NCBI RefSeq assembly: GCF_009604455.1
Contig: NZ_WEGL01000002.1
Location: 310,001 to 374,000, forward strand
Direction of reading: 5' to 3'
Source: Streptomyces sp. RB17
Lineage (GTDB): Bacteria; Actinomycetota; Actinomycetes; Streptomycetales; Streptomycetaceae
Length of the DNA: 64,000 nucleotides
The notes beneath the pieces are model-generated. The model searched no databases and was not told where the DNA came from. It saw nothing but the letters and a program-made list of their open reading frames with translations. The translations under genes and the position numbers were made by a program. Positions 1 to 64,000 of the stretch are shown here, one piece after another; the stretch's first letter is position 1, and each line of letters starts with the position of its first letter.

Positions 1-127
1 GGCGGCCGGCAGCGAGATCGAGACGGTGGCCCGCGAGGAGATAGGCGGCGACTTCTGGTTCGTCGCGCGGGCCTACGGCTTCGAGGACGCCGACGCGGAG
101 GAGTTGATCGCCACCCGGGAGTGGTGA
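1..127 (+). CDS. 3' end of an unidentified gene (partial)
   Basis: An open frame runs from the window edge to TGA at 125-127 and gives about 41 residues ending in IATREW. The codons are GC-ending and the residues are acidic and protein-like (GGDFWFVARAYGFED). I do not recognise the family. The gene converges with icd and shares the hairpin at 170-205. Only the C-terminus is visible, so no function is proposed. Confidence 0.6.
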   Translation, partial: AAGSEIETVAREEIGGDFWFVARAYGFEDADAEELIATREW

Positions 128-169
128 CCTTCGGTCCGCTCTCCCGGACGGGGGCGGTACCCGGACATG

Positions 170-205
170 CCTCCGCCCCGGCGGACGTACCGGCCGGGGC
201 GGAGG
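170..205. terminator. bidirectional hairpin between convergent genes
   Basis: A perfect 13-bp inverted repeat (170-182 and 193-205) with a 10-nt loop lies between the partial gene and the 3' end of icd. It is GC-rich and has no U-tract, as is usual for actinobacterial terminators, and could serve both genes. Confidence 0.75.
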
Positions 206-238
206 ACACTCAGGTCAGCGGCTCGGGCGCCGCAGGCA

Positions 239-2605
<2,367 letters not shown>

Positions 2606-3010
2606 TCAGCGCCGGCGAGCGGGACCGGCCGTGGTCCCGCCCGTCATCTCCCGTTCGATCCACCGGCAGATCACATCGACCACGTACACATGTTCGGCAC
2701 GGGTCAGCTCCCGCCCCTCGGGAATCCCGTGCCAGCGCTCCAGGCAGCCCCGGCAGCAGGTGGCCGTCGCGTGCTGGGCGACGAAGACCGGGTGACCGCG
2801 GTACGGCGTCTGCCTGCCGTCCTTGTACGGCTCGGCCGGCGCGAGCCGCTTGGCGACCAGGTCGTAGGCATGCCACCGGATCGTCGCCGGGCCCTTCAGT
2901 TCCGCGGTCGCCCGGTCCCGGCCGCGCAGCCGGAACCCGGCCCGGAACGGCTGGCGTGCGATCGCGTCCAGCGTCCGGTCCAGGGGACGCGGGTCGGGCG
3001 AGGTGGTCAT
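2606..3010 (-). CDS. DUF4186 family protein
   Basis: A 134-aa protein starting at ATG 3010 (MTTSPDPRPLDRTLDAIARQPFR). It carries the DUF4186 signature: PFRAGFRLRGRD, IRWHAYDLVAKRLAPAEP, DGRQTPYRGHPVFVAQHATATCCRGCLERWHGIPEGR. The paired cysteines and histidines in HATATCCRGC could bind metal, but that is inference. The function is not established. It lies between icd and a SHOCT-protein gene on the same strand. A much longer overlapping open frame upstream is a high-GC artefact. Confidence 0.9.
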   Translation of the reverse strand: MTTSPDPRPLDRTLDAIARQPFRAGFRLRGRDRATAELKGPATIRWHAYDLVAKRLAPAEPYKDGRQTPYRGHPVFVAQHATATCCRGCLERWHGIPEGRELTRAEHVYVVDVICRWIEREMTGGTTAGPARRR

Positions 3011-3042
3011 GCTGTGCCGAGCGTACGTCGTGTCGACGCCGC

Positions 3043-3384
3043 TCAGCCCAGGAGCAGGCGCTTCTGGTTCGCGAACTCCTCGTCCGTCAGGACTCCCTGG
3101 GCCTTCAGGTCCGCCAGCTGCTTGAGCTGGATGATCTTCTCGGTCATCTCGTCGGGAGCCGCGGGCGGCGGTACGGCGGGAGGGGCCGGCGCCGCCTGCT
3201 GCGGCTGGGAGTACTGGGGCTGCTCGTACTGCGGCTGTGCGTACGGCTGCTCGTACTGTTGCTGCCGTTCGTAGTCCTGTTGCGCCCACCGGCCGGCCTG
3301 CCGCCGTGAGACGCGGTTGGACACGGCGGTGGCGGTACCGGCGACGACGGCCGTGCGTGCGACACCGCGAAGCAGTCCGGGCAT
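3043..3384 (-). CDS. SHOCT domain protein
   Basis: A 113-aa protein. Residues 1-40 include a short hydrophobic stretch (LLRGVARTAVVAGTATAV), followed by a Gln/Tyr/Pro-rich linker (about 40-75, repeats of QPQYEQP type) and a C-terminal SHOCT motif, MTEKIIQLKQLADLKAQGVLTDEEF (written as family signature; residues about 80-107). SHOCT motifs are short oligomerisation or tethering helices. The gene is in tandem with the DUF6325-like gene and probably co-transcribed with it. Specific role unknown. Confidence 0.85.
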   Translation of the reverse strand: MPGLLRGVARTAVVAGTATAVSNRVSRRQAGRWAQQDYERQQQYEQPYAQPQYEQPQYSQPQQAAPAPPAVPPPAAPDEMTEKIIQLKQLADLKAQGVLTDEEFANQKRLLLG

Positions 3385-3435
3385 GTTCGGTCATCTCCCA
3401 TGGGTCGGGTGCGGCGCGGTACGGGATACTCCGGT

Positions 3436-3894
3436 TCAGGCGGCCGCGGAGCCGCCGGGCGGCACCGTCTCCTCCGTGGCGTCCAACGCCGCCACCAGAG
3501 CCTGCACCGGGATACGGCCGCCGGCGACGAACTGCGCTCCGCTGCGCCTGAGCGCGGCGGCCAGGGGAGCCGCCCACAGGTTCTCGTAGACCAGCACCGC
3601 CGCCGAGCTGCCCGGCTCCAGCGCGTTGGCCGCCTCGTCGAGGTCGCTCTGATCGAGCACCCGGGCCGAGGCTCCCTCGAAGACGGAGAGTTCGGTCTCG
3701 TCGCCGAGGTCCTGCAGCTCGAGTGCGACGACCGAGCCGTCCGTCTCCTTGCGCACGAAGGCGAGGTCGATGATCCGGACGATCCCGCGGTCGACGAGAT
3801 CGACCAGCAACGGGAACGCCTCTCCCGTCATACGGTTGCCGGGGAACTCGATGACCAGGTAGTCGACGGGCCCCATCTCTTCGACGTTGTCCAT
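3436..3894 (-). CDS. DUF6325/DUF1269-like protein
   Basis: A 152-aa protein with ATG at 3894 behind a clear GAGGAG site. The N-terminus (MGPVDYLVIEFPGNRMTGEAFPL) and the LVDRGIVRIIDLAFVRKETDGSV segment are typical of actinobacterial DUF6325 proteins, which resemble the DUF1269 family. It is soluble and small, and likely first in an operon with the SHOCT gene. No enzymatic motif is visible and the function is unknown. Confidence 0.8.
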   Translation of the reverse strand: MDNVEEMGPVDYLVIEFPGNRMTGEAFPLLVDLVDRGIVRIIDLAFVRKETDGSVVALELQDLGDETELSVFEGASARVLDQSDLDEAANALEPGSSAAVLVYENLWAAPLAAALRRSGAQFVAGGRIPVQALVAALDATEETVPPGGSAAA

Positions 3895-4042
3895 GACTTC
3901 TCCTCATGAGGCGCTGGGGAGCCGGTACCGCTGGCCCGTCCGTCGCCCCCGGCAGCGGTTTGCGGCCGACGCTCGCCTCCCCCCGTTGCCCATCCAGTCC
4001 ACCACGGGGGGCGAGGGCCCGCATATTCGGCGGGCGGCGGGC

Positions 4043-4075
4043 GGCGGCACACCGGAGGCCCTCCGGAGTGCCGCC
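4043..4075. other. strong hairpin in divergent intergenic region
   Basis: Arms at 4043-4057 and 4061-4075 pair at 14 of 15 positions, followed by a short G5-ctcg-C5 stem. The stretch 3895-4138 otherwise holds no gene that I can support. The hairpin sits between two divergent genes, so it is a leader structure or regulatory site rather than a terminator of either. Confidence 0.6.
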
Positions 4076-4138
4076 GGGGGCTCGGCCCCCCACGCTGGTC
4101 CCAGAGAAAGGAGCGAAGGGAGCGAAAGGAGCGATGCC

Positions 4139-4210
4139 ATGCCGACCGTCGGGGCGCCGTCAGCGGGCGGGTGCCGGGCGTGCCCGCACAGCTTGCCTCC
4201 GGGACCCTGA
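4139..4210 (+). CDS. possible 23-aa upstream ORF coupled to the next gene
   Basis: An ATG at 4139 follows a run of Shine-Dalgarno-like repeats (GAAAGGAGCGAAGGGAGCG ending in AAAGGAG, 7 nt before the ATG). The frame encodes MPTVGAPSAGGCRACPHSLP and stops at TGA 4208-4210, whose A is the first base of the ATG of the YihY-like gene (TGATG). This arrangement would allow translational coupling. The only evidence is the strong site and the overlap. It may be a leader peptide or chance. Confidence 0.35.
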   Translation: MPTVGAPSAGGCRACPHSLPPGP

Positions 4211-5088
4211 TGACGACGGAAGGGCGCGCTCGGAAGCTGACCGCCTGGGCGAAGTCGGTGCACCGGCGGACGGAAAGCCGCCTTCCCGTGGTCACGCATC
4301 TCGCCGACCGCATGGTGTCCGTGAACATCTTCGATTCCGCCACGCGCCTCGCGGCGCAGAGCTTCCTGACCGCGGTCCCCCTGCTGTTCGTCATCGCGGC
4401 GTGCGCACCGGAGGCGGTGCGCCATCAGCTGATCGCGTCCGTGACAGCGGTCTTCGGGCTGACGGGCGCGGCGCGAGCCCAACTGGATCAGGCACTCCAG
4501 CCCACGTCGGGCGACCTGAAGCAGACCACCGGCGTGGTGGGCGCACTGATGGTGCTGCTGTCGGCCACCGCCGTCAGCCGGGCGATGCAGCGCCTGTGCA
4601 AGCGAGCCTGGGAGATCCCGCGCACCGGAACCCGGATCGCCCCCTGGCGGTGGCTGGCATGGCTGGCCCTGTGGCTCGGCGTCCTGGTGCTCCAGGGCCC
4701 CTTGCGCGACGGTTTCGGAGTCGGCATCTGGCTCGGCATCCCGCTCACCTGGGCCAGTCAGGTGGGCCTGTGGTGGTGGACCCAGCATCTGCTGCTGGGC
4801 GGGCTGGTCGGCTGGAAGCCACTGCTGCCGGGTGCCCTGATCACGGCGACCGTCCTCACCGTGCTGGCGATGACCGCGCGTCTGTACATGCCGCGGGCCC
4901 TCGGCCACGCGCTCGCCGACTACGGTCCCGTGGGGTCCGTGTTCGTGCTCCTGTCCTGGCTGATCGTGGTGTGCGTGGCCGCGGCCGTCGCCGTCAGCGT
5001 GGGCGCCGTACTGGCGCAGGAGCCCTTCCTGGCGGGCCACCTCGGCAGTCCGGCTCCGCGGCGCGACCGGGCGGCCCGGGATTCGTGA
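4210..5088 (+). CDS. YihY/YhjD/BrkB-like inner-membrane protein
   Basis: From ATG 4210 the protein is 292 aa; an in-frame GTG at 4171 would give 305. It shows the YihY pattern: a soluble N-terminus, a first hydrophobic segment (AAQSFLTAVPLLFVIAACAP), then five further hydrophobic segments including LMVLLSATAVSRAMQRLCKRAW, WLAWLALWLGVLVL, LITATVLTVLAM and GSVFVLLSWLIVVCVAAAVAVSVGAVL. The family function is unsettled. The start choice rests on the TGATG overlap with the upstream mini-ORF. The next gene follows after 110 bp. Confidence 0.85.
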   Translation: MTTEGRARKLTAWAKSVHRRTESRLPVVTHLADRMVSVNIFDSATRLAAQSFLTAVPLLFVIAACAPEAVRHQLIASVTAVFGLTGAARAQLDQALQPTSGDLKQTTGVVGALMVLLSATAVSRAMQRLCKRAWEIPRTGTRIAPWRWLAWLALWLGVLVLQGPLRDGFGVGIWLGIPLTWASQVGLWWWTQHLLLGGLVGWKPLLPGALITATVLTVLAMTARLYMPRALGHALADYGPVGSVFVLLSWLIVVCVAAAVAVSVGAVLAQEPFLAGHLGSPAPRRDRAARDS

Positions 5089-5198
5089 AGCCCGCGTCGT
5101 GCGGTGCTGTGTCGCCCGTCCGGTCCACCCCGGCGCGCGCTCCGCCCACGAGGCTGACCCAATAGGGGTGTTCAGGCAACCACCGCCCCGGAGGTCCC

Positions 5199-7031
5199 GT
5201 GACCAAGCCGCCCGACCCGCAGCCACCACAGCCGGACCCACACCGGCCGGGGAACGCGCGGGGACGCGAGGGGGGCGCGCACGGGTCGGGGGACGCGGAG
5301 GGACGTGAGGGGGGCGCGCAGGGACGGGACGGGGACGCGGAGGGACGGGACGGGGCCAAGCAACGGCCGGAGGACGCGCGAGGGCCGGGGGACGTGCAGG
5401 GGCGGGACGGAGCGGCGCATCGGCCGGGGGACGCGGGCCGGCAGGGGGATGCGCGGGGAGGCGAGGGGAACGTACACGGGCCGGGGAACGCGCAGGGAGG
5501 TGAGGGGGGCACGCATGGGTCGGGGGACGCGGAGGGACGGGACGGGGCCAAGCATCGGCCGGAGGACGCGCATCGGCCGGAGGACGCGCGAGGGCCGGGG
5601 GACGCGCAGGGGTCGGACGCGGCCGCGCATCGGCCGGATCGGGGATCGGGCCGGCCGGATCCGGGCTCGGATCGGGCCGGTGGGGAGGCGGGCCGGGCGG
5701 GCCAGGACCCGCAGCGGCCGTACCCGGTGCCGCCTCCGTCGGACCGTGAGGAGCTACCGGCGGGCCGCCCCGCCGGCTCCGCCGCGGGCCGCGTCGCGCG
5801 CACCACCGCCTCGGCCGTCCTCATCGTGCTGACCTGCATCCTCGTCCCGGTCGCGCTGCTCGCCACCTGGGTCCACGACATCGCGCTCGACACCGACCGC
5901 TATGTGTCCACGGTCGCGCCCCTGGCCACCGACCCCGCCGTCCAGGACGCGGCGGTCCACCGGATCACCGAGGCAGTGGGCGCCCACGTCGACGGCAAGC
6001 GGGTCGCCGGCGACATCGCGTCCTGGCTGCAGTCCCAGGGCCTGCCGCCGCTCGCCGCCGACGCGGTCAGCCGGCTCGGACCGGAGATCGACTCCGCCGT
6101 GGACTCGGCCGTGACCAGGATCGCCACCCGTGTCGTCCACAGCGACGACTTCGCGACAGTGTGGCGCGACGCCAACCGCGCCGCCCACAACGCGGTCGTG
6201 CACGCCCTGACCGGCAAGGGACGCGGGGCGGTCGGGGTCAGCGACGGCACCGTCACCCTGGACGTGGGCAGGGCCGTCGACCGGGTGAAGAACGAACTCG
6301 TCGACGCCGGCCTGAAACCCGCCGACAAGATCCCGCAGGTGAACAAGCAGTTCGTCCTGTTCCACTCCGACCAGCTCGCCAAGCTCCGCACCGGCGCCCA
6401 CCTCCTCGACGTGGTCGGGAACTGGTTCCCGGTGCTCGTCGTCCTCTTCGGTGCGGCCGGGGTGTTCCTGGCCCGCCACCGGCGCCGGGCCCTGGCACGC
6501 ACCGCGCTGGGCGCCGCCTTCGCCTGCCTGGTGGTGGCGATCGGCCTGGTCGTGGCGCGCGCCTACTACCTCGACCACCTTCCGCCCCAGGTGCAGTCGC
6601 AGGCCGCCGCGGCCGCCGTCTTCGACACCCTGCTGCGCTTTCTGCGGGTCAGCCTGCGTACGGCCGTCGTCCTGGGTGTGATCATCGCGCTGGGCGCCTA
6701 TCTCGTCGGCCCCGGACGGCTGCCCGTGGCCGTCCGCGGCTACTCCGACCACACGGCGGACTCCGCGGCGCGCTGGGCGGCCGCCCATCACATCAGCGCC
6801 GGACGCGTCGGCGCGTACGCGCTGGCCTACCGCCGGGCCGTCTCGCTCCTCGCTCTGCTGATCATCGCGCTCGTCTTCGCGCTCTGGAACCATCCGACGG
6901 TTCTCACCGTCCTGTTGCTGGTCCTCGTCCTGCTGGCCGTCCTGGCGCTGCTCGCCCTGCTGGCGGCCGCGGGCAGGGTGCAGCTGGAAGCGGCACGCGC
7001 CAGGCCGAGTACGGCGCGGAACGCGCGCTGA
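5199..7031 (+). CDS. membrane protein with repetitive N-terminal extension
   Basis: A 610-aa protein starting at GTG 5199 behind GGAGG. Residues about 15-165 are a low-complexity Gly/Asp/Arg/Glu extension built from degenerate repeats such as GDAEGRDGAK and RPEDARGPGD. A transmembrane helix follows at about 200-222, then a roughly 180-aa outside domain starting TDRYVSTVAPLATDPAVQDAAV, and a C-terminal block of hydrophobic segments (about 402-428, 432-458, 480-505, 548-593). The body resembles a conserved actinobacterial integral membrane family of unknown function. The extension is probably disordered and cytoplasmic, and seems to be a later expansion. Confidence 0.85.
   Translation: MTKPPDPQPPQPDPHRPGNARGREGGAHGSGDAEGREGGAQGRDGDAEGRDGAKQRPEDARGPGDVQGRDGAAHRPGDAGRQGDARGGEGNVHGPGNAQGGEGGTHGSGDAEGRDGAKHRPEDAHRPEDARGPGDAQGSDAAAHRPDRGSGRPDPGSDRAGGEAGRAGQDPQRPYPVPPPSDREELPAGRPAGSAAGRVARTTASAVLIVLTCILVPVALLATWVHDIALDTDRYVSTVAPLATDPAVQDAAVHRITEAVGAHVDGKRVAGDIASWLQSQGLPPLAADAVSRLGPEIDSAVDSAVTRIATRVVHSDDFATVWRDANRAAHNAVVHALTGKGRGAVGVSDGTVTLDVGRAVDRVKNELVDAGLKPADKIPQVNKQFVLFHSDQLAKLRTGAHLLDVVGNWFPVLVVLFGAAGVFLARHRRRALARTALGAAFACLVVAIGLVVARAYYLDHLPPQVQSQAAAAAVFDTLLRFLRVSLRTAVVLGVIIALGAYLVGPGRLPVAVRGYSDHTADSAARWAAAHHISAGRVGAYALAYRRAVSLLALLIIALVFALWNHPTVLTVLLLVLVLLAVLALLALLAAAGRVQLEAARARPSTARNAR
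5245..5640 (+). repeat. degenerate in-frame tandem repeats
   Basis: G-rich repeats encode the N-terminal extension of the 610-aa membrane protein. One long block (around 5333-5400) recurs 192 bp further on (around 5525-5595), which is 64 codons. Shorter units built on ggggacgcg are interspersed. Confidence 0.8.
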
Positions 7032-7072
7032 CGGCGGCGCTCACCGTAGCCGGCCGACGACCACGCCCCGTC

Positions 7073-7155
7073 TCACGGCCCCGGGACCTTCCTGAGCGGT
7101 CATGGCCCCGGGCCCCTCCGGCGCGGTCACGGCCCCGGGCCCTCCGGCGCGGTCA
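7073..7155. repeat. 27-bp tandem repeat in intergenic gap
   Basis: Three copies of a unit beginning TCAyGGCCCCGGG start at 7073, 7100 and 7127, and a fourth partial copy starts at 7153. They fill much of the 278-bp gap (7032-7309) between the membrane protein gene and the LuxR regulator. No promoter is obvious in the rest of the gap. Confidence 0.75.
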
Positions 7156-7309
7156 GGAACCCCGGCCTTCATGGTGCGGCCCGGTGAAGCGCGGACAGGT
7201 CGGTCAGGACCCCACCGACCCGCCCCTGCGATCTGCGGGAGTGCGGAAAAGCTGGGATCCTGACCCAGTGGAGCCCGCTCCGCAAGCCCGACGACAGGGC
7301 GGTGACCCT

Positions 7310-9976
7310 GTGACCACGCGGCAGAAGCAGACGAGGCGATCGGCCGTCCCGCACGTCGATCCCCTGGGAGAGCCGTTTCTGCAGACCCGGTTCGCCCTGC
7401 CGGCCACGCCGGCCACGTTCCTGCGCCGCCCGCGGCTCGCCGCACACCTCGACCAGGCCTTCGAGACCCCTCTGACGATGGTCAACGGCTCGGCCGGCGC
7501 GGGAAAGACGCTGCTGGTCGCGGACTGGGCCGCCCAGCTCGGACAACCGGTCGCCTGGTTCACGGACGAGGCGGGGGACCAGGGCTGCGGAGTCTTCTGG
7601 GCCTATGTGCTCCAGGCCCTGCGGGCAGCCGGGGTGCCGCTCCCGGCCGGCCTCGGCTGCCCCGGCGAGGCGCATCGCGTGGAGCACAAGCTGCTGGCCC
7701 GGCTCGCCGACGAACTGAGCGGGCGGGAGCGGCCCGTCGTCCTCGTACTGGACGAGTTCGACCGGGTGACCTCCGCACGGATCGCGGAACAGCTGGAGTT
7801 CGTGCTGCACCATGCCGGGCAGGGGCTGCGCCTGGTCCTCGTCACCCGCACCGAGCCGCTGCTGCCGCTGCACCGCTACCGGGCGGCCGGGGCCATGACC
7901 GAGATCCGGAACGCCGAACTGGCCTTCACCGTCGACGAGGCCGCCGCGCTCCTGGCCCTGCACGGGCTGCGGCTTCCCGCGGCGGCCACCCGAGCCCTGG
8001 TGGAGCGCACCGGAGGCTGGGCCGCCGGGCTGCGCCTGTGCGCCCTGGCCGCCCGGCAGAGCCCGGACCCTGAGACGTATCTGAAGGACTTCGAGGCGGG
8101 CCGCAGCTCGATCGCCGACTTCCTGCTGGCGGAGGTGCTGAAACGGCAGCCGGCCCGCACGCAGGACCTCCTGCTGCGCGTCAGCGTCGTGGAGCGGTTC
8201 ACCCCGGCACTGGTGACGGAGCTGACCGGGCGCGGCGGCGCCGAGCAGGCCCTCACCGCACTGCACGGCCAGAACGCGTTCGTGGAGGACCTCGGGCACT
8301 CGTGGTACCGCCTGCACCCGCTGTTCGGTGAGATCCTCCGGGTCCATCTCAGGGTCCGCTCGCCGGGGCTGGAGACCGAACTCCACCGGCGCGCCGCGCA
8401 GTGGCTGCGCGGCTCCGGCGCCCTGCCCGAGGCACTGGCGCACGGCGCCGCCGCCGGCGACTGGGACTTCACCGCCCAGGCCCTCGTCGACGACCTGGCG
8501 ATCGGCCGGCTCTTCACCGGCCTGCGCGCCAGCGACCTCGCCGAGCTGTTCTCCCGTATGGGACCCGAGGCGACGACCGCGGCGGCGGACCTCGTGCGCG
8601 CCGCGTGCGACCTGTCCGGGTACGACGTGGAACACGGCCTGGTCCATCTGCGCCGCGCCGAGGAGCGCCTCGCCTCGGAGCCGGACCCCGCGGGCCGGCT
8701 GAGCTGTGCGCTGCTGCAGTCCCTGGCGGCCCGGCTGACCGGCTCGCCCGGCATGGCCGAGCAGGCCGTGGCGACGGCCGAGAACCTGCGGGGCGAGGTC
8801 TCCGCCCGGCTGCTGGAGAAGCACCCCGAGCTCACCGCCCTGCTGCTGACCCACCTGGGTTCGGCCCGGCTGTGGGCCGGGCGCTTCGACGACGCGCGCG
8901 CCGCCCTGTCCGAGGTGGCCGGATGCCCCAGCGGCGTCTCCACGGCGCTGCCCCGCGAGGACTCCCTCGGACAGCTGGCGCTGATCGACTACCTCGAAGG
9001 CCGGCTGTGCCGGGCGGAGCGCAGGGCACGGGCGGCCCTGCGGGAGGCGGAGAAGTACGGCCTCGGCTGCCCCCGGTCCTGCGGCTCGGGCCTCGGGCAG
9101 CTGGTACTTGCGGCCGTGGCCGTCGATCGCGGCGAACTGGGCCAGGCCCAGGCCCTGTTGGACGAGGTGGCGGACTCGGGAGCCCCGGGCGATCCGGTCA
9201 CGGCCGTCGGCCGGTCGCTCGCGACGGCACGGCTGCTGCTGGCGCGGGGTGAGCCACGGGCCGCCGCGGCGGCGGCCGACCTCGACGTGCCGGCCCTGGT
9301 GACCTCCCCCTGGGCACAGGCGCAGACGGCGCTGGTCGCCTCCGCGGCCCATCTGGCCGAGGGCCGCCCGGACAGCGCCTTGAAGGTGCTCGACGACGTC
9401 TCCTGCGACGGTGAGCCGGTGTGCGCGGCGGAGCTGGCCTGGGCCCGGTTCGCTGCGGGCGACCACGAGGCGGCGATGGACCTGCTCGACCACATGCGGA
9501 CGCAGGGCCGCACCGGGCCGAGAGCGACTGTCCGGGCCGCGCTGGTGCGCGCCGAGGCCGCTCCGGAGTACGACGTCGCCACCGCGCGCAGACTCCTCGC
9601 CCAAGCCCTGCGGGAGGCCCGGCGCGAGCGGTTGCGGCGCCCCTTCCTCGAAGCCGGACCGCGGATCCGGCACCTGCTGGACACACCGCCGCTGCAAGGC
9701 CTGGCCGCGGGCTGGCTCACGCCGGGCGAGCCGGCCTCGCCTGGCGGTCCGGGCGCGGCCGAGGACCCCTCGTCCCCGGTCGTCGAGGAGCTGAGCGGAC
9801 GCGAACGCGAGGTCGTCGGCAGGCTGGCCGACCTGATGTCCACGGAGGAGATCGCCGCCGACCTGTACGTCTCGGTCAACACGGTGAAGACCCACCTCAA
9901 GAGCGCCTACCGGAAGCTGGGCGTGAACGGCCGCGCCGAGGCGGTGCGCCGGGCGCGCGAGCACGGGCTGATCTGA
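7310..9976 (+). CDS. large ATPase LuxR-family transcriptional regulator (MalT/LAL type)
   Basis: An 888-aa protein from GTG 7310; an in-frame GTG at 7268 is an alternative. Domains in order: STAND NTPase with Walker A GSAGAGKT (residues 60-67) and Walker B LVLDEFD; a long helical TPR-like middle (about 340-800); and a C-terminal LuxR helix-turn-helix of about 60 residues (LSGREREVVGRLADLMSTEE, then AADLYVSVNTVKTHLKSAYR). Such regulators couple ATP and ligand binding to activation of nearby genes. Four copies of one palindrome lie just downstream of or beyond this gene, so it is the first candidate regulator of that cluster. The ligand is unknown. Confidence 0.93.
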   Translation: MTTRQKQTRRSAVPHVDPLGEPFLQTRFALPATPATFLRRPRLAAHLDQAFETPLTMVNGSAGAGKTLLVADWAAQLGQPVAWFTDEAGDQGCGVFWAYVLQALRAAGVPLPAGLGCPGEAHRVEHKLLARLADELSGRERPVVLVLDEFDRVTSARIAEQLEFVLHHAGQGLRLVLVTRTEPLLPLHRYRAAGAMTEIRNAELAFTVDEAAALLALHGLRLPAAATRALVERTGGWAAGLRLCALAARQSPDPETYLKDFEAGRSSIADFLLAEVLKRQPARTQDLLLRVSVVERFTPALVTELTGRGGAEQALTALHGQNAFVEDLGHSWYRLHPLFGEILRVHLRVRSPGLETELHRRAAQWLRGSGALPEALAHGAAAGDWDFTAQALVDDLAIGRLFTGLRASDLAELFSRMGPEATTAAADLVRAACDLSGYDVEHGLVHLRRAEERLASEPDPAGRLSCALLQSLAARLTGSPGMAEQAVATAENLRGEVSARLLEKHPELTALLLTHLGSARLWAGRFDDARAALSEVAGCPSGVSTALPREDSLGQLALIDYLEGRLCRAERRARAALREAEKYGLGCPRSCGSGLGQLVLAAVAVDRGELGQAQALLDEVADSGAPGDPVTAVGRSLATARLLLARGEPRAAAAAADLDVPALVTSPWAQAQTALVASAAHLAEGRPDSALKVLDDVSCDGEPVCAAELAWARFAAGDHEAAMDLLDHMRTQGRTGPRATVRAALVRAEAAPEYDVATARRLLAQALREARRERLRRPFLEAGPRIRHLLDTPPLQGLAAGWLTPGEPASPGGPGAAEDPSSPVVEELSGREREVVGRLADLMSTEEIAADLYVSVNTVKTHLKSAYRKLGVNGRAEAVRRAREHGLI

Positions 9977-9992
9977 CCGGGCGCCGGACGTC

Positions 9993-10009
9993 TCGCCCGC
10001 GACGGGTGA
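9993..10009. promoter_or_regulatory. palindromic motif copy 1 (TCGCCCG-CGA-CGGGTGA)
   Basis: Imperfect copy (one mismatch in the left arm) of the inverted repeat TCACCCG-N3-CGGGTGA, 17 bp after the LuxR gene stop codon. No intact gene starts directly after it, but the relic at 10017-10217 does. Confidence 0.5.
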
Positions 10010-10016
10010 GGCGCGC

Positions 10017-10217
10017 AGCAGAGATTTCGACGCCATCCAGGCCGGGCTGCGGCTGCTGACGGTGTCCGCCACGACGCTCGTCACCTCCCTCGGCGCCGCC
10101 CGGCTCGGCCGCACCACGGGGCCGCCCCGGGTCGTCCGGCCGGGCCTGCTGCCGCCGGCCGTGTCCATCGTCCGGCTGCTCGCCGGCATCGAACATCGAT
10201 GCTCGCGGCGTCGGTGA
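10017..10217 (+). pseudogene. unidentified coding relic
   Basis: In the frame of codon 10023-10025 the DNA reads FDAIQAGLRLLTVSATTLVT followed by a Pro/Arg-rich stretch and IVRLLAGIEHR before TGA at 10215-10217. Third positions are nearly all G or C, as in real genes here, but there is no start codon with a binding site and no family I recognise. It is probably the remnant of a lost gene. Confidence 0.35.
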
Positions 10218-10400
10218 TGATCAAAGCCGGCGGGCTGGGGAAGTTCCTCCGCTGCCGTGCGCCGGCAGCGGACCAGCCCACCTGGCCGGTCGGCGCAGCC
10301 CTGGCGCCCGGTGGCGGGCGCGGCCGCGGTCAATCCGCTGCTCGGCCCGGCGATCAACGCGTTCAAGATCGCTCCGATGCGCGGAAGCCGGGCACCCGGA

Positions 10401-10417
10401 TCACCTGTGCCGGGTGA
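10401..10417. promoter_or_regulatory. palindromic motif copy 2 (TCACCTG-TGC-CGGGTGA)
   Basis: One-mismatch copy of TCACCCG-N3-CGGGTGA, ending 70 bp before the ATG at 10487. The position suits an operator or activator site for the small gene. Confidence 0.6.
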
Positions 10418-10486
10418 GGCCGGGTGCGGCCGGGCGGAGCACGATCGCAGGCAAGACCGCAGCAGCCCGCGGCGGGAGTACGGCCC

Positions 10487-10684
10487 ATGCGCTACGAGAT
10501 CCGCGTCGACGGACACATGTCGGAGACCCTCACCAAGGCCTTCCCGGAGCTGGATCACGTGATGATGTCCGGTCAGACCGTGCTGTTCGGACCCGTCATC
10601 GACGAGGCGCACCTCTACGGGCTGCTGAACCGCTGCCAGTCGCTGGGACTTCGGGTCGTGGAGATGCGGCAGCTGCCGGAGTGA
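10487..10684 (+). CDS. small conserved-looking protein, function unknown
   Basis: A 65-aa protein: MRYEIRVDGHMSETLTKAFP, then ELDHVMMSGQTVLFGPVIDE, then AHLYGLLNRCQSLGLRVVEM. The start is chosen for the GCGGGAG site upstream. The pattern of strands and helices suggests a compact ferredoxin-like or ACT-like fold, which is inference only. One copy of the shared palindrome lies 70 bp upstream. It may be under the neighbouring LuxR regulator. Confidence 0.7.
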   Translation: MRYEIRVDGHMSETLTKAFPELDHVMMSGQTVLFGPVIDEAHLYGLLNRCQSLGLRVVEMRQLPE

Positions 10685-10717
10685 CCGCCCCTGGCCGACC
10701 GCCCCAGCGGCCGTACC

Positions 10718-10955
10718 TCACCGATCGGCCCCCACGATCCGGCCGCGAGCGGAGTGCAGCAGCAGGATCCAGCGCCGGGTGCACCCCGAGGCGAACTCCC
10801 GCAGCCTGTCCCGGCAGGCCCGCACGCACGCGCGCACCGCGTCGTCCTGCTCATTCTCCGTGAGGCCGTCGTCCCCCCGCGACGCCGCAACCGGCCGTCA
10901 GCCGCTTGACGTCCCACTCGAACGGGCCCGGGAACGTCGCCCCGCGCCACCACCC
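10718..10955 (-). pseudogene. DUF2252 gene fragment, frameshifted and truncated
   Basis: Read on the minus strand, one frame gives WWRGATFPGPFEWDVKRLTA and then GCGVAG. After a run of six G at about 10875-10882 the next frame gives DDGLTENEQDDAVRACVRAC followed by RDRLREFASG, ending at the stop at 10718-10720. PGPFEWDVKRL followed by a helix ending R..REFA is the hallmark of the middle of DUF2252 proteins (normally about 400 aa). Both ends are missing and the frame is broken, so this is a relic. Confidence 0.75.
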
Positions 10956-10968
10956 GGTCCGGGCGGAG

Positions 10969-10991
10969 GGATCACCCGCGGCGGGTGATCC
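10969..10991. promoter_or_regulatory. palindromic motif copy 3 (best copy)
   Basis: Perfect arms of 10 bp (10969-10978 and 10982-10991) around a 3-nt spacer, with core TCACCCG-CGG-CGGGTGA at 10972-10988. It ends 102 bp before the ATG of the HdeD-like gene at 11091. Confidence 0.7.
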
Positions 10992-11090
10992 GGTGCACCG
11001 GGCGCCCCGGGGACGCTGTTCGCCGGAGGGCCGTGGGACGCGTCGGCGTCAGCCCGTGCGCGGCCCGTGCCGAGTGCGCGAGGAGGAGCG

Positions 11091-11738
11091 ATGACCGAAC
11101 CGCGTGGACAGGAGTCGCGGGCCGGGCCGTCGTATCCGCCCGGCGAGGCGGCCACCGGCCCCGCACCGGCCATGACGGTGATCGCCCGCTCCTGGACCTG
11201 GATCCTGGCGTCGGCGATCGTGACGCTCGTACCGGGTGTGCTGATCCTCGTCTGGCCCGACGAGACGCTGCACGTCCTCGCCGTCGTCCTCGGCCTCTAC
11301 CTGCTGCTCGGCGGCGCGATCCGGTTCGTGACGGCGTTCGCGCGGGAGGAGCACGGAGACCGGCTGCCCGGCCTGCTGGTCGCCGTGCTGTACGTCCTGG
11401 CCGGCGTGCTCTGCCTGCGCCATCCGCTGCAGACCATCACCGCGCTGGGGCTGGTCGTCGGACTCGTGTGGCTGGTGTCCGGCGTGCTCACCCTCTACAC
11501 GGCGATCGCCGCGAAGGACCTGCCGCACCGGGGTGTCGTCCTGGGTGCCGCGCTGCTCGGCATCGTGGCCGGGGTCGCGGTGCTGGCGCTGCCCGCCGAG
11601 TCGGCGCGGGCGCTGACCCGGCTGCTCGGCCTGTGGCTCGTTCTGCTGGGCCTGGTCGAACTGGCGGTCGCCTTCGCGTGGCGGGCCGCGCTGCGCAGGA
11701 GCGGGGCCCTGCCGGGCGCACCCGGCCCCATGGACTGA
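11091..11738 (+). CDS. HdeD/DUF308-family membrane protein
   Basis: A 215-aa protein with ATG at 11091 directly after AGGAGGAG. After a 35-aa hydrophilic N-terminus come six hydrophobic helices in three pairs (for example WILASAIVTLVPGVLILVWP, LAVVLGLYLLLGGAIRFV, LGLVVGLVWLVSGVLTLY), the HdeD/DUF308 pattern. HdeD proteins are linked to acid or general stress in enteric bacteria; the role in actinobacteria is not settled. The gene is preceded by the shared palindrome and followed by similar small membrane genes. Confidence 0.88.
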   Translation: MTEPRGQESRAGPSYPPGEAATGPAPAMTVIARSWTWILASAIVTLVPGVLILVWPDETLHVLAVVLGLYLLLGGAIRFVTAFAREEHGDRLPGLLVAVLYVLAGVLCLRHPLQTITALGLVVGLVWLVSGVLTLYTAIAAKDLPHRGVVLGAALLGIVAGVAVLALPAESARALTRLLGLWLVLLGLVELAVAFAWRAALRRSGALPGAPGPMD

Positions 11739-11750
11739 CCGGGCGCACGA

Positions 11751-11767
11751 TCACCCGCCTCGGGTGA
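11751..11767. promoter_or_regulatory. palindromic motif copy 4 (TCACCCG-CCT-CGGGTGA)
   Basis: Perfect 7-bp arms around a 3-nt spacer, 12 bp after the HdeD-like stop codon and 90 bp before the ATG of the SHOCT gene at 11858. Confidence 0.65.
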
Positions 11768-11857
11768 GGACGGGCCGTTCCACCCGTGTGCACGCTGGGA
11801 ACGGCAGAGACCGGCTCGGCGAACCCCGCGAGCCGGTGCCCTGGATGGAGGAAAGAC

Positions 11858-12319
11858 ATGAGCGCGCAGACCTACCTCGCGTACGACTATCCGGTGCTGG
11901 GTGTCTTCTGGTCCATGCTGGTGTTCTTCCTGTGGATCATGTGGTTCGTCCTGCTGTTCCGGGTGGTCGTCGACATCTTCCGCGACGACGGCATGGGCGG
12001 CTGGGCCAAGGCCGCCTGGACCCTCTTCGTGATCGTGGTGCCCTTCCTGGGAGTCCTGGTCTACCTGATCGCCCGCGGCAAGGGCATGGGGGAGCGGGAG
12101 GTGGCGCAGGCGCGCGCCCAGCAGAAGGCCTTCGACTCCTACGTCCGCCAGACCGCGCAGGCCGGCACCAGCAGGGCCGACGAACTCGCCAAGCTCTCCG
12201 AGATGCGCTCGCGCGGTGACATCTCCGAGGACGAGTTCCGCAGGGCCAAGGAGCTGGTCCTCAGCGACGCCGGCCAGGCCCGGCGCTCCGAGAACGCTCA
12301 CGCCTCCTCCGGGCGCTGA
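11858..12319 (+). CDS. PLDc_N-like SHOCT-domain membrane protein
   Basis: A 153-aa protein with ATG at 11858 behind GGAGG. Two transmembrane helices (about 15-40 and 55-75) fit the PLDc_N-type membrane anchor. The C-terminus (about 108-138, ADELAKLSEMRSRGDISEDE) is a SHOCT motif. Proteins of this make-up are common in Streptomyces stress gene clusters, with no defined biochemical role. It is followed by the DUF7144 gene after 41 bp and is likely co-transcribed with it. Confidence 0.88.
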   Translation: MSAQTYLAYDYPVLGVFWSMLVFFLWIMWFVLLFRVVVDIFRDDGMGGWAKAAWTLFVIVVPFLGVLVYLIARGKGMGEREVAQARAQQKAFDSYVRQTAQAGTSRADELAKLSEMRSRGDISEDEFRRAKELVLSDAGQARRSENAHASSGR

Positions 12320-12360
12320 CCCGCGCCCACGAGAACGACACGAACGAATCGAGGCCCCCT

Positions 12361-12792
12361 ATGACCACGACACCCCGCAGCCAGGCCCACACCCGCACCG
12401 CCAGGCAGGCGTGGGCGGGCGGTCTGACCTCCTTCGCGGGCGTCATGCTGCTGCTCGCCGGGCTGCTCGGCGTGTTCCGGGGCATCATGGCGATCGCCCA
12501 GGACAACGTCTTCGTGACGACGCCCAACTACGTCTTCAAGTTCAACCTCACCAGCTGGGGCTGGATCCATCTGGTCCTGGGCGCGCTCGCCGTGATCGTC
12601 AGCTTCGGCCTGTTCACGCCGTCGATGTGGGCACGCGTCGCCGGCGTGGGCATCGCCGGGCTGGTGATCATCGCCAACTTCCTGTCCCTGCCGTACTACC
12701 CGGTGTGGTCCGTCGTGATGATCGCGCTGTCCGGGTTCATCATCTGGGCCCTGTGCGTGGTCCAGGGCAGGGAATCCGCCGAGAGCCCGTAG
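12361..12792 (+). CDS. DUF7144 family membrane protein
   Basis: A 143-aa protein with four hydrophobic helices: TSFAGVMLLLAGLLGVFRGI, WGWIHLVLGALAVIVSFGLF, VAGVGIAGLVIIANFLSLPY and WSVVMIALSGFIIWALCVVQ. The layout and the NYVFKFNLTSWGWIHL segment match the actinobacterial DUF7144 family of unknown function. It is last in the SHOCT-DUF7144 unit and is followed by a strong terminator. Confidence 0.85.
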   Translation: MTTTPRSQAHTRTARQAWAGGLTSFAGVMLLLAGLLGVFRGIMAIAQDNVFVTTPNYVFKFNLTSWGWIHLVLGALAVIVSFGLFTPSMWARVAGVGIAGLVIIANFLSLPYYPVWSVVMIALSGFIIWALCVVQGRESAESP

Positions 12793-12799
12793 CAGGGTC

Positions 12800-12853
12800 C
12801 CGGCCCGCACGGCCGGCCGCGCATGGTCAGCGTGACCGGGCCGTGCGGGCCGG
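12800..12853. terminator. 15-bp perfect hairpin between convergent genes
   Basis: Arms at 12800-12814 and 12839-12853 are perfectly complementary, with a 24-nt loop. They lie between the DUF7144 gene and the 3' end of the mscS-like gene, so the hairpin probably works both ways. Confidence 0.8.
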
Positions 12854-12877
12854 CCTGTTCGGACGCGGCCTGGTCGG

Positions 12878-13969
12878 CTAGTCGCCCCGGGCGGGCCCCG
12901 GCGCCATTTCCTCCGCGCTGCGCTGCTGCGGAATCATCACCGCACCCTGCTGCAGCGCCACCGTCCGGGTCGGGGCCGGGATGCTGATGCCCTCCGCGCG
13001 GTAGCGGCGGTGGAGGCGCTTGATGAACTCGTGCTTGATGCGGTACTGGTCGCTGAACTCGCCGACGCCGAGGATCACCGTGAAGCCGATGCGGGAGTCG
13101 CCGAAGGTGTGGAAGCGGATGGCGGGCTCGTGCTCCGGTACGGCGCCCTCCACCTCGCGCATGGTCTCGGCGACGACCTCCGCCGTGACCCGCTCCACGT
13201 GCTCCAGGTCGGCGTCGTAGCCCACCCCGACCTGCACCGGCACCGTCAACCGCTGCTCGGGATGCGTGTAGTTGGTCATGTTGGCCTTGGCGAGCTGGCC
13301 GTTGGGGATGACCACCAGGTTGTTGGAGAGCTGGCGGACCGTCGTCTGACGCCAGTTGATGTCGACGACATAGCCCTCCTCGCCGCTGCCCAGCCGGATG
13401 TAGTCGCCCGGCTGGACCGTCTTGGAGGCCAGGATGTGGATGCCCGCGAAGAGGTTGGCGAGGGTGTCCTGCAGGGCGAGGGCGACCGCGAGACCGCCGA
13501 CGCCCAGGGCGGTCAGCAGGGGCGCGATCGAGATGCCGAGGGTCTGCAGGACCACCAGGAAGCCGATGGCGAGGACCAGGACCCGGGTGATGTTGACGAA
13601 GATGGTCGCCGAGCCCGCCACGCCGGAGCGGGACTGGGTGACCGTGCGGACCAGTCCCGCGATCACCCGGGCCGCGGACAGGGTCACCACGAAGATCAGC
13701 CAGACCTCAAGGATCTGGTTGACGTGGTGCTGGACGGTCCGGGTCAGCGGCAGCACCACCGCGGCCGCCGCCGCACCGCCCGCGATCGCCGCCCACGGCA
13801 CGACCGAGCGCAGGGCGTCCACGATGACGTCGTCGCCGCTCCAGCGAGTCCGCTTGGCGTGCTTCGCGAGCCAGCGCAGCAGGGTGCGGGACATGAAGGC
13901 GAGCAACAGGCCCGCCGCCACCGCGATTCCGGCGAGGACGAGGTCGTCCAGGGTCAGCGCGCGGTTCAC
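12878..13969 (-). CDS. MscS-family mechanosensitive ion channel
   Basis: A 363-aa protein with three N-terminal transmembrane regions, then the MscS pore helix and beta domain: GVGGLAVALALQDTLANLFA at about 155-174, followed by VQPGDYIRLGSGEEGYVVDI and NNLVVIPNGQLAKANMTNY. These channels release solutes on osmotic downshock. The C-terminal tail (about 325-363) is Gln/Pro-rich. It is the only member of its unit; the APC permease gene upstream on the same strand ends in its own terminator. Confidence 0.95.
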   Translation of the reverse strand: MNRALTLDDLVLAGIAVAAGLLLAFMSRTLLRWLAKHAKRTRWSGDDVIVDALRSVVPWAAIAGGAAAAAVVLPLTRTVQHHVNQILEVWLIFVVTLSAARVIAGLVRTVTQSRSGVAGSATIFVNITRVLVLAIGFLVVLQTLGISIAPLLTALGVGGLAVALALQDTLANLFAGIHILASKTVQPGDYIRLGSGEEGYVVDINWRQTTVRQLSNNLVVIPNGQLAKANMTNYTHPEQRLTVPVQVGVGYDADLEHVERVTAEVVAETMREVEGAVPEHEPAIRFHTFGDSRIGFTVILGVGEFSDQYRIKHEFIKRLHRRYRAEGISIPAPTRTVALQQGAVMIPQQRSAEEMAPGPARGD

Positions 13970-14048
13970 CGGTCACCCCCGGGGCGTGCGGCTGCTGCGG
14001 AGGTGTGAAGTCTCGTCACGTTGTCACCTGCTCGAAGTGCGGGATGTG

Positions 14049-14090
14049 CGATCGCGCCGGCCGCGGGAACCCCGTCGACCGGCGCGATCG
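14049..14090 (-). terminator. terminator of the APC permease gene
   Basis: Perfect 12-bp arms (14049-14060 and 14079-14090) just past the permease stop codon, within the 183-bp gap before the mscS-like gene. Confidence 0.75.
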
Positions 14091-14152
14091 TTCATCCTGC
14101 CGTATCCGGAACGCCAGTTCGCACCCGGAGGGGCGCTCTTCGGGCAGATGGC

Positions 14153-15685
14153 TCAGATGATGCCCTCCGCGAGTTCCGCCTGGTCGCGGTCGCTGCCGTA
14201 GGCGGCGGCGGTCGGCGTGCCGTACGAACGGCGGGCGACGTACCACCAGACGGTCGCGAGGACCAGGACGACGGCGAGCGCCACCGACGCGTAGTTCATC
14301 GTGTCGACGGTGACCGGAGAGGCCTGCGGCAGGCAGAACAGCACGGTCACACAGGCCACCCAGATCACCGCGATCCAGCCGATCGGCCGGCTCCAGCGGC
14401 CCAGCTGCCACGGCCCCGGCTGGAAACGGTCGCCCGCGCGCAGCCGCAGCAGCACGGGGATGGCGTAGGCGGGGGTGATACCGATGACGTTGATGGCGGT
14501 CACCGCGTTGTACGCCGTCGCCGAGTACAGCGACGGCAGGGCGAGGACACCGGCCACGACGACGGACAGCCAGACCGCGGCGACCGGAGTCTGCGTGCGG
14601 GTGCTCACCTTGCGCCACAGGTGCGAACCGGGCAGCGCACCGTCGCGGCTGAACGCGAACACCATCCGGCTGGCGGCCGCGACCTCGGCGTTGCCGCAGA
14701 ACAACTGGGCGACGATCACCACCAGGAGCAGCGCGCTCGCGCCACCGGTGCCCAGGCCGTCGAGCAGGATCTGCGCCGGCGGCACACCGGTGGCGGTGGT
14801 GCGCGTGGCGTCGTAGTCCTGGATGGCGAAGGTCAGACCGGCCAGCAGCACGAATCCGGCGATCCAGGACGCCCAGATGGACCGTACGATGCCGCGCGCG
14901 GCGGACACCGAGGCCTGCGAGGTCTCCTCGGACAGATGGGCGGAGGCGTCGTAGCCGGAGAAGGTGTACTGCGCGAGCAGCAGGCCGATCGCCGCCACAT
15001 AGAGCGGGTTGTGCCAGCCGGTCTCGTTGACGAACTTGGTGAACACGAACGACGGGGACTGGTGGTGGTCGGGGACGATCGCGAGGGCGCCGACGATGAG
15101 CGCGACACCCGCCAGATGCCACCACACGCTCACCGAGTTCAGCAGGCTGACCAGGCGGACGCCGAAGAGGTTGAGCACCGCGTGCAGCAGCAGGATGGCG
15201 CAGAAGACCAGCATCGTCTTGCCCGGCGTCGGCTGGAAGCCCCACTGGAGGTTGGCGAACGCGCCGGTGAACAGGGCGGCGCCGTAGTCGATGCCGGCGA
15301 TCGCGCCGAGCAGACCGAGCAGATTCAGCCAGCCGGTGTACCAGCCCCAGCGCCGGCCGCCGAGCCGGTCGGCCATGTAGTACAGGGCACCCGAGGTGGG
15401 ATAGGCGCTGGTGACCTCGGCGAGCGCGAGGCCGACGCACAGCACGAACAGGCCGACGCCCGCCCAGCCCCACAGCATCACGGCGGGACCGCCGGTGTTC
15501 AGGCCGAAGCCGTACAGGGTCATGCAGCCGGACAGGATCGAGATCACCGAGAAGCTGATCGCGAAGTTGCCGAAGCCGCCCATGCGGCGGGCCAGCACCG
15601 GCCGGTAACCGAGTTCGCGCAGCCGCTTCTCCTCGTCCTGCTGGGGCAGGCCACGCGAGGGTGCGGGCTCGGGGGTGGGGGACAT
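14153..15685 (-). CDS. APC-family amino acid permease
   Basis: A 510-aa protein starting at ATG 15685 behind GGAGGTCC, with about 12 hydrophobic helices. Family features include GGFGNFAISFSVISILSGCM near residue 36, EVTSAYPTSGALYYMADRLG in helices 2-3, and YDASAHLSEETSQASVSAAR. This is the amino acid/choline transporter subgroup (GABA- or choline-permease-like) that drives uptake with a proton gradient. The substrate cannot be read from sequence. It is preceded by a gene of unknown function 44 bp away on the same strand, so both are likely one operon. Confidence 0.92.
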   Translation of the reverse strand: MSPTPEPAPSRGLPQQDEEKRLRELGYRPVLARRMGGFGNFAISFSVISILSGCMTLYGFGLNTGGPAVMLWGWAGVGLFVLCVGLALAEVTSAYPTSGALYYMADRLGGRRWGWYTGWLNLLGLLGAIAGIDYGAALFTGAFANLQWGFQPTPGKTMLVFCAILLLHAVLNLFGVRLVSLLNSVSVWWHLAGVALIVGALAIVPDHHQSPSFVFTKFVNETGWHNPLYVAAIGLLLAQYTFSGYDASAHLSEETSQASVSAARGIVRSIWASWIAGFVLLAGLTFAIQDYDATRTTATGVPPAQILLDGLGTGGASALLLVVIVAQLFCGNAEVAAASRMVFAFSRDGALPGSHLWRKVSTRTQTPVAAVWLSVVVAGVLALPSLYSATAYNAVTAINVIGITPAYAIPVLLRLRAGDRFQPGPWQLGRWSRPIGWIAVIWVACVTVLFCLPQASPVTVDTMNYASVALAVVLVLATVWWYVARRSYGTPTAAAYGSDRDQAELAEGII

Positions 15686-15729
15686 GCGGGGGACCTCCGG
15701 GTCGAGAGGGTCGGGGAGCAGCGGCCGGT

Positions 15730-16716
15730 TCAGGTGCGGGAGCCGTCCGCGGCCGCCCGGCAGCGGTCCCGGGCCTGGACGAAGACCTCCACGGCGCGGT
15801 CGCGGTCGGGCGTGCGGTACATCCAGGGCGGGGGCGTGAAGTACGGTCCGATGGCGTCGAACACCCGTGCCGCGTCGGGGAATTGCAGCGAGCCCCACAG
15901 GGCGTGGGCCAGGTGGTTGAGGTCCGGCAGGGAGCGTTCGGCGCGGTCGGTGTGCTCGAACCAGGAGTGCAGGGCGCGCCGCGCCTCGCGGGCCGCGTCC
16001 TCCGCCACCCAGTGCAGATCCAGTGCGGCGTCGTGCCCGCTGTCGCGCCGGTAGCGCTCGACGCGCACGTACAGCGGCAGCAGGTGCAGCGCCGAGCCCG
16101 GCGGGGCCTGACGGGCGGCCCACTGGGCGTAGCCGGCGGCCTCCGCGATCCGGCCCGAGCCGCCTCGCGCGTACAGGAACTGCAGCATCCGGTGGTGGGC
16201 CTCGCGGTTGTCGGGGTCCCTGTTGCCGGCCTCGGCGAGCAGCCCCCAGGGGCCCGGCGGCAGCATCGGCTCGGGCGCGGGCACCCGGTGCTCCTCCCAG
16301 CGCTGCTCAGGATCCAGCTGGGCCAGCGCCAGCAGGCACACCCAGGGCACCGGGTCCTTCGGGGCGATCCCGGTGGCGGACTGGGCGGCGTCCCAGGCCT
16401 CGATCCACAACTCGTGGGTACGGCGGTGCCGTTCGCGCTGGGCGCGCAGGGCCCGCTCCACCCCGACCCGCGCCTGCATCACCGCGGCGTGGACGCTGCC
16501 CGGCTCCTCCGTGAGCCAGGCGCGCACCACGTCGGTGCCCGCGGCGGCCGCCGCGAGGACCTGGGTGCGCTGGGTCCACTGCCTGCCGGGCGGGGTGTCC
16601 GCGAGCAGCGTGCGCATGGCCATCCAGCGGCCGGTGCGCAGGTCCTGGAGGGCGGCGCGCAGCGTGTGGTCGGGGCCGGCGGGGTCGTAGGAGGGACGGG
16701 GTCCTTCTCTGGCCAT
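15730..16716 (-). CDS. conserved-looking helical protein of unknown function
   Basis: A 328-aa protein starting at ATG 16716 (MAREGPRPSYDPAGPDHTLR). The sequence is rich in Trp, Arg and Ala helices (LHLLPLYVRVERYRRDSGHD, DLHWVAEDAAREARRALHSW), suggestive of a TPR-like or all-helical fold. No catalytic motif or signal peptide is seen. It is the first gene of the unit with the APC permease and may act in its regulation or in metabolism of its substrate. I do not recognise the family. Confidence 0.75.
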   Translation of the reverse strand: MAREGPRPSYDPAGPDHTLRAALQDLRTGRWMAMRTLLADTPPGRQWTQRTQVLAAAAAGTDVVRAWLTEEPGSVHAAVMQARVGVERALRAQRERHRRTHELWIEAWDAAQSATGIAPKDPVPWVCLLALAQLDPEQRWEEHRVPAPEPMLPPGPWGLLAEAGNRDPDNREAHHRMLQFLYARGGSGRIAEAAGYAQWAARQAPPGSALHLLPLYVRVERYRRDSGHDAALDLHWVAEDAAREARRALHSWFEHTDRAERSLPDLNHLAHALWGSLQFPDAARVFDAIGPYFTPPPWMYRTPDRDRAVEVFVQARDRCRAAADGSRT

Positions 16717-16967
16717 CAGCCGTCTGCCCCGGGCCACTGGCGCGCGGGCGAGCTGGCGGGGTGGCGTGACAACAGCCCTCCTGTGGGCGGCGATCGAGGT
16801 GTGGGGTGCTGATCGGCGGTCACTATAGAGGGGTGGGTTCCGCCGTGCCATTGTTGCCAACTCAACGATCAATTCAGGCCAGTTGGAAGACCAAGAGTGC
16901 TTGACGCCGTCCCGCCACGGCGGCAGGCTGGCGCGGTGATCTTCGGTGCGGAGTGGGGTAAGGCGCG
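16717..16967. promoter_or_regulatory. divergent control region with dyad and sigma70-type promoter
   Basis: For the kinase gene, TTGACG (16901-16906) and CAGGCT (16924-16929) are separated by 17 bp, giving a start point near 16936 and a leader of about 32 nt. Just upstream lies an AT-richer dyad: CCAACT (16857-16862) and AGTTGG (16881-16886), with a smaller GTTG/CAAC dyad inside the left part. This could bind an IclR- or DeoR-type sugar or polyol regulator, by analogy with glycerol operons. The regulator gene is not in the window. Confidence 0.55.
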
Positions 16968-18398
16968 ATGACGGGTCCGGTGCTCGCCGTCGACCAGGGC
17001 ACGTCCGGCACCAAGGCCCTCGTGGTCTGTCCGGAACGCGGCGTCCTCGGCTCCGGGTTCGCCGAGGTCCGCCCCCGGTATCTGCCCGGCGGACTGGTCG
17101 AGACGGACCCGGCCGAGCTGTACGGCTCCGTGGTCGACGCCGGCCGGCAGGCGCTCGCCGAGGCCGGCGAGGACGTCGTGGCGCTGGGGCTGGCCAACCA
17201 GGGCGAGACCGTCCTCGCCTGGGACCCGGCCGACGGCCGCCCCCTCACCGACGCCCTGGTGTGGCAGGACCGGCGCGCCGAGACCGTGTGCGCCGAACTC
17301 GCCGGGCACGCCGAGGAGTTGCGTCACTTGACGGGGCTGCCCCTCGACCCGTACTTCGCCGCGCCGAAGATGGCCTGGATCCGCCGCCACCTCACCCGCG
17401 AGGGCGTCGTCACCACCTCCGACGCCTGGCTGGTCCACCGCCTCACCGGCGCCTTCGCCACCGACGCCGCCACCGCCGGCCGTACCCAGCTGCTCGACCT
17501 GGACCGCGCGCAGTGGTCGCCGAGGGCGCTGGAGATGTACGGCCTGGCCGACGAACGGCTCCCCCAGCCGGCCGACAACGCCCAGCCCATCGGCACCACC
17601 ACGGCGTTCGGCCGCGAGATCCCGCTCACCGGACTGATCGTGGACCAGCAGGCCGCCCTGCTCGCCCAGCGCGTCACCGCACCCGGCGCCGCCAAGTGCA
17701 CCTACGGAACCGGCGCGTTCCTGCTCGCGCACACCGGCGACCGCCCCCGGCGCGCCACCTCCGGCCTGGTCAGCTGCGTGGCCTGGCGGCTCGCCGGAAC
17801 CACCAGCTACTGTCTGGACGGGCAGGTCTACACCGCGGCCTCCGCCGTCCGCTGGCTCTGCGACCTCGGCGTCCTCTCCTCCGCCGCCGACCTCGATCCC
17901 GTCGGCAGTGCCGTCCCCGACAGCGGCGGCGTCACCTTCGTGCCCGCCCTCGCGGGACTCGCCGCCCCCTGGTGGCGCGGCGACCTGCGCGGCTCCCTCA
18001 CCGGCCTCGGCCTCGACACCGGACCCGGCCATCTGGTGCGGGCCCTGTGCGAGGGCATCGCCGCCCAGGTCGCCGAACTCGCCGACGCGGCCGCCGCCGA
18101 CCTCGGCGCCCCCCTGGACACGCTCCGCGTCGACGGCGGCCTGACCCGCTCGGCCCTGCTCATGCAGACCCAGGCCGACCTGCTGCAACGCCCCGTCGAG
18201 GTGTCCGCGCTGCCCGACGCGACCGCACTCGGCGCGGCCGCCCTCGCCCGCCTCGGCGCGGACCGTACCCTGGGCGTCGAACAGGTCCTGCCCGACGGGA
18301 AGCCCGCCGCCGTGTACGAACCCCGCATCAGCGCCGACGAGGCAGCGGAACGCCGCGCCGGCTTCCGCGCCGCCGTCGCGGCCCTGCCCGGCTCATGA
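16968..18398 (+). CDS. FGGY-family carbohydrate kinase, glycerol-kinase-like
   Basis: A 476-aa protein, the usual size for the family. It has the N-terminal phosphate-binding loop DQGTSGTKA (residues about 9-17), the WQDRRA motif, and the C-terminal FGGY signature LRVDGGLTRSALLMQTQADL (about 385-404). It would phosphorylate a polyol or sugar with ATP. The next gene resembles GlpA glycerol-3-phosphate dehydrogenase and overlaps by ATGA, so glycerol or a related polyol is the best guess. The closeness to classical GlpK cannot be judged here. Confidence 0.9.
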   Translation: MTGPVLAVDQGTSGTKALVVCPERGVLGSGFAEVRPRYLPGGLVETDPAELYGSVVDAGRQALAEAGEDVVALGLANQGETVLAWDPADGRPLTDALVWQDRRAETVCAELAGHAEELRHLTGLPLDPYFAAPKMAWIRRHLTREGVVTTSDAWLVHRLTGAFATDAATAGRTQLLDLDRAQWSPRALEMYGLADERLPQPADNAQPIGTTTAFGREIPLTGLIVDQQAALLAQRVTAPGAAKCTYGTGAFLLAHTGDRPRRATSGLVSCVAWRLAGTTSYCLDGQVYTAASAVRWLCDLGVLSSAADLDPVGSAVPDSGGVTFVPALAGLAAPWWRGDLRGSLTGLGLDTGPGHLVRALCEGIAAQVAELADAAAADLGAPLDTLRVDGGLTRSALLMQTQADLLQRPVEVSALPDATALGAAALARLGADRTLGVEQVLPDGKPAAVYEPRISADEAAERRAGFRAAVAALPGS

Positions 18399-21300
18399 CC
18401 GTCACCGGGGACGGCCCGCTGCCCGCACGGACGTACGACGTCGCGATCGTCGGTGCCGGGGTCGTCGGCTGCGCCATCGCCCGGGAACTCGCCCGCCATC
18501 CCCGCCTGGACGTGGCGCTGGTCGAGGCCCAGGACGATGTCGGGCAGGGCACGTCCAAGGCCAACACGGCCATCCTGCACACCGGTTTCGACGCGGCCCC
18601 CGGCACCCTGGAGGCCCGGCTGGTCCGCGAGGGCCACGACCGGCTCGGTGCCTACGCGGCCGGCTCCGGCATCCCCGTCGAACGCGTCGGCGCCCTGCTG
18701 GTCGCCTGGGACGAGGAGCAGCTCGCCGCCCTGCCCCGGCTCGCCGAAAAGGCGGGACGCAACGGCTACCACGAGACGAGCCTGCTCGGACCTGACGAGC
18801 TCTACGCCCTGGAGCCCCACCTCGGCCCCGGAGCGCTCGGCGCGCTGCACGTGCCCGGCGAGAGCATCATCTGCCCCTGGACGACGACCCTGGCCTACGC
18901 CACCCAGGCGGTCCGCGCCGGAGTGGACCTGCACCTGAACGCGGCGGTCCAGCAGGCGAGTCACGCACCGGACGGCCACCGACTGACCACCCCCCGCGGC
19001 ACCGTGCACGCCCGCCACCTGGTCAACGCGGCCGGCCTGCACGCCGACACCCTCGACCGGCTGCTCGGCCACGAGGACTTCACCGTCACCCCACGCCGCG
19101 GCCAGCTCCTGGTGTACGACAAGTTCGCCCGCCCGCTCGTGCGGCACATCCTGCTGCCGGTCCCGACCGCGCTCGGCAAGGGCGTCCTGGTCGCGCCGAC
19201 CGTCTACGGCAACGTGCTGCTCGGCCCCACCGCCGAGGACCTGGACGACAAGCGGGCCACCGGTTCCACCGCCGACGGCCTGGCCGGCCTCCGGGCCATG
19301 GGCCGCCGCGTCCTGCCCGCCCTCCTGGACGAGGAGGTCACCGCCGTCTACGCCGGGCTGCGCGCGGCCACCGGGCAGGAGGACTACCGCATCGCCGCCC
19401 ACCCCGGGCAGGCGTACGTCACCGTCGGCGGCATCCGCTCCACCGGCCTGACCGCGTCGATGGCCATCGCCGCCCATGTCACCCGGCTGCTGGCCGACAG
19501 CGGTCTCGACCTCGGCCCGGTGCGCGAGCCGGAGCCGGTGACCATGCCCAACCTCGGCGAGGCCTTCCGGCGCCCCTACCAGCGGCCCGAACTCGTCGCC
19601 GCCGACTCCGAGTACGGCACCCTCGTGTGCCACTGCGAGCGCGTCTCCCGAGGCGAGATCCGGGACGCCCTCGCGAGTACGATCCCGCCCCGCACCCTGG
19701 AGGGCCTGCGCCGCCGCACCCGGGCTCGCGCGGGCCGCTGCCAGGGGTTCTCCTGCGGGGCGACCGTGCGGGAGCTGCTCGAACGGGGCTTCCCCGAGGC
19801 CGAGTCGGCGACAGGCCGGCCGACGGGCGGGGAGGCGGTGCGGCAGCCGGTGGGCGGGGAGGCGGTGCGGCGAGAAGGGTTCAGCGGGGAGCGGGTGCGA
19901 TCGGAGTCGTCCGCTGGGGAGGCGGTGGGGCTGGAGGGGTCTGGCGGGGAGGCGGTGCGGCGAGAGGGGTCGGGCGGGGAGCGGGTGCGATCGGGGCCGT
20001 TCGCTGGGGAGGCGGTGGGGCGGGAGGGGTCCGGCGGGGAGGCTGTGGCGCGGAAGGCGTCCGGCGGGGAGCGGGTGCGATCGGAGTCGTCCGCTGGGGA
20101 GGCGGTGGGGCTGGAGGGGTCTGGCGGGGAGGCGGTGCGGCGAGAGGGGTCCGGCGGGGAGCGGGTGCGATCGGAGTCGTCCGCCGGGGAGGCGGTGGGG
20201 CGGGAGGGGTCCGGCGGGGAGGCGACGCGGCGGGGAGGTGGTGCGCCGGGAGCGGTCAGCAGGGGAAACGGTGCGACCGGAGTCGTCCGACGGGGAAGTG
20301 GTGTGGCGCCGGGGGCGGTTCGGGAGGAGGTGGCCATGACGCACGTACGTCGGGTCGACGTCCTCCTCGTCGGCGCCGGCCCCGCCGGGCTCACGGCCGC
20401 CGCACGGCTGGCCGCAGCCGGAGTGGGGCGCGTGGAGGTTCTGGAGCGGGAGGCCGAGGCCGGCGGAGTCCCACGGCACTGCGCACACGGCGGCTTCGGC
20501 ACGTGGACGCGTCCGCTGACCGGCCCCGCGTACGCCCACCTGCTGACAGAGGCCGCGGTGCGGGCGGGCGCGGTGATCCGGACCGGGGTGACGGTCCTGG
20601 ACTGGCGGCCCGCGGGGTCACCGACGACGGCGGACGGCGGGCACGCGGCGGCGGCGAGCGCGGCCGGGGGCGGCACGGGAGCCGGTGCCGTGCTCAGCGC
20701 CGTCGGTCCCGGCGGGGCCGAGATCATCGAGGCGCGGGCCGTTGTTCTGGCCACCGGTGCGCGCGAACGGCCGCGCACCGCCCGGCTGGTGCCCGGCACC
20801 CGCCCGGCCGGTGTCTACACCGCCGGCGAACTCCAGCAGGCGGTCCACCTGTTCGGGCAGCGCATCGGCACCCGTGCGGTCGTGGTCGGCGCCGAGGACG
20901 TCTCGTACGCGGCGGCCGCCACCGTGCGCGCGGCCGGCGCCGAGGTCGTCGCCCTGGTCACGGAACACCCGCGGGCCCAGACCGGCCGGGCCCGTGCCCG
21001 GTCGACCCGGCTGCGCGACCGCGTTCCGCTGCTGACGCGCACCACGGTCGCCGAACTCCTCGGCCACGGCCGCCTGTCCGGAGTCCGCGTCCGCCGGCGC
21101 GACGGCCGAACCGCCGTACTGGCCTGTGACACCGTCGTGTTCACCGGCGACTTCGTCCCCGACCACGAGCTCGCCCGCCGCGGCGCCCTCGTCCTGGACC
21201 CCGGCACCCGCGGCCCCGCCGTCGACGGCGCCCTGCACACCTCGCGCCCCGGGGTGTTCGCCGCCGGGAACGTCCTGCACGCCGTCGAGCGCGCCGGCAC

Positions 21301-21637
21301 GGCGGCCGCCGAGGGCGCCCTGGTGGCCGGTGCCGCCCTCGGCTTCCTGGCGGGCGCCCCCTGGCCGGAGCCGGGAGTCCCGCTCGCCGTCGACGCTCCG
21401 CTGCGCTGGATCGCCCCGAACCGCGTCGCCCCCGTCGACCCGCCCGCCCGTTACCTCCTGCGCACCAGCGCCCCGCTGACCCGCCCGGTCCTCCAGGTCC
21501 ACCAGGACGGCCGCCTCCTGCACCGGGAGCGGCCCTGCCTCGGGACCGCGCTGCCGAACCGCACCCTGACCCTCACCGCACGCTGGACCGGACAGGTCGA
21601 CCCGAAGGGCGGCGAGGTGGTGGTGAGCGTCGGCTGA
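18395..21637 (+). CDS. GlpA-like FAD dehydrogenase + BFD domain, fused by a repeat linker to a second FAD oxidoreductase
   Basis: An uninterrupted 1080-codon frame. Residues 1-400 are a GlpA/DAO-type FAD dehydrogenase (DVAIVGAGVVGCAIARELAR near 10-29). Residues about 407-470 are a BFD-like [2Fe-2S] domain (CHCERVSRGEI and GRCQGFSCGATV). Residues about 478-615 are a tandem-repeat linker, and residues 648-1080 a second FAD oxidoreductase (VDVLLVGAGPAGLTAAARLA). The system resembles anaerobic GlpABC or multi-subunit amine/hydroxyproline dehydrogenases, in which these parts are usually separate chains. A strong internal start (GGGAGGAGG then ATG 20336) could also yield the second part alone. Confidence 0.8.
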   Translation: MTVTGDGPLPARTYDVAIVGAGVVGCAIARELARHPRLDVALVEAQDDVGQGTSKANTAILHTGFDAAPGTLEARLVREGHDRLGAYAAGSGIPVERVGALLVAWDEEQLAALPRLAEKAGRNGYHETSLLGPDELYALEPHLGPGALGALHVPGESIICPWTTTLAYATQAVRAGVDLHLNAAVQQASHAPDGHRLTTPRGTVHARHLVNAAGLHADTLDRLLGHEDFTVTPRRGQLLVYDKFARPLVRHILLPVPTALGKGVLVAPTVYGNVLLGPTAEDLDDKRATGSTADGLAGLRAMGRRVLPALLDEEVTAVYAGLRAATGQEDYRIAAHPGQAYVTVGGIRSTGLTASMAIAAHVTRLLADSGLDLGPVREPEPVTMPNLGEAFRRPYQRPELVAADSEYGTLVCHCERVSRGEIRDALASTIPPRTLEGLRRRTRARAGRCQGFSCGATVRELLERGFPEAESATGRPTGGEAVRQPVGGEAVRREGFSGERVRSESSAGEAVGLEGSGGEAVRREGSGGERVRSGPFAGEAVGREGSGGEAVARKASGGERVRSESSAGEAVGLEGSGGEAVRREGSGGERVRSESSAGEAVGREGSGGEATRRGGGAPGAVSRGNGATGVVRRGSGVAPGAVREEVAMTHVRRVDVLLVGAGPAGLTAAARLAAAGVGRVEVLEREAEAGGVPRHCAHGGFGTWTRPLTGPAYAHLLTEAAVRAGAVIRTGVTVLDWRPAGSPTTADGGHAAAASAAGGGTGAGAVLSAVGPGGAEIIEARAVVLATGARERPRTARLVPGTRPAGVYTAGELQQAVHLFGQRIGTRAVVVGAEDVSYAAAATVRAAGAEVVALVTEHPRAQTGRARARSTRLRDRVPLLTRTTVAELLGHGRLSGVRVRRRDGRTAVLACDTVVFTGDFVPDHELARRGALVLDPGTRGPAVDGALHTSRPGVFAAGNVLHAVERAGTAAAEGALVAGAALGFLAGAPWPEPGVPLAVDAPLRWIAPNRVAPVDPPARYLLRTSAPLTRPVLQVHQDGRLLHRERPCLGTALPNRTLTLTARWTGQVDPKGGEVVVSVG
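19826..20235 (+). repeat. 90-bp in-frame tandem array (four copies)
   Basis: The marker gcgggtgcga recurs at 19891, 19981, 20071 and 20161, exactly 90 bp apart. Each 90-bp unit encodes 30 residues made of three 10-residue subunits of the type GGEAVRREGS, GGERVRSESS and AGEAVGLEGS. The array joins the BFD domain to the second FAD domain without a stop codon. Confidence 0.92.
20336..21637 (+). CDS. FAD-dependent oxidoreductase (possible separate product from internal start)
   Basis: ATG 20336 follows GGGAGGAGGTGGCC, one of the best ribosome sites in this region, and gives a 433-aa protein with an N-terminal FAD motif LLVGAGPAGLTAAARLAAAG, EREAEAGGVPRHCAHGGFG, a second nucleotide-binding fold (RIGTRAVVVGAEDVSYAAAA) and a C-terminal FAD-binding GVFAAGNVLHA. 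It belongs with the pyridine nucleotide-disulfide type that partners GlpA-like subunits. It is entered separately because it could be made alone or as the C-terminal half of the fusion. Confidence 0.75.
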   Translation: MTHVRRVDVLLVGAGPAGLTAAARLAAAGVGRVEVLEREAEAGGVPRHCAHGGFGTWTRPLTGPAYAHLLTEAAVRAGAVIRTGVTVLDWRPAGSPTTADGGHAAAASAAGGGTGAGAVLSAVGPGGAEIIEARAVVLATGARERPRTARLVPGTRPAGVYTAGELQQAVHLFGQRIGTRAVVVGAEDVSYAAAATVRAAGAEVVALVTEHPRAQTGRARARSTRLRDRVPLLTRTTVAELLGHGRLSGVRVRRRDGRTAVLACDTVVFTGDFVPDHELARRGALVLDPGTRGPAVDGALHTSRPGVFAAGNVLHAVERAGTAAAEGALVAGAALGFLAGAPWPEPGVPLAVDAPLRWIAPNRVAPVDPPARYLLRTSAPLTRPVLQVHQDGRLLHRERPCLGTALPNRTLTLTARWTGQVDPKGGEVVVSVG

Positions 21638-21650
21638 ACGGGCCCGGTTT

Positions 21651-22072
21651 CAGTGCCGCGAGGAGCCGCCGCAGACCGGTTCCCTGCGCGTCCTCTTCCA
21701 CGAGGGCGACCTGCGGGGCTACGCCGCGGCCTCACTCGTCCTGCTCGCCTACCGGTTCCCCGGCGAGGCCCTGGACGCGGTCACGGACGCCCTGACCGCC
21801 ACCTCGGGCCCGGCGTCCTTCCCGGTCGCCGGCGCCGCGCTGTGGCCGGCGTTCGGCGAGCGGGGCCGGCGGGGGCCGGCGTTCGGCGAGCGGGGCCGGC
21901 GGGGCCGACCTTGGGCGAGCTGGGCGAGCGGCAGCGGCGCCTGGTGCGGGTGCTCGCCGAACTCGACACCGAGACCTGGCAGTGGATGAACCTCTGGAGC
22001 ACCGTACGCGCCTTTGGCCTGCCCACACCGCGCAACCCTCTGCGCGTCTACGCCGGGCTGCCCGAGGAATGA
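21651..22072 (+). pseudogene. small unidentified gene with frame break
   Basis: One frame reads SLRVLFHEGDLRGYAAASLV then LLAYRFPGEALDAVTDAL up to about 21850. The continuation RRLVRVLAELDTETWQWMNL then WSTVRAFGLPTPRNPLRVYA to the stop at 22072 lies in another frame. The break sits in a GC run containing a 30-bp direct repeat (21845-21904). The first frame has no ATG or GTG after its upstream stop. It is either a decayed gene or a sequence error; family unknown. Confidence 0.5.
21845..21904. repeat. 30-bp tandem duplication
   Basis: gttcggcgagcggggccggc occurs at 21851 and 21881. The unit is a multiple of three, so the duplication itself does not cause the frame break seen in the host gene. 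Confidence 0.85.
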
Positions 22073-22083
22073 GGCGGGGCGGT

Positions 22084-22848
22084 TCACAGATCCGTGAACG
22101 ACCCGTGCCGCCCGGATCCGGAGGCGAACCGTGCGGCGCCCTCCGTGCTCTGCACCAGCACTCCTATTCCGTACCGGAGTTCGCCACGCAGCGCCGTCTC
22201 CTCGTCCAGCCCCTCCTGGCCGAGGACCGACGCGCGGTCGCTGCGCAGACAGGCCTGCGGGAAGCGGGCGATGTCCGCGGCCAGCGCCTCGGCCTCGGCG
22301 CGGGCCCGTCCTGTCGGCACCACGCGGTTGGCGAGCCCCATCTCATACGCCTCGCGGGCAGGTACCGGGCGGCCGGTGAGGATCATGTCCATGGCCCGGC
22401 CGGTGCCGATGAGCCGGGGCAGCCGTACCGTGCCGCCGTCGATCAGCGGCACGCCCCAGCGGCGGCAGAACACCCCGAACACGGCGTCCTCCTCCGCGAC
22501 CCGCAGATCGCACCACAGGGCCAGCTCCAGGCCGCCCGCCACCGCGTGCCCGGCGACGGCGGCGATCACCGGCTTCGACAGCCGCATCCGGGTCGGCCCC
22601 ATCGGGCCGTCACCGTCCTCGGCCACCCGGTTGCCGCGTTCCGTCCCGATCGCCTTCAGGTCCGCCCCGGCGCAGAACGTGCCGCCCTCACCCCACAGCA
22701 CCGCGACCCGGGCACGGTCGTCCGCCTCGAACTCCCGGAAGGCGTCGGCCAGCTCTGCGGCCGTGGGACCGTCCACCGCGTTACGGGCCTCCGGTCGGGA
22801 CAGGACGACCGTGGTGACGTACTCCGTGCGCTCCACGCGGACCGGCAT
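22084..22848 (-). CDS. enoyl-CoA hydratase/isomerase family protein
   Basis: A 254-aa crotonase-fold protein with ATG at 22848 after AGGAGG. Key parts are LSRPEARNAVDG near residue 22, the oxyanion-hole segment TFCAGADLKAIG (about 67-78), and AAVAGHAVAGGLELALWCDL (about 103-122). The expected acidic residue is present around AVFGVFCRRWGVPLIDGGTV. It would hydrate or isomerise acyl-CoA thioesters in beta-oxidation or a related route. It lies 39 bp after a membrane protein gene on the same strand; the functional link is unclear. Confidence 0.92.
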   Translation of the reverse strand: MPVRVERTEYVTTVVLSRPEARNAVDGPTAAELADAFREFEADDRARVAVLWGEGGTFCAGADLKAIGTERGNRVAEDGDGPMGPTRMRLSKPVIAAVAGHAVAGGLELALWCDLRVAEEDAVFGVFCRRWGVPLIDGGTVRLPRLIGTGRAMDMILTGRPVPAREAYEMGLANRVVPTGRARAEAEALAADIARFPQACLRSDRASVLGQEGLDEETALRGELRYGIGVLVQSTEGAARFASGSGRHGSFTDL

Positions 22849-22887
22849 GGGAAGCCTCCTTGTTCTGGTCGGGGAGGCCACTCTGCC

Positions 22888-23862
22888 TCAGATGACCTTG
22901 AACCGGACCAGCGCCCCCAGAGTCAGCGCCCCCGGCAGCAACGGCATCCACACGGTGATGATGCGGTAGGCGAGGACCACCGCCGTGGCCACCGCGGCCG
23001 GGCCGCCCACGGCGACCAGGGCCACGATCAGGGCCGCCTCGACCGAGCCGAGCCCGCCCGGGGTGGGCACCAGCGCCACCGCGACGGTCGCCGCGAGATA
23101 GGCGAGCACCATGTGCGCCACCGGCACCGGAAGCCGCAGTGCCTGGCCGACCGCCGCCAGACCGGCCGCCTGCAGGGCGGGGAAGGCCAGCGAGCCGCCC
23201 CACAGGGCCAGGGCGCGGGCCGGCCGGGTGTGCACCGACCGTGCCTCGCCGAGGGCGTCCCGGACGAACGCGTACACGCGGGTGCGCAGCGGTCGTACGA
23301 GGGCCACGACGGCCGCCGCCACGACCAGCAGGCCGGCCGCGCCCAGCAGCAGCGGCAGGGCCGAGCCGTCCGGCAGCAGCGGGCCGAGCCGAAGCGCGTC
23401 GGGGAAGGCGAGCAGCAGCACGGACAGCAGACCGAGCCGGCCCACGGACTCGGCCAGCAGATACAGGGCGAGCGCGGCCGAGGAGCGGGCCAGGGGCACC
23501 CCGCACACGGTCATGAATCGCAGGTTCACCGCGCCCGCACCCAGCCCGGTGGGCAGCAGATGGTTGGCCGAGGCCGCCGCGAACTGGGTGGCCAGCAGCC
23601 GCGCCTTCGGCAGCGGCTGCACCACCGCGCCCTGCCGGGTGAACGCGGCCGCCACCCAGGTCAGACAGGTGGCCCCGGCCGCCGCGAGCAGCCACGGCCA
23701 GGACGCGGTGCGCAGCTGGCCGAAGCCCGCGGCGAGCAGGGAGCGGTTCCGTACGGCGACGACGGCCACGAGCGCGAGCGGCACCAGGCACAGCACCTGG
23801 CGGACGGGGACGCGACGGGGGAGTCGTCCCCGGGGCGGTGGGGGAAGCGGGACGGCAGTCAC
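22888..23862 (-). CDS. lysylphosphatidylglycerol-synthase-TM/UPF0104-like membrane protein
   Basis: A 324-aa protein from GTG 23862. It has about eight hydrophobic helices and the UPF0104 (YbhN/AglD) features: QFAAASANHLLPTGLGAGAV near residue 85 and the C-terminal ALVPTPGGLGSVEAALIVAL. Members are flippase-like membrane parts related to the transmembrane half of MprF; no aminoacyl-transferase half is present. The start is uncertain because no strong ribosome site is visible. It diverges from the ABC exporter gene. Confidence 0.85.
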   Translation of the reverse strand: MTAVPLPPPPRGRLPRRVPVRQVLCLVPLALVAVVAVRNRSLLAAGFGQLRTASWPWLLAAAGATCLTWVAAAFTRQGAVVQPLPKARLLATQFAAASANHLLPTGLGAGAVNLRFMTVCGVPLARSSAALALYLLAESVGRLGLLSVLLLAFPDALRLGPLLPDGSALPLLLGAAGLLVVAAAVVALVRPLRTRVYAFVRDALGEARSVHTRPARALALWGGSLAFPALQAAGLAAVGQALRLPVPVAHMVLAYLAATVAVALVPTPGGLGSVEAALIVALVAVGGPAAVATAVVLAYRIITVWMPLLPGALTLGALVRFKVI

Positions 23863-23914
23863 ATCCGCAGAGGTTCTCCGGGCCGTGCCAACGGCGGGTG
23901 AAAAGGCGGGAACA

Positions 23915-23945
23915 TTGACCTCAACGAAGCTCGAGGTTCTACGTT
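23915..23945 (+). promoter_or_regulatory. MerR-type promoter of the ABC exporter
   Basis: TTGACC (23915-23920) and TACGTT (23940-23945) are separated by 19 bp, the lengthened spacing typical of MerR-activated promoters. A dyad ACCTC (23918-23922) / GAGGT (23933-23937) is centred in the spacer. Transcription would begin at about 23952, so the ATG at 23953 would be at or next to the mRNA 5' end, which implies a leaderless message. Confidence 0.7.
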
Positions 23946-23952
23946 CTCTTCC

Positions 23953-25875
23953 ATGAGCATGGAGACCACCGCATGGATGCAGCTGCATAGTGTCATGAAC
24001 GCGCAGGACGAGCGCCGGCCGTTCGCCCGCGCCACGCTGCGCCGTATCGCTACCTTCGCCCGCCCGCACCGCGCGGGCATCGTCCGGTTCGTGGTGCTCG
24101 GGGTGGTGACCGCGCTGCTCGCCGTGGCGACCCCCGTGCTCGCCGGCCGCGTCGTCGACGCGATCGTGGCGGGGCACGACTCCGGCACGGTGGTCAGGCT
24201 CTCCCTGCTCATCGCGCTCGTGGCCCTCGCGGAGGCGGGGCTCGGCATCCTCGGCCGGCGCCTGTCGGCGACGCTCGGGGAGGGACTCATCCTCGACCTC
24301 AGAACGGCTGTGTTCGATCATGTGCTGCGCATGCCCGTGGCGTTCTTCACACGGACTCGTACGGGAGCGCTCGTCAGCCGTCTCAACAACGACGTGATCG
24401 GCGCCCAGCGGGCGTTCGCCAACACCCTGTCGGGCGTGGTCAGCAATCTGGTCACCCTGCTGCTCACCCTCGCGGTGATGCTCACCCTGTCCTGGCAGAT
24501 CACCCTGCTCGCGCTGGTGCTGCTGCCGCTGTTCGTGCTGCCGGCCCGCCGCATGGGCACCCGGATGGCCCGCATGCAACGGGAGGCGGCGGCGCTGAAC
24601 GCGGCCATGGGCACCCGGATGACCGAACGCTTCTCCGCTCCCGGCGCCACCCTGGTCAAGCTGTTCGGCCGCCCCGAGGAGGAGTCGGCGGAGTTCGCGG
24701 CCCGCGCCGCCCGGGTCCGCGACATCGGCGTCCGCACGGCCACGGCCCAGTCCGTCTTCATCACCTCCCTCACCCTGGTCTCCGCCCTCGCGCTGGCCCT
24801 CGTCTACGGCCTCGGCGGCTGGTTCGCTCTGCACGGCACCCTGCAGGCCGGCGCGGTCGTCTCCCTCGCCCTGCTGCTGACCCGCCTGTACGCCCCGCTG
24901 ACCGCGCTCGCCGGAGCCCGGGTGGAGGTGATGAGCGCGCTCGTCAGCTTCGAGCGGGTCTTCGAGGTGCTGGACCTGAAGCCCCTGATCGTGGAGAAGC
25001 CGGACGCGCGTGAGGTCCCCGATGGCCCCGTCGCCGTCGAGTTCGAGAACGTCCGCTTCTCCTACCCCTCCGCCGACCAGGTCTCCCTCGCCTCCCTGGA
25101 GGAGGTCGCCGCCCTGGACACCCGCGGCGGCTCCGAGGTCCTGCACGGCGTCTCCTTCCGCGCCGAACCCGGCCAGACCGTGGCCCTCGTCGGCTCCTCG
25201 GGCGCCGGCAAGTCCACCATCGCCCAGCTGCTGCCGCGCCTGTACGACGTCGACGCGGGCGCCGTCCGCATCGGCGGGGTCGACGTCCGCGACCTGACCG
25301 CCGCCTCGCTGCGCGGCACGCTCGGCATGGTCACCCAGGACGGCCACCTCTTCCACGACACCGTCCGCGCCAACCTGCTGCTGGCCCGCCCGGACGCCCC
25401 GGCCGAGGACCTCTGGGACGCCCTCGGCCGCGCCCGCCTGGCCGACGTCGTACGGTCCCTGCCCGACGGTCTGGACACGGTGGTCGGCGAGCGCGGCTAC
25501 CGGCTCTCCGGCGGCGAACGCCAGCGCATGACCATCGCCCGGCTGCTGCTGGCCCGCCAGCGCGTGGTCATCCTGGACGAGGCCACCGCCCACCTGGACA
25601 ACACCTCCGAGGCGGCCGTCCAGGAGGCCCTCACCGAGGCCCTGGAGGGCCGTACGGCCGTGGTGATCGCCCACCGGCTGTCCACGGTCAGGGCGGCCGA
25701 CCAGATCCTGGTCGTGGAGGCGGGGCGGATCGTGGAACGGGGCACGCACGAGGAGCTGTTGGCGGAGGACGGCCGGTATGCCGAGCTGTATCGGACGCAG
25801 TTCGCCCAGCGGGGCGCTGCCGCGGCGGAAGCGGTGGGAGAGCCGGCCGAGCCTGCCGGGGTGCCGTCGTCCTGA
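23953..25875 (+). CDS. ABC exporter with fused membrane and ATPase domains
   Basis: A 640-aa half-transporter: residues 40-320 hold six transmembrane helices (type I exporter fold), residues 355-610 the ATPase. Walker A is GSSGAGKS (414-421), the signature is LSGGERQR, Walker B is VVILDEATAHLD, and the switch histidine is in VVIAHRL. It would work as a homodimer exporting a drug, lipid or peptide. The MerR-type promoter suggests induction by its substrate. No MerR gene is adjacent in the window. There is no clear ribosome site, consistent with a leaderless start. Confidence 0.93.
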   Translation: MSMETTAWMQLHSVMNAQDERRPFARATLRRIATFARPHRAGIVRFVVLGVVTALLAVATPVLAGRVVDAIVAGHDSGTVVRLSLLIALVALAEAGLGILGRRLSATLGEGLILDLRTAVFDHVLRMPVAFFTRTRTGALVSRLNNDVIGAQRAFANTLSGVVSNLVTLLLTLAVMLTLSWQITLLALVLLPLFVLPARRMGTRMARMQREAAALNAAMGTRMTERFSAPGATLVKLFGRPEEESAEFAARAARVRDIGVRTATAQSVFITSLTLVSALALALVYGLGGWFALHGTLQAGAVVSLALLLTRLYAPLTALAGARVEVMSALVSFERVFEVLDLKPLIVEKPDAREVPDGPVAVEFENVRFSYPSADQVSLASLEEVAALDTRGGSEVLHGVSFRAEPGQTVALVGSSGAGKSTIAQLLPRLYDVDAGAVRIGGVDVRDLTAASLRGTLGMVTQDGHLFHDTVRANLLLARPDAPAEDLWDALGRARLADVVRSLPDGLDTVVGERGYRLSGGERQRMTIARLLLARQRVVILDEATAHLDNTSEAAVQEALTEALEGRTAVVIAHRLSTVRAADQILVVEAGRIVERGTHEELLAEDGRYAELYRTQFAQRGAAAAEAVGEPAEPAGVPSS

Positions 25876-25884
25876 GGAGGCCCA

Positions 25885-26530
25885 CGCGGAAGCTCGTGGT
25901 GGGCTGCGGGTCGTCGCTCGCCGGGGCTCGTTGTGGGTGTTCGTCGGCCGCTTGTTCACACCGGCCCGCGCCGCTTCCGGGCGTGCTGGGCCGGGCGGGG
26001 CGGCTCCCCGAGCGGTCATGGCGCCCCCTCCTTGCGTAGAGCCACGAGCCGGTACAGCGGATCCGGGCAGGGTCTGTCCTGCTCCGGCAGGGCTGCGAGG
26101 TGCTGGCACGCCGCCCTGGCGGAAGCTCGCCGTGGGCTCGTTGCGGGTGCCCGCGGGCCGTTTGTTCACGGCGGCCCGCGCCCCGTCCGGGCGTGCTGAG
26201 CCGGGCGGGGCGACTTCCCGAGCGGTCATGGCGCCCTCTCCCTGCGTAGAGCCACGAGCCGGTACAGCGGATCCGGGCGGGGTCTGTCCTGCTCCGGCAG
26301 GGCCGTGAGGTGCTGGCACGCCGCCCGCGTGGAAGCTCGTGGTGGGTTGCGGGTCGTCGCTCGCCGGGGGCTCGTTGTGGGAGTTCGTCGGCCGCTTGTT
26401 CACGGCGGCCCGCGCCGCTTCCGGGCGTGCTGGGCCGGGCGGGGCGGCTCCCCGAGCGGTCATGGCGCCCCCTTCTTGCGCAGGGTTACGAGCCGGTACA
26501 GCGGATCCGGGCGGGGTCTGTCCTGCTCCG
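25885..26530. repeat. tandem duplication of the methyltransferase 3' end
   Basis: About three copies of a 209-234 bp unit. The marker gagcggtcatggcgcc places its cat at 26018, 26227 and 26461; the last one is the true 3' end of the methyltransferase gene. Each copy carries the last roughly 20 codons of that gene (minus strand) plus about 150 bp of flanking DNA with tgttcac-cgg-cccgcgcc. The array fills the 584-bp gap (25876-26459). No independent gene is supported in it. Confidence 0.88.
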
Positions 26531-27229
26531 GCAGGGCCGTGAGGCGTTCGCACACCTCGGCCACCCGCGCCGGCTCGGCGTGCGCGCACCACGGTGTCCG
26601 GCCCCATGCGAAGACCTCCCGCCAGCGGCGCGGACTGCGGCCCTGGCCGGCACCGGCGAACACGGTCTCCCCGGCGGGCCGTAGCCCCAGCCCGGCCGCA
26701 CGGGCCAGCACGCGGGCGCGGCCGTCGGGGACCCGGGGCCGGTGCCGTTCCCGCAAGGCGGCCGTGACCCGGGCGATGTCGCTGTCCGGCACGAAGTACC
26801 CCTTGTCCTTGTCGACCGCGGTGACGAGCACGCCGCCGGGTTCGAGCACCCGGGCCGCCTCGGCGAGTACGGCCGTGGGCTCGGGCAGCAGACGGAGCAG
26901 CCAGACGATCACCACCGCGTCCACGCTGCCCCTCGGCAGCGGCAGCCGGGCCGCGTCGCCCAGCACGACAGCGCCGGGCATGCGCCGGGCCGCCGGCCCC
27001 AGCATCCCCTCCCAACGGTCCACGCCCGGCACCGTCCGCCCCGCCCGCCGCAGCCTCCTGGTGACGATGCCGGTCCCGCACGCGACGTCCAGCACGGTGC
27101 CGGGCCGCGGCGGCAGCAGCGACTCCAGCGCGTCCGCAGCCGCGTGTGCCCGGGATTCCCGCCCCGGGACACGTCGTACTCCCGGGCTTCCTCGTCGTAG
27201 TCGATCACCGGTCCGTCGTCGCCGTACAT
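26460..27229 (-). pseudogene. class I SAM-dependent methyltransferase, frameshifted
   Basis: The N-terminus (MYGDDGPVIDYDEEAREYDV then SRGG) begins at ATG 27229 in one frame. The rest (RAHAAADALESLLPPRPGTV, then LDVACGTGIVTRRLRRAG, the SAM-binding motif, through DAVVIVWLLRLLPEP and the C-terminus LRKKGAP) lies in another. Adding one base in the CCCGGG run at about 27148-27154 restores a single reading frame of about 255 aa. Either it is a recent pseudogene or the base is missing by error. Target unknown. Confidence 0.75.
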
Positions 27230-27262
27230 CACCGCGTGCGGGGCGAGTTGCTGCCGGACCCC

Positions 27263-27291
27263 TTGACTCCACTGGTCCGGACCTTTAGCTT
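27263..27291 (+). promoter_or_regulatory. chitinase promoter overlapped by a DasR-like operator
   Basis: TTGACT (27263-27268) and TAGCTT (27286-27291) are spaced by 17 bp. The spacer contains ACTGGTCCGGACCTT (27271-27285), which matches the DasR element core TGGTCTAGACCA at 9 of 12 positions, including both half-sites TGGTC and GACC. DasR is the N-acetylglucosamine-responsive GntR repressor of chitin genes in Streptomyces. A bound repressor would block RNA polymerase directly. Confidence 0.75.
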
Positions 27292-27319
27292 CACGCCTTA
27301 AACAAAGCCTGCAGAGCAT

Positions 27320-27350
27320 CCCAACGCCCAATCTGCTCCAAGGCGTTGGG
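27320..27350 (+). other. stem-loop in the chitinase mRNA leader
   Basis: CCCAACGCC (27320-27328) and GGCGTTGGG (27342-27350) form a perfect 9-bp stem with a 13-nt loop, between the predicted start point (about 27298) and the ATG at 27384. It may stabilise the message or regulate it; no U-tract follows. Confidence 0.6.
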
Positions 27351-27383
27351 CTGCACCCCCCACGCGAAAGGCCGCCCCCGCAC

Positions 27384-28742
27384 ATGGCCAGACACCTCCC
27401 CGCCGCAGTCTCTGTCGGCGTCCTGGCGCTCTCCGCCGGACTGCTCACCGCTTCCCCCGCCCAGGCCGCCACCGGCGCCATCACCGGGCTCGCCGGCAAG
27501 TGTCTCGACGTCGCCGGGGCCAACTCGGCCGACGGCACGCCCGTCCAGCTCTACGACTGCAACGGCACGAACGCCCAGCAGTGGACGGTCGGCAGCGACG
27601 GCACGATCCGCGCACTCGGCAAGTGCCTTGACGTGACCGGCAATTCGACCGCCGACGGCGCCAAGGTGCAGCTGTGGTCCTGCACCGGCGGCGCGAACCA
27701 GAAGTGGACCGTCACCGCCGCCCACGACATCGTCAACCCGCAGGCCGACAAGTGCCTGGACGTCACCGACAACAACTCCGCCAACGGCACCCGGACACAG
27801 ATCTGGAGCTGCAGCGGCGGCGCCAACCAGAAGTGGAACGCGCCCGCGAGCGGGGGCGACGGCACCCCCTCCGCGCCGATGGCCGTCGCGCCGTACCTCT
27901 ACAACGGCTGGGGCAGCCCGCCGAATCCGGCCACCATCACCCAGGCCACCGGCGTGAAGTGGTTCACCCTCGCCTTCGTGCTCAGCAACGGCTCCTGCAA
28001 CCCGCAGTGGGACGGCAGCCGCCCGCTGACCGGCGGGGTCGACCAGCAGACGGTCAACACCGTGCGGGCGAACGGCGGTGACGTCATCCCGTCCTTCGGC
28101 GGCTACAGCGGCAACAAGCTGGAGAGCTCCTGCTCCAGCCCGAGCGAGCTGGCGGCGGCCTACCAGAAAGTCATCGATGCCTACGGCCTGAAGGCGATCG
28201 ACATCGACATCGAGGCCGACGCCTACAGCAGCGCGACCGTGCAGCAGCGCACCGTGGACGCGCTGAAGACCGTGAAGGCGAACAACCCGGGACTGAAGGT
28301 GTACATCACCCAGGGCACCGGGCAGAGCGGGCCCGACACCAGCCTCATCGACCGGGCCGCGTCCTCCGGGCTGACCGTGGACGCCTGGGCCATCATGCCG
28401 TTCGACTTCGGCGGCGCCGGACAGAACATGGGCAACCTCACCACGCAGGCCGCCGAGGGCCTGAAGAACGCGTTGAAGAACGCCTACCACTACAGCGACG
28501 ACCAGGCCTACCGGGACATGGGCATCTCGTCCATGAACGGCATCACCGACAACAACGAGACCGTCACGGTGAACGACTTCCGGACCATCCTGGCCTACGC
28601 CCAGGCGCACCACCTCGCCCGGCTCACCTTCTGGTCCGCCAACCGTGACCGGCCGTGCTCCGGCGGCCCCGCCGACAGCTGCTCCGGCGTCGCCCAGTCC
28701 GACTGGGACTACACCCGCGTCTTCGCCGCCTACACGGGCTGA
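27384..28742 (+). CDS. secreted GH18 chitinase with ricin-type lectin domain
   Basis: A 452-aa protein. Residues 1-29 are a signal peptide (hydrophobic LPAAVSVGVLALSAGLLTAS, then PAQA). Residues about 30-155 form a ricin-B lectin (CBM13) with repeated GKCLDVxG and QxW motifs (QQW, QKW, QKW). Residues about 165-452 are a GH18 chitinase-like catalytic domain with DIDIEAD, where Glu277 is the expected proton donor of the DxxDxDxE motif. The chitinase call is supported by the DasR-like site upstream. It is followed after 18 bp by a second lectin protein gene. Confidence 0.92.
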   Translation: MARHLPAAVSVGVLALSAGLLTASPAQAATGAITGLAGKCLDVAGANSADGTPVQLYDCNGTNAQQWTVGSDGTIRALGKCLDVTGNSTADGAKVQLWSCTGGANQKWTVTAAHDIVNPQADKCLDVTDNNSANGTRTQIWSCSGGANQKWNAPASGGDGTPSAPMAVAPYLYNGWGSPPNPATITQATGVKWFTLAFVLSNGSCNPQWDGSRPLTGGVDQQTVNTVRANGGDVIPSFGGYSGNKLESSCSSPSELAAAYQKVIDAYGLKAIDIDIEADAYSSATVQQRTVDALKTVKANNPGLKVYITQGTGQSGPDTSLIDRAASSGLTVDAWAIMPFDFGGAGQNMGNLTTQAAEGLKNALKNAYHYSDDQAYRDMGISSMNGITDNNETVTVNDFRTILAYAQAHHLARLTFWSANRDRPCSGGPADSCSGVAQSDWDYTRVFAAYTG

Positions 28743-28760
28743 GCCCCCGCAGGAGAACCC

Positions 28761-30974
28761 GTGCTTCCTCATCCACGTCGCAGACCGACAGCCGTTGCCC
28801 TTGTCGCCGCGGCCGCCGCCGCTCTGCTCACCGCCGCGCCGACACCCCTCGGCACCACCGCGTCCGCACACGCCGCCGCGGCGCAGACCGCCGCCCTGCC
28901 CACCGGCTTCGCGACCGTCATCAACGCCGCGAGCGGCAAGTGCCTGGACGCCAAGGCCGCCGCCACCGCCAACGGCACCGCCGTCCAGCAGTACGCCTGC
29001 AACGGCACCACGGCCCAGCAATGGAACTTCACCGACGCCGGCAACGGCTACGTCCACATCGACAACCGCAACAACACCAGCCAGGTTCTGGACGTCACCG
29101 ACGTCTCCACCGCCGACAACGCGCCCATCCAGCTGTGGAGTTACGGCGGCGGCGCCAACCAGCAGTGGCAGGCCGTGGACGGCGGCGGCGGCGCCTTCCA
29201 CTTCGTCGACAGGAACAGCGGCAAGTGCCTGGACGACCCGGGCGCCTCCACCGCCGACAGCGTGCAGTTCCAGCAGTACACCTGCAACGGCACCGCCGCC
29301 CAGCGCTTCCAGGTGGTCCCGGTGACCCAGTCGAGCAGCGACCCGGACCTCGGACCGAACGTCGTCGTCTTCGACCCGTCCATGTCGTCCACCACCATCC
29401 AGAGCAGACTGGACGCCGTCTTCAAGCAGCAGGAGACCAACCAGTTCGGCGCCCAGCGCTACGCCGTCCTCTTCAAGCCCGGTGCCTACAGCGCGGACGT
29501 CAACGTCGGGTTCTACACCCAGGTGCTCGGGCTCGGCCTGACCCCGGACGCGGTGTCGATCGACGGAGCCGTGCACGCCGAGGCCGACTGGTTCCAGGGC
29601 AACGCCACCCAGAACTTCTGGCGCGGCGCCGAGAACCTCTCCGTCAACCCCACGAGCGGCAGCGATCGTTGGGCCGTGTCGCAGGCCGCGCCGTACCGCC
29701 GGATGCATCTGCGCGGCAACCTCGCCCTCGACGACGGCGGCTGGTCCTCCGGCGGCTATCTCGCCGACAGCAAGGTCGACGGCCAGGTCAACTCCGGCAC
29801 GCAGCAGCAGTGGCTGACCCGCAACTCCCAGCTCGGCGGCTGGACCGGGTCCAATTGGAACATGGTGTTCGTCGGCAGCCAGGGCGTGCCCAACACCAGC
29901 TTCCCCAACCCGCCGTACACCACGGTCGCCCAGAGCCCGGTCACCCGGGAGAAGCCGTTCCTGTACGTCGACGATTCCGGGAACTACCAGGTGTTCGTGC
30001 CGTCCACACGCACCAGTGCGACGGCAACCAGCTGGGGGAGCGGCAGCCCGTCCGGCACCTCGCTGCCGCTCAGCCAGTTCTACGTCGTCAAGCCCGGTGC
30101 GACCGCCGCACAGATCAACGCGGCCCTCGCGGCAGGGCAGAACCTGCTCGTCACGCCCGGCGTCTACCACCTCGACCAGACCCTGAAGGTGACCCGCCCC
30201 GACACGGTCGTCCTCGGCCTCGGGCTCGCCACCTTCGTCCCGGACAACGGCATCACCGCGATGAGCGTCGCCGACGTCGACGGCGTCAACATCGCGGGTC
30301 TGCTCTTCGACGCCGGCACCACCAGCTCGAAGACGCTGGTCGAGGTCGGGCCGGCCGGCTCGACCGCCTCCCACGCGGCCGACCCGACCTCCCTGCACGA
30401 CGTCTACTTCCGCATCGGCGGCGCGGGCGTCGGCAAGGCGGTCACCAGCCTCGTCGTCAACAGCAAGAACGTCATCGGCGACCACATGTGGATCTGGCGC
30501 GCCGACCACGGCAGCGGCGTCGGCTGGACCAGCAACACCGCCGACACCGGACTCGTCGTCAACGGCGACGACGTGACCATGTACGGCCTGTTCGTGGAGC
30601 ACTTCCAGAAGTACCAGGTGCTCTGGAACGGCAACGGCGGCCGCACCTACTTCTTCCAGAACGAGATGCCGTACGACCCGCCCAGCCAGTCCGCCTGGAT
30701 GAACGGCTCCACGAAGGGCTACGCCGCCTACAAGGTCGCGGACTCGGTCACCAGCCACCAGGCGTACGGACTCGGCAGCTACTGCTACTTCAACGCCGAC
30801 CCGAGCGTCACCGCCGACCGCGCCATCGAGGTGCCGGACAACCCGAACGTCCGCTTCACCAGCATGGTCACCGTCTCCCTCGGCGGCACCGGCACCATCA
30901 GTCACGTCATCGACAACACCGGAGGGCCCTCGAACTCCTCGGCCAACGTCGCGGACCTGGTCCGCTACCCGTGA
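28761..30974 (+). CDS. secreted ricin-lectin protein with beta-helix (GH55-like) domain
   Basis: A 737-aa protein from GTG 28761 behind AGGAG. It has a signal peptide (about 1-40), a ricin-B lectin (about 45-195, GKCLD and QQW repeats), then a long right-handed beta-helix-type region (about 205-737) with segments such as VLFKPGAYSADVNVGFYTQV and LLVTPGVYHLDQTLKVTRPD. Such proteins are often mislabelled adenylyl cyclase in Streptomyces. The fold resembles GH55-type beta-1,3-glucanases, so a polysaccharide-degrading role beside the chitinase is likely. No catalytic residue is assigned. Confidence 0.85.
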   Translation: MLPHPRRRPTAVALVAAAAAALLTAAPTPLGTTASAHAAAAQTAALPTGFATVINAASGKCLDAKAAATANGTAVQQYACNGTTAQQWNFTDAGNGYVHIDNRNNTSQVLDVTDVSTADNAPIQLWSYGGGANQQWQAVDGGGGAFHFVDRNSGKCLDDPGASTADSVQFQQYTCNGTAAQRFQVVPVTQSSSDPDLGPNVVVFDPSMSSTTIQSRLDAVFKQQETNQFGAQRYAVLFKPGAYSADVNVGFYTQVLGLGLTPDAVSIDGAVHAEADWFQGNATQNFWRGAENLSVNPTSGSDRWAVSQAAPYRRMHLRGNLALDDGGWSSGGYLADSKVDGQVNSGTQQQWLTRNSQLGGWTGSNWNMVFVGSQGVPNTSFPNPPYTTVAQSPVTREKPFLYVDDSGNYQVFVPSTRTSATATSWGSGSPSGTSLPLSQFYVVKPGATAAQINAALAAGQNLLVTPGVYHLDQTLKVTRPDTVVLGLGLATFVPDNGITAMSVADVDGVNIAGLLFDAGTTSSKTLVEVGPAGSTASHAADPTSLHDVYFRIGGAGVGKAVTSLVVNSKNVIGDHMWIWRADHGSGVGWTSNTADTGLVVNGDDVTMYGLFVEHFQKYQVLWNGNGGRTYFFQNEMPYDPPSQSAWMNGSTKGYAAYKVADSVTSHQAYGLGSYCYFNADPSVTADRAIEVPDNPNVRFTSMVTVSLGGTGTISHVIDNTGGPSNSSANVADLVRYP

Positions 30975-31067
30975 GCGAAGGGTGTGGCCCCACGGACGTG
31001 TGAGGCGCCGCAGCGTGGATACGCGGTCTGGACGGACTCAGGGCCCGTCCGGAAGGCCACCCCTGCC

Positions 31068-31603
31068 ATGACCAGCGAAAACCAGCTCCCTGCCGCATCG
31101 GAGATCACTCTCCGTGTCAACGGCAAGCCCCACACCCTGCACGTCGACCACCGGCGTGTCCTGCTGGACCTGCTCCGCGAGGATCTGGGCCTCACCGGGT
31201 CGAAGAAGGGCTGCGACCACGGCCAGTGCGGTGCCTGCACCGTGCTGGCCGACGGCCGCCGCGTCAACAGCTGCCTGCTGCTCGCGGTCGCCCTCGACGG
31301 CAGCGAGATCACCACCATCGAGGGCCTGGGCGGGGACGGCGAGGAGCCGCACCCGCTGCAGCGGGCCTTCCTCGACCGCGACGCCTACCAGTGCGGGTAC
31401 TGCACCCCGGGGCAGATCTGCTCCGCCGTCGGCATGCTCGCCGAGGCCGCCGCCGGCCACCCCTCCCACGTCACCGACCCCGCGGCCCCCTCCGGCCGGC
31501 CCGTACCGCTGGACCGGTCCGAGATCCGCGAGCGGCTGAGCGGCAACCTGTGCCGCTGCGGCGCCTATCCGCGCATCATCGAGGCGGTGGAGGACGTGAT
31601 CCG

Positions 31604-31607
<4 letters not shown>
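31068..31607 (+). CDS. molybdenum hydroxylase [2Fe-2S] subunit (PaoA/YagT-like)
   Basis: A 179-aa protein from ATG 31068. The plant-type [2Fe-2S] domain has CDHGQCGACTVL (about 48-59) with the fourth Cys in NSCLLLA. The second, helical [2Fe-2S] domain has CGYCTPGQI and CRCGAY. It carries electrons from the molybdenum centre to FAD in xanthine-dehydrogenase-type enzymes. No Tat signal is visible, unlike E. coli PaoA, so the enzyme is probably cytosolic. It overlaps the next gene by GTGA. Confidence 0.95.
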
Positions 31608-32599
<992 letters not shown>

Positions 32600-32637
32600 G
32601 CCGGCAACAGGAGGAGCGAGCAGAGCAGGAGGAACCC

Positions 32638-35214
32638 ATGACCGGCAACTCCCCGGGCACTCCGGCAGAACAAGGGCCGCCGGCCACCGGTAGCGCCTTG
32701 GGCACCGGTGAAGAGCGCTGTGATGCACGGAGCACGGTCTCCGGCACCGTCACCGGAACGTCCGGTGGGCGTGGGCGAGGAGGTTCGTCGGCGCCCGTGA
32801 GTGGCTTGGGCACTCGTGAAGAGCGCTGTGACGCGGGGAGCGCGGTGTCCGGCACCGTGACCGGGACGTCCGGTGGGCGTGGGCGAGGAGGTTCGTCGGC
32901 GCCCGTGAGTGGCTTGGGCACTCGTGGAGAGCGCTGTGACGCGGGGAGCGCGGTGTCCGGCACCGTCACCGGGACGTCCGGCGGACGCGGGCGGGGAGGT
33001 TCGTCGGCGCCCGGGAGTGCCCTGAGCGTTCCCGAAGAGCGCCGCGCTGCACGCGACACGGCCGCCGCCACCCCCACCGGGACTTCTCGCGGGCGTCGGC
33101 CGGACGGGCACCCCGGCGGCGCTCTCGGCGCGCCCGTCGAGCGGCGGGAAGGGCGGCAGAAGGTCACCGGTGCCGCCCGTTACGCCGCCGAGTACGGCCT
33201 GACCGGCCGGGCCCACGCATGGCCCGTGCCGGCCGCGGTCGCGCGCGGTCGGGTCACCGCCGTCGACACCTCGGCCGCCCTCGCCCTGCCCGGCGTCCTC
33301 GCCGTCCTCACCCCCGACGACGCCCCGCACCTCGCCACGCCCGAGGACGCCACGCTCGCCGTCCTGCAGGGCCCGCAGGTGCCGCACCGGGGCTGGTGCG
33401 TGGCCCTGGCCGTCGCCGACACCCTGGAGACCGCCCGCGCCGCCGCCCGGGCGGTACGCGTCACCTACACGGCCGAACCCCACGACGCCGATCTGGACCC
33501 CGGGCACCCGGACGCCTACGAGCCGGAACAGACCAACGCCGGCTTTCCGGGCCGCGTGGAGCACGGCGACCCGGAGGCCGCCTACGCCGCGGCCGAGGTC
33601 CGCGTCGACGCCACCTACCGCGTGCCGCCGCTGCACAATCACCCCATGGAGCCGCACACCAGCACGGCCCACTGGGACGGGGACCGGCTCACCGTGTACA
33701 CCTCCAGCCAGGGCGGTACGACCGTGCGGGAGGTTCTCGCCCAGTTGTTCGCGCTGCCCGAGGACCGGATCACCGTCGTCACCGAGCACGTCGGCGGCGG
33801 CTTCGGCTCCAAGGGCACCCCGCGCCCCGACGTCGTCCTCGCCGCCATGGCCGCCCTGCACACCGGCCGTCCCGTCACCCTCGCCTACCCCCGCCGCTAC
33901 CTGCCCACCACCGTCGGCCACCGCGCCCCCACCGCGCAGCGCCTGCGCCTCGGCGCGCACGCGGACGGCCGGCTCACCGCCGTACTGCACGAGGTGACCA
34001 CCCACACCTCCCGGGTGAAGGAGTTCGTCGAGCAGGCCGCGGTGCCGTCCCGCATCATGTACGCCGCCCCGGCCCTGCTCAGCTCCCACCGGGTGGTCCC
34101 GCTCGACGTGCCCAGCCCGTCCTGGATGCGCGCCCCCGGCGAGGCGCCCGGCATGTACGCCCTGGAGTCCGCCATGGACGAACTCGCCGACGCCCTCGGC
34201 ATGGACCCGGTGGAGCTGCGCGTCCGCAACGAACCCGAACGGGAGCCGGACAGCGGCAAACCGTTCAGCAGCCGGCACCTCGTGGAGTGCCTGCGCGACG
34301 GCGCCCGCCGCTTCGGCTGGGACGGGCGTGATCCACGTCCGGGCGTGCGCCGCGAGGGTCCGCTGCTCCTCGGCACCGGCGTGGCCGCGGCCACCTACCC
34401 GGCCGCCGCCGTCCCAGCCACCGCGAGCGCCCGCGCCCTGCCCGACGGCACCTTCGTCGTCCGGATCAACGCGACCGACATCGGCACCGGGGCCCGTACG
34501 GTCCTCGCCCAGATCGCCGCCGACGCCCTCGGCGTGCCCCTCGACCGGGTCCGCACCGAGATCGGGCACAGCGACCTGCCGTCGGCCTGGCTGGCCGGCG
34601 GCTCCATGGGTACCGCCTCCTGGGGCTGGGCCGTGCACGACGCGTGCGCCGCGCTCGCCTCCCGGCTCGCCGCACACACCGGCCCGCTGCCCGCCGACGG
34701 CATCGAGACGCACGCCGACACCGCCGGACAGGCCGACGCCGACAGCTCCTACGCCCGGCACGCCTTCGGTGCCCACTTCGCCGAGGTCGCCGTCGACACC
34801 GTCACCGGCGAGACCCGGGTACGGCGGCTGCTCGGGATCTTCGCCGCCGGGCGGATCCTCAACTCCCGCACCGCGCGCTCCCAGTTCACCGGCGGCATGA
34901 CCATGGGTCTCGGCATGGCACTCACCGAACACAGCACCCTGGACCGCGCGTTCGGCGACTTCACCGAGGCCGACCTCGCCTCCTACCACGTGCCCGCGCA
35001 CGCGGACGTGCCTGCCGTCGAGGCCGACTGGATCGACGAGAACGACCCGCACCTCAACCCCATGGGCAGCAAGGGCATCGGCGAGATCGGCATCGTCGGC
35101 ACCGCCGCCGCCATCGGCAACGCCGTCCACCACGCCACCGGCGTCCGCTTGCGCGAACTGCCCCTCACGCCCGACCGGGTCCTCACCGGCCTGCTGTCCG
35201 AGGGACCACCGTGA
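32638..35214 (+). CDS. molybdenum hydroxylase large subunit (PaoC-like) with repetitive N-terminus
   Basis: An 858-aa protein with ATG 32638 behind AGGAGG. Residues 1-150 are a Gly/Ser/Thr-rich tandem repeat. The enzyme proper starts near residue 160 (VERREGRQKVTGAARYAAEY) and is about 700 aa, close to PaoC. Molybdopterin-binding segments include HVGGGFGSKGTPRPDVVLAA. The catalytic glutamate is in MGSKGIGEIG near residue 817. Together with the two genes upstream it forms a complete three-subunit oxidoreductase. The N-terminal array seems to be an added, probably disordered, segment. Confidence 0.93.
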   Translation: MTGNSPGTPAEQGPPATGSALGTGEERCDARSTVSGTVTGTSGGRGRGGSSAPVSGLGTREERCDAGSAVSGTVTGTSGGRGRGGSSAPVSGLGTRGERCDAGSAVSGTVTGTSGGRGRGGSSAPGSALSVPEERRAARDTAAATPTGTSRGRRPDGHPGGALGAPVERREGRQKVTGAARYAAEYGLTGRAHAWPVPAAVARGRVTAVDTSAALALPGVLAVLTPDDAPHLATPEDATLAVLQGPQVPHRGWCVALAVADTLETARAAARAVRVTYTAEPHDADLDPGHPDAYEPEQTNAGFPGRVEHGDPEAAYAAAEVRVDATYRVPPLHNHPMEPHTSTAHWDGDRLTVYTSSQGGTTVREVLAQLFALPEDRITVVTEHVGGGFGSKGTPRPDVVLAAMAALHTGRPVTLAYPRRYLPTTVGHRAPTAQRLRLGAHADGRLTAVLHEVTTHTSRVKEFVEQAAVPSRIMYAAPALLSSHRVVPLDVPSPSWMRAPGEAPGMYALESAMDELADALGMDPVELRVRNEPEREPDSGKPFSSRHLVECLRDGARRFGWDGRDPRPGVRREGPLLLGTGVAAATYPAAAVPATASARALPDGTFVVRINATDIGTGARTVLAQIAADALGVPLDRVRTEIGHSDLPSAWLAGGSMGTASWGWAVHDACAALASRLAAHTGPLPADGIETHADTAGQADADSSYARHAFGAHFAEVAVDTVTGETRVRRLLGIFAAGRILNSRTARSQFTGGMTMGLGMALTEHSTLDRAFGDFTEADLASYHVPAHADVPAVEADWIDENDPHLNPMGSKGIGEIGIVGTAAAIGNAVHHATGVRLRELPLTPDRVLTGLLSEGPP
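32701..33050 (+). repeat. 108-bp in-frame tandem array
   Basis: The marker gagcgctgtg (degenerate in the last copy) starts at 32713, 32821, 32929 and 33037, exactly 108 bp apart (36 codons). The unit encodes ERCDAGSAVSGTVTGTSGGR and then GRGGSSAPVSGLGTR. It extends the N-terminus of the large molybdenum subunit. Confidence 0.92.
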
Positions 35215-37580
35215 CGGAACCGACGTGGGAGTACGAGGGCTACCGGCCCGAGGAGGAACGCCTGCGGGAGTCGCTGTGCACCCTGGGCAACGGGTACTTC
35301 GCCACCCGCGGGGCACTGCCCGAGTGCACCGCGGACGACGTCCACTACCCGGGCACCTACGTGGCCGGCTGCTACGACCGCCTCACCTCCGAGATCGCCG
35401 GACGCCGGGTCGAGAACGAGGACATGGTCAACCTCCCCAACTGGCTGCCGCTCCGCTTCCGTCCGGTGGGCGGCGCCTGGCTCACCCCGGACTCCGACCC
35501 CGTCACCGAACACCTGCTGATCCTCCATCTCGGCCCCGGCCTGCTGGAACGCCGGACCAGCTACGGCCTTGACGGCGGGGCCATGCTGCACGTGCGCCAG
35601 CTGCGCCTGGTGCATCTGGTGGACCGTCATATCGCCGCACTGCGCACGGAGTTCACCATCGAGGGCGGCGGGTCCGAGCTGGACGTCGAGGCCGCGCTCG
35701 ACGGGCGCGTCACCAACGCCGGCGTGGCCCGCTACCGGGACCTGGACGGCCGGCACCTCACCCAGATCCGGACCGGCCTCGCCGCACACGGCGCGATGTG
35801 GCTGCGCTGCCACACCCGCACCTCCCGCATCGAATGCGCCCTGGCCGCCCGGCTGGCAGCCGACGCGCCCGTGGCCACGGCACACGAAGCCCTGCGCGCC
35901 GTCCAGCACGTGAGGCTGCGCCTGGCACCCGGCCGTACCGTCACCGTCGACAAGACGGTCGCGCTGCACACCTCGCACGACCCCGCCATCGGCGACCCGC
36001 TGGACGCGGCCGTCGAACGCGTCGGCGCCGCCTCCGGCTTCGACGCCCTGCTGGAGACGCACGCCACGGCCTGGGATCAGCTGTGGCGGCGCACCGCGCT
36101 GGAGGTGCCCGGGGAGGCGGGCAGCATCCTGCGCCTGCACCTGTTCCACGTGCTGCAGACCCTGTCGCCGCACACGGCCGACCTGGACGTCGGCGTCCCC
36201 GCCCGCGGACTGCACGGCGAGGCCTACCGTGGCCATGTCTTCTGGGACGAGCTCTTCGTCCTGCCCTATCTCAACCTGCACCTGCCCGAGGTCTCCCGCG
36301 CCCTGCTCCACTACCGGCACCGGCGTCTCGACGCCGCCTGCCACGCGGCCGGGGAACTCGGCCGGCGCGGCGCGCTCTACCCGTGGCAGAGCGGCAGCGA
36401 CGGCCGCGAGGAGGCCCAGGAAGTCCATCTCAATCCCCGCTCCGGCCGCTGGGTGCAGGATCACTCCCGGCTCCAGCACCACGTCGGCTCGGCGGTGGCG
36501 TACAACATCTGGCAGTACTGCGAGGCCACCAGGGACACCGACTTCCTGCACGGCGAGGGCGCCGAGATGCTGCTGCAGATCGCCCGCTTCTGGGCGGACT
36601 CGGCCGGCTACGACGACCACCTCGGCCGGTATCGCATCCGGGGTGTGATGGGGCCCGACGAGTACCACGACGCCTACCCCGACGCCACCCGGCCGGGCCT
36701 GGACGACAACGCGTACACCAACGTCACCGCCGCCTGGGTGCTCGCCCGCACCCTGGACCTGCTGGACACCCTGCCGGAGCCGCGCCGCCGCGAACTCGCC
36801 GAGAGCATCGGCCTGGACGAGGACGAGCCCGCCCACTGGGAGGAGATCTCCCGCACCCTCCACGTCCCCTTCCACGACGGGGTGATCAGCCAGTTCGAGG
36901 GCTACGGCGACCTCACCGAGCTGGACTGGGACGACTACCGCAAGCGGTACGACGACATCCGCCGCCTCGACCGGATCCTGGAGGCCGAGGGCGACACCGT
37001 CAACCGCTACAAGGCGTCCAAGCAGGCCGACGTCCTCATGCTCGGCTACCTCTTCTCGACGGCCGAACTCCGCTCCCTCTTCCACCGGCTGGGCCACCGC
37101 CTGGACGAACGGACCTGGACCGCGACCGTCGACCACTACCTGCACCGCACCAGCCACGGCTCCACCCTCAGCGGCCTGGTCCTCGGCTGGATCCTCACCC
37201 GCGCCCGCCGCGCCGACGCCTGGGCCTTCGTCCAGGAGGCGCTGCGCGGCGACATCGCCGACCTGCAGGGCGGCACCACCGGCGAGGGCATCCACCTCGG
37301 CGCCATGGCCGGCACCCTCGACCTCGTCCAGCGCGGACTGACCGGCCTGGAGACCCGCGACGGCGCCCTGTGCCTCGACCCGGTCCCGCTGCCCGAACTC
37401 TCCTCCTACGGCTTCGCCATCCGCTACCACGGCCACTGGGGCGTCCATCTCCGCCTGCGCAGCGGCCTCCTGGAGATCGCCGTACCGGACTCCGACCGCG
37501 CCCCCATCGACGTCTGCCTGCGCGACCGGGTGGTACCGGTCGGCCCGGGCGAGGCAGCACGACTCGTGGTCCCGGACTGA
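35211..37580 (+). CDS. glycoside hydrolase family 65 protein (disaccharide phosphorylase or trehalase-like)
   Basis: A 789-aa protein from GTG 35211, overlapping the previous gene by 4 bp. GH65 marks are the N-terminal TLGNGYFATRGALPE, FWDELFVLPYLNLHLPEVSR, YPWQSGSDGREE, and the catalytic acid region RGVMGPDEYHDAY with Glu484. Near the C-terminus come SHGSTLS and LQGGTTGEGIHLGAMAGTLD. Members phosphorolyse or hydrolyse trehalose, maltose or kojibiose. The SHGSTLS segment could hold phosphate, but the choice between phosphorylase and hydrolase is open. Its tie to the oxidoreductase genes may be only transcriptional. Confidence 0.9.
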   Translation: MTEPTWEYEGYRPEEERLRESLCTLGNGYFATRGALPECTADDVHYPGTYVAGCYDRLTSEIAGRRVENEDMVNLPNWLPLRFRPVGGAWLTPDSDPVTEHLLILHLGPGLLERRTSYGLDGGAMLHVRQLRLVHLVDRHIAALRTEFTIEGGGSELDVEAALDGRVTNAGVARYRDLDGRHLTQIRTGLAAHGAMWLRCHTRTSRIECALAARLAADAPVATAHEALRAVQHVRLRLAPGRTVTVDKTVALHTSHDPAIGDPLDAAVERVGAASGFDALLETHATAWDQLWRRTALEVPGEAGSILRLHLFHVLQTLSPHTADLDVGVPARGLHGEAYRGHVFWDELFVLPYLNLHLPEVSRALLHYRHRRLDAACHAAGELGRRGALYPWQSGSDGREEAQEVHLNPRSGRWVQDHSRLQHHVGSAVAYNIWQYCEATRDTDFLHGEGAEMLLQIARFWADSAGYDDHLGRYRIRGVMGPDEYHDAYPDATRPGLDDNAYTNVTAAWVLARTLDLLDTLPEPRRRELAESIGLDEDEPAHWEEISRTLHVPFHDGVISQFEGYGDLTELDWDDYRKRYDDIRRLDRILEAEGDTVNRYKASKQADVLMLGYLFSTAELRSLFHRLGHRLDERTWTATVDHYLHRTSHGSTLSGLVLGWILTRARRADAWAFVQEALRGDIADLQGGTTGEGIHLGAMAGTLDLVQRGLTGLETRDGALCLDPVPLPELSSYGFAIRYHGHWGVHLRLRSGLLEIAVPDSDRAPIDVCLRDRVVPVGPGEAARLVVPD

Positions 37581-37696
37581 CCCCGCGCAGCCGCCCGTCA
37601 CCGGTGGCCGGTGTGCGCCTCCGCGATCTCGACGCGAGCGGCCGGGAGGACCACCATGCACCGGTAAGTGGTTGAAGCGGAAAGGAGATAGCGGAG

Positions 37697-38512
37697 ATGA
37701 GCGCGAGCGACGCTCTCCTGCGGGTGCTGGCCGTGGACGACGAGGAGCCCGCGCTCGGGGAGTTGCTGTACCTCCTGGAGCGCGATCCCCGGGTCGGCAC
37801 CGTGGTGCCCGCTGCGGGACCCACCGAGGCGCTGCGTCGGCTCGGCCGGGCCATGGCGGGCGGCCCGGACGGCGAGGAAACCGTCGACGTCGTCTTCCTC
37901 GACATCAACATGCCGGGACTCGACGGCCTCGAACTCGCCCGTCTGCTGGGCGGGTTCGCGACCCCACCGCTGATCGTCTTCGTCACCGCCCACGACGACT
38001 TCGCGGTCCGCGCCTTCGACCTCAAGGCCGTCGACTACCTGCTCAAGCCCCTGCGCAAGGAGCGCTTCGCCGAGGCCGTACGCCGGGTCGCCGAACTGGT
38101 CCGGGCCGGGCAGGGCCCCCGGCCGGCCGCCGCCCCCGAAGTGACCGCGCCCGAGCAGGCGCCCGCCTTCGGCGACCACGTCCCCGTCGAACTGGGCGGC
38201 GTGACCCGGTTCGTGCCCATCGCCGACATCACGTACGTCGAGGCCCAGGGAGACTATGTACGGCTGCACACCCCGCACGGCAGTCATCTGGTGCGCGTCG
38301 CGCTGTCCACCCTGGAGGAACAGTGGCGCGCACGCGGGTTCGTGCGCATCCACCGCAGCCGGCTCGTCGCACTCGGCCGCATCGAGGAACTCCGCCTGGA
38401 CGGCGGCAACGTGACCGTACGGATCGGCGACCGCGTCCTCGCCGTGAGCCGGCGCAATGCCCGGGAACTGCGAGACCTGCTGGCCAAACACGCTGCGGGC
38501 AGGGCCCGTTGA
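37697..38512 (+). CDS. LytTR-family response regulator
   Basis: A 271-aa protein with ATG at 37697 behind AAGGAG. The receiver domain (about 8-130) has the acidic pair VDDEE, the phospho-acceptor Asp69 in VVFLDINMPGLDG, and lysine in LKPLRK. The LytTR DNA-binding domain (about 160-265) contains ITYVEAQGDYVRLHTPHGSH and FVRIHRSRLVAL. LytTR proteins bind paired sites. Its partner kinase is the LytS-like protein encoded at 41417, on the far side of the transporter gene. Confidence 0.95.
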   Translation: MSASDALLRVLAVDDEEPALGELLYLLERDPRVGTVVPAAGPTEALRRLGRAMAGGPDGEETVDVVFLDINMPGLDGLELARLLGGFATPPLIVFVTAHDDFAVRAFDLKAVDYLLKPLRKERFAEAVRRVAELVRAGQGPRPAAAPEVTAPEQAPAFGDHVPVELGGVTRFVPIADITYVEAQGDYVRLHTPHGSHLVRVALSTLEEQWRARGFVRIHRSRLVALGRIEELRLDGGNVTVRIGDRVLAVSRRNARELRDLLAKHAAGRAR

Positions 38513-38637
38513 GCGACGGAAGCGGGTGCCGGGTGACGGACCTGTGGCGATTCTCGTCCACCCGCTGTCTCGGTGGGGGGCCGCTGCGTACACTCGCCGC
38601 AGCACAAGGTGATCACCGCTGCGCCGGGGAGTGCGAC

Positions 38638-39009
38638 ATGGGTGCGGAATCCGTCCCTCGCAGAGAGGTGGTCACCGGACGGCCACGCCCCGTCGGCGGT
38701 ACGACCGCACCCCGCCCGGTGCCCTCGCCCCACCACGGTTCCGAGCCACGAGTACGGCAGTTGATGCACCGTCAGCTGCGGGCCGCGCTCATCACCACGG
38801 CCCTCCTCGCCCTCCCGCTCGGACTGCTCCCGGTCCTGCTGCGGATCCTGCCGTTCGCCGACGCCGCACCCCGCGTCCCCCTCGCTGTCTGGCTCCTCCT
38901 GGGCGTGGCGCCGTACCCCGCCCTGCTCGCCATCGGTGCCTGGTACGTCCGCCGAGCCGAGCGCAACGAGACCGCCCCGGCCGCCGGCACTCCCGCGGAA
39001 CGCTCCTGA
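38638..39009 (+). CDS. small DUF485-like membrane protein
   Basis: A 123-aa protein with ATG 38638 behind GGGGAG. After a 45-aa hydrophilic start there are two transmembrane helices (AALITTALLALPLGLLPVLL and PLAVWLLLGVAPYPALLAIG). A small two-helix protein directly before a sodium:solute symporter is the usual YjcH-ActP arrangement, where DUF485 proteins accompany acetate or pyruvate transporters. Its role, perhaps assembly or regulation of the transporter, is not established. The gap to the symporter start is 31 bp. Confidence 0.8.
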   Translation: MGAESVPRREVVTGRPRPVGGTTAPRPVPSPHHGSEPRVRQLMHRQLRAALITTALLALPLGLLPVLLRILPFADAAPRVPLAVWLLLGVAPYPALLAIGAWYVRRAERNETAPAAGTPAERS

Positions 39010-39040
39010 CCATGCGCCGACTTCCCGCCGGGACCGGCCG

Positions 39041-40777
39041 GTGAACCAGACGTACGGCATCGTGGGCGTGACGGCCGTGATCCTCGCCACGGTCCTCGTC
39101 GGCGCGCTCGGCCTGCGCATCTCCCGCACCACCTCCGACTTCTACGTCGCCTCACGCACCGTCGCCCCCCGGCTCAACGCCTGCGCGGTCAGCGGCGAGT
39201 ACCTGTCCGCCGCCTCCTTCCTCGGCGTCGCCGGACTCGTCCTCGCCCAGGGCGTCGACATGCTGTGGTTCCCCATCGGCTACACCGCCGGGTTCCTGGT
39301 CCTGCTGGCCTTCGTCGCCGCCCCGCTGCGCCGCTCCGGCGCCTACACCCTGCCCGACTTCGCCGAGGCCCGGCTGGAGTCCCGGGCGGTGCGGCGGATC
39401 GCCGGTGTGCTGGTCGTCGGCATCGGCTGGCTGTATCTGCTGCCCCAGCTGCGCGGCGCCGGCCTCACCCTGCGGCTGCTCACCGGCGCGCCCGGCTGGC
39501 TCGGCGGGCTGGTCGTCGCCGCCGTGGTGACCGCGGCCGTCGCCGCCGGCGGCATGCGCAGCATCACCTTCGTCCAGGCCTTCCAGTACTGGTTGAAACT
39601 CACCGCCCTGCTGGTGCCCGTGGTGTTCCTGCTGCTCGCCTGGCGCGGCGACCACGCCCCGGCACCCGCCTGGGACGACCGGCCCGTCTTCCACCGCTCC
39701 ACCGAGGTGAACGTCGACCGGCCACTCACCCTCACCGTGCGCGAGCCGGTCCGGGTGACCGCGTCCGGCACGGTCGACGGCCGCGCGGTGCAGGGGGTCC
39801 CGCTGCGGCTCGGCGAGGGCCGGCACCGGATCGGCGCACAGACCGCCCTGCGCTTCCCGGCCGGCGCACGCGTCCCCCTGCCGGACCCGGCACCCGGCCG
39901 TGCCGCGCCCTCCAGCTGGGCCGAGTCACTGTCTTCCGACCGCGACCAGCACAGCCTGTACGCCACCTACGGGCTGATCCTCGCCACCTTCCTCGGCACC
40001 ATGGGCCTGCCGCACGTCGTCGTCCGCTTCTACACCAACCCCGACGGCCGCGCCGCCCGCCGCACCACGGTGAGCGTGCTCGGCCTGCTCGGCGCGTTCT
40101 ATCTGCTCATCCCCCTGTACGGCATGCTCGGCCGTCTGTACGCCCCCGACCTGCTCCTGACCGGCGACACCGACGCCGCGGTCCTCGTCCTGCCGCAGCG
40201 GCTGCTCGGCGGGACCGCCGGGGACCTGCTCGGCGCCCTCGTGGCCGGCGGCGCCTGCGCGGCGTTCCTTTCCACGGCGTCCGGGCTCACCATGTCCGTA
40301 GCGGGCGTCCTCGCCCAGGACGTGCTGCCCACGCTCGGCGTCCGTCACTTCCGGCTCGCCACGCTGCCCGCGATCGCGGTGCCGACCGCGGCGGCGGCCG
40401 TGGTCAGCGATCTGCCCGTGGCCGACGCGGTCGGCCTGGCCTTCGCCGTCTCGGCGTCCTCCTTCTGCCCGCTGCTCGTCCTCGGCATCTGGTGGCGCGG
40501 CCTGACTCCGCCGGGCGCGATCGCCGGGCTCGTCCTCGGCGGCGGATCGGCGCTGACCGCGGTGACGGCCACCATCGCCGGCGGCGCCCGCTCCGGCTGG
40601 CTGCACACGCTGCTGGCCTGGCCCGCGGTGTGGTCCGTTCCCGTGGGCTTCGCCGCGATGGTCCTGATCTCCCTCGCCACCCGCAGCCGCGTCCCACCCG
40701 GCACCGCCGCCACGATGGCCCGCCTCCACCTCCCCGAACCCCCGCCCCCCACCCGCCCGGGACCGGCGACGACCTGA
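39041..40777 (+). CDS. sodium:solute symporter (acetate/monocarboxylate permease-like)
   Basis: A 578-aa protein from GTG 39041 with about 13 transmembrane helices. SSS family features: DFYVASRTVAPRLNACAVSG, EYLSAASFLGVAGLVLAQGV (about 47-66), and PHVVVRFYTNPDGRAARRTT. A non-membrane segment of about 90 residues (about 205-300) sits between helices, as in actinobacterial ActP-like permeases. Substrates in this group are acetate, pyruvate or other short acids, driven by sodium or protons. The flanking LytTR regulator and LytS-like kinase genes suggest that external acid induces it. Confidence 0.92.
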   Translation: MNQTYGIVGVTAVILATVLVGALGLRISRTTSDFYVASRTVAPRLNACAVSGEYLSAASFLGVAGLVLAQGVDMLWFPIGYTAGFLVLLAFVAAPLRRSGAYTLPDFAEARLESRAVRRIAGVLVVGIGWLYLLPQLRGAGLTLRLLTGAPGWLGGLVVAAVVTAAVAAGGMRSITFVQAFQYWLKLTALLVPVVFLLLAWRGDHAPAPAWDDRPVFHRSTEVNVDRPLTLTVREPVRVTASGTVDGRAVQGVPLRLGEGRHRIGAQTALRFPAGARVPLPDPAPGRAAPSSWAESLSSDRDQHSLYATYGLILATFLGTMGLPHVVVRFYTNPDGRAARRTTVSVLGLLGAFYLLIPLYGMLGRLYAPDLLLTGDTDAAVLVLPQRLLGGTAGDLLGALVAGGACAAFLSTASGLTMSVAGVLAQDVLPTLGVRHFRLATLPAIAVPTAAAAVVSDLPVADAVGLAFAVSASSFCPLLVLGIWWRGLTPPGAIAGLVLGGGSALTAVTATIAGGARSGWLHTLLAWPAVWSVPVGFAAMVLISLATRSRVPPGTAATMARLHLPEPPPPTRPGPATT

Positions 40778-41416
40778 CCGAGGAGCCGTTGTGCAGACCA
40801 CCGACACAGCCGGACCAGCCGTGCCACCCGACGGCGGCGCGGCCGCACAGGCCGACCGGGGCACCGGCGCGTACGAGTGCCGACCGAACCGACAGCACCC
40901 CGACACTCCGCGCCACCGGCAACAGCGCAGGACTCACTGTCAGGGGCAGAACCTCGACACCACTCGGCACCACCGGGCCCCCGACGCCGGGCATCACCCG
41001 CCAGGCCACGACGTTCGCCGGCCCCGGAGAGACCACGCCGTTCGCCTCCACCGCCAGGCTCCTGACGCTGGGCGTCGCCCGGAGGGCCGCGATGCTCGTC
41101 GGCCCCGGGGAGGCCGCCCTGCTCGCTCTCACCGCCAGGCCCCCGACGCCGGGCGTCGCCCGGAGGGCCACGACGTTCGCGGGCCCCGGAGAGACCACGC
41201 CGTTCGCCTCCACCGCCAGGCTCCTGACGCTGGGCGTCGCCCGGAGGGCCGCGATGCTCGTCGGCCCCGGGGAGGCCGCGCTGCTCGTCTTCACTGCCAG
41301 GCTCCTGACGCTGGGCGTCGCCCGGAGGGCCACGATGCTCGTCGGCCCCGGGGAGGCCGCGCTGCTCGCCTCCACCGCCAGGCCCCCGACGCTCGACGGC
41401 ATCGAGGAGGCTCCCG
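40778..41416. repeat. symporter-kinase gap with 81-bp tandem array
   Basis: The marker gccagg starts at 41053, 41134, 41215, 41296 and 41377, exactly 81 bp apart. The monomers differ mainly in two sequence types. A frame beginning at GTG 40791 behind GAGGAG stays open across the whole array to 41498, encoding an Arg/His/Pro-rich 235-aa product overlapping the kinase start. That product is not protein-like in a known way, so it is not entered as a gene. The frame of the kinase itself is closed by TGA codons in the array. Confidence 0.85.
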
Positions 41417-42679
41417 GTGGAGCAGGCACGTGGTCGGCGGCGTCTCCAGGCACTCCGTCGTTTGCTCGGCCGTCGGCCCGAACGCGCGTCGGTCATGACC
41501 GTCCTCGGTACCGCGGCGCTCGTTCTCGTGGGGCTCGCGCTGTTCGTGCTCGGTGCTGGCCTCGGGCACGGGGCGGCGCGCCGGCAGCAGGAGCACTCAG
41601 CCGACAGCGACGGGCCGCGAGCCCTGGCCCAGGGCCTGCACTCCGCCGCGCTCGCCGCGGCACCCCTGCGCGCCGGGCTCACCCCGGACACCGCCCGCAA
41701 GACGCTCCGCAGGCTGCGCCCGCTGCTCGGCACCCCCGCCCTCGCCCTCACCGACGACACCTCCGTGCTCGCCTGGGACGGCACCGGCGAGCACCACCGC
41801 GCGGAGGTGGCGGCACAGCTCGCCCACCCACCCCGCGCCCGCACCTTCCCGCTGTCCTGCGACGACGCCGACTGCCCCGTCCGCTGGGGCGCCCTGGTGC
41901 CGCTCCCCGTGGACGGCAGCGCCCCCGGCGCCCTCGTCGTGCTCGCCGCCGGCGAATCCACCGCAGCCGTCCGGGCCGGCGAGGAAGCGGCCCGCCGGCT
42001 CTCCCTGGAACTCGAGCTCGCCGGCCTCGACCGGGCCCGCACTCGTGCCCACGAGGCCGAGGTCCGGGCTCTGCGCGCCCAGATCTCCCCGCACTTCATC
42101 TACAACTCCCTCGCGAGCATCGCCTCCTTCGTCCGCACCGACCCCGAGCGCGCCCGCGAACTCCTCCAGGAATTCGCCGACTTCACCCGCTACTCCTTCC
42201 GCCGCGACGGCGACTTCACCACCCTCGCCGAGGAGTTGCGCTCCATCGAGCAGTACCTGGAACTCGCCCGCGCCCGCTTCGGCCGCCGCCTGAAGGTCAC
42301 CCTGCGCATCGCCCCCGAAGTGCTGCCCGTGACGCTGCCCTTCCTGTGCCTGCAGCCCCTCGTCGAGAACGCCCTCAAGCACGGCCTGGAGGGAACCGTG
42401 GAGCGCATCGGCGTCACGATCACCGCCGAGGACGAGGGCACCGAGGCCCGGGTCGTCATCGAGGACGACGGCATCGGCATGGAACCGGAACGCCTCCGCG
42501 CGATCCTGCGCGGCACGGCCGGCCCCGCCACCGGCATCGGGCTGAACAACGTCGACCGCCGGCTGCGCCAGGTCTACGGCGACGACCACGGCCTCGTCAT
42601 CGAGACCGGCGTCGGAGCGGGCACCAAAATCACCCTCCGCGTCCCCAAGTTCCGCCCCGGCATCCGCGCCCAGCCCTAG
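41417..42679 (+). CDS. LytS-like sensor histidine kinase
   Basis: A 420-aa protein from GTG 41417 behind GAGGAGG. One transmembrane helix (about 27-50, MTVLGTAALVLVGLALFVLG), a PAS/GAF-like sensor (about 70-190), then a His_kinase domain with QISPHFIYNSLASI (phospho-acceptor His226), and an ATPase with ENALKHG, DDGIGM and GIGLNNV. It pairs with the LytTR regulator gene 3 kb upstream. Its stop codon TAG (42677-42679) lies within the terminal repeat of the palindromic element, so the true C-terminus may have been changed by insertion. Confidence 0.93.
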   Translation: MEQARGRRRLQALRRLLGRRPERASVMTVLGTAALVLVGLALFVLGAGLGHGAARRQQEHSADSDGPRALAQGLHSAALAAAPLRAGLTPDTARKTLRRLRPLLGTPALALTDDTSVLAWDGTGEHHRAEVAAQLAHPPRARTFPLSCDDADCPVRWGALVPLPVDGSAPGALVVLAAGESTAAVRAGEEAARRLSLELELAGLDRARTRAHEAEVRALRAQISPHFIYNSLASIASFVRTDPERARELLQEFADFTRYSFRRDGDFTTLAEELRSIEQYLELARARFGRRLKVTLRIAPEVLPVTLPFLCLQPLVENALKHGLEGTVERIGVTITAEDEGTEARVVIEDDGIGMEPERLRAILRGTAGPATGIGLNNVDRRLRQVYGDDHGLVIETGVGAGTKITLRVPKFRPGIRAQP

Positions 42680-42856
42680 GCCCTGTCGTCAAACTCCCTC
42701 CTGCCCCGCGACGCCATGCACGCACTCTCGCCGCACCGGACCCAGGCCCAAGTACATCCAGTACGAGGGCCAGGGTCCGGCACGCCGAGAGCACGCACCT
42801 GACGCCGCAGGGCCCGCCCTTCGGGCGGACGGCTGGAGTTTGACGACAGGGCCTAG
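42676..42856. mobile_element. MITE-like palindromic element
   Basis: Perfect 22-bp terminal inverted repeats (42676-42697 and 42835-42856, starting CTAGGCCCTGTCGTC). A second imperfect pair inside (around 42724-42745 and 42773-42794) lets the whole 181 bp fold into a long hairpin. No coding capacity. The outer CTAG could be a duplicated 4-bp target or part of the repeat. It looks like a non-autonomous transposon end pair of the kind mobilised by IS transposases, and may also end transcription of the kinase operon. Confidence 0.75.
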
Positions 42857-42974
42857 CCGCGCGTCCTCCCGCCGACCCGTGCGCCCCCGCCGACCCGCCG
42901 GTCTCGTAGCGTCCCGGCCAGTGGGAGAGGAAGATCACTTGGGAGGGAGGCGGTCTTGGCCATGTGCGCGTCAC

Positions 42975-43085
42975 GCGGTACGGTCTGTCCGATATCGACG
43001 ACGGCGAAACGGAAGCCGGTGGGAATCCGGCACGGTCGCGCCACTGTATGCGGGACCCCTCAGGGGCTCGTGAGTCAGACCCGTG
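42975..43085 (+). ncRNA. cobalamin (AdoCbl) riboswitch
   Basis: The conserved core is clear: GAAACGGAAGCCGGTGGGAA with TCCGGCACGGTCGCGCCACT, ending in TGTATGCGGG (43004-43053). The outer stem pairs GGTCTG (42982-42987) with CAGACC (43076-43081). It precedes cbtB by about 57 nt. B12 binding is known to shut down expression of downstream cobalt or cobalamin genes. In actinobacteria this is often through sequestration of the ribosome site, here AGAGGAGG at about 43127-43134. Confidence 0.93.
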
Positions 43086-43141
43086 GCCGTCGTCCTGTGC
43101 ACCACCGAGATGGGACGCGAACTCCCAGAGGAGGTCCTGCC

Positions 43142-43363
43142 ATGGCGCAGACCGTCGCCCAGCCGACAGCCACCACCCCCGCCGTTCCCCTCAAGCTGCC
43201 ACTGAAGGCGATTGCTCCCTGGGCGGTCTTCTTCGGCGTCCTCATGCTGGTCCTGCTCTACTTCGTCGGCGCCGAGCAGGGCGCCACCTCCGTGGTCAAC
43301 GGCACGGACGTCCACGCGTGGGTGCACGACGCCCGCCACCTGCTGGGCTTCCCCTGCCACTGA
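43142..43363 (+). CDS. cbtB: CbtB cobalt transporter subunit
   Basis: A 73-aa protein with one transmembrane helix (about 24-43, IAPWAVFFGVLMLVLLYFVG) and a C-terminal metal-binding tail VHAWVHDARHLLGFPCH with four His and one Cys, as in CbtB. ATG 43142 follows AGAGGAGGTCCTGCC. With CbtA it forms the predicted B12-regulated cobalt uptake system, which fits the riboswitch upstream. The gap to cbtA is 21 bp. Confidence 0.93.
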   Translation: MAQTVAQPTATTPAVPLKLPLKAIAPWAVFFGVLMLVLLYFVGAEQGATSVVNGTDVHAWVHDARHLLGFPCH

Positions 43364-43384
43364 CACGAGGGTCGTAGCCCGCCC

Positions 43385-44137
43385 ATGAACTCCGCAACCG
43401 TACGGAACCTTCTCGTACGGGGCATGCTCGCCGGTCTCGCAGCCGGCGTGCTCGCCCTGGTCGTGGCGTACGTTCTCGGTGAGCCGAACGTCGACAAGGC
43501 CATCAGCTTCGAGGAGGCCCACTCCCACGAGCACGAGATGGCGGTCGTCTCCCGCTCCCTGCAGTCGACCGCCGGTCTCGCCACCGGTGTCCTCGTCTAC
43601 GGGGTCGCCTTCGGCGGCATCGCCGCGCTCGCCTTCTGCTTCGCCCTCGGCCGCGTGGGCCGTTTCGGCCCCCGGGCCACGGCACTGCTGCTGTCGGGCT
43701 GTGCGCTGCTCGCCGTGTACGTCGTGCCGTTCCTGAAGTACCCGGCCAACCCGCCGTCGGTCGGCAGCCCCGACACCATCGGCAAGCGGACCGCCCTGTA
43801 CTTCCTGATGATGCTGCTCAGCGTCCTGCTGGCGATCGCCGCCACCCTCCTGGGCAGACGGCTCGCGCCACGCCTGGGCACCTGGTGGGCCACGGTGGCC
43901 GCGGTCGTCGCGTTCGCCGTCGTGATCGGCCTGGCCTTCCAGTTCCTGCCCGTCGTCAACGAGGTGCCCAGGAACTTCCCGGCCACCCTGCTGTGGCGGT
44001 TCCGGCTCTCGGCACTGGCGATCCAGACCACCCTGTGGGCCGGATTCGGTCTCGTCTTCGGCGAGTTGGCAGAGCGGCTGCTGAACCCCAAGCCGGCGAC
44101 GGCCGCGAACCGGCGAACGGTTCCGGCCGCGCACTGA
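43385..44137 (+). CDS. cbtA: CbtA cobalt transporter subunit
   Basis: A 250-aa membrane protein with five to six hydrophobic helices. The N-terminus (VRNLLVRGMLAGLAAGVLAL) is followed by a His/Glu-rich loop FEEAHSHEHEM (about 41-51), likely metal-binding, and the C-terminal LAIQTTLWAGFGLVFGELAE. This matches CbtA. It is co-transcribed with cbtB under the cobalamin riboswitch and ends before a strong hairpin shared with the convergent phosphatase-like gene. Confidence 0.93.
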   Translation: MNSATVRNLLVRGMLAGLAAGVLALVVAYVLGEPNVDKAISFEEAHSHEHEMAVVSRSLQSTAGLATGVLVYGVAFGGIAALAFCFALGRVGRFGPRATALLLSGCALLAVYVVPFLKYPANPPSVGSPDTIGKRTALYFLMMLLSVLLAIAATLLGRRLAPRLGTWWATVAAVVAFAVVIGLAFQFLPVVNEVPRNFPATLLWRFRLSALAIQTTLWAGFGLVFGELAERLLNPKPATAANRRTVPAAH

Positions 44138-44144
44138 CTCCCCG

Positions 44145-44194
44145 CGTACGGCACAGGGCCCGTCGGAACCGTCCGTCGGGCCCTCTGCCGTACG
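44145..44194. terminator. bidirectional terminator after cbtA
   Basis: Arms 44145-44162 and 44177-44194 pair at 17 of 18 positions, with a 14-nt loop, between convergent cbtA and the phosphatase-like gene. Confidence 0.8.
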
Positions 44195-44200
44195 CCTCTG

Positions 44201-44782
44201 CTATGCGGCCTCGGGCGCGGCGAGCGGACACCCGAGTCGCAGATTCCAGCGCCCCGCGCGGCCGCTGAGTTCGGTCACGGTCAGCGGCGGCACGTCGAGG
44301 CGCCAGAAGACCGCCGCGGGCATGCCCAGAGCGCCGGCGACCGCCGCCCGCACCACCTCCGGCTCGACCACCGCGATCGTGCGACCCTCCAGCTGCTGCG
44401 CGTCGGCCAGCCCGCCCGCGACCCGTTCGCACAGGTCCCGCACGGACTCACCCCCATGCGGTGCGCAGTCGGGGTCGGTGAGCCAGCGGCCCACCGCCTC
44501 CGGTTCGGCGGCGCCCACCTCTTCCAGGGTGCGCCCGCGCCAGCGACCCACGTCCAGACCCGCCAACTCCGGTACCGGCACACCGTCGAGGCCCAGCGCG
44601 GCGGCCGTCTCCCGGCAGCGCACCGTGGGGGAGGTGAGGACCCGGCCCGCGGAGGGCAGCGCTCCGGCCGCGGAACGGGCACGTGCCGCGCCGCTCTCGT
44701 CGATCGAGCCGCCGTCGTCGAAGCGGGCCTGCCGCAGGGACGTGCTCATGGCGGGGGAGACGAGAAGGACGCGGCTGGTCAT
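44201..44782 (-). CDS. degenerate histidine-phosphatase-superfamily protein (CobC-like)
   Basis: A 193-aa protein from ATG 44782 (44803 is also possible). The scaffold of the phosphoglycerate-mutase/CobC family is intact: LTSPTVRCRETAAALGLDGV, DVGRWRGRTLEEV, PHGGESVRDLCERVAGGL. However, the catalytic RHG is replaced by SPA (VLLVSPAMSTS), and the second histidine position reads VVEPEVVRAAV instead of a VxHxxVxR pattern. It is therefore likely a pseudo-enzyme. Its position beside cbtAB hints at a role in cobalt or B12 metabolism, which is inference. Confidence 0.85.
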   Translation of the reverse strand: MTSRVLLVSPAMSTSLRQARFDDGGSIDESGAARARSAAGALPSAGRVLTSPTVRCRETAAALGLDGVPVPELAGLDVGRWRGRTLEEVGAAEPEAVGRWLTDPDCAPHGGESVRDLCERVAGGLADAQQLEGRTIAVVEPEVVRAAVAGALGMPAAVFWRLDVPPLTVTELSGRAGRWNLRLGCPLAAPEAA

Positions 44783-44846
44783 GTGGTCCAGGGGTACCAG
44801 CATCCCATCCTTCGCACAATCCGCGGACCCTCGGTGTGCGACGCGC

Positions 44847-45863
44847 TCAGACGGCCAGACCGCTGATCCGGTACTGCATCACCCGGTAGTCCTGGTCGTC
44901 GTACCACTGGCTGACGTTGATGGTGAAGTCGCCGAAGGTCGAACCGGGCACGATGAAGCCGCCGTAGGGGCCGGCCACCGCGTTGCCGGACTCGTTGCCG
45001 GGGGTGGTGGGGACGATGATCGTCTGTTCCGGCGTGGTGAACAGGTTGCTGGTCGGCAGCGCGAAGACCTGCGCGCGGATGCCCAGCGGGTCCATGTTCA
45101 GCCAGGTCAGGGCGTACTGACCGCCCATGGCGCGGAAGCAGATCTCGCCCCAGCGGCGGCGCGCGGTGATCGGCGTCGGGTAGTTCCCCCAGGCCCAGGC
45201 GCCGTTCGCACAGCCCCACGGCTCATAGGCCGCCGGGTCGCCCAGCCGGTCCTGGCGCACGCGGTGCAGCAGGAGGTCGGAGTCGACGTCACGGTTGAAC
45301 ACGCTCGACAGGACATAGCAGCAGCCGTCGTCCGCGACCGCGTACGTCTTCTGCTGGAACTGCCCGCCGTACTGGTCGCCCGGCCACAGGCACAGGTACT
45401 CCCAGGTCTCGCCGTTGTCCGTGGAGCGCCAGAAGTCCGAGTGGTCGGTCTGGTAGAGGACGCCCCGCATCAGGTGCATGTACATCGTGTCGCCGATGGT
45501 GAAGCCGTCCGAGGGGATGGCGGTCGTGTTGTTCCGGTGGCTCTCCGGGACCAGGCCCACGGCGTGGGTACCGCCCACGCTGTCGTCGATGACCAGGTAA
45601 TCCGGGTCGGGGTGGCGGGCGCGCAGGCCGACCGGGGCCCGCCAGTCGGAGGCGCCGACGCCGGCACCGTCGAAGGTGTCGCCGCAGACGAACAGCATCG
45701 TGCCGTCGGGGCAGGTGACGGGGATGCCGAGATCCGTCCAGGGCGCGGCGAACCGGCCCGTCTCGTCCGGACCGGTGAGGTTTCTGATCTTCGTGCCGGT
45801 GATGGCGGCGGCCCGAGCGGTGGCGGCGGCCGCCGGTGCCGCGCCCGCTGGGCGGGTCTGCAT
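44847..45863 (-). CDS. DUF4185 domain protein, N-terminus uncertain
   Basis: From ATG 45863 the product is 338 aa. DUF4185 proteins are secreted, beta-propeller-like, possibly carbohydrate-active. Features are TDLGIPVTCPDGTMLFVCGD, FWRSTDNGETWEYLCLWPGD and YPTPITARRRWGEICFRAMG. A normal family member has a Tat or Sec signal. Here the start MQTRPAGAAPAAAATARAAA has only the end of one and no good ribosome site. The DNA just beyond carries a relic of another gene, so the 5' end may have been lost by rearrangement. Confidence 0.8.
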   Translation of the reverse strand: MQTRPAGAAPAAAATARAAAITGTKIRNLTGPDETGRFAAPWTDLGIPVTCPDGTMLFVCGDTFDGAGVGASDWRAPVGLRARHPDPDYLVIDDSVGGTHAVGLVPESHRNNTTAIPSDGFTIGDTMYMHLMRGVLYQTDHSDFWRSTDNGETWEYLCLWPGDQYGGQFQQKTYAVADDGCCYVLSSVFNRDVDSDLLLHRVRQDRLGDPAAYEPWGCANGAWAWGNYPTPITARRRWGEICFRAMGGQYALTWLNMDPLGIRAQVFALPTSNLFTTPEQTIIVPTTPGNESGNAVAGPYGGFIVPGSTFGDFTINVSQWYDDQDYRVMQYRISGLAV

Positions 45864-45872
45864 CCGACGGCG

Positions 45873-46139
45873 ATGCGCTTCCCGGCCGAGCGGCGCGTGT
45901 CCGTCCTGGGGTCGGACGGCAACAGCGACGCCGCGCCGAGTGCGGTCGCCGAGGTCGCCTTTCCCGTGCATGTGCTGGCCGTCAACGCCATGGGCCTGCA
46001 TCTGCTGGACTACCTGGACCTCGACCACCTCGCGGAGCTGTGCGAACAGCTGGGCCGTCGGCACTTCCTGTGCGTGGTCGCCCCGCTGCGGCTGCCGGCG
46101 GCCACCGGCTCCCCGGTCAACCCGATCGCCGTTCTGTGA
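45873..46139 (+). pseudogene. C-terminal fragment of a cyclase-family (kynurenine formamidase-like) gene
   Basis: The 88-codon frame ending at TGA 46137-46139 reads RRVSVLGSDGNSDAAPSAVA, EVAFPVHVLAVNAMGLHLLD, and LCVVAPLRLPAATGSPVNPI. This is the typical C-terminus of cyclase-family hydrolases (normally about 280-330 aa), including the TGSPVNPIA ending. The N-terminal two thirds, with the metal-binding histidines, are absent. The relic lies back to back with the damaged 5' end of the DUF4185 gene. Confidence 0.75.
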
Positions 46140-46230
46140 CCGTGCCGGTGCGCGGCCCGTTCCGGGTGCCGCCCCGCCACGGGGCGCGTACGTTCGAAGA
46201 GGCACCGGCCGCAGACCGCGAGCAAGGACG

Positions 46231-47819
46231 GTGGTTGCCGTGGACGCCCTGCCCTCGTACGACGTCATCGTGATCGGTACGGGTGCCGGCGGCGGCACGC
46301 TGGCCCACCGCCTCGCCCCGTCCGGCAAGCGCGTCCTCATCCTCGAACGCGGTGACTACCTGCGGCGCGAACGCGACAACTGGGACTCCACCGCCGTGTT
46401 CGTCAAGGCCAAGTACCGGGCCCCGGAGTTCTGGCTGGACCGCCACGGCAACGAGTTCCCGCCCGAGGTGAACTACTACGTCGGCGGCAACACCAAGTTC
46501 TACGGCGCGGCACTGTTCCGGCTGCGCCCCGAGGACTTCGGTGAACTCCGCCACCACGACGGCATCTCGCCCGCCTGGCCCCTCGGTTACGACGACCTGG
46601 AGCCGTTCTACACCGAGGCGGAGCACCTCTACCTGGTGCACGGCCGGCACGGCGAGGACCCCTGGGAAGGGCCGTGCAGCGCACAGTTCGCCTATCCGCC
46701 GGTCGAACACGAGCCGCGCATCGAGCAGTTGAGCCACGACCTGGAGAAGCGCGGACTGCACCCCTTCCATCTGCCGATCGGCGTCAACCTGACACAGGAC
46801 GCGCTCGGCCGGGCCACCCACTCCAGTGTCTGCATCCGCTGCAACCGGGTGGACGGCTTCCCCTGTCTGGTCCGCGGCAAGTCCGACGCGCAGGTGATCT
46901 GTGTGGAGCCGGCGCTGGAACACCCCAACGTGGAGATGCTCACGGGCGCCCGGGTGACGAAGCTCGAGACCGACCCCTCCGGGCGCAGCGTCACCACCGT
47001 CGTCGCCCAGCTCCCGGACGAGCAGGAGGCCCGCTTCTCGGCCGATGTCGTGGTCGTGGCCTGCGGAGCCGTCAACTCGGCCGCCCTGCTGCTCGCTTCG
47101 GCGAACGACCGGCATCCGAACGGGCTGGCCAACAGCTCGGACGTCGTCGGCCGGTACTACATGCGCCACAACAACCTCGCGCTGACGGCCATTTCGAAGG
47201 AGCCCAACGACACCCAGTTCCAGAAGACCCTCGCCCTGCACGACTGGTACCTGGGCGCGGACGACTGGGACTACCCGCTCGGCGGGATCCAGATGCTCGG
47301 CAAGTCGGACGCCGAGCAGATCCACGGCGAGGCGCCGCGCTGGGCCGGAGCGGTGGCGCCGGACATGCCCTTCGAGGTCCTGGCCCATCACGCCGTCGAC
47401 TTCTGGCTCTGCGGAGAGGACCTGCCGCAGCCGGACAACCGGGTGACCCTGGAAGACGACGGCCGGATCCGGCTCACCCTCGACGAGGTCAACAACATCT
47501 CCGGTCTCACGCGCCTGCGGCACGAACTGCAGCACATGCTCGGCCATCTGGGCATGCACGAGCACCGTCTGCTGTCCCGCAGCATCTACCTGCACAAGGG
47601 CATGCCGATCGGCGCCACCGCACACCAGGCGGGCACCGTGCGTTTCGGCACCGACCCGGCGCCTCGGCCCTGGACGTCCACTGCAAGGCCCACGACCTGG
47701 ACAATCTCTACGTCGTCGACACCAGCTTCTTCCCGAGCATCGGAGCGGTCAATCCGTCCCTGACGGCCATGGCGAACGCCCTCCGCGTGGGCGACCACCT
47801 GCTGGAGCGGCTGGGCTGA
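46231..47819 (+). pseudogene. GMC-family oxidoreductase with frameshift near the 3' end
   Basis: From GTG 46231 (or 46240) the frame encodes a GMC flavoprotein: SYDVIVIGTGAGGGTLAHRL, NYYVGGNTKFYGAALFRLRP, HSSVCIRCNRVDGFPCLVRG, VVVVACGAVNSAALLLASAN, HQAGTVRFGTDPA. At about 47655-47667 the frame shifts. The expected ending ALDVHCKAHDLDNLYVVDTS then FFPSIGAVNPSLTAMANALR continues in another frame to 47819. One inserted base restores a protein of about 530 aa. The FAD motif and most of the substrate domain are intact. Substrate unknown (alcohol or sugar). Confidence 0.85.
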
Positions 47820-47984
47820 CGCCTGCCTGTGCCCCGGACTCCGACCGGGCGAAGAATCTCAGCCGGGCAGCGCAAGGCGGTCCGCCCCGGCATGCCGCCG
47901 ACCCCGGACGGTGCTTGTGTGAAGCCCGGACCTCCGGGCGACGCGCCCGGCGGATGTGGGCACGCAGCGGAGGAGCAGGACATC

Positions 47985-48824
47985 GTGACTTCCACCGAGG
48001 GCGCACCCCAGGGCGTGATCACCGCCCCTCTGCTGCGGGGACAGAAGGCGCTGGTGACCGGCGCGAACTCCGGGATCGGCAAGGCGACGGCCGTCGCCCT
48101 GGGCCGGGCGGGTGCCGATGTCGTGGTGAACTACGTGGCCGGCCGCGAGGACGCCGAGAAGGTGGTCGAGGAGATCACCGCGTTCGGCGTCCGTGCCGTC
48201 GCCCACGAGGCGGACGTGTCCGACGAGCAGCAGGTCGTCGCCATGGTGGACCGGATGGTCAAGGAGTTCGGCACGATCGACGTCCTGGTCGCCAACGCGG
48301 GGCTGCAACGGGACGCCCCGATCACGGAGATGACCCTCGCCCAGTGGCAGAAGGTCCTGGACGTCAATCTCACCGGGCAGTTCCTGTGCGCGCGCGAGGC
48401 GGCCAAGGAGTTCCTGCGCCGCGGGGTCGTCCCGGAGGTGTCGCGCGCGGCCGGGAAGATCATCTGCATGAGTTCGGTGCACCAGATCATCCCGTGGAGC
48501 GGTCACGTCAACTACGCCGCGTCCAAGGGCGGCGTGCAGATGATGATGGCGACCCTGGCCCAGGAACTCGCCCCGAAGCGGATCCGGGTGAACGCGGTCG
48601 CCCCCGGAGCCATCAAGACCCCCATCAACCGCAGCGCCTGGGAGACGCCGGAGGCGGAGCAGGACCTCATGCGGCTGATCCCCTACAAGCGGGTCGGCGA
48701 CCCCGAGGACATCGCCCACGCCGTCGTCGGCCTCGCGTCCGACCTGATGGACTACGTCGTCGGCACCACCCTGTACGTCGACGGCGGGATGACGCTCTTC
48801 CCGGGCTTCGCCACCGGCGGCTGA
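47985..48824 (+). CDS. short-chain dehydrogenase/reductase, glucose 1-dehydrogenase-like
   Basis: A 279-aa classical SDR from GTG 47985 behind GGAGGAG. Cofactor motif TGANSGIG (about 25-32), NAG in VLVANAGLQ, active-site serine in MSSVHQI and tyrosine/lysine in NYAASK, and C-terminal GTTLYVDGGMTLFPGF. The family includes glucose 1-dehydrogenases that oxidise glucose to gluconolactone with NAD(P). The exact substrate is not decided by sequence. It is 36 bp before cydA, so both may share a transcript. Confidence 0.92.
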   Translation: MTSTEGAPQGVITAPLLRGQKALVTGANSGIGKATAVALGRAGADVVVNYVAGREDAEKVVEEITAFGVRAVAHEADVSDEQQVVAMVDRMVKEFGTIDVLVANAGLQRDAPITEMTLAQWQKVLDVNLTGQFLCAREAAKEFLRRGVVPEVSRAAGKIICMSSVHQIIPWSGHVNYAASKGGVQMMMATLAQELAPKRIRVNAVAPGAIKTPINRSAWETPEAEQDLMRLIPYKRVGDPEDIAHAVVGLASDLMDYVVGTTLYVDGGMTLFPGFATGG

Positions 48825-48860
48825 CCCACCCGCCCGTGTCGGCCCCCGGAGACGCCTCAT

Positions 48861-50288
48861 ATGCACACGGTCATGCTGTTGGCTGACGTACCGCCGCAAA
48901 CACTGCCCGCCCGATCGATGATGGCCTTCACCCTGGCCTCCCACATCATCCTGGTGCCGCTCGGCGTGGCGCTGCCGCTGATCACGCTCATCATGCACGG
49001 CTACGGCCTGCGCCGCGGCGACGCCACCGCCCTGCTGCTGGCACGTCGCTGGTCGGCCGTCATGGCGGTCCAGTTCGCGATCGGTGTCGTCACCGGCACC
49101 GTGCTGTCCTTCGAGTTCGGGCTGCTGTGGCCCGGCATGATGGGCCGGTGGGGCGATGTCTTCGGCATCGGGTTCGGTGTCGAGGCCTGGGCGTTCTTCC
49201 TGGAAGCCGTCCTCATCGCCGTCTACCTCTACGGCTGGCGCAGGCTCCCCTCCCGCGCCCACTTCCTGCTCGGCCTCCCCCTGCCGCTCGTGGCCCTGCT
49301 CGGCGCCTTCGGCATCCTGGCCGCCAACTCGTGGATGAACACCCCGCGGGGCTTCACCCTCGACGCCGCCGGCAACCCGGTCGACGTGAAGATCTGGAAG
49401 GCGGTCTTCACCCCCATGTTCGGCCCGGAGTACTGGCACTTCGTCGTCGCCATGTTCGTGACGGCGGGCTATGTCGTGGCCGGCGTCTACGCCGTCGGAC
49501 GGCTGCGCGGCCGCCGGGACCGCTACCATCGGCTGGGGTTCACGATCCCCTTCACCCTCGCCGCCGTGTGCACCCCCGTGCAGTTCGTGCTCGGCGACTC
49601 CATCGCCCGGCAGGTGTTCCACAAGCAGCCGGTGAAGTTCGCCGCCATGGAGATCGTCTGGAGGACCGACACCCATGTGCCGGAGTACCTCTTCGGCCGG
49701 CTGCATCCGAACGGGACCATCTCCGGCGGTATCAAGATCCCGCAGCTCGACTCCATCCTGGCCGGCTTCCGCCCGGACACCAAGGTCACCGGGCTGACCT
49801 CCGTGCCGGCGAGCGACCGGCCCACACCCACTCAGGCCACGATCGTCCACTGGACCTTCGACATCATGGTCGGGATCGGCTCCCTGCTGGTGCTGCTCGC
49901 CCTCTGGTACGGGGCGATGTGGCTGCTGCGCCGCCGGATGCCCGCGACCCCCTGGTTCTTCCGGTGCGCGGCCGTGGCCGGCCTCGCCTCCGTCGTCGCC
50001 GTCGAGTGCGGCTGGATCACCACCGAAGTCGGCCGCCAGCCGTGGATCGTGTACCAGAACATGCGGGTCGCCGAAGCGGTGACGGCCACGCGTTCCAGCA
50101 GCCTGTGGATCATGTTCGGTCTGGTCGTCGTCGTGTACGTCTTCGTCTTCGGGTCGTTCCTCGCGGTGCTGCTGAAGATGCGGGCCCGCTGGCGGCTCGC
50201 CGACCGGACGGGCGGACCCCGGCCGCCCGAGGAGACACCGGAGACGGACACGCCGTACGGGCCGCGCTCGGCCGGGAGCCGGCTGTGA
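48861..50288 (+). CDS. cydA: cytochrome bd-type quinol oxidase subunit I
   Basis: A 475-aa membrane protein with nine or so helices. Expected heme ligands are in the first helix (FTLASHIILVPLG), in PEYWHFVVAMFVTAGYVVAG, and the methionine in IVYQNMRVAEAV. GRQPWIVYQNMR and the short Q-loop mark the bd/CIO subfamily. It takes electrons from quinol to reduce oxygen at the membrane without pumping protons. It overlaps cydB by GTGA. No cydCD genes are seen nearby. Confidence 0.96.
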   Translation: MHTVMLLADVPPQTLPARSMMAFTLASHIILVPLGVALPLITLIMHGYGLRRGDATALLLARRWSAVMAVQFAIGVVTGTVLSFEFGLLWPGMMGRWGDVFGIGFGVEAWAFFLEAVLIAVYLYGWRRLPSRAHFLLGLPLPLVALLGAFGILAANSWMNTPRGFTLDAAGNPVDVKIWKAVFTPMFGPEYWHFVVAMFVTAGYVVAGVYAVGRLRGRRDRYHRLGFTIPFTLAAVCTPVQFVLGDSIARQVFHKQPVKFAAMEIVWRTDTHVPEYLFGRLHPNGTISGGIKIPQLDSILAGFRPDTKVTGLTSVPASDRPTPTQATIVHWTFDIMVGIGSLLVLLALWYGAMWLLRRRMPATPWFFRCAAVAGLASVVAVECGWITTEVGRQPWIVYQNMRVAEAVTATRSSSLWIMFGLVVVVYVFVFGSFLAVLLKMRARWRLADRTGGPRPPEETPETDTPYGPRSAGSRL

Positions 50289-51325
50289 TCGCCGGTGTCA
50301 TCGCCGTCGTCCTGCTGCTCGCGATCGCCGCCTATGCCTGCGGCGGAGGCACCGACTACGGAGCCGGCTTCTGGGACCTGACCGCGGGCGGAGCGCAGCG
50401 CGGCGAGCGCCCGCGCCGGCTGATCGACCACGCGATGGAGCCCGTCTGGGAGGTCAACAACGTCTGGCTGATCTTCGTGCTGGTCATCATGTGGACGGGC
50501 TTCCCCGTGCTCTTCCAGCGGGTGTTCACCACGATGTGGCTGCCCCTGGCGCTGGCCGCGGTCGGCATCGTGCTGCGCGGCGCGGGCTTCGCCCTGCGCA
50601 AGCCCGTCCGGCGGCTGGCCGGGCGGCGCCTGTACGGTGCGGTCTTCGCCGTCGCCTCGCTGCTGACGCCGTTCTTCCTCGGTGCCGCGGCCGGGGGAGT
50701 GGCCTCGGGCCGGGTGACGGCCACGACGACGGCGTCGACCGATGCCTGGGCCAATCCGACGTCCCTGCTGTTCGGTCTGCTCGCCATCGCGGCCACGGCG
50801 ACGCTCGGCGCCGTCTTCCTCGCCGCGGACGCCCGGCGCTTCGCCGCACCGGACCTGGACCGGTACTTCCGCCGACGCGCCCTCGCCGCCCTCGTCGCCG
50901 TCGCCGTGCTCGCCGTCGTCACCCTGGTCGTCACCCACGGGGACGCGCCCCATGTGTGGCACGGGCTCACCCACGGCGTGGGCCTCGTCCTCGTCGTCGT
51001 GGCGGCGCTGGCCACGCTCGCCACCGCATGGCTGCTGACCCGTCCCTCCGCAGCCTGGTCCCGGGGCACAGCGGTCGGGGTGGTCGCGTCGTCCGTCCTC
51101 GCCTGGGGCATGGCGCAGCGCCCCTACCTCGTCCCGACCTCGCTGACCGTCGCCGACGGCGCGGGCGCCCACACCACACTGCGCTGGCTGGCGTTCGTCA
51201 CCCTCGTCGCCGTCGTGCTCGTCATCCCCGCGGTCGCCCTGCTGTACTGGCTGGACACCCATGGCGAGCTGGAGGGCCTCACCGACGCCGAACTGCGCGG
51301 CGATGCCGCCGCCGACGAGGTCTGA
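50285..51325 (+). CDS. cydB: cytochrome bd-type quinol oxidase subunit II
   Basis: A 346-aa protein from GTG 50285 with about eight helices. Family segments are GGTDYGAGFWDLTAGG near the N-terminus, MEPVWEVNNVWLIFVLVIMW, and FALRKPVRRLAG. It structurally supports CydA in the terminal oxidase. It is followed 47 bp later by an antiporter gene, which may be in the same transcript. Confidence 0.95.
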   Translation: MIAGVIAVVLLLAIAAYACGGGTDYGAGFWDLTAGGAQRGERPRRLIDHAMEPVWEVNNVWLIFVLVIMWTGFPVLFQRVFTTMWLPLALAAVGIVLRGAGFALRKPVRRLAGRRLYGAVFAVASLLTPFFLGAAAGGVASGRVTATTTASTDAWANPTSLLFGLLAIAATATLGAVFLAADARRFAAPDLDRYFRRRALAALVAVAVLAVVTLVVTHGDAPHVWHGLTHGVGLVLVVVAALATLATAWLLTRPSAAWSRGTAVGVVASSVLAWGMAQRPYLVPTSLTVADGAGAHTTLRWLAFVTLVAVVLVIPAVALLYWLDTHGELEGLTDAELRGDAAADEV

Positions 51326-51372
51326 CCCGATGCCGGGCCGACCGCGCGCCCGCTCCCCACGGTGACAGCCCG

Positions 51373-53136
51373 GTGAGCGCAGAGGACATCCTGCTGGGCA
51401 TCGGCCTGACCGTCGCCCTCGCCGTCGGATGCCAGATTCTCGCCGGCCGGCTGCGGATCCCGGCCCTGATCCTGCTGCTGCCGGCCGGGTTCGCCGCGGG
51501 CGCCCTGACCGATGCCGTCCACCCCGGCAATCTCGTGGGACCCGCCTTCTCCCCCCTGGTGTCGGTGTCGGTGGCGATCATCCTCTACGACGCCGGTGTG
51601 AGCCTGGACCTGCGTCATCTCAAGGACGCGACGCGCAGTGTCGTCGTTCGCCTCATGGTGCTCGGCGTGCTGTGCACGTGGGGGGCCGTCATGGGCCTGG
51701 CCCCGGTGCTGCTCGGTGTGCCCGCCGCCGCGGCCAGCATGATCGGTGTGATCCTGGTGGTGTCCGGCCCGACCGTCGTCGGTCCCCTGCTGGAGCACGT
51801 CGGTCCCTCGGACACGGTCCGGCGGATCCTGATGTGGGAAGGTTCCCTGATCGATCCCGTCGGGGGCATCCTCGGCGCCGTCAGCTTCCACTCGATCGTC
51901 TCCGGCGGGCTGCGGAGCGGCCATTTCCGCGTCGGCGCCTTCGTCGCCGGTATCGCCGTCGGACTCGCCGGCGGTGCCGTCGGCGCCGCACTGCTGTGGC
52001 TCACCCTCCGGCGGCTCCACCTCGGTGAGACGCTCGGTACGCTCGCCCAGCTGGCCGTCGTCGTGGCGGTGGCCGCGGGCTGCGACATGGTGTTCGACGA
52101 CACGGGACTGATCGCCGCGATCGTCGCCGGGCTGACCGTCGCGAACCTGCCCGGATTCGACATGCCCGCACGCCGCCCGTTCTTCGAGACGCTCGTCCAG
52201 CTGATCATCGGCCTGCTGTTCATCTCCATCTCGGCCACGGTGACACCGAAGTCCGTCGTCCCGGTGCTGCTGCCCACGCTCGCCCTCGTCGGCGTACTCG
52301 TGGCGGTGGTCAGACCGCTGGTGGCGCTGCTGTCCACGCTGCGGACGGATCTCACGCGCCGCGAACGCGCCTTCACCGGCTGGATGGCCCCGCGCGGCAT
52401 CGTGGCCGCGTCCACCGCGACGACCTTCTCCGCCTCCCTCACGTCGGCGGGACTGCCCGGAGCCGACAAGATGCTCCCCGTCACCTTCCTGGCGATCGTG
52501 GGAACCGTCCTGGTCTACGGGCTGACCGCGAGGCCGGTGGCCCACAGGCTGGGCATCGTGCGCCCCGCCCGAACGCGCCCGCTCCTCGTCGGCGGTGCTC
52601 CCTGGGTCCTCGATCTCGCCCGAGCGCTGCGCACCGCCGGACTGGACGTGCTGATGTGGGCGGGGGCGGCCCAGGAGAGGAAGCGGATCGAGGCGGCGGG
52701 CATCGAACTGGCCGCCGGGGAACTCATGGCCGCGGCCTCCGATCCCCAGGCGCCGCTGGAGGGGGTCACCTCGCTCTATCTGCTGACGGACGACGACGAC
52801 TTCAACGCGCTCGCCGCGATCGTCATGGAGGACAGTGTCGACGGCCCGGTCCACCGGATCGGCCCGCCACCCGACAGCGAGGGCGTCGTCGCCCCCTACA
52901 CCGCCGGTGGCACCCTCTTCGGCCCGGAGCTCGTCCGCCCCGCCCTGGCGGCCCGGCACGAACGGGGCGCCCGATTCCAGGTGCTGCCCGCGCCGGAACC
53001 CCGCCCACCGGGGTACGACGCCCTGTTCGTCGTACGGCGCGACGGCCGTCTGGAACCGGTCACCGACGACCGGACGCCCACCGGGCGGCAGGGAGACACC
53101 CTGGTACTGCTCGGCCCCGCACGACCGGAGATCTGA
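51373..53136 (+). CDS. CPA-type cation/proton antiporter with C-terminal TrkA-N-like domain
   Basis: A 587-aa protein from GTG 51373. Residues 1-390 have about 12 helices with antiporter motifs (AIILYDAGVSLDLRHLKDAT, MWEGSLIDPVGGILGAVSFH with conserved acidic residues, GWMAPRGIVAASTATTFSAS). Residues about 397-587 look like an RCK/TrkA-N nucleotide-binding fold (PLLVGGAPWVLDLARALRTA, SLYLLTDDDDFNALAAIVME). It exchanges sodium or potassium for protons. Placement after cydAB suggests a role in pH or proton-motive-force control. Confidence 0.93.
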   Translation: MSAEDILLGIGLTVALAVGCQILAGRLRIPALILLLPAGFAAGALTDAVHPGNLVGPAFSPLVSVSVAIILYDAGVSLDLRHLKDATRSVVVRLMVLGVLCTWGAVMGLAPVLLGVPAAAASMIGVILVVSGPTVVGPLLEHVGPSDTVRRILMWEGSLIDPVGGILGAVSFHSIVSGGLRSGHFRVGAFVAGIAVGLAGGAVGAALLWLTLRRLHLGETLGTLAQLAVVVAVAAGCDMVFDDTGLIAAIVAGLTVANLPGFDMPARRPFFETLVQLIIGLLFISISATVTPKSVVPVLLPTLALVGVLVAVVRPLVALLSTLRTDLTRRERAFTGWMAPRGIVAASTATTFSASLTSAGLPGADKMLPVTFLAIVGTVLVYGLTARPVAHRLGIVRPARTRPLLVGGAPWVLDLARALRTAGLDVLMWAGAAQERKRIEAAGIELAAGELMAAASDPQAPLEGVTSLYLLTDDDDFNALAAIVMEDSVDGPVHRIGPPPDSEGVVAPYTAGGTLFGPELVRPALAARHERGARFQVLPAPEPRPPGYDALFVVRRDGRLEPVTDDRTPTGRQGDTLVLLGPARPEI

Positions 53137-53140
53137 ACCG

Positions 53141-53160
53141 GGCCGGCGCTAGCGCCGGCC
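53141..53160. terminator. perfect 20-bp palindrome at convergent gene ends
   Basis: The 20 bp GGCCGGCGCTAGCGCCGGCC are self-complementary. The stop codon (TAG) of the GH15 gene is in the centre, and the antiporter gene stops 5 bp away. It probably ends transcription in both directions. Confidence 0.7.
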
Positions 53161-54987
53161 GAGCGCCTCGTTCAGGGTGAGGGCCGAGTCGATGAGGGCG
53201 AGATGGGTGAACGCCTGGGGGAAGTTGCCGAGTTGACGGCCGGTCGGGTCGATCTCCTCGGAGTACAGGCCCAGATGGTTGGCGTACCCCATCATCTTCT
53301 CGAACACCAGCCTCGCCCGGTCGGTCCGCCCCGCGCGGGCCAGGGCGTCGACGTACATGAACGTGCACAGCGAGAAGGTGCCCTCGGAGCCGCGCAGTCC
53401 GTCGGGCGAGGCGTCGGGGTTGTAGCGGTAGACCAGGCTGTCGCTGACCAGTTCCTGCTCCATGGCGTCCAGGGTCGACGCCCACATCGGATCCTCCGGG
53501 GTGAGGAACCCGACCGTCGCCATGCGCAGCAGCGAGGAGTCCAGTACCCCGCTGGCGTAGTGCTGGACGAAGGCCTGCCGTTCCTCGCTCCACCCCTTCG
53601 CCATGACCTGCTCGTAGACGGCGTCCCGCTCGGCGTGCCAGCGGTCCGACGCCGACGGCCACCCCTTCGACTCTGCGAGCCGCAGGGCCCGGTCGAACGC
53701 CACCCACGACATGACCCGGCCGTAGGTGAAGTCCTGGCGACCACCGCGGGTCTCCCAGATGCCCTCCTCCGCCTGGTCCCAGTGGTCGGCCAGCCAGTCC
53801 AGGTTCGCCCGTAGCGAGCTCCATCCTCCGTGCCCGACCTGGAAGCCGTGCCGGTGCGCGAAGTAGATGCTGTCCAGCGCCTCGCCGTAGATGTCCAGCT
53901 GGAGCTGCGTCGCGGCGCCGTTGCCGATCCGTACCGGCGCCGAACCCTCGTAGCCCTCCCAGTGGCCGAGGATCTGCTCGTCCAGGTCGGAGGAGCCGTC
54001 GACCTTGTACATGATGTTGAGCGGACCCGTGCTCCCCAGGCTCCCGACCCGCTCCCTGACCCGGTCGCTCAGCCAGATGATGAACGCGCGGGCCTCGTCC
54101 GTGAAGCCCAGGCCCAGCAGGGCGTACACGGAGAACGAGGCGTCACGGATCCAGGTGAAGCGGTAGTCCCAGTTGCGTTCGCCGCCCAGTTGCTCCGGGA
54201 GAGCCGCGGTCGGGGCGGCCACCACGGCGCCACTCGGGGCGAAGGTCATCAGCTTCAGCGTGATCGCGGAACGCTCCACCACCTCACGCCAGCGACCGGT
54301 GTACCGCGACTGTGCCAGCCAGGAGCGCCAGAAGGCGACCGTCTCGTCGAAGAGCCGCTGGTGTGCGTCACGGCGCACCTCGGCGGGCGGCCCCTCGGCG
54401 CCCATCTCCAGAACCAGCCCGCGCTGCTGGCCGGCCTGCAGGGTCAGGGACAGACGAACGTCGGCGTTCTGGTCCGTGAGGACCTCCGCGAGCCGGTCGT
54501 CGTCCGGTTCCCGGATGGGGTGGACGGTCAGCGTCGTGCCGTCGTCCGCGGCGAAGACCGCTCCGTGCTCGGTGAGGTGCAACCGGTGGGGCGTGCGCCC
54601 GTAGTCGAACCGCGGGGCGATGTCCACGTCGAACGTCATGCTGCCGCGCACACAGCGGACCACACGGACCAGCCGGTGGCGGGAGGTGGCCGTCGTACCG
54701 GTCACGGGCATGAAGTCGAGCACCTCACCGGCCCCCGCCCCGGTCATGAACCGGGTCACCAGAATCGCCGTGTCGGGCAGGTACAACTGCCGGGTCGCAT
54801 GGGTCGGGTGGGCCGGCCGGACCGTGCAGTGCCCGCCCTTCTCCTTGTCGAGAAGCGCTCCGAACACACTCGGAGAGTCGAAACGCGGGGAGCAGAACCA
54901 GTCGACCACCCCCTCGGTGGTCACCAGCGCCGCGGTCTGCAGATCTCCGATCAGCCCGTGGTTCTCGATCAGCGGGTAGTCGTCCAT
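53149..54987 (-). CDS. glycoside hydrolase family 15 protein (glucoamylase/trehalase type)
   Basis: A 612-aa protein from ATG 54987 behind AAAGGGG. The N-terminal beta-sandwich domain begins YPLIENHGLIGDLQTAALVT and is followed by DWFCSPRFDSPSVFGALLD. The catalytic (alpha/alpha)6 barrel has LGGERNWDYRFTWIRDASFS (about 285-304), DGSSDLDEQILGHWEGY and GTFSLCTFMYVDALARAGR. This intracellular GH15 group hydrolyses trehalose or alpha-glucans. Two GH65/GH15 genes in the window suggest local alpha-glucoside metabolism, but they are not linked. Confidence 0.93.
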   Translation of the reverse strand: MDDYPLIENHGLIGDLQTAALVTTEGVVDWFCSPRFDSPSVFGALLDKEKGGHCTVRPAHPTHATRQLYLPDTAILVTRFMTGAGAGEVLDFMPVTGTTATSRHRLVRVVRCVRGSMTFDVDIAPRFDYGRTPHRLHLTEHGAVFAADDGTTLTVHPIREPDDDRLAEVLTDQNADVRLSLTLQAGQQRGLVLEMGAEGPPAEVRRDAHQRLFDETVAFWRSWLAQSRYTGRWREVVERSAITLKLMTFAPSGAVVAAPTAALPEQLGGERNWDYRFTWIRDASFSVYALLGLGFTDEARAFIIWLSDRVRERVGSLGSTGPLNIMYKVDGSSDLDEQILGHWEGYEGSAPVRIGNGAATQLQLDIYGEALDSIYFAHRHGFQVGHGGWSSLRANLDWLADHWDQAEEGIWETRGGRQDFTYGRVMSWVAFDRALRLAESKGWPSASDRWHAERDAVYEQVMAKGWSEERQAFVQHYASGVLDSSLLRMATVGFLTPEDPMWASTLDAMEQELVSDSLVYRYNPDASPDGLRGSEGTFSLCTFMYVDALARAGRTDRARLVFEKMMGYANHLGLYSEEIDPTGRQLGNFPQAFTHLALIDSALTLNEALGRR

Positions 54988-55259
54988 CGGGGCGCCCCTT
55001 TCGGCGTGCGATTCACCCGGATGGGCCCCCTCGATCAGCGTAAGCCGCGCATCCTGCTCCGGCCACGGGGCCGTTACGGGCCCGGACGCGGCCCGCACCA
55101 CGGCCGCCGGCGCCCGCGCCGGCCGCCCGGACGTGTCGAACCCGGGTCCGTCCACGTGCCGCGGCGATCGTCCTTCCTCACTGTGCGGCTCCGTCGCATC
55201 TGGCGGATAGTGAAGAAAGGACGAGATTCCCGGCAGCTCCCCGTACCTCAGGAGGCGCG

Positions 55260-55595
55260 ATGCCCCCTTCACGGTTGTTGGCCGCGCTCACCGGCATCAC
55301 GCTGCTCGGTATCGCGCTCACCGCGTGCCAGGACCAGGCGTCCGGTCAGATCGTGGCGCGCAACGGCTTCAGGATCGTGGAGACCCTCTCCAACCCGCCG
55401 ATCCACGACTGTCACCGTTTCCCCGAGGGCGTGACCCACGTCGACAATCAGACGCAGAGCAGCCTGCTCCTGTACACGACACCGGACTGCACCGTGCCGC
55501 CGGGCGGACAGAGCAACTTCCTGGACATCGGCGCGTCGGACCAGGTCGTCAGGACCACCGGCCTGTGGCGCAGCTTCTCCTTCGCGCCCGGATGA
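55260..55595 (+). CDS. small secreted lipoprotein of unknown function
   Basis: A 111-aa protein with ATG 55260 behind AGGAGG. The signal peptide ends in a lipobox LTAC, with Cys23 as lipid anchor. The mature part (about 88 aa) has two cysteines (HDCHRF and PDCTVP) that may form a disulfide, and a beta-rich pattern. I do not recognise the family. It diverges from the GH15 gene. Confidence 0.8.
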   Translation: MPPSRLLAALTGITLLGIALTACQDQASGQIVARNGFRIVETLSNPPIHDCHRFPEGVTHVDNQTQSSLLLYTTPDCTVPPGGQSNFLDIGASDQVVRTTGLWRSFSFAPG

Positions 55596-55975
55596 CCGCG
55601 CGGGCTCAGCCCTGGTGACGTGTGCTCAGCTGCCGGTCCGTCAACAGGACGTGGATGTGCACTACGTGCTCGGGCGATGATGCCATCGAGCGCCGGTCCC
55701 GGTGCCACGCGGGCGTGGCGTGCAGCCACGGTGTCATCCGCACGCCGCGGCCACATCGGGGCGGCAGCGAACGACCGTGCGCGACTTCTCCCCACTCGGC
55801 ATTCCCTTTGACTGCCAAGATCATCTGGGGCGTGTGGGCGGCCGGCACCCCTCCGCCGGTGCGCCGGCGGTCGGTCCAGGTGTGTGCTCCCGGGTCTGGG
55901 ACGACCATGGAGGGAGACAGCACGCTCCCGCCGGTACGGCAGAGCCGAGGCGCCGAGCGGGAAGGAACACGAGGC
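55596..55975. other. 380-bp gap without a supported gene
   Basis: The stretch is lower in coding character than its neighbours. Several frames are open, but none has a family signature together with a good ribosome site. It should contain the promoter of the SpoIIE-type gene; a TTGACT at 55808-55813 lacks a convincing -10 box. Confidence 0.5.
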
Positions 55976-58045
55976 ATGGGCACGACGGACTCCTCCCGAG
56001 CAGGCCACGGCCGGTCGGTGGCGGGTCATGCCGCGCCGCCCAGTGGTCTGCTCGACCTGCTCGGCGTCGCCGCGGTGGTGGTGAACGCGGCAGGCGAGGT
56101 GGTCTTCTGGAGCCCGAAGGCCGAGGACCTGTTCGGCTACACCGCCGCGGAGGCACTCGGTCAGCACGCGGCCCGGCTGACGGTCCACGAGGAGCACCGG
56201 GACGAAGTGATCAAGCTGTTCGCCGAGGTCATGGAATCCGGCAGCGACTGGGCCGGCGCCTTCCCGATCCGGCACAAGGACGGCAGCACCCGCCTGGTGG
56301 AGTTCCGCAACATGCGGCTGCTGGACGACCTCGGCGACGTCTACGCCCTGGGCCTCGCCGCGGACCAGAGCGCTGTGGAACAGATCGAGCGAGATGCCGC
56401 CCTCGCCATGCGACTGGTGTCCCAGTCCCCGATCGGGCTGGCCATTCTGGACCCGGACCTGCGCTACCTGGCCGTGAATCCCGCTCTCGAACGCATCACC
56501 GGTCAGGCCGCCTCCGAGCGTCTCGGCCGGCCGGTCGGCGAGATCCTCACCTTCCTGGACACGGACCCCGAGGCACGTCTGCGCCGCGTCCTGGAGACGG
56601 GCGAGTCGGTCGTGGACCGGCACATCGTCTGCCGTCCCCCCGCCGACCCGGACCACGAGCACGCCTGGTCCGTCTCGTACTACCGGCTGGAGGACGCCCG
56701 TGGGCGGGTGCTCGGCCTGGCCTACTCCGTCATCGACGTCACCGAGCGTCACCAGGCCGCCGCCGAGGCGGCACAGGCCCGGCAGCGGCTGACCCTGATC
56801 GCCAGGGCTTCCGCCTGCGTGGGCAGCACCCTCGATCTGAAGGCGACAGCGCGCGAGCTCGCCGACGTCGTCGTGCCGGCCCTGGCCGATGTGGCGGCCG
56901 TGGACGTACTCGACAGCGTCCTCGACGGCCGGAGCCCGCCGCACGAGGGCCCGGCCCTCTTCCGCGCCCTCGCCGTCAGCGCGGTCCAAGCCACCGAGGC
57001 GGTGCGCGCGGCCGACCCGACAGGGGGACTCGCCACCTACGACAGTGACCGCCTGATCACCCAGTGCGTACGCACCCGCCGACCGGTACTGGTACCCCAC
57101 ACCACCCGTCAGGATCTGGAGCGCATCGCCCGGCACGCCGAGGCCGCCTCCCTCCTCGCGGCGGCCGGCGTCCACTCCTACCTTGCCGTACCGCTCCTGG
57201 CCCGGGGCGAGGTCCTGGGCGCCCTCGACCTCGCCCGCACCCGGAACCCCGCGCCTTTCGACGACGACGATGTGCTCCTCGCCGGGGAGCTGGCCGCCCG
57301 AGCCGCGGTCTGCATCGACAACGCCCGCGGATACCAGGCCCAGCGCCAGGCGGCCCTCACCCTCCAGCGCAGTCTGCTTCCCGAGCGCCCGTCGCACCTG
57401 CCCGGACTGGAGGTCGCCTGCCGCTACCAGCCCGCCGGCGCCACGAGCGAGATCGGCGGCGACTGGTACGACGCCGTGCCCCTCCAGGGTGACAGAACCG
57501 CCCTGGTCGTCGGGGACGTCATGGGCAGTGGCGTGAAGGCCGCCGCCACCATGGGTCAACTCCGCAGCGCCGCCCGCGCCTTCGCCGAGCTCGCCCTCGC
57601 CCCCGCCGAGGCCCTTCGACACCTGGACCACCTGACCGAAGGGGTCGAGCAGACCATCACCACCTGCATCTACTGCGTCTACGACCCGCACCGGGGCACG
57701 TGCGAGATCTGCCTCGCCGGCCACCTGCCCCCGGCCCTGATACGACGCGGCCACGCGGCCCAGCTGCTCGACCTTCCCACCGGCGCGCCGCTGGGCGTCG
57801 GCGGGGTGCCCTTCGAGGCCGCCACCATCGCCTTCGGCCCCGGCGACGCACTGGTCCTCTACACCGACGGCTTGGTCGAAACCCGAAGCGAACCCATCGA
57901 CGCTCGCCTGGACACCCTCCTCGACGCCCTCACCATGACACGGGGCCACGATCTGGAAGACACATGCGACCGCCTCCTGGAGATCCTGCGCTCGCCCGGT
58001 GGCGAGGACGACGTGGCGCTGCTCATCGCCCGGGCCCGGTCCTGA
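55976..58045 (+). CDS. PAS-PAS-GAF-SpoIIE protein serine phosphatase
   Basis: A 689-aa protein from ATG 55976 behind GAAGGA. Domains: PAS 1 (about 20-130, VVVNAAGEVVFWSPKAEDLF), PAS 2 (about 140-260, SPIGLAILDPDLRYLAVNPA), GAF (about 275-445), then SpoIIE/PP2C (about 465-687) with metal-binding SEIGGDWYDA, VVGDVMGSGVKAAA and DALVLYTDGLVE. In Streptomyces these phosphatases dephosphorylate anti-anti-sigma factors after sensing light, redox or small molecules. No partner anti-sigma gene is adjacent. Confidence 0.95.
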   Translation: MGTTDSSRAGHGRSVAGHAAPPSGLLDLLGVAAVVVNAAGEVVFWSPKAEDLFGYTAAEALGQHAARLTVHEEHRDEVIKLFAEVMESGSDWAGAFPIRHKDGSTRLVEFRNMRLLDDLGDVYALGLAADQSAVEQIERDAALAMRLVSQSPIGLAILDPDLRYLAVNPALERITGQAASERLGRPVGEILTFLDTDPEARLRRVLETGESVVDRHIVCRPPADPDHEHAWSVSYYRLEDARGRVLGLAYSVIDVTERHQAAAEAAQARQRLTLIARASACVGSTLDLKATARELADVVVPALADVAAVDVLDSVLDGRSPPHEGPALFRALAVSAVQATEAVRAADPTGGLATYDSDRLITQCVRTRRPVLVPHTTRQDLERIARHAEAASLLAAAGVHSYLAVPLLARGEVLGALDLARTRNPAPFDDDDVLLAGELAARAAVCIDNARGYQAQRQAALTLQRSLLPERPSHLPGLEVACRYQPAGATSEIGGDWYDAVPLQGDRTALVVGDVMGSGVKAAATMGQLRSAARAFAELALAPAEALRHLDHLTEGVEQTITTCIYCVYDPHRGTCEICLAGHLPPALIRRGHAAQLLDLPTGAPLGVGGVPFEAATIAFGPGDALVLYTDGLVETRSEPIDARLDTLLDALTMTRGHDLEDTCDRLLEILRSPGGEDDVALLIARARS

Positions 58046-58354
58046 GCGGCCAAAGGCCGGCAACGGGTGGACGCCGGGCAGGCATCGTCCACCGGGGGTA
58101 GGCCACGCCCCCGCGCCGAACGCCCCGTACACGGCATCGTCCGCTTCTGACGTGCGGCACGTGGGGAAGGACGTCGGCTCGTCGTCCATGGCGTCCAGGT
58201 CGGTTCCGGTCGGCACCCCCGCCGGCATCGGTCAGGCCCAGGTCGTGGCAGACCTCGGCGGCGAACGTGCCGCAGGTGAGCCGGACCCCGAGTGCCGTCA
58301 CACGTGGTCAGCAATTCGGTGCATGGCACCGTCTCTTGGGGGAGTCGGGAAGGA
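58046..58354. other. 309-bp gap; possible terminator, no gene recognised
   Basis: An 8-bp stem (58066-58073 / 58086-58093) follows the phosphatase gene and may end its transcript. The rest is GC-rich with scattered open frames on the minus strand (for example GVRLTCGTFAAEVCHDLGLT) that could be a relic. No family or start is convincing. Confidence 0.5.
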
Positions 58355-59014
58355 TCAGCCGGGTGCGAGCGCCGGCAGGCCCTCGTCGACGAGGAGCCGG
58401 GCGCCGGTCGCGGCCAGGACCTCCCCGACGGTGACGCCAGGAGCGGTTTCGACCAGTCGCAGCCCCTCGGAGGTGACGTCGATGACGGCCAGGTCGGTGA
58501 TGACCCGGTCCACGACCCGGCGACCCGTGGCGGGAAGACTCAACTCCTCCACGATCTTCGGGCTGCCGTCCTTGGCGACGTGCTCCATCACGACCAGCAG
58601 CCGGCGGGCGCCATGGACCAGGTCCATCGCACCGCCCATGCCCTTGACCACCTTGCCGGGGATCATCCAGTTGGCCAGGTCGCCATGGGCCGACACCTGC
58701 ATGGCGCCGAGCACGGATACGTCGATCCGGCCGGCCCGGATCATGCCGAAGGAGAAGGCCGAGTCGAAGTAGGCGGTGCCGGGGACAGTGGTCACCGTCT
58801 CCTTCCCGGCGTTGATCAGATCGGGGTGCTCCTCGCCCTCGTACGGGTAGGGGCCCACGCCCAGGATGCCGTTCTCCGAGTGCAGCACCACGTGCACCCC
58901 GTCCGGCAGGTGATTGGGGATCAGGGTGGGCAGGCCGATGCCCAGGTTGACGTACTGGCCGTCGCGCAGTTCCCGGGCGGCGCGGGCGGCGAGTTGGTCG
59001 CGGTCGAGCGGCAT
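58355..59014 (-). CDS. 3-oxoacid CoA-transferase subunit B
   Basis: A 219-aa protein from ATG 59014; a GTG at 59020 overlapping the upstream stop is possible. It has [20 protein letters not shown] and the active-site motif [10 protein letters not shown] with Glu47, which forms the enzyme-CoA thioester. [20 protein letters not shown] is conserved. Together with subunit A it transfers CoA between succinate and acetoacetate or 3-oxoadipate. The natural acid is not decided by sequence. Confidence 0.95.
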
Positions 59015-59016
59015 GG

Positions 59017-59817
59017 TCACTTCTCCTCGGAGGCGGTGCGTGAGACGGCCGCTGCCACGCCGGGGCGCGCCGGGCGCACGGTGCGGCGCTCGATGCGCTT
59101 GTCCAGTGAGTCGTCGGCGACGACCACGCGGTCCACGTACACGCCCGGCAGATGGACGGCGTCCGGCGGCAGTTCGCCGGCCTCGACGATGCGTTCGGCC
59201 TCCACGACGGTCATCCGCCCCGCCATCGCGCACAGCGGGTTGAAGTTGCGCGCCGCCGCGTGGAAGACGCAGTTGCCGTGCCGGTCGGCGACCGCGGCCC
59301 GCACGAGGGCGAAGTCGGCGGTGATGGCCTCCTCCAGCAGGTAGCGGCGGCCGCCGAACTCCCGTGTCTCCTTGGGCGGGGAGGCCACCGCGACAGCGCC
59401 GTCGGCGGTGTGGCGCCAGGGCAGGCCGCCCTCCTCGACCTGGGTGCCCACCCCCGCCGTTGTGTAGAACGCGGGGATGCCGGTGCCGCCGGCCCGCAGC
59501 CGCTCGGCGAGTGTGCCTTGCGGTGTCAGCTCCACCTCCAGTTCCCCTGTCAGGTACTGGCGGGCGAACTCCTTGTTCTCACCCACGTAGGAAGAGGTCA
59601 TCCGGGCGATCCGCCCGGCCGCCAGCAGCAGTCCCAGACCCCAGTCGTCCACCCCGCAGTTGTTGGACACGACCCGCAGGCCGCACGCGCTCGTCCCGGC
59701 CAGCGCGGCGATCAGCGTCGACGGGATGCCGCACAGGCCGAACCCGCCGACCGCGAGTGTCGCACCGTCAGGGATGTCCGCCACTGCCAGCGCGGCCGCG
59801 GCCATCACTTTGTCCAT
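59017..59817 (-). CDS. 3-oxoacid CoA-transferase subunit A
   Basis: A 266-aa protein with ATG at 59817. Family motifs are [20 protein letters not shown] (about 20-39), [37 protein letters not shown] and [20 protein letters not shown]. Stop and start of the two subunit genes nearly overlap, as is usual for this heteromeric enzyme. The gene diverges from the Liv-type transporter operon across 187 bp. Confidence 0.95.
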
Positions 59818-60004
59818 GCCGTTTCCTTCCCCACCTGGTCTGATCCGTGGATCTCACCCTCGCGGCACCGGCCGCCACCGACCATGTGTGCCGATGCCAT
59901 GACTGGGCCCAGAAGAGCGGTGATTGACCACATGCCGCCCGTCGTACGGCGCTCCTATCGTTCCGGCAATCACGCACCGCGCCCACTGTCAGGAGCCGAT
60001 CGTC
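59818..60004. promoter_or_regulatory. divergent promoter region of CoA transferase and Liv operon
   Basis: The 187-bp gap must hold promoters for both directions. A TTGACC at 59924-59929 faces the Liv operon, but no good -10 hexamer lies at 17-19 bp, so the promoter is not assigned. No clear operator dyad is seen. Confidence 0.4.
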
Positions 60005-61240
60005 ATGCCTTCCAGCCTCACGGACACCTTCAGAAGCAGATCTCTTCGCGCGCTCACCCTGATCGCCCTCGGCGCCCTGGTCGCCGGCTGCTCCTCGGCC
60101 GGAACCGCCGGCACCGCGTCCGCCGGCTCGGACGGCAAGGCCGCCCCCGTGAAGGTGGGGCTGGTCTACTCCCGCAGCGGACTCCTGGCCGCCTACGGCA
60201 AGCAGTACGAGGAGGGCTTCAAGGCAGGCCTGGCCTACGCCACGCACGGGACGAACAAGGCGGGCGGCCACCCGATCGAGGTCACCGAACAGGACGACGC
60301 GGGCGACCCGGCGAAGGCCGTCGCCGCGGCCAAGACCCTCGTCGGCAAGGGCTTCAAGGTCCTCGCCGGCACCACCGACTCCGGTGTGGCGCTGCAGATG
60401 GCGCCGCTGGCCGCGCAGAACAAGGTGCTGTACGTCAGCGGTCCCGCCGCCACCGACGCGGTCACCGGCGTCAACGCCTACACCTTCCGCTCGGGCCGGC
60501 AGTCGTACCAGGACATCCTCGCCGCGGGGACCCTGCTCGGCGACGCCAAGGGCAAGAAGGTCACCGTGCTCGCCCAGAACTCCGCATTCGGACAGGCCAA
60601 CGTGGCCGCGGTGAAGGCGGTCCTCGGCGCGAAGGGCGCGCACGTCGGCTCCGTGCTGGCCCCGCCGAGCGCCACCGACCTCACGCCCTTCGCCCGCCAG
60701 ACCAGGGCCGGCAAACCGGATCTGGTGTTCGTCGCCTGGGCGGGCGCCACCGCCCCCGCCCTGTGGACCGCGCTGAACCAGCAGGGCGTGCTGGACGCGA
60801 GCAAGGTCGTCACCGGACTCGCGGGCACCGCCTCGTACCCGGTCTTCGGCGCGGCCGGCTCCAAGGTCTCCTTCCTCGCGCACTACTTCCCGGGCGCCGG
60901 GGGCGGCAACCCGGTGGAGCAGGCCATGCTCGACGGCATCACCAAGGCCGGCGGCACCCCCGACCTGTTCAGCCCCGACGGCTTCACGGCCGCCCAGATG
61001 ATCGTGCACGCGATCGAGTCCGGCAGCGCCACCGACACCACGGCCATGGTCAAGGCGCTGGAGGGCTGGAGCTTCGACGGGCCCAAGGGCAAGGAGCAGA
61101 TCCGCGCGAAGGACCACGCCCTGCTGCAGCCGATGTTCACGGCCCGGCTCAAGGGCGGCGGCAGCGCCGCCCGGCCCGCGCTGATCGCCGGCATCCCGAT
61201 GACCGAGGTCGCACCGCCGGCCGCGAGGACGGCGGGCTGA
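60005..61240 (+). CDS. branched-chain-amino-acid-type ABC transporter substrate-binding lipoprotein
   Basis: A 411-aa protein from ATG 60005 with AGGAG upstream. Lipoprotein signal with lipobox LVAGC (Cys about 29), then a type I periplasmic binding fold: VKVGLVYSRSGLLAAYGKQY, EQDDAGDPAKAVAAAKTLV, NAYTFRSGRQSYQD. This is the LivK/UrtA-like group that delivers amino acids, amides or urea. It is first in an operon with two ATPases and two permeases. The nearby CoA-transferase genes do not fix the substrate. Confidence 0.93.
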   Translation: MPSSLTDTFRSRSLRALTLIALGALVAGCSSAGTAGTASAGSDGKAAPVKVGLVYSRSGLLAAYGKQYEEGFKAGLAYATHGTNKAGGHPIEVTEQDDAGDPAKAVAAAKTLVGKGFKVLAGTTDSGVALQMAPLAAQNKVLYVSGPAATDAVTGVNAYTFRSGRQSYQDILAAGTLLGDAKGKKVTVLAQNSAFGQANVAAVKAVLGAKGAHVGSVLAPPSATDLTPFARQTRAGKPDLVFVAWAGATAPALWTALNQQGVLDASKVVTGLAGTASYPVFGAAGSKVSFLAHYFPGAGGGNPVEQAMLDGITKAGGTPDLFSPDGFTAAQMIVHAIESGSATDTTAMVKALEGWSFDGPKGKEQIRAKDHALLQPMFTARLKGGGSAARPALIAGIPMTEVAPPAARTAG

Positions 61241-61244
61241 GACG

Positions 61245-62057
61245 ATGTCCTCCTCTGACACGACGTCACCGAGCGCCCCGGGGGCTCCGGACGCCGGGGA
61301 GGCCCGTACCTTCCCGGCGCCGGTGCTCCGGCTGCGAGACATCGGCTGGACGGTCGGCGGCGCGACCATCGTCGACTCGGTCTCCTTCGACGTCCGCGAA
61401 GGCGAGTTCCTGGCCTTCATCGGCCCCAACGGCGCGGGCAAGACGTCCCTGTTCAACCTGGTCAGCGGGCTCAGCCCGGTGTCGCGCGGCGCGATCGAAC
61501 TGGACGGCCGGGACATCACCGCGGAGGCCGCCCATGCCCGGGCCCGGCGCGGCCTCGGACGCACCTTCCAGACCTCCAGCCTGTGGCCGGGCATGACGGT
61601 CGCCGACCACGTGGGGCTCGCGGCCCAGGCCGCCGACGGCGGCTCGTACCGGATCTGGCGTCGTGCCGGCACCCACCCGGAGCGGGTCGACCGGGTGCTG
61701 GCACGCACGCAGCTCGCGCACCGCGCCGACACCTGCGCCGACGCCCTCTCGCACGGCGAGAAGCGCAAGCTCGAACTCGCGGTCCTGCTCGTCGGCGAGC
61801 CCCGGCTGATCCTGCTGGACGAGCCGATGGCGGGCGTGAGCGCCGAGGAGGTGCCCGCGCTGACCGAACTCATCCGGTCGCTGCACAAGGAGGAGGGGCG
61901 CACCGTGCTGATGGTCGAGCACCACATGGACGTGCTGCTGGACCTGGCCGACCGGCTGGCCGTGATGCACCACGGCACGCTGCTCGCGCTGGACACCCCG
62001 CCGGCCGTGATGGCCGACCCCACCGTGCAGCAGGCCTACCTCGGGGAGGAGCTGTGA
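61245..62057 (+). CDS. livG: ABC transporter ATP-binding protein, LivG type
   Basis: A 270-aa ATPase: Walker A GPNGAGKT (about 65-72), Q-loop, signature LSHGEKRKLELAV and Walker B LILLDEPMAGVS. The LivG-type C-terminal extension is present (HMDVLLDLADRLAVMHHGTL). The signature LSHGE is typical of the Liv/Urt group. It starts 4 bp after the binding-protein gene and overlaps livF. Confidence 0.94.
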   Translation: MSSSDTTSPSAPGAPDAGEARTFPAPVLRLRDIGWTVGGATIVDSVSFDVREGEFLAFIGPNGAGKTSLFNLVSGLSPVSRGAIELDGRDITAEAAHARARRGLGRTFQTSSLWPGMTVADHVGLAAQAADGGSYRIWRRAGTHPERVDRVLARTQLAHRADTCADALSHGEKRKLELAVLLVGEPRLILLDEPMAGVSAEEVPALTELIRSLHKEEGRTVLMVEHHMDVLLDLADRLAVMHHGTLLALDTPPAVMADPTVQQAYLGEEL

Positions 62058-62887
62058 CTCCCGCCCCGGAGCCCCTGCTGACCGTGCGCGATCTGCGGGT
62101 CGTGATCGGCGGCCGGCACATCCTGCACGGCGTCGACCTGGAGGTGGCCGCCTCGGGCACCACCGCCCTGCTGGGCCGCAACGGAGCCGGCAAGACGACG
62201 ACCGTACGCGGCATCCTCGGCCTGGTCCCGCGAACCGGCAGCGTCCTGCTGGCCGGCGCGGAGACGGTGCGCCTGGCCACCCACGCCCTGGTCCGCCGGG
62301 GCATCGGCTACGCCCCCGAGGACCGCGGCGTCTTCGCCGCCCTCAGCGTGGCCGAGAACCTGCGCCTCGCCGAGCGGCCCGGCGCCGGTGAACCGGCCTA
62401 CGACCTTGTGTACGAGCTCTTCCCGGAGCTGAGACGCCGGGCCCGGCAGGCCGCCGGCACGCTGTCCGGCGGTCAGCAGCAGATGGTCGCGATCGCCCGT
62501 ACCCAGCTCAACGGCAACCGGCTGATCATCGCCGACGAGCCCACCAAGGGGCTCGCGCCCAAGGTGGTCACCGAGGTCGCCCAGGTGCTGGAACGCGCCG
62601 CCGAGGCGGTGCCGGTGCTGCTCGTGGAGCAGAACCTCGCCGTGGTGCGCCGCCTCGCCCGCCACTGCGTCGTCCTCGCCGACGGCCGCACCGCGCACCG
62701 GGGCCTCGCCGTCGACCTGCTCGCCGACGCGGAGGCGGCCCGCCGGCTGCTCGGCGTCGCCAGCGCGGGCCACGGCGGCACCGGCCACGGAGGCACCGGC
62801 CACGGCAGCGCCGGAATGGCGCCCGCCGACCCGTCCGTTCGCACCGCGGCGCGCACCGCCGCCCGGACCACGGAGGCAGACGCCTGA
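62054..62887 (+). CDS. livF: ABC transporter ATP-binding protein, LivF type
   Basis: A 277-aa ATPase from GTG 62054: Walker A GRNGAGKT (about 39-46), IGYAPEDRGVFAALSVAENL, signature LSGGQQQMVAIARTQL, Walker B LIIADEPTKGLAP. The last 45 residues are a non-conserved tail with the repeat GHGGTGHGGTGHG, longer than typical LivF (about 235 aa). It forms a heterodimer with the LivG-type subunit. Confidence 0.94.
   Translation: MTPAPEPLLTVRDLRVVIGGRHILHGVDLEVAASGTTALLGRNGAGKTTTVRGILGLVPRTGSVLLAGAETVRLATHALVRRGIGYAPEDRGVFAALSVAENLRLAERPGAGEPAYDLVYELFPELRRRARQAAGTLSGGQQQMVAIARTQLNGNRLIIADEPTKGLAPKVVTEVAQVLERAAEAVPVLLVEQNLAVVRRLARHCVVLADGRTAHRGLAVDLLADAEAARRLLGVASAGHGGTGHGGTGHGSAGMAPADPSVRTAARTAARTTEADA
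62768..62815 (+). repeat. 15-bp tandem repeat in the livF tail
   Basis: ggccacgg recurs at 62768, 62783 and 62798, giving three 15-bp units that encode GHGGT. It is one more in-frame repeat close to a gene end. Confidence 0.85.
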
Positions 62888-63774
62888 TGTCCACCGTCGT
62901 ACTGCTCGCCCTCACCGGGCTCGGCCTGGGCGCCCTGTACTTCCTGGTCGCCTCCGGGCTCTCGCTGATCTTCGGGCTGATGGACGTGCTCAACTTCGCC
63001 CACGGCGCCCTGCTGTCCGTCGGCGCCTACGGCACCTGGTGGGCCGCCTCCGGCCACCTGCCCGGTGCCGGACCCGGCGGGGCCGGGTTCGCGCTCGCCG
63101 TCGTCTTCGGCACCGCGGTGGGCACCGTCGCCGCCGTGCTGCTCGAGCTCGCCGTGATCCGCCCGCTCTACACCCGCCCCCGCGAGCAGATCCTCGCGAC
63201 GGTGGGCGTGGGCCTGGCCGTCCCGGCCCTGCTGTCCGCGATCTGGGGGTCCGACGCCCGGCCCTTCCCCGGGCCGAAGGCCCTGTCCGGAACCTTCGGC
63301 CTGCTGGGCGCCGAAGTACCGCTCAACCGCCTGGTGCTGATCGGCGCGGCCCTGCTGGTGCTGACCGGGCTCACGCTGTTCCTCGGCCGCACCCGGCACG
63401 GACTGGTCGTCCGCGCGGGCGTGGAGGACCGGGCGATGGTCACCGCGCTCGGCATCGACGTGCGCAAGGCGTTCACCCTGGTCTTCGCCATCGGCGGCGC
63501 GGCGGCGGCCCTCGGCGGCGCCCTCGGCGGCCTCTACTTCGGTTCCGTGGACCCCGAACAGGGCACCTCGCTGCTCATCTTCGCCTTCGTGGTCGTCGTG
63601 ACGGGCGGCATGGGCTCGCTCACCGGCGCCGCGCTGGCCTCGGTGGCCGTGGGCCTCGTCCAGCAGTTCGCCAACTACTACACCACCGCCGGGCTCGGCG
63701 ACCTCGCCGTCGTCGTCCTGCTCGCCGCCCTGCTGCTCGTCCGGCCGCGGGGGCTCACCGGGAGGCTCGCATGA
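62887..63774 (+). CDS. livH: branched-chain-type ABC transporter permease, LivH type
   Basis: A 295-aa permease with about eight helices. LivH features are ASGLSLIFGLMDVLNFAHGA near residue 22 (the NFAHG motif) and GVEDRAMVTALGIDVRKAFT (about 177-196, the ATPase contact loop). It starts at the last base of the livF stop codon and overlaps the next gene by ATGA. Confidence 0.95.
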   Translation: MSTVVLLALTGLGLGALYFLVASGLSLIFGLMDVLNFAHGALLSVGAYGTWWAASGHLPGAGPGGAGFALAVVFGTAVGTVAAVLLELAVIRPLYTRPREQILATVGVGLAVPALLSAIWGSDARPFPGPKALSGTFGLLGAEVPLNRLVLIGAALLVLTGLTLFLGRTRHGLVVRAGVEDRAMVTALGIDVRKAFTLVFAIGGAAAALGGALGGLYFGSVDPEQGTSLLIFAFVVVVTGGMGSLTGAALASVAVGLVQQFANYYTTAGLGDLAVVVLLAALLLVRPRGLTGRLA

Positions 63775-64000
63775 CCACCGCCACCCAGCCGCGCGGCCGG
63801 GCCCGCACGGCGGACCATCCCCTCGCCACCCGCTCCGAGCGGCTGCGGCGCGCCACCCGCTGGTGGCCCGCCCTGCTGCTGGCGGTGCTGTGCACCGTTC
63901 CCTACAGCGCGCTGCCGCTGCCGGGCCTGCTCGACGGCCCGATCGGCGGCCCGGGCAACCTGCAACTGCTCGCCCTGTGCCTGCTCTTCGGGGGCCTGGC
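63771..64000 (+). CDS. livM: branched-chain-type ABC transporter permease, LivM type (partial)
   Basis: Begins at ATG 63771 overlapping livH, and runs off the window. The visible 76 codons encode a basic N-terminus (TTATQPRGRARTADHPLATR) followed by hydrophobic helices (WWPALLLAVLCTVPYSALPL, then LQLLALCLLFGGL). The position after livH supports a LivM identity. Confidence 0.85.
   Translation, partial: MTTATQPRGRARTADHPLATRSERLRRATRWWPALLLAVLCTVPYSALPLPGLLDGPIGGPGNLQLLALCLLFGGL

Follow-up and report, generated by a model that had tools for sequence, protein, structure and literature searches.

The locus lies within a 64-kb stretch of Streptomyces sp. RB17 DNA (the window), where four copies of the palindrome TCACCCG-N3-CGGGTGA follow a gene for a LuxR-type ATPase regulator. 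Its features are given below; a −10-like hexamer is one that reads xAnnnT, with its offset counted past the end of the site.

7310..9976, plus strand: LuxR-type (LAL/MalT-like) ATPase regulator, 888 aa, GTG start (Pfam AAA_22, AAA_16, TPR_19, and GerE at residues 827-882)
9993..10009, plus strand: palindrome copy 1, one mismatch, an orphan with no xAnnnT at +23/24
10020..10193, plus strand: MFS transporter gene remnant (tblastn, blastn; residues 297-354 of the 535-aa L039 protein, 69% identical)
10401..10417, plus strand: palindrome copy 2, TCACCTG-TGC-CGGGTGA, putative operator of the 65-aa gene
10440..10445, plus strand: −10-like hexamer CACGAT, +23 from the end of copy 2
10487..10684, plus strand: gene for a 65-aa protein, the most widespread proposed target
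10790..10937, minus strand: DUF2252 gene remnant, divergent (tblastn)
10972..10988, plus strand: palindrome copy 3, perfect, 10-bp arms, putative operator of the HdeD-like gene
11012..11017, plus strand: −10-like hexamer GACGCT, +24 from the end of copy 3
11091..11738, plus strand: HdeD-like (DUF308) membrane protein, 215 aa (Pfam DUF308, 1.7e-27)
11751..11767, plus strand: palindrome copy 4, perfect, putative operator of the SHOCT gene
11791..11796, plus strand: −10-like hexamer CACGCT, +24 from the end of copy 4
11858..12319, plus strand: PLDc_N and SHOCT membrane protein, 153 aa (Pfam)
12361..12792, plus strand: DUF7144 membrane protein (Pfam, 4e-45)

Open reading frames and Pfam matches bore out the gene calls of an earlier, sequence-only reading of this DNA: the LuxR-ATPase, the 65-aa frame, the DUF308/HdeD-like protein and the PLDc_N and SHOCT protein. 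The SHOCT and DUF7144 genes are likely co-transcribed. A sequence scan placed all four palindromes where that reading had put them, with the same mismatches (one each at 9993 and 10401, none at 10972 and 11751) and the same 10-bp arms at 10972 (GGATCACCCG-CGG-CGGGTGATCC). Copy 1 begins 17 bp past the LuxR stop codon. The idea that the copies mark a local regulon holds for three of the four, which precede a present gene; the copy at 9993 precedes a decayed transporter gene. In a relative's locus, L039, both the MFS gene (MFS_1) and the DUF2252 gene are intact. Orthologues of copy 1 ahead of intact MFS genes have the hexamer at +23/24 in L044 and lack it in L039, L041 and L061. Copy 3 lies between divergent genes in some relatives.

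The four copies are the only sites in the window with at most one mismatch. Allowing three mismatches gave 12 sites against a shuffle mean of 11.3, no excess, and we dropped that count as equal to chance. Across the whole genome (9.75 Mb), 11 distinct sites have at most one mismatch, four of them within this 1.8 kb, and the reversed pattern at the same stringency occurs once. Identical arms with a 2-bp spacer occur 14 times against 11 for the 3-bp spacer, and the genome-wide total was likewise set aside as evidence of enrichment. What exceeds chance among palindromes is the clustering and the conservation of these sites, not their total in the genome.

Comparison loci were selected by a LuxR-ATPase or 65-aa neighbour and comprised 24 named loci (those of LuxR orthologues) and 100 further loci, with three loci common to both. 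We counted sites with at most one mismatch for N3 and, separately, for every alternative spacer between 0 and 8. The 3-bp spacer accounted for 54 sites in the named loci (0-1 per other spacer), 178 in the further loci (0-2) and 55 in 40 loci of other genera (0-3). Position was scored as a site with at most two mismatches no more than 330 bp upstream of a gene: such a site precedes 88/111 homologues of the 65-aa gene, 76/79 SHOCT homologues and 46/50 HdeD-like homologues, and 28/89 DUF7144 homologues have a site of their own. The motif is therefore conserved in orthologous promoters, by spacer-3 counts and by upstream position alike, a check that the sequence-only reading had proposed.

Sites in relatives are also found away from the regulator gene. 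We examined 13 unlinked loci whose retrieved stretch lacked a LuxR match, from 13 genomes that carry the LuxR gene elsewhere. A 15-locus set (these 13, one LuxR locus and L070) held 24 N3 sites, one site with spacer 5 and none with the rest. Three unlinked loci (L276-L278) have 2-mismatch sites only, and in L272 no site lies ahead of the 65-aa gene. Sites that precede unlinked gene copies argue for action in trans.

The promoters share a second feature. In 168/169 filtered promoters (188/197 unfiltered), a −10-like xAnnnT hexamer begins +23 or +24 past the site, whereas the other offset pairs examined gave 0-9/169 filtered promoters. When every site with one mismatch or none was counted, in either direction, the hexamer stood at +23/24 in 47/54 cases in the named loci, 152/178 in the further loci and 18/23 in the unlinked loci; in other genera the either-direction count is 51/54 (39/40 in one family, 12/14 in five more). 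In the window, the three sites ahead of genes have offsets of +23, +24 and +24. The genome scan that the sequence-only reading had called for returned seven sites outside the cluster, and in neither direction does any of them (0/7) have the hexamer at +23/24. These seven look like background, so that, at this stringency, the regulon of this genome appears local. One of them, L008, near a SpoIIE-type phosphatase gene, was first taken as a regulon member and was rejected on the same ground; three others (L007, L009 and L010) lie inside predicted genes.

The earlier suggestion of an activator site had been drawn from a constant distance to the start codon, put at 70, 102 and 90 bp. The measured distances are 69, 102 and 90 bp, one differing by a base pair, and the constancy is to the hexamer rather than to the ATG. 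The activator reading stands, because it is the distance to the −10-like hexamer that is fixed. With the hexamer taken as −12 to −7, the site would run from approximately −51 to −35, with its centre near −43, and would reach the position of the −35 element. Class II activators of the LuxR/NarL type bind at about −43. A fixed position that overlaps or adjoins the −35 element, ahead of the −10, is what marks a class II (LuxR-box-like) activator site, and such a position, relative to predicted starts, holds for 168/169 filtered promoters.

A dimer covering −51 to −35 might also obstruct polymerase, so the LuxR-ATPase might bind these sites and repress the genes; a repressor is known among LAL proteins, SCO6993 (PMC9628970). 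However, the hexamer distance is equal across three unrelated gene families: contact by an activator requires this, and repression has no need of it. A C or G moreover begins the most frequent hexamers (CACGCT, GACGCT, GACGAT), an indication of a weak −10. We consider repression very unlikely.

The half-sites themselves are known. In Al-Bassam 2014 (PMC4125116), BldM, an activator from Streptomyces venezuelae, is an atypical response regulator of 203 aa with whiB and ssgR among its Group I targets, and its Group I box is TCACcCg/cGgGTGA (consensus TCACcCgnncGgGTGA) with a 2-bp spacer. The BldM system shares the palindrome, the half-sites TCACCCG/CGGGTGA and a GerE-type HTH with TVKTH in the recognition segment, a motif common to BldM and the 888-aa LuxR (the BldM query sequence matched in 241/246 genomes). 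The sequence-only reading knew of no described actinobacterial regulator with this consensus; judged against PMC4125116, that fails for the half-sites and stands for the 3-bp spacer, present in all four copies here. A BldM that tolerates a 3-bp spacer could in principle own the sites. Yet neither the 24 named loci nor the 100 further ones contain a spacer-2 site at one mismatch or fewer, against 54 and 178 sites for spacer 3. Exact N3 sites also track the LuxR-ATPase, occurring in 93/110 LuxR-positive and 26/136 LuxR-negative genomes (Fisher 5e-26); 17/110 LuxR-positive genomes have no exact site. A spacer-5 control palindrome showed no such association (27/110 versus 37/136, p = 0.66), and the exact N3 sites in LuxR-negative genomes are at the background level of that control (26/136 versus 37/136). 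A BldM Group I operator would be independent of the LuxR-ATPase, and since BldM is present in 241/246 genomes it cannot explain the site distribution. Spacer counts and genome co-occurrence led us to reject BldM as the regulator, a reading we hold to be very unlikely. The 14 genomic spacer-2 sites, six of them inside predicted genes, do not, taken alone, point to a BldM regulon.

The binder cannot be named from co-occurrence alone, and another, unlinked GerE-type regulator could have been co-inherited with the LuxR-ATPase: Streptomyces genomes encode many LuxR-type proteins, with 23 listed for S. coelicolor, 14 of them LAL, in excerpts of PMC3282765. Against this, palindrome type varies with the recognition segment of the adjoining LuxR protein in three paralogue classes. 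Regulators with KTHL adjoin the canonical type in 88/105 loci and a degenerate N3 site in 7 more, and in 10/105 the stretch ahead of the 65-aa gene has no site or its best site is unrelated; those with TVNTH adjoin TCACCGG-N3-type sites (6/6) and those with RTHT adjoin TCACCAC-N2-type sites (8/8), L262 of the RTHT type having a degenerate site only. The covariation gave a Fisher value of 8e-17 (A versus C+D; rows not independent), inflated by shared ancestry because the covariation runs by clade. The same pairing is seen in further families of the class. Beside the 65-aa gene, other helix types showed no recognisable site in L248, L250, L253 and L264. A single recognition-helix residue (V-to-A) was also tried as the determinant of a TCGCCCG variant and failed to predict it (L046, L058, L193). 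With the pairing in view, an unlinked binder is highly improbable. A role of the palindromes as transcription terminators or RNA hairpins has a negligible probability: some do come after genes on the same strand, and the distal genomic match L004 resembles a terminator stem, but reading the sequence reveals no T-run after the sites in the window, and the sites have a promoter position with a −10-like hexamer, lie between divergent genes in relatives and keep a spacer fixed at 3.

The palindrome is thus a promoter element, conserved in Streptomyces and in several further actinobacterial families, that the adjoining 888-aa LuxR-type ATPase likely binds as a dimer, and from which it would activate the downstream genes, because the 3-bp spacing is strict, the same genes lie downstream, the distance to xAnnnT is near-invariant, presence tracks the LuxR gene and the palindrome differs with the recognition helix. 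Comparative data on spacing, position, geometry, LuxR linkage and covariation support the earlier proposal of a regulon with activator-like sites beside this regulator.

The regulator has an ATPase domain and a C-terminal GerE HTH, the LAL/MalT-type layout, at a length within the 800-1000 aa of that type, and its listed homologues have similar precomputed Pfam domains. Its recognition segment is SVNTVKTHLKSAYRKLG. Over residues 24-491 it scores 265 bits against the NCBIfam MalT equivalog cut-off of 537, and on these matches it is MalT-like in layout, not MalT itself. MadR is among its nearest GerE matches in NCBIfam; none of the papers listed by our search of the open-licence literature was on MadR. 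Activation by MalT requires ATP and a ligand. The MalT-like arrangement of the regulator (ATPase, TPR, GerE HTH) predicts a switch that would likewise depend on ligand and ATP, with the dimer docking on the 17-bp palindrome as its candidate binding site. Active LuxR-ATPase would raise the 65-aa protein, the HdeD-like protein, the SHOCT/PLDc_N membrane protein and possibly DUF7144; in relatives its putative targets also include the MFS transporter, the DUF2252 protein and a potassium-channel-like protein. From the nature of these targets, our guess at the signal is envelope or acid stress.

This would be a new regulon under a regulator of a known kind, and the 3-bp spacer is the new part; among the open-licence papers listed by our searches, none ties this 3-bp-spacer palindrome or a SHOCT/HdeD regulon to a LuxR regulator. 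Among GerE-type systems, OsdR/DevR likewise uses a palindromic response-regulator site in Streptomyces. Excerpts of PMC5069765 give that box the consensus AGGGCCGATCGGCCCT, whose half-site is unrelated to TCACCCG, and an OsdR/DevR operator was ruled out. LAL/MalT-type regulators resemble the 888-aa protein in size, ATPase domain, TPR and C-terminal GerE HTH. Their DNA sites differ: MalT boxes are GGA[TG]GA and SCO6993 footprints have no consensus (PMC9628970, in part), whereas here the site is a strict 17-bp palindrome with mostly membrane-protein targets. Two Streptomyces LAL proteins, SCO0877 and SCO7173, appear in the portion of Guerra 2012 (PMC3282765) available. By its length, 888 aa as in the window's regulator, SCO0877 looked a possible orthologue; its neighbours are different, a table in PMC6767563 placing it with genes for a hydrolase and an AAA-domain protein.

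The pairing gives this LuxR-ATPase subfamily a testable code, strict enough that its targets can be listed for any genome; the natural variants of the code indicate the half-site that belongs to each recognition segment. LAL regulators are numerous in Streptomyces and, to our knowledge, most of them are without a known DNA code. Finding the BldM half-site in a second promoter set, set apart by 1 bp of spacing, makes cross-talk between development and this regulon directly testable. More tentatively, STAND-type LuxR ATPases across the class may possess an evolving DNA code (three segment types and three palindrome types, one with BldM half-sites shifted by 1 bp) at a constant −10 distance, each with a dedicated 65-aa ferredoxin-fold first target that feeds back as the ATPase ligand. 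The 65-aa family gains a context and a hypothesis. The protein matches no Pfam or NCBIfam family, and a PDB fold search with its model returned nothing at E <= 0.001, the best matches being ferredoxin-like/HMA domains at 0.0038 and above. Its predicted fold is beta-alpha-beta-beta-alpha-beta (AlphaFold2 pLDDT 91.8), and its gene is present in 106/246 genomes of the genus and 55/296 of the class.

The sequence-only reading's proposal of a new local regulon is supported, and TCACCCG-N3-CGGGTGA is its predicted operator, probably read by a regulator of known kind. Four copies, at 9993, 10401, 10972 and 11751, lie where that reading placed them, with the mismatches and gene neighbours it described, and are the window's only sites at up to one mismatch. 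In the 9.75-Mb genome this tolerance gave 11 sites, 4 within the same 1.8 kb; the reversed pattern matched once. A spacer-2 version gave 14 sites, so the genome total by itself is no enrichment. Unlike that total, the clustering and the conservation, spacing and promoter data are. Searches of the open-licence literature listed no description of this regulon.

The motif is conserved in orthologous promoters, a check the same reading had named. Across 24 loci from named records (23 from Streptomyces, 515 kb in total), fetched with the window's LuxR-ATPase, an 888-aa regulator with a GerE helix-turn-helix (HTH), 54 sites with at most one mismatch had spacer 3, against 0–1 for each other spacer from 0 to 8. 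A further 100 loci of the genus, picked by either LuxR-ATPase or the 65-aa protein, with distant paralogues among them, held 178 spacer-3 sites versus 0–2 per other spacer; the two sets overlap in three loci. Outside the genus, 40 loci of the same class, picked by 65-aa protein matches, gave 55 versus 0–3. The window LuxR-ATPase is 91% identical to its counterpart in a Streptomyces record. L063 and L064, which come from other families of the class, have N3 palindromes near DUF7144 or SHOCT homologues, and their LuxR proteins are just 31–33% identical to that of the window.

The sites share a fixed promoter geometry. Among 169 promoters of three unrelated gene families, kept after near-duplicate removal at one mismatch or fewer (SHOCT, HdeD) or 60–95 bp from the start codon (65-aa), a -10-like hexamer, xAnnnT, starts 23 or 24 bases past the site's last base in 168; other offset pairs examined gave 0–9. 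Unfiltered, the count is 188 of 197 (70/71, 40/41 and 78/85). Taking every site with at most one mismatch, before any gene and in either direction, the hexamer accompanies 47/54 named, 152/178 further, 51/54 other-genera (39/40 in one family, 12/14 across five more) and 18/23 unlinked sites. If the hexamer spans -12 to -7, the centre of the palindrome would fall near -43. LuxR/NarL-type class II activators sit near this position. The earlier argument for an activator, drawn from the distance to the ATG, pointed in the right direction, but those gaps (69, 90 and 102 bp) are a weaker guide than the hexamer distance. We propose that LuxR-ATPase binds the palindrome and activates these genes.

An unlikely alternative regulator is BldM, whose Group I consensus is TCACcCgnncGgGTGA, with spacer 2 (PMC4125116). 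The claim that no described regulator has this consensus therefore holds for the 3-bp spacer and fails for the half-sites, which equal those of the BldM box. BldM has a match in 241 of 246 genomes of the genus. Among the matches listed it is 100% identical over 203 residues, a few other genomes scoring lower, and thus appears unusually invariant for a regulator. Exact TCACCYG-N3-CGGGTGA sites, by comparison, follow LuxR-ATPase: of 110 genomes in which LuxR matched at E <= 1e-60, 93 carry one, compared with 26 of the 136 remaining genomes (Fisher 5e-26). A spacer-5 control palindrome occurs in 27/110 and 37/136 genomes (p = 0.66), which puts LuxR-negative genomes at background for N3 sites.

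Distant LuxR paralogues likewise adjoin 65-aa paralogues, and the recognition segment of the HTH covaries with the palindrome. Segment TVNTH accompanies an upstream TCACCGG-N3-CCGGTGA type in 6/6 loci, and T[VL]RTHT accompanies TCACCAC-N2-GTGGTGA or a near variant in 8/8. Of the 105 loci with T[VI]KTHL or close, 88 have the canonical palindrome and 7 a degenerate N3 form; the other 10 have none or an unrelated one. BldM, a user of the canonical half-site, likewise has TVKTH. The first segment pattern found nothing in 27 loci; a C-terminal search then recovered TVK[TS]HL in 12 of the 14 loci from one other family, each time next to a canonical-type site. It also revealed RTHT-like segments in L266, with the TCACCAC site, and in L262, where the site is degenerate; L248, L250, L253 and L264, with other helix types, have no recognisable site. 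As the segment classes are clades, a Fisher value for this covariation overstates independence. All 15 loci of the two variant classes, counting L266, have the -10-like hexamer at +24. Variant-class promoters also carry an extra TCACC-like half-site between palindrome and hexamer, starting 8 bp past the palindrome (L112, L120, L249, L251, L259, L263, L265 and L266; L107–L111 and L255). Of the 15 loci, 10 have exact TCACC and 4 near variants; L268 has none, and the canonical-class consensus shows no such half-site.

Sites also occur away from the regulator gene. Thirteen loci carry extra 65-aa genes in stretches lacking a LuxR match, from 13 genomes with LuxR elsewhere. In nine, on contigs long or short, the 65-aa or SHOCT gene is preceded by a site of no more than one mismatch (in L272, only SHOCT is). 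L273 has a two-mismatch site before the 65-aa gene and a one-mismatch site before SHOCT, and L276–L278 have two-mismatch sites only. In six genomes (G234, G268, G125, G132, G232 and G221) the gene and LuxR share a contig yet lie >500 kb apart, which makes it a trans relation. L280 and L282 come from short contigs and could still be linked. These 13 loci, one LuxR locus and an own-genome locus (L070) together hold 24 N3 sites, 1 spacer-5 site and 0 with other spacers. The near-perfect palindrome of L070, near 5033 (C12:1031032), is flanked by genes for a SpoIIE-type phosphatase and a small membrane protein, with no -10-like hexamer at +23/24.

Candidate target genes were counted in the window and the 24 and 100 loci, taking the best homologue per locus and sites with <=2 mismatches within 330 bp upstream; in a few cases the site belongs to the preceding gene. 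Sites precede 88/111 65-aa, 76/79 SHOCT, 46/50 HdeD-like and 28/89 DUF7144 genes. In some of the 24 loci, genes for an MFS transporter, an ion-channel protein, DUF2252, SpoIIE-type phosphatases and a class-II glutamine amidotransferase also lie near a site. Six of the 24 (L051, L053, L055, L056, L058 and L062) also have a site about 135–170 bp before the LuxR match, at about 9815–9848, with one mismatch in L062 and two in the others; self-control is therefore possible there. The window has no site upstream of LuxR.

The copy at 9993, an orphan in the window, has orthologues before an intact MFS gene in L039 and L041. Gene remnants in the window are:

10020-10193, 58-residue piece of an MFS transporter gene, intact in relatives
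10790-10937, pieces of a DUF2252 gene, intact in L039 and there divergent from the HdeD-like gene

Small pieces of the gene next to MFS are also left before the second copy. The window layout is a reduced form of a longer cluster. At the four orthologous MFS-promoter sites looked at, xAnnnT lies at +24 in L044 and not in the other three; this promoter fits the geometry less well than the others.

The 65-aa protein matches no Pfam or NCBIfam family, and phmmer returned 563 homologues. Its predicted model is confident (beta-alpha-beta-beta-alpha-beta, pLDDT 91.8), and the PDB offers nothing beyond weak, ferredoxin-like matches. The unnamed family occurs in 55/296 genomes and 27/114 genera of the class. 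Because a LuxR-ATPase match so often lies in the same stretch (32 of the 40 other-genera loci), a feedback role is suggested. Its predicted operator (10401-10417 and orthologues) keeps an asymmetric mismatch in most Streptomyces loci, the left arm being TCACCTG or TCACCTC and the right often CGGGTGA, as if its affinity were tuned below that of the SHOCT site.
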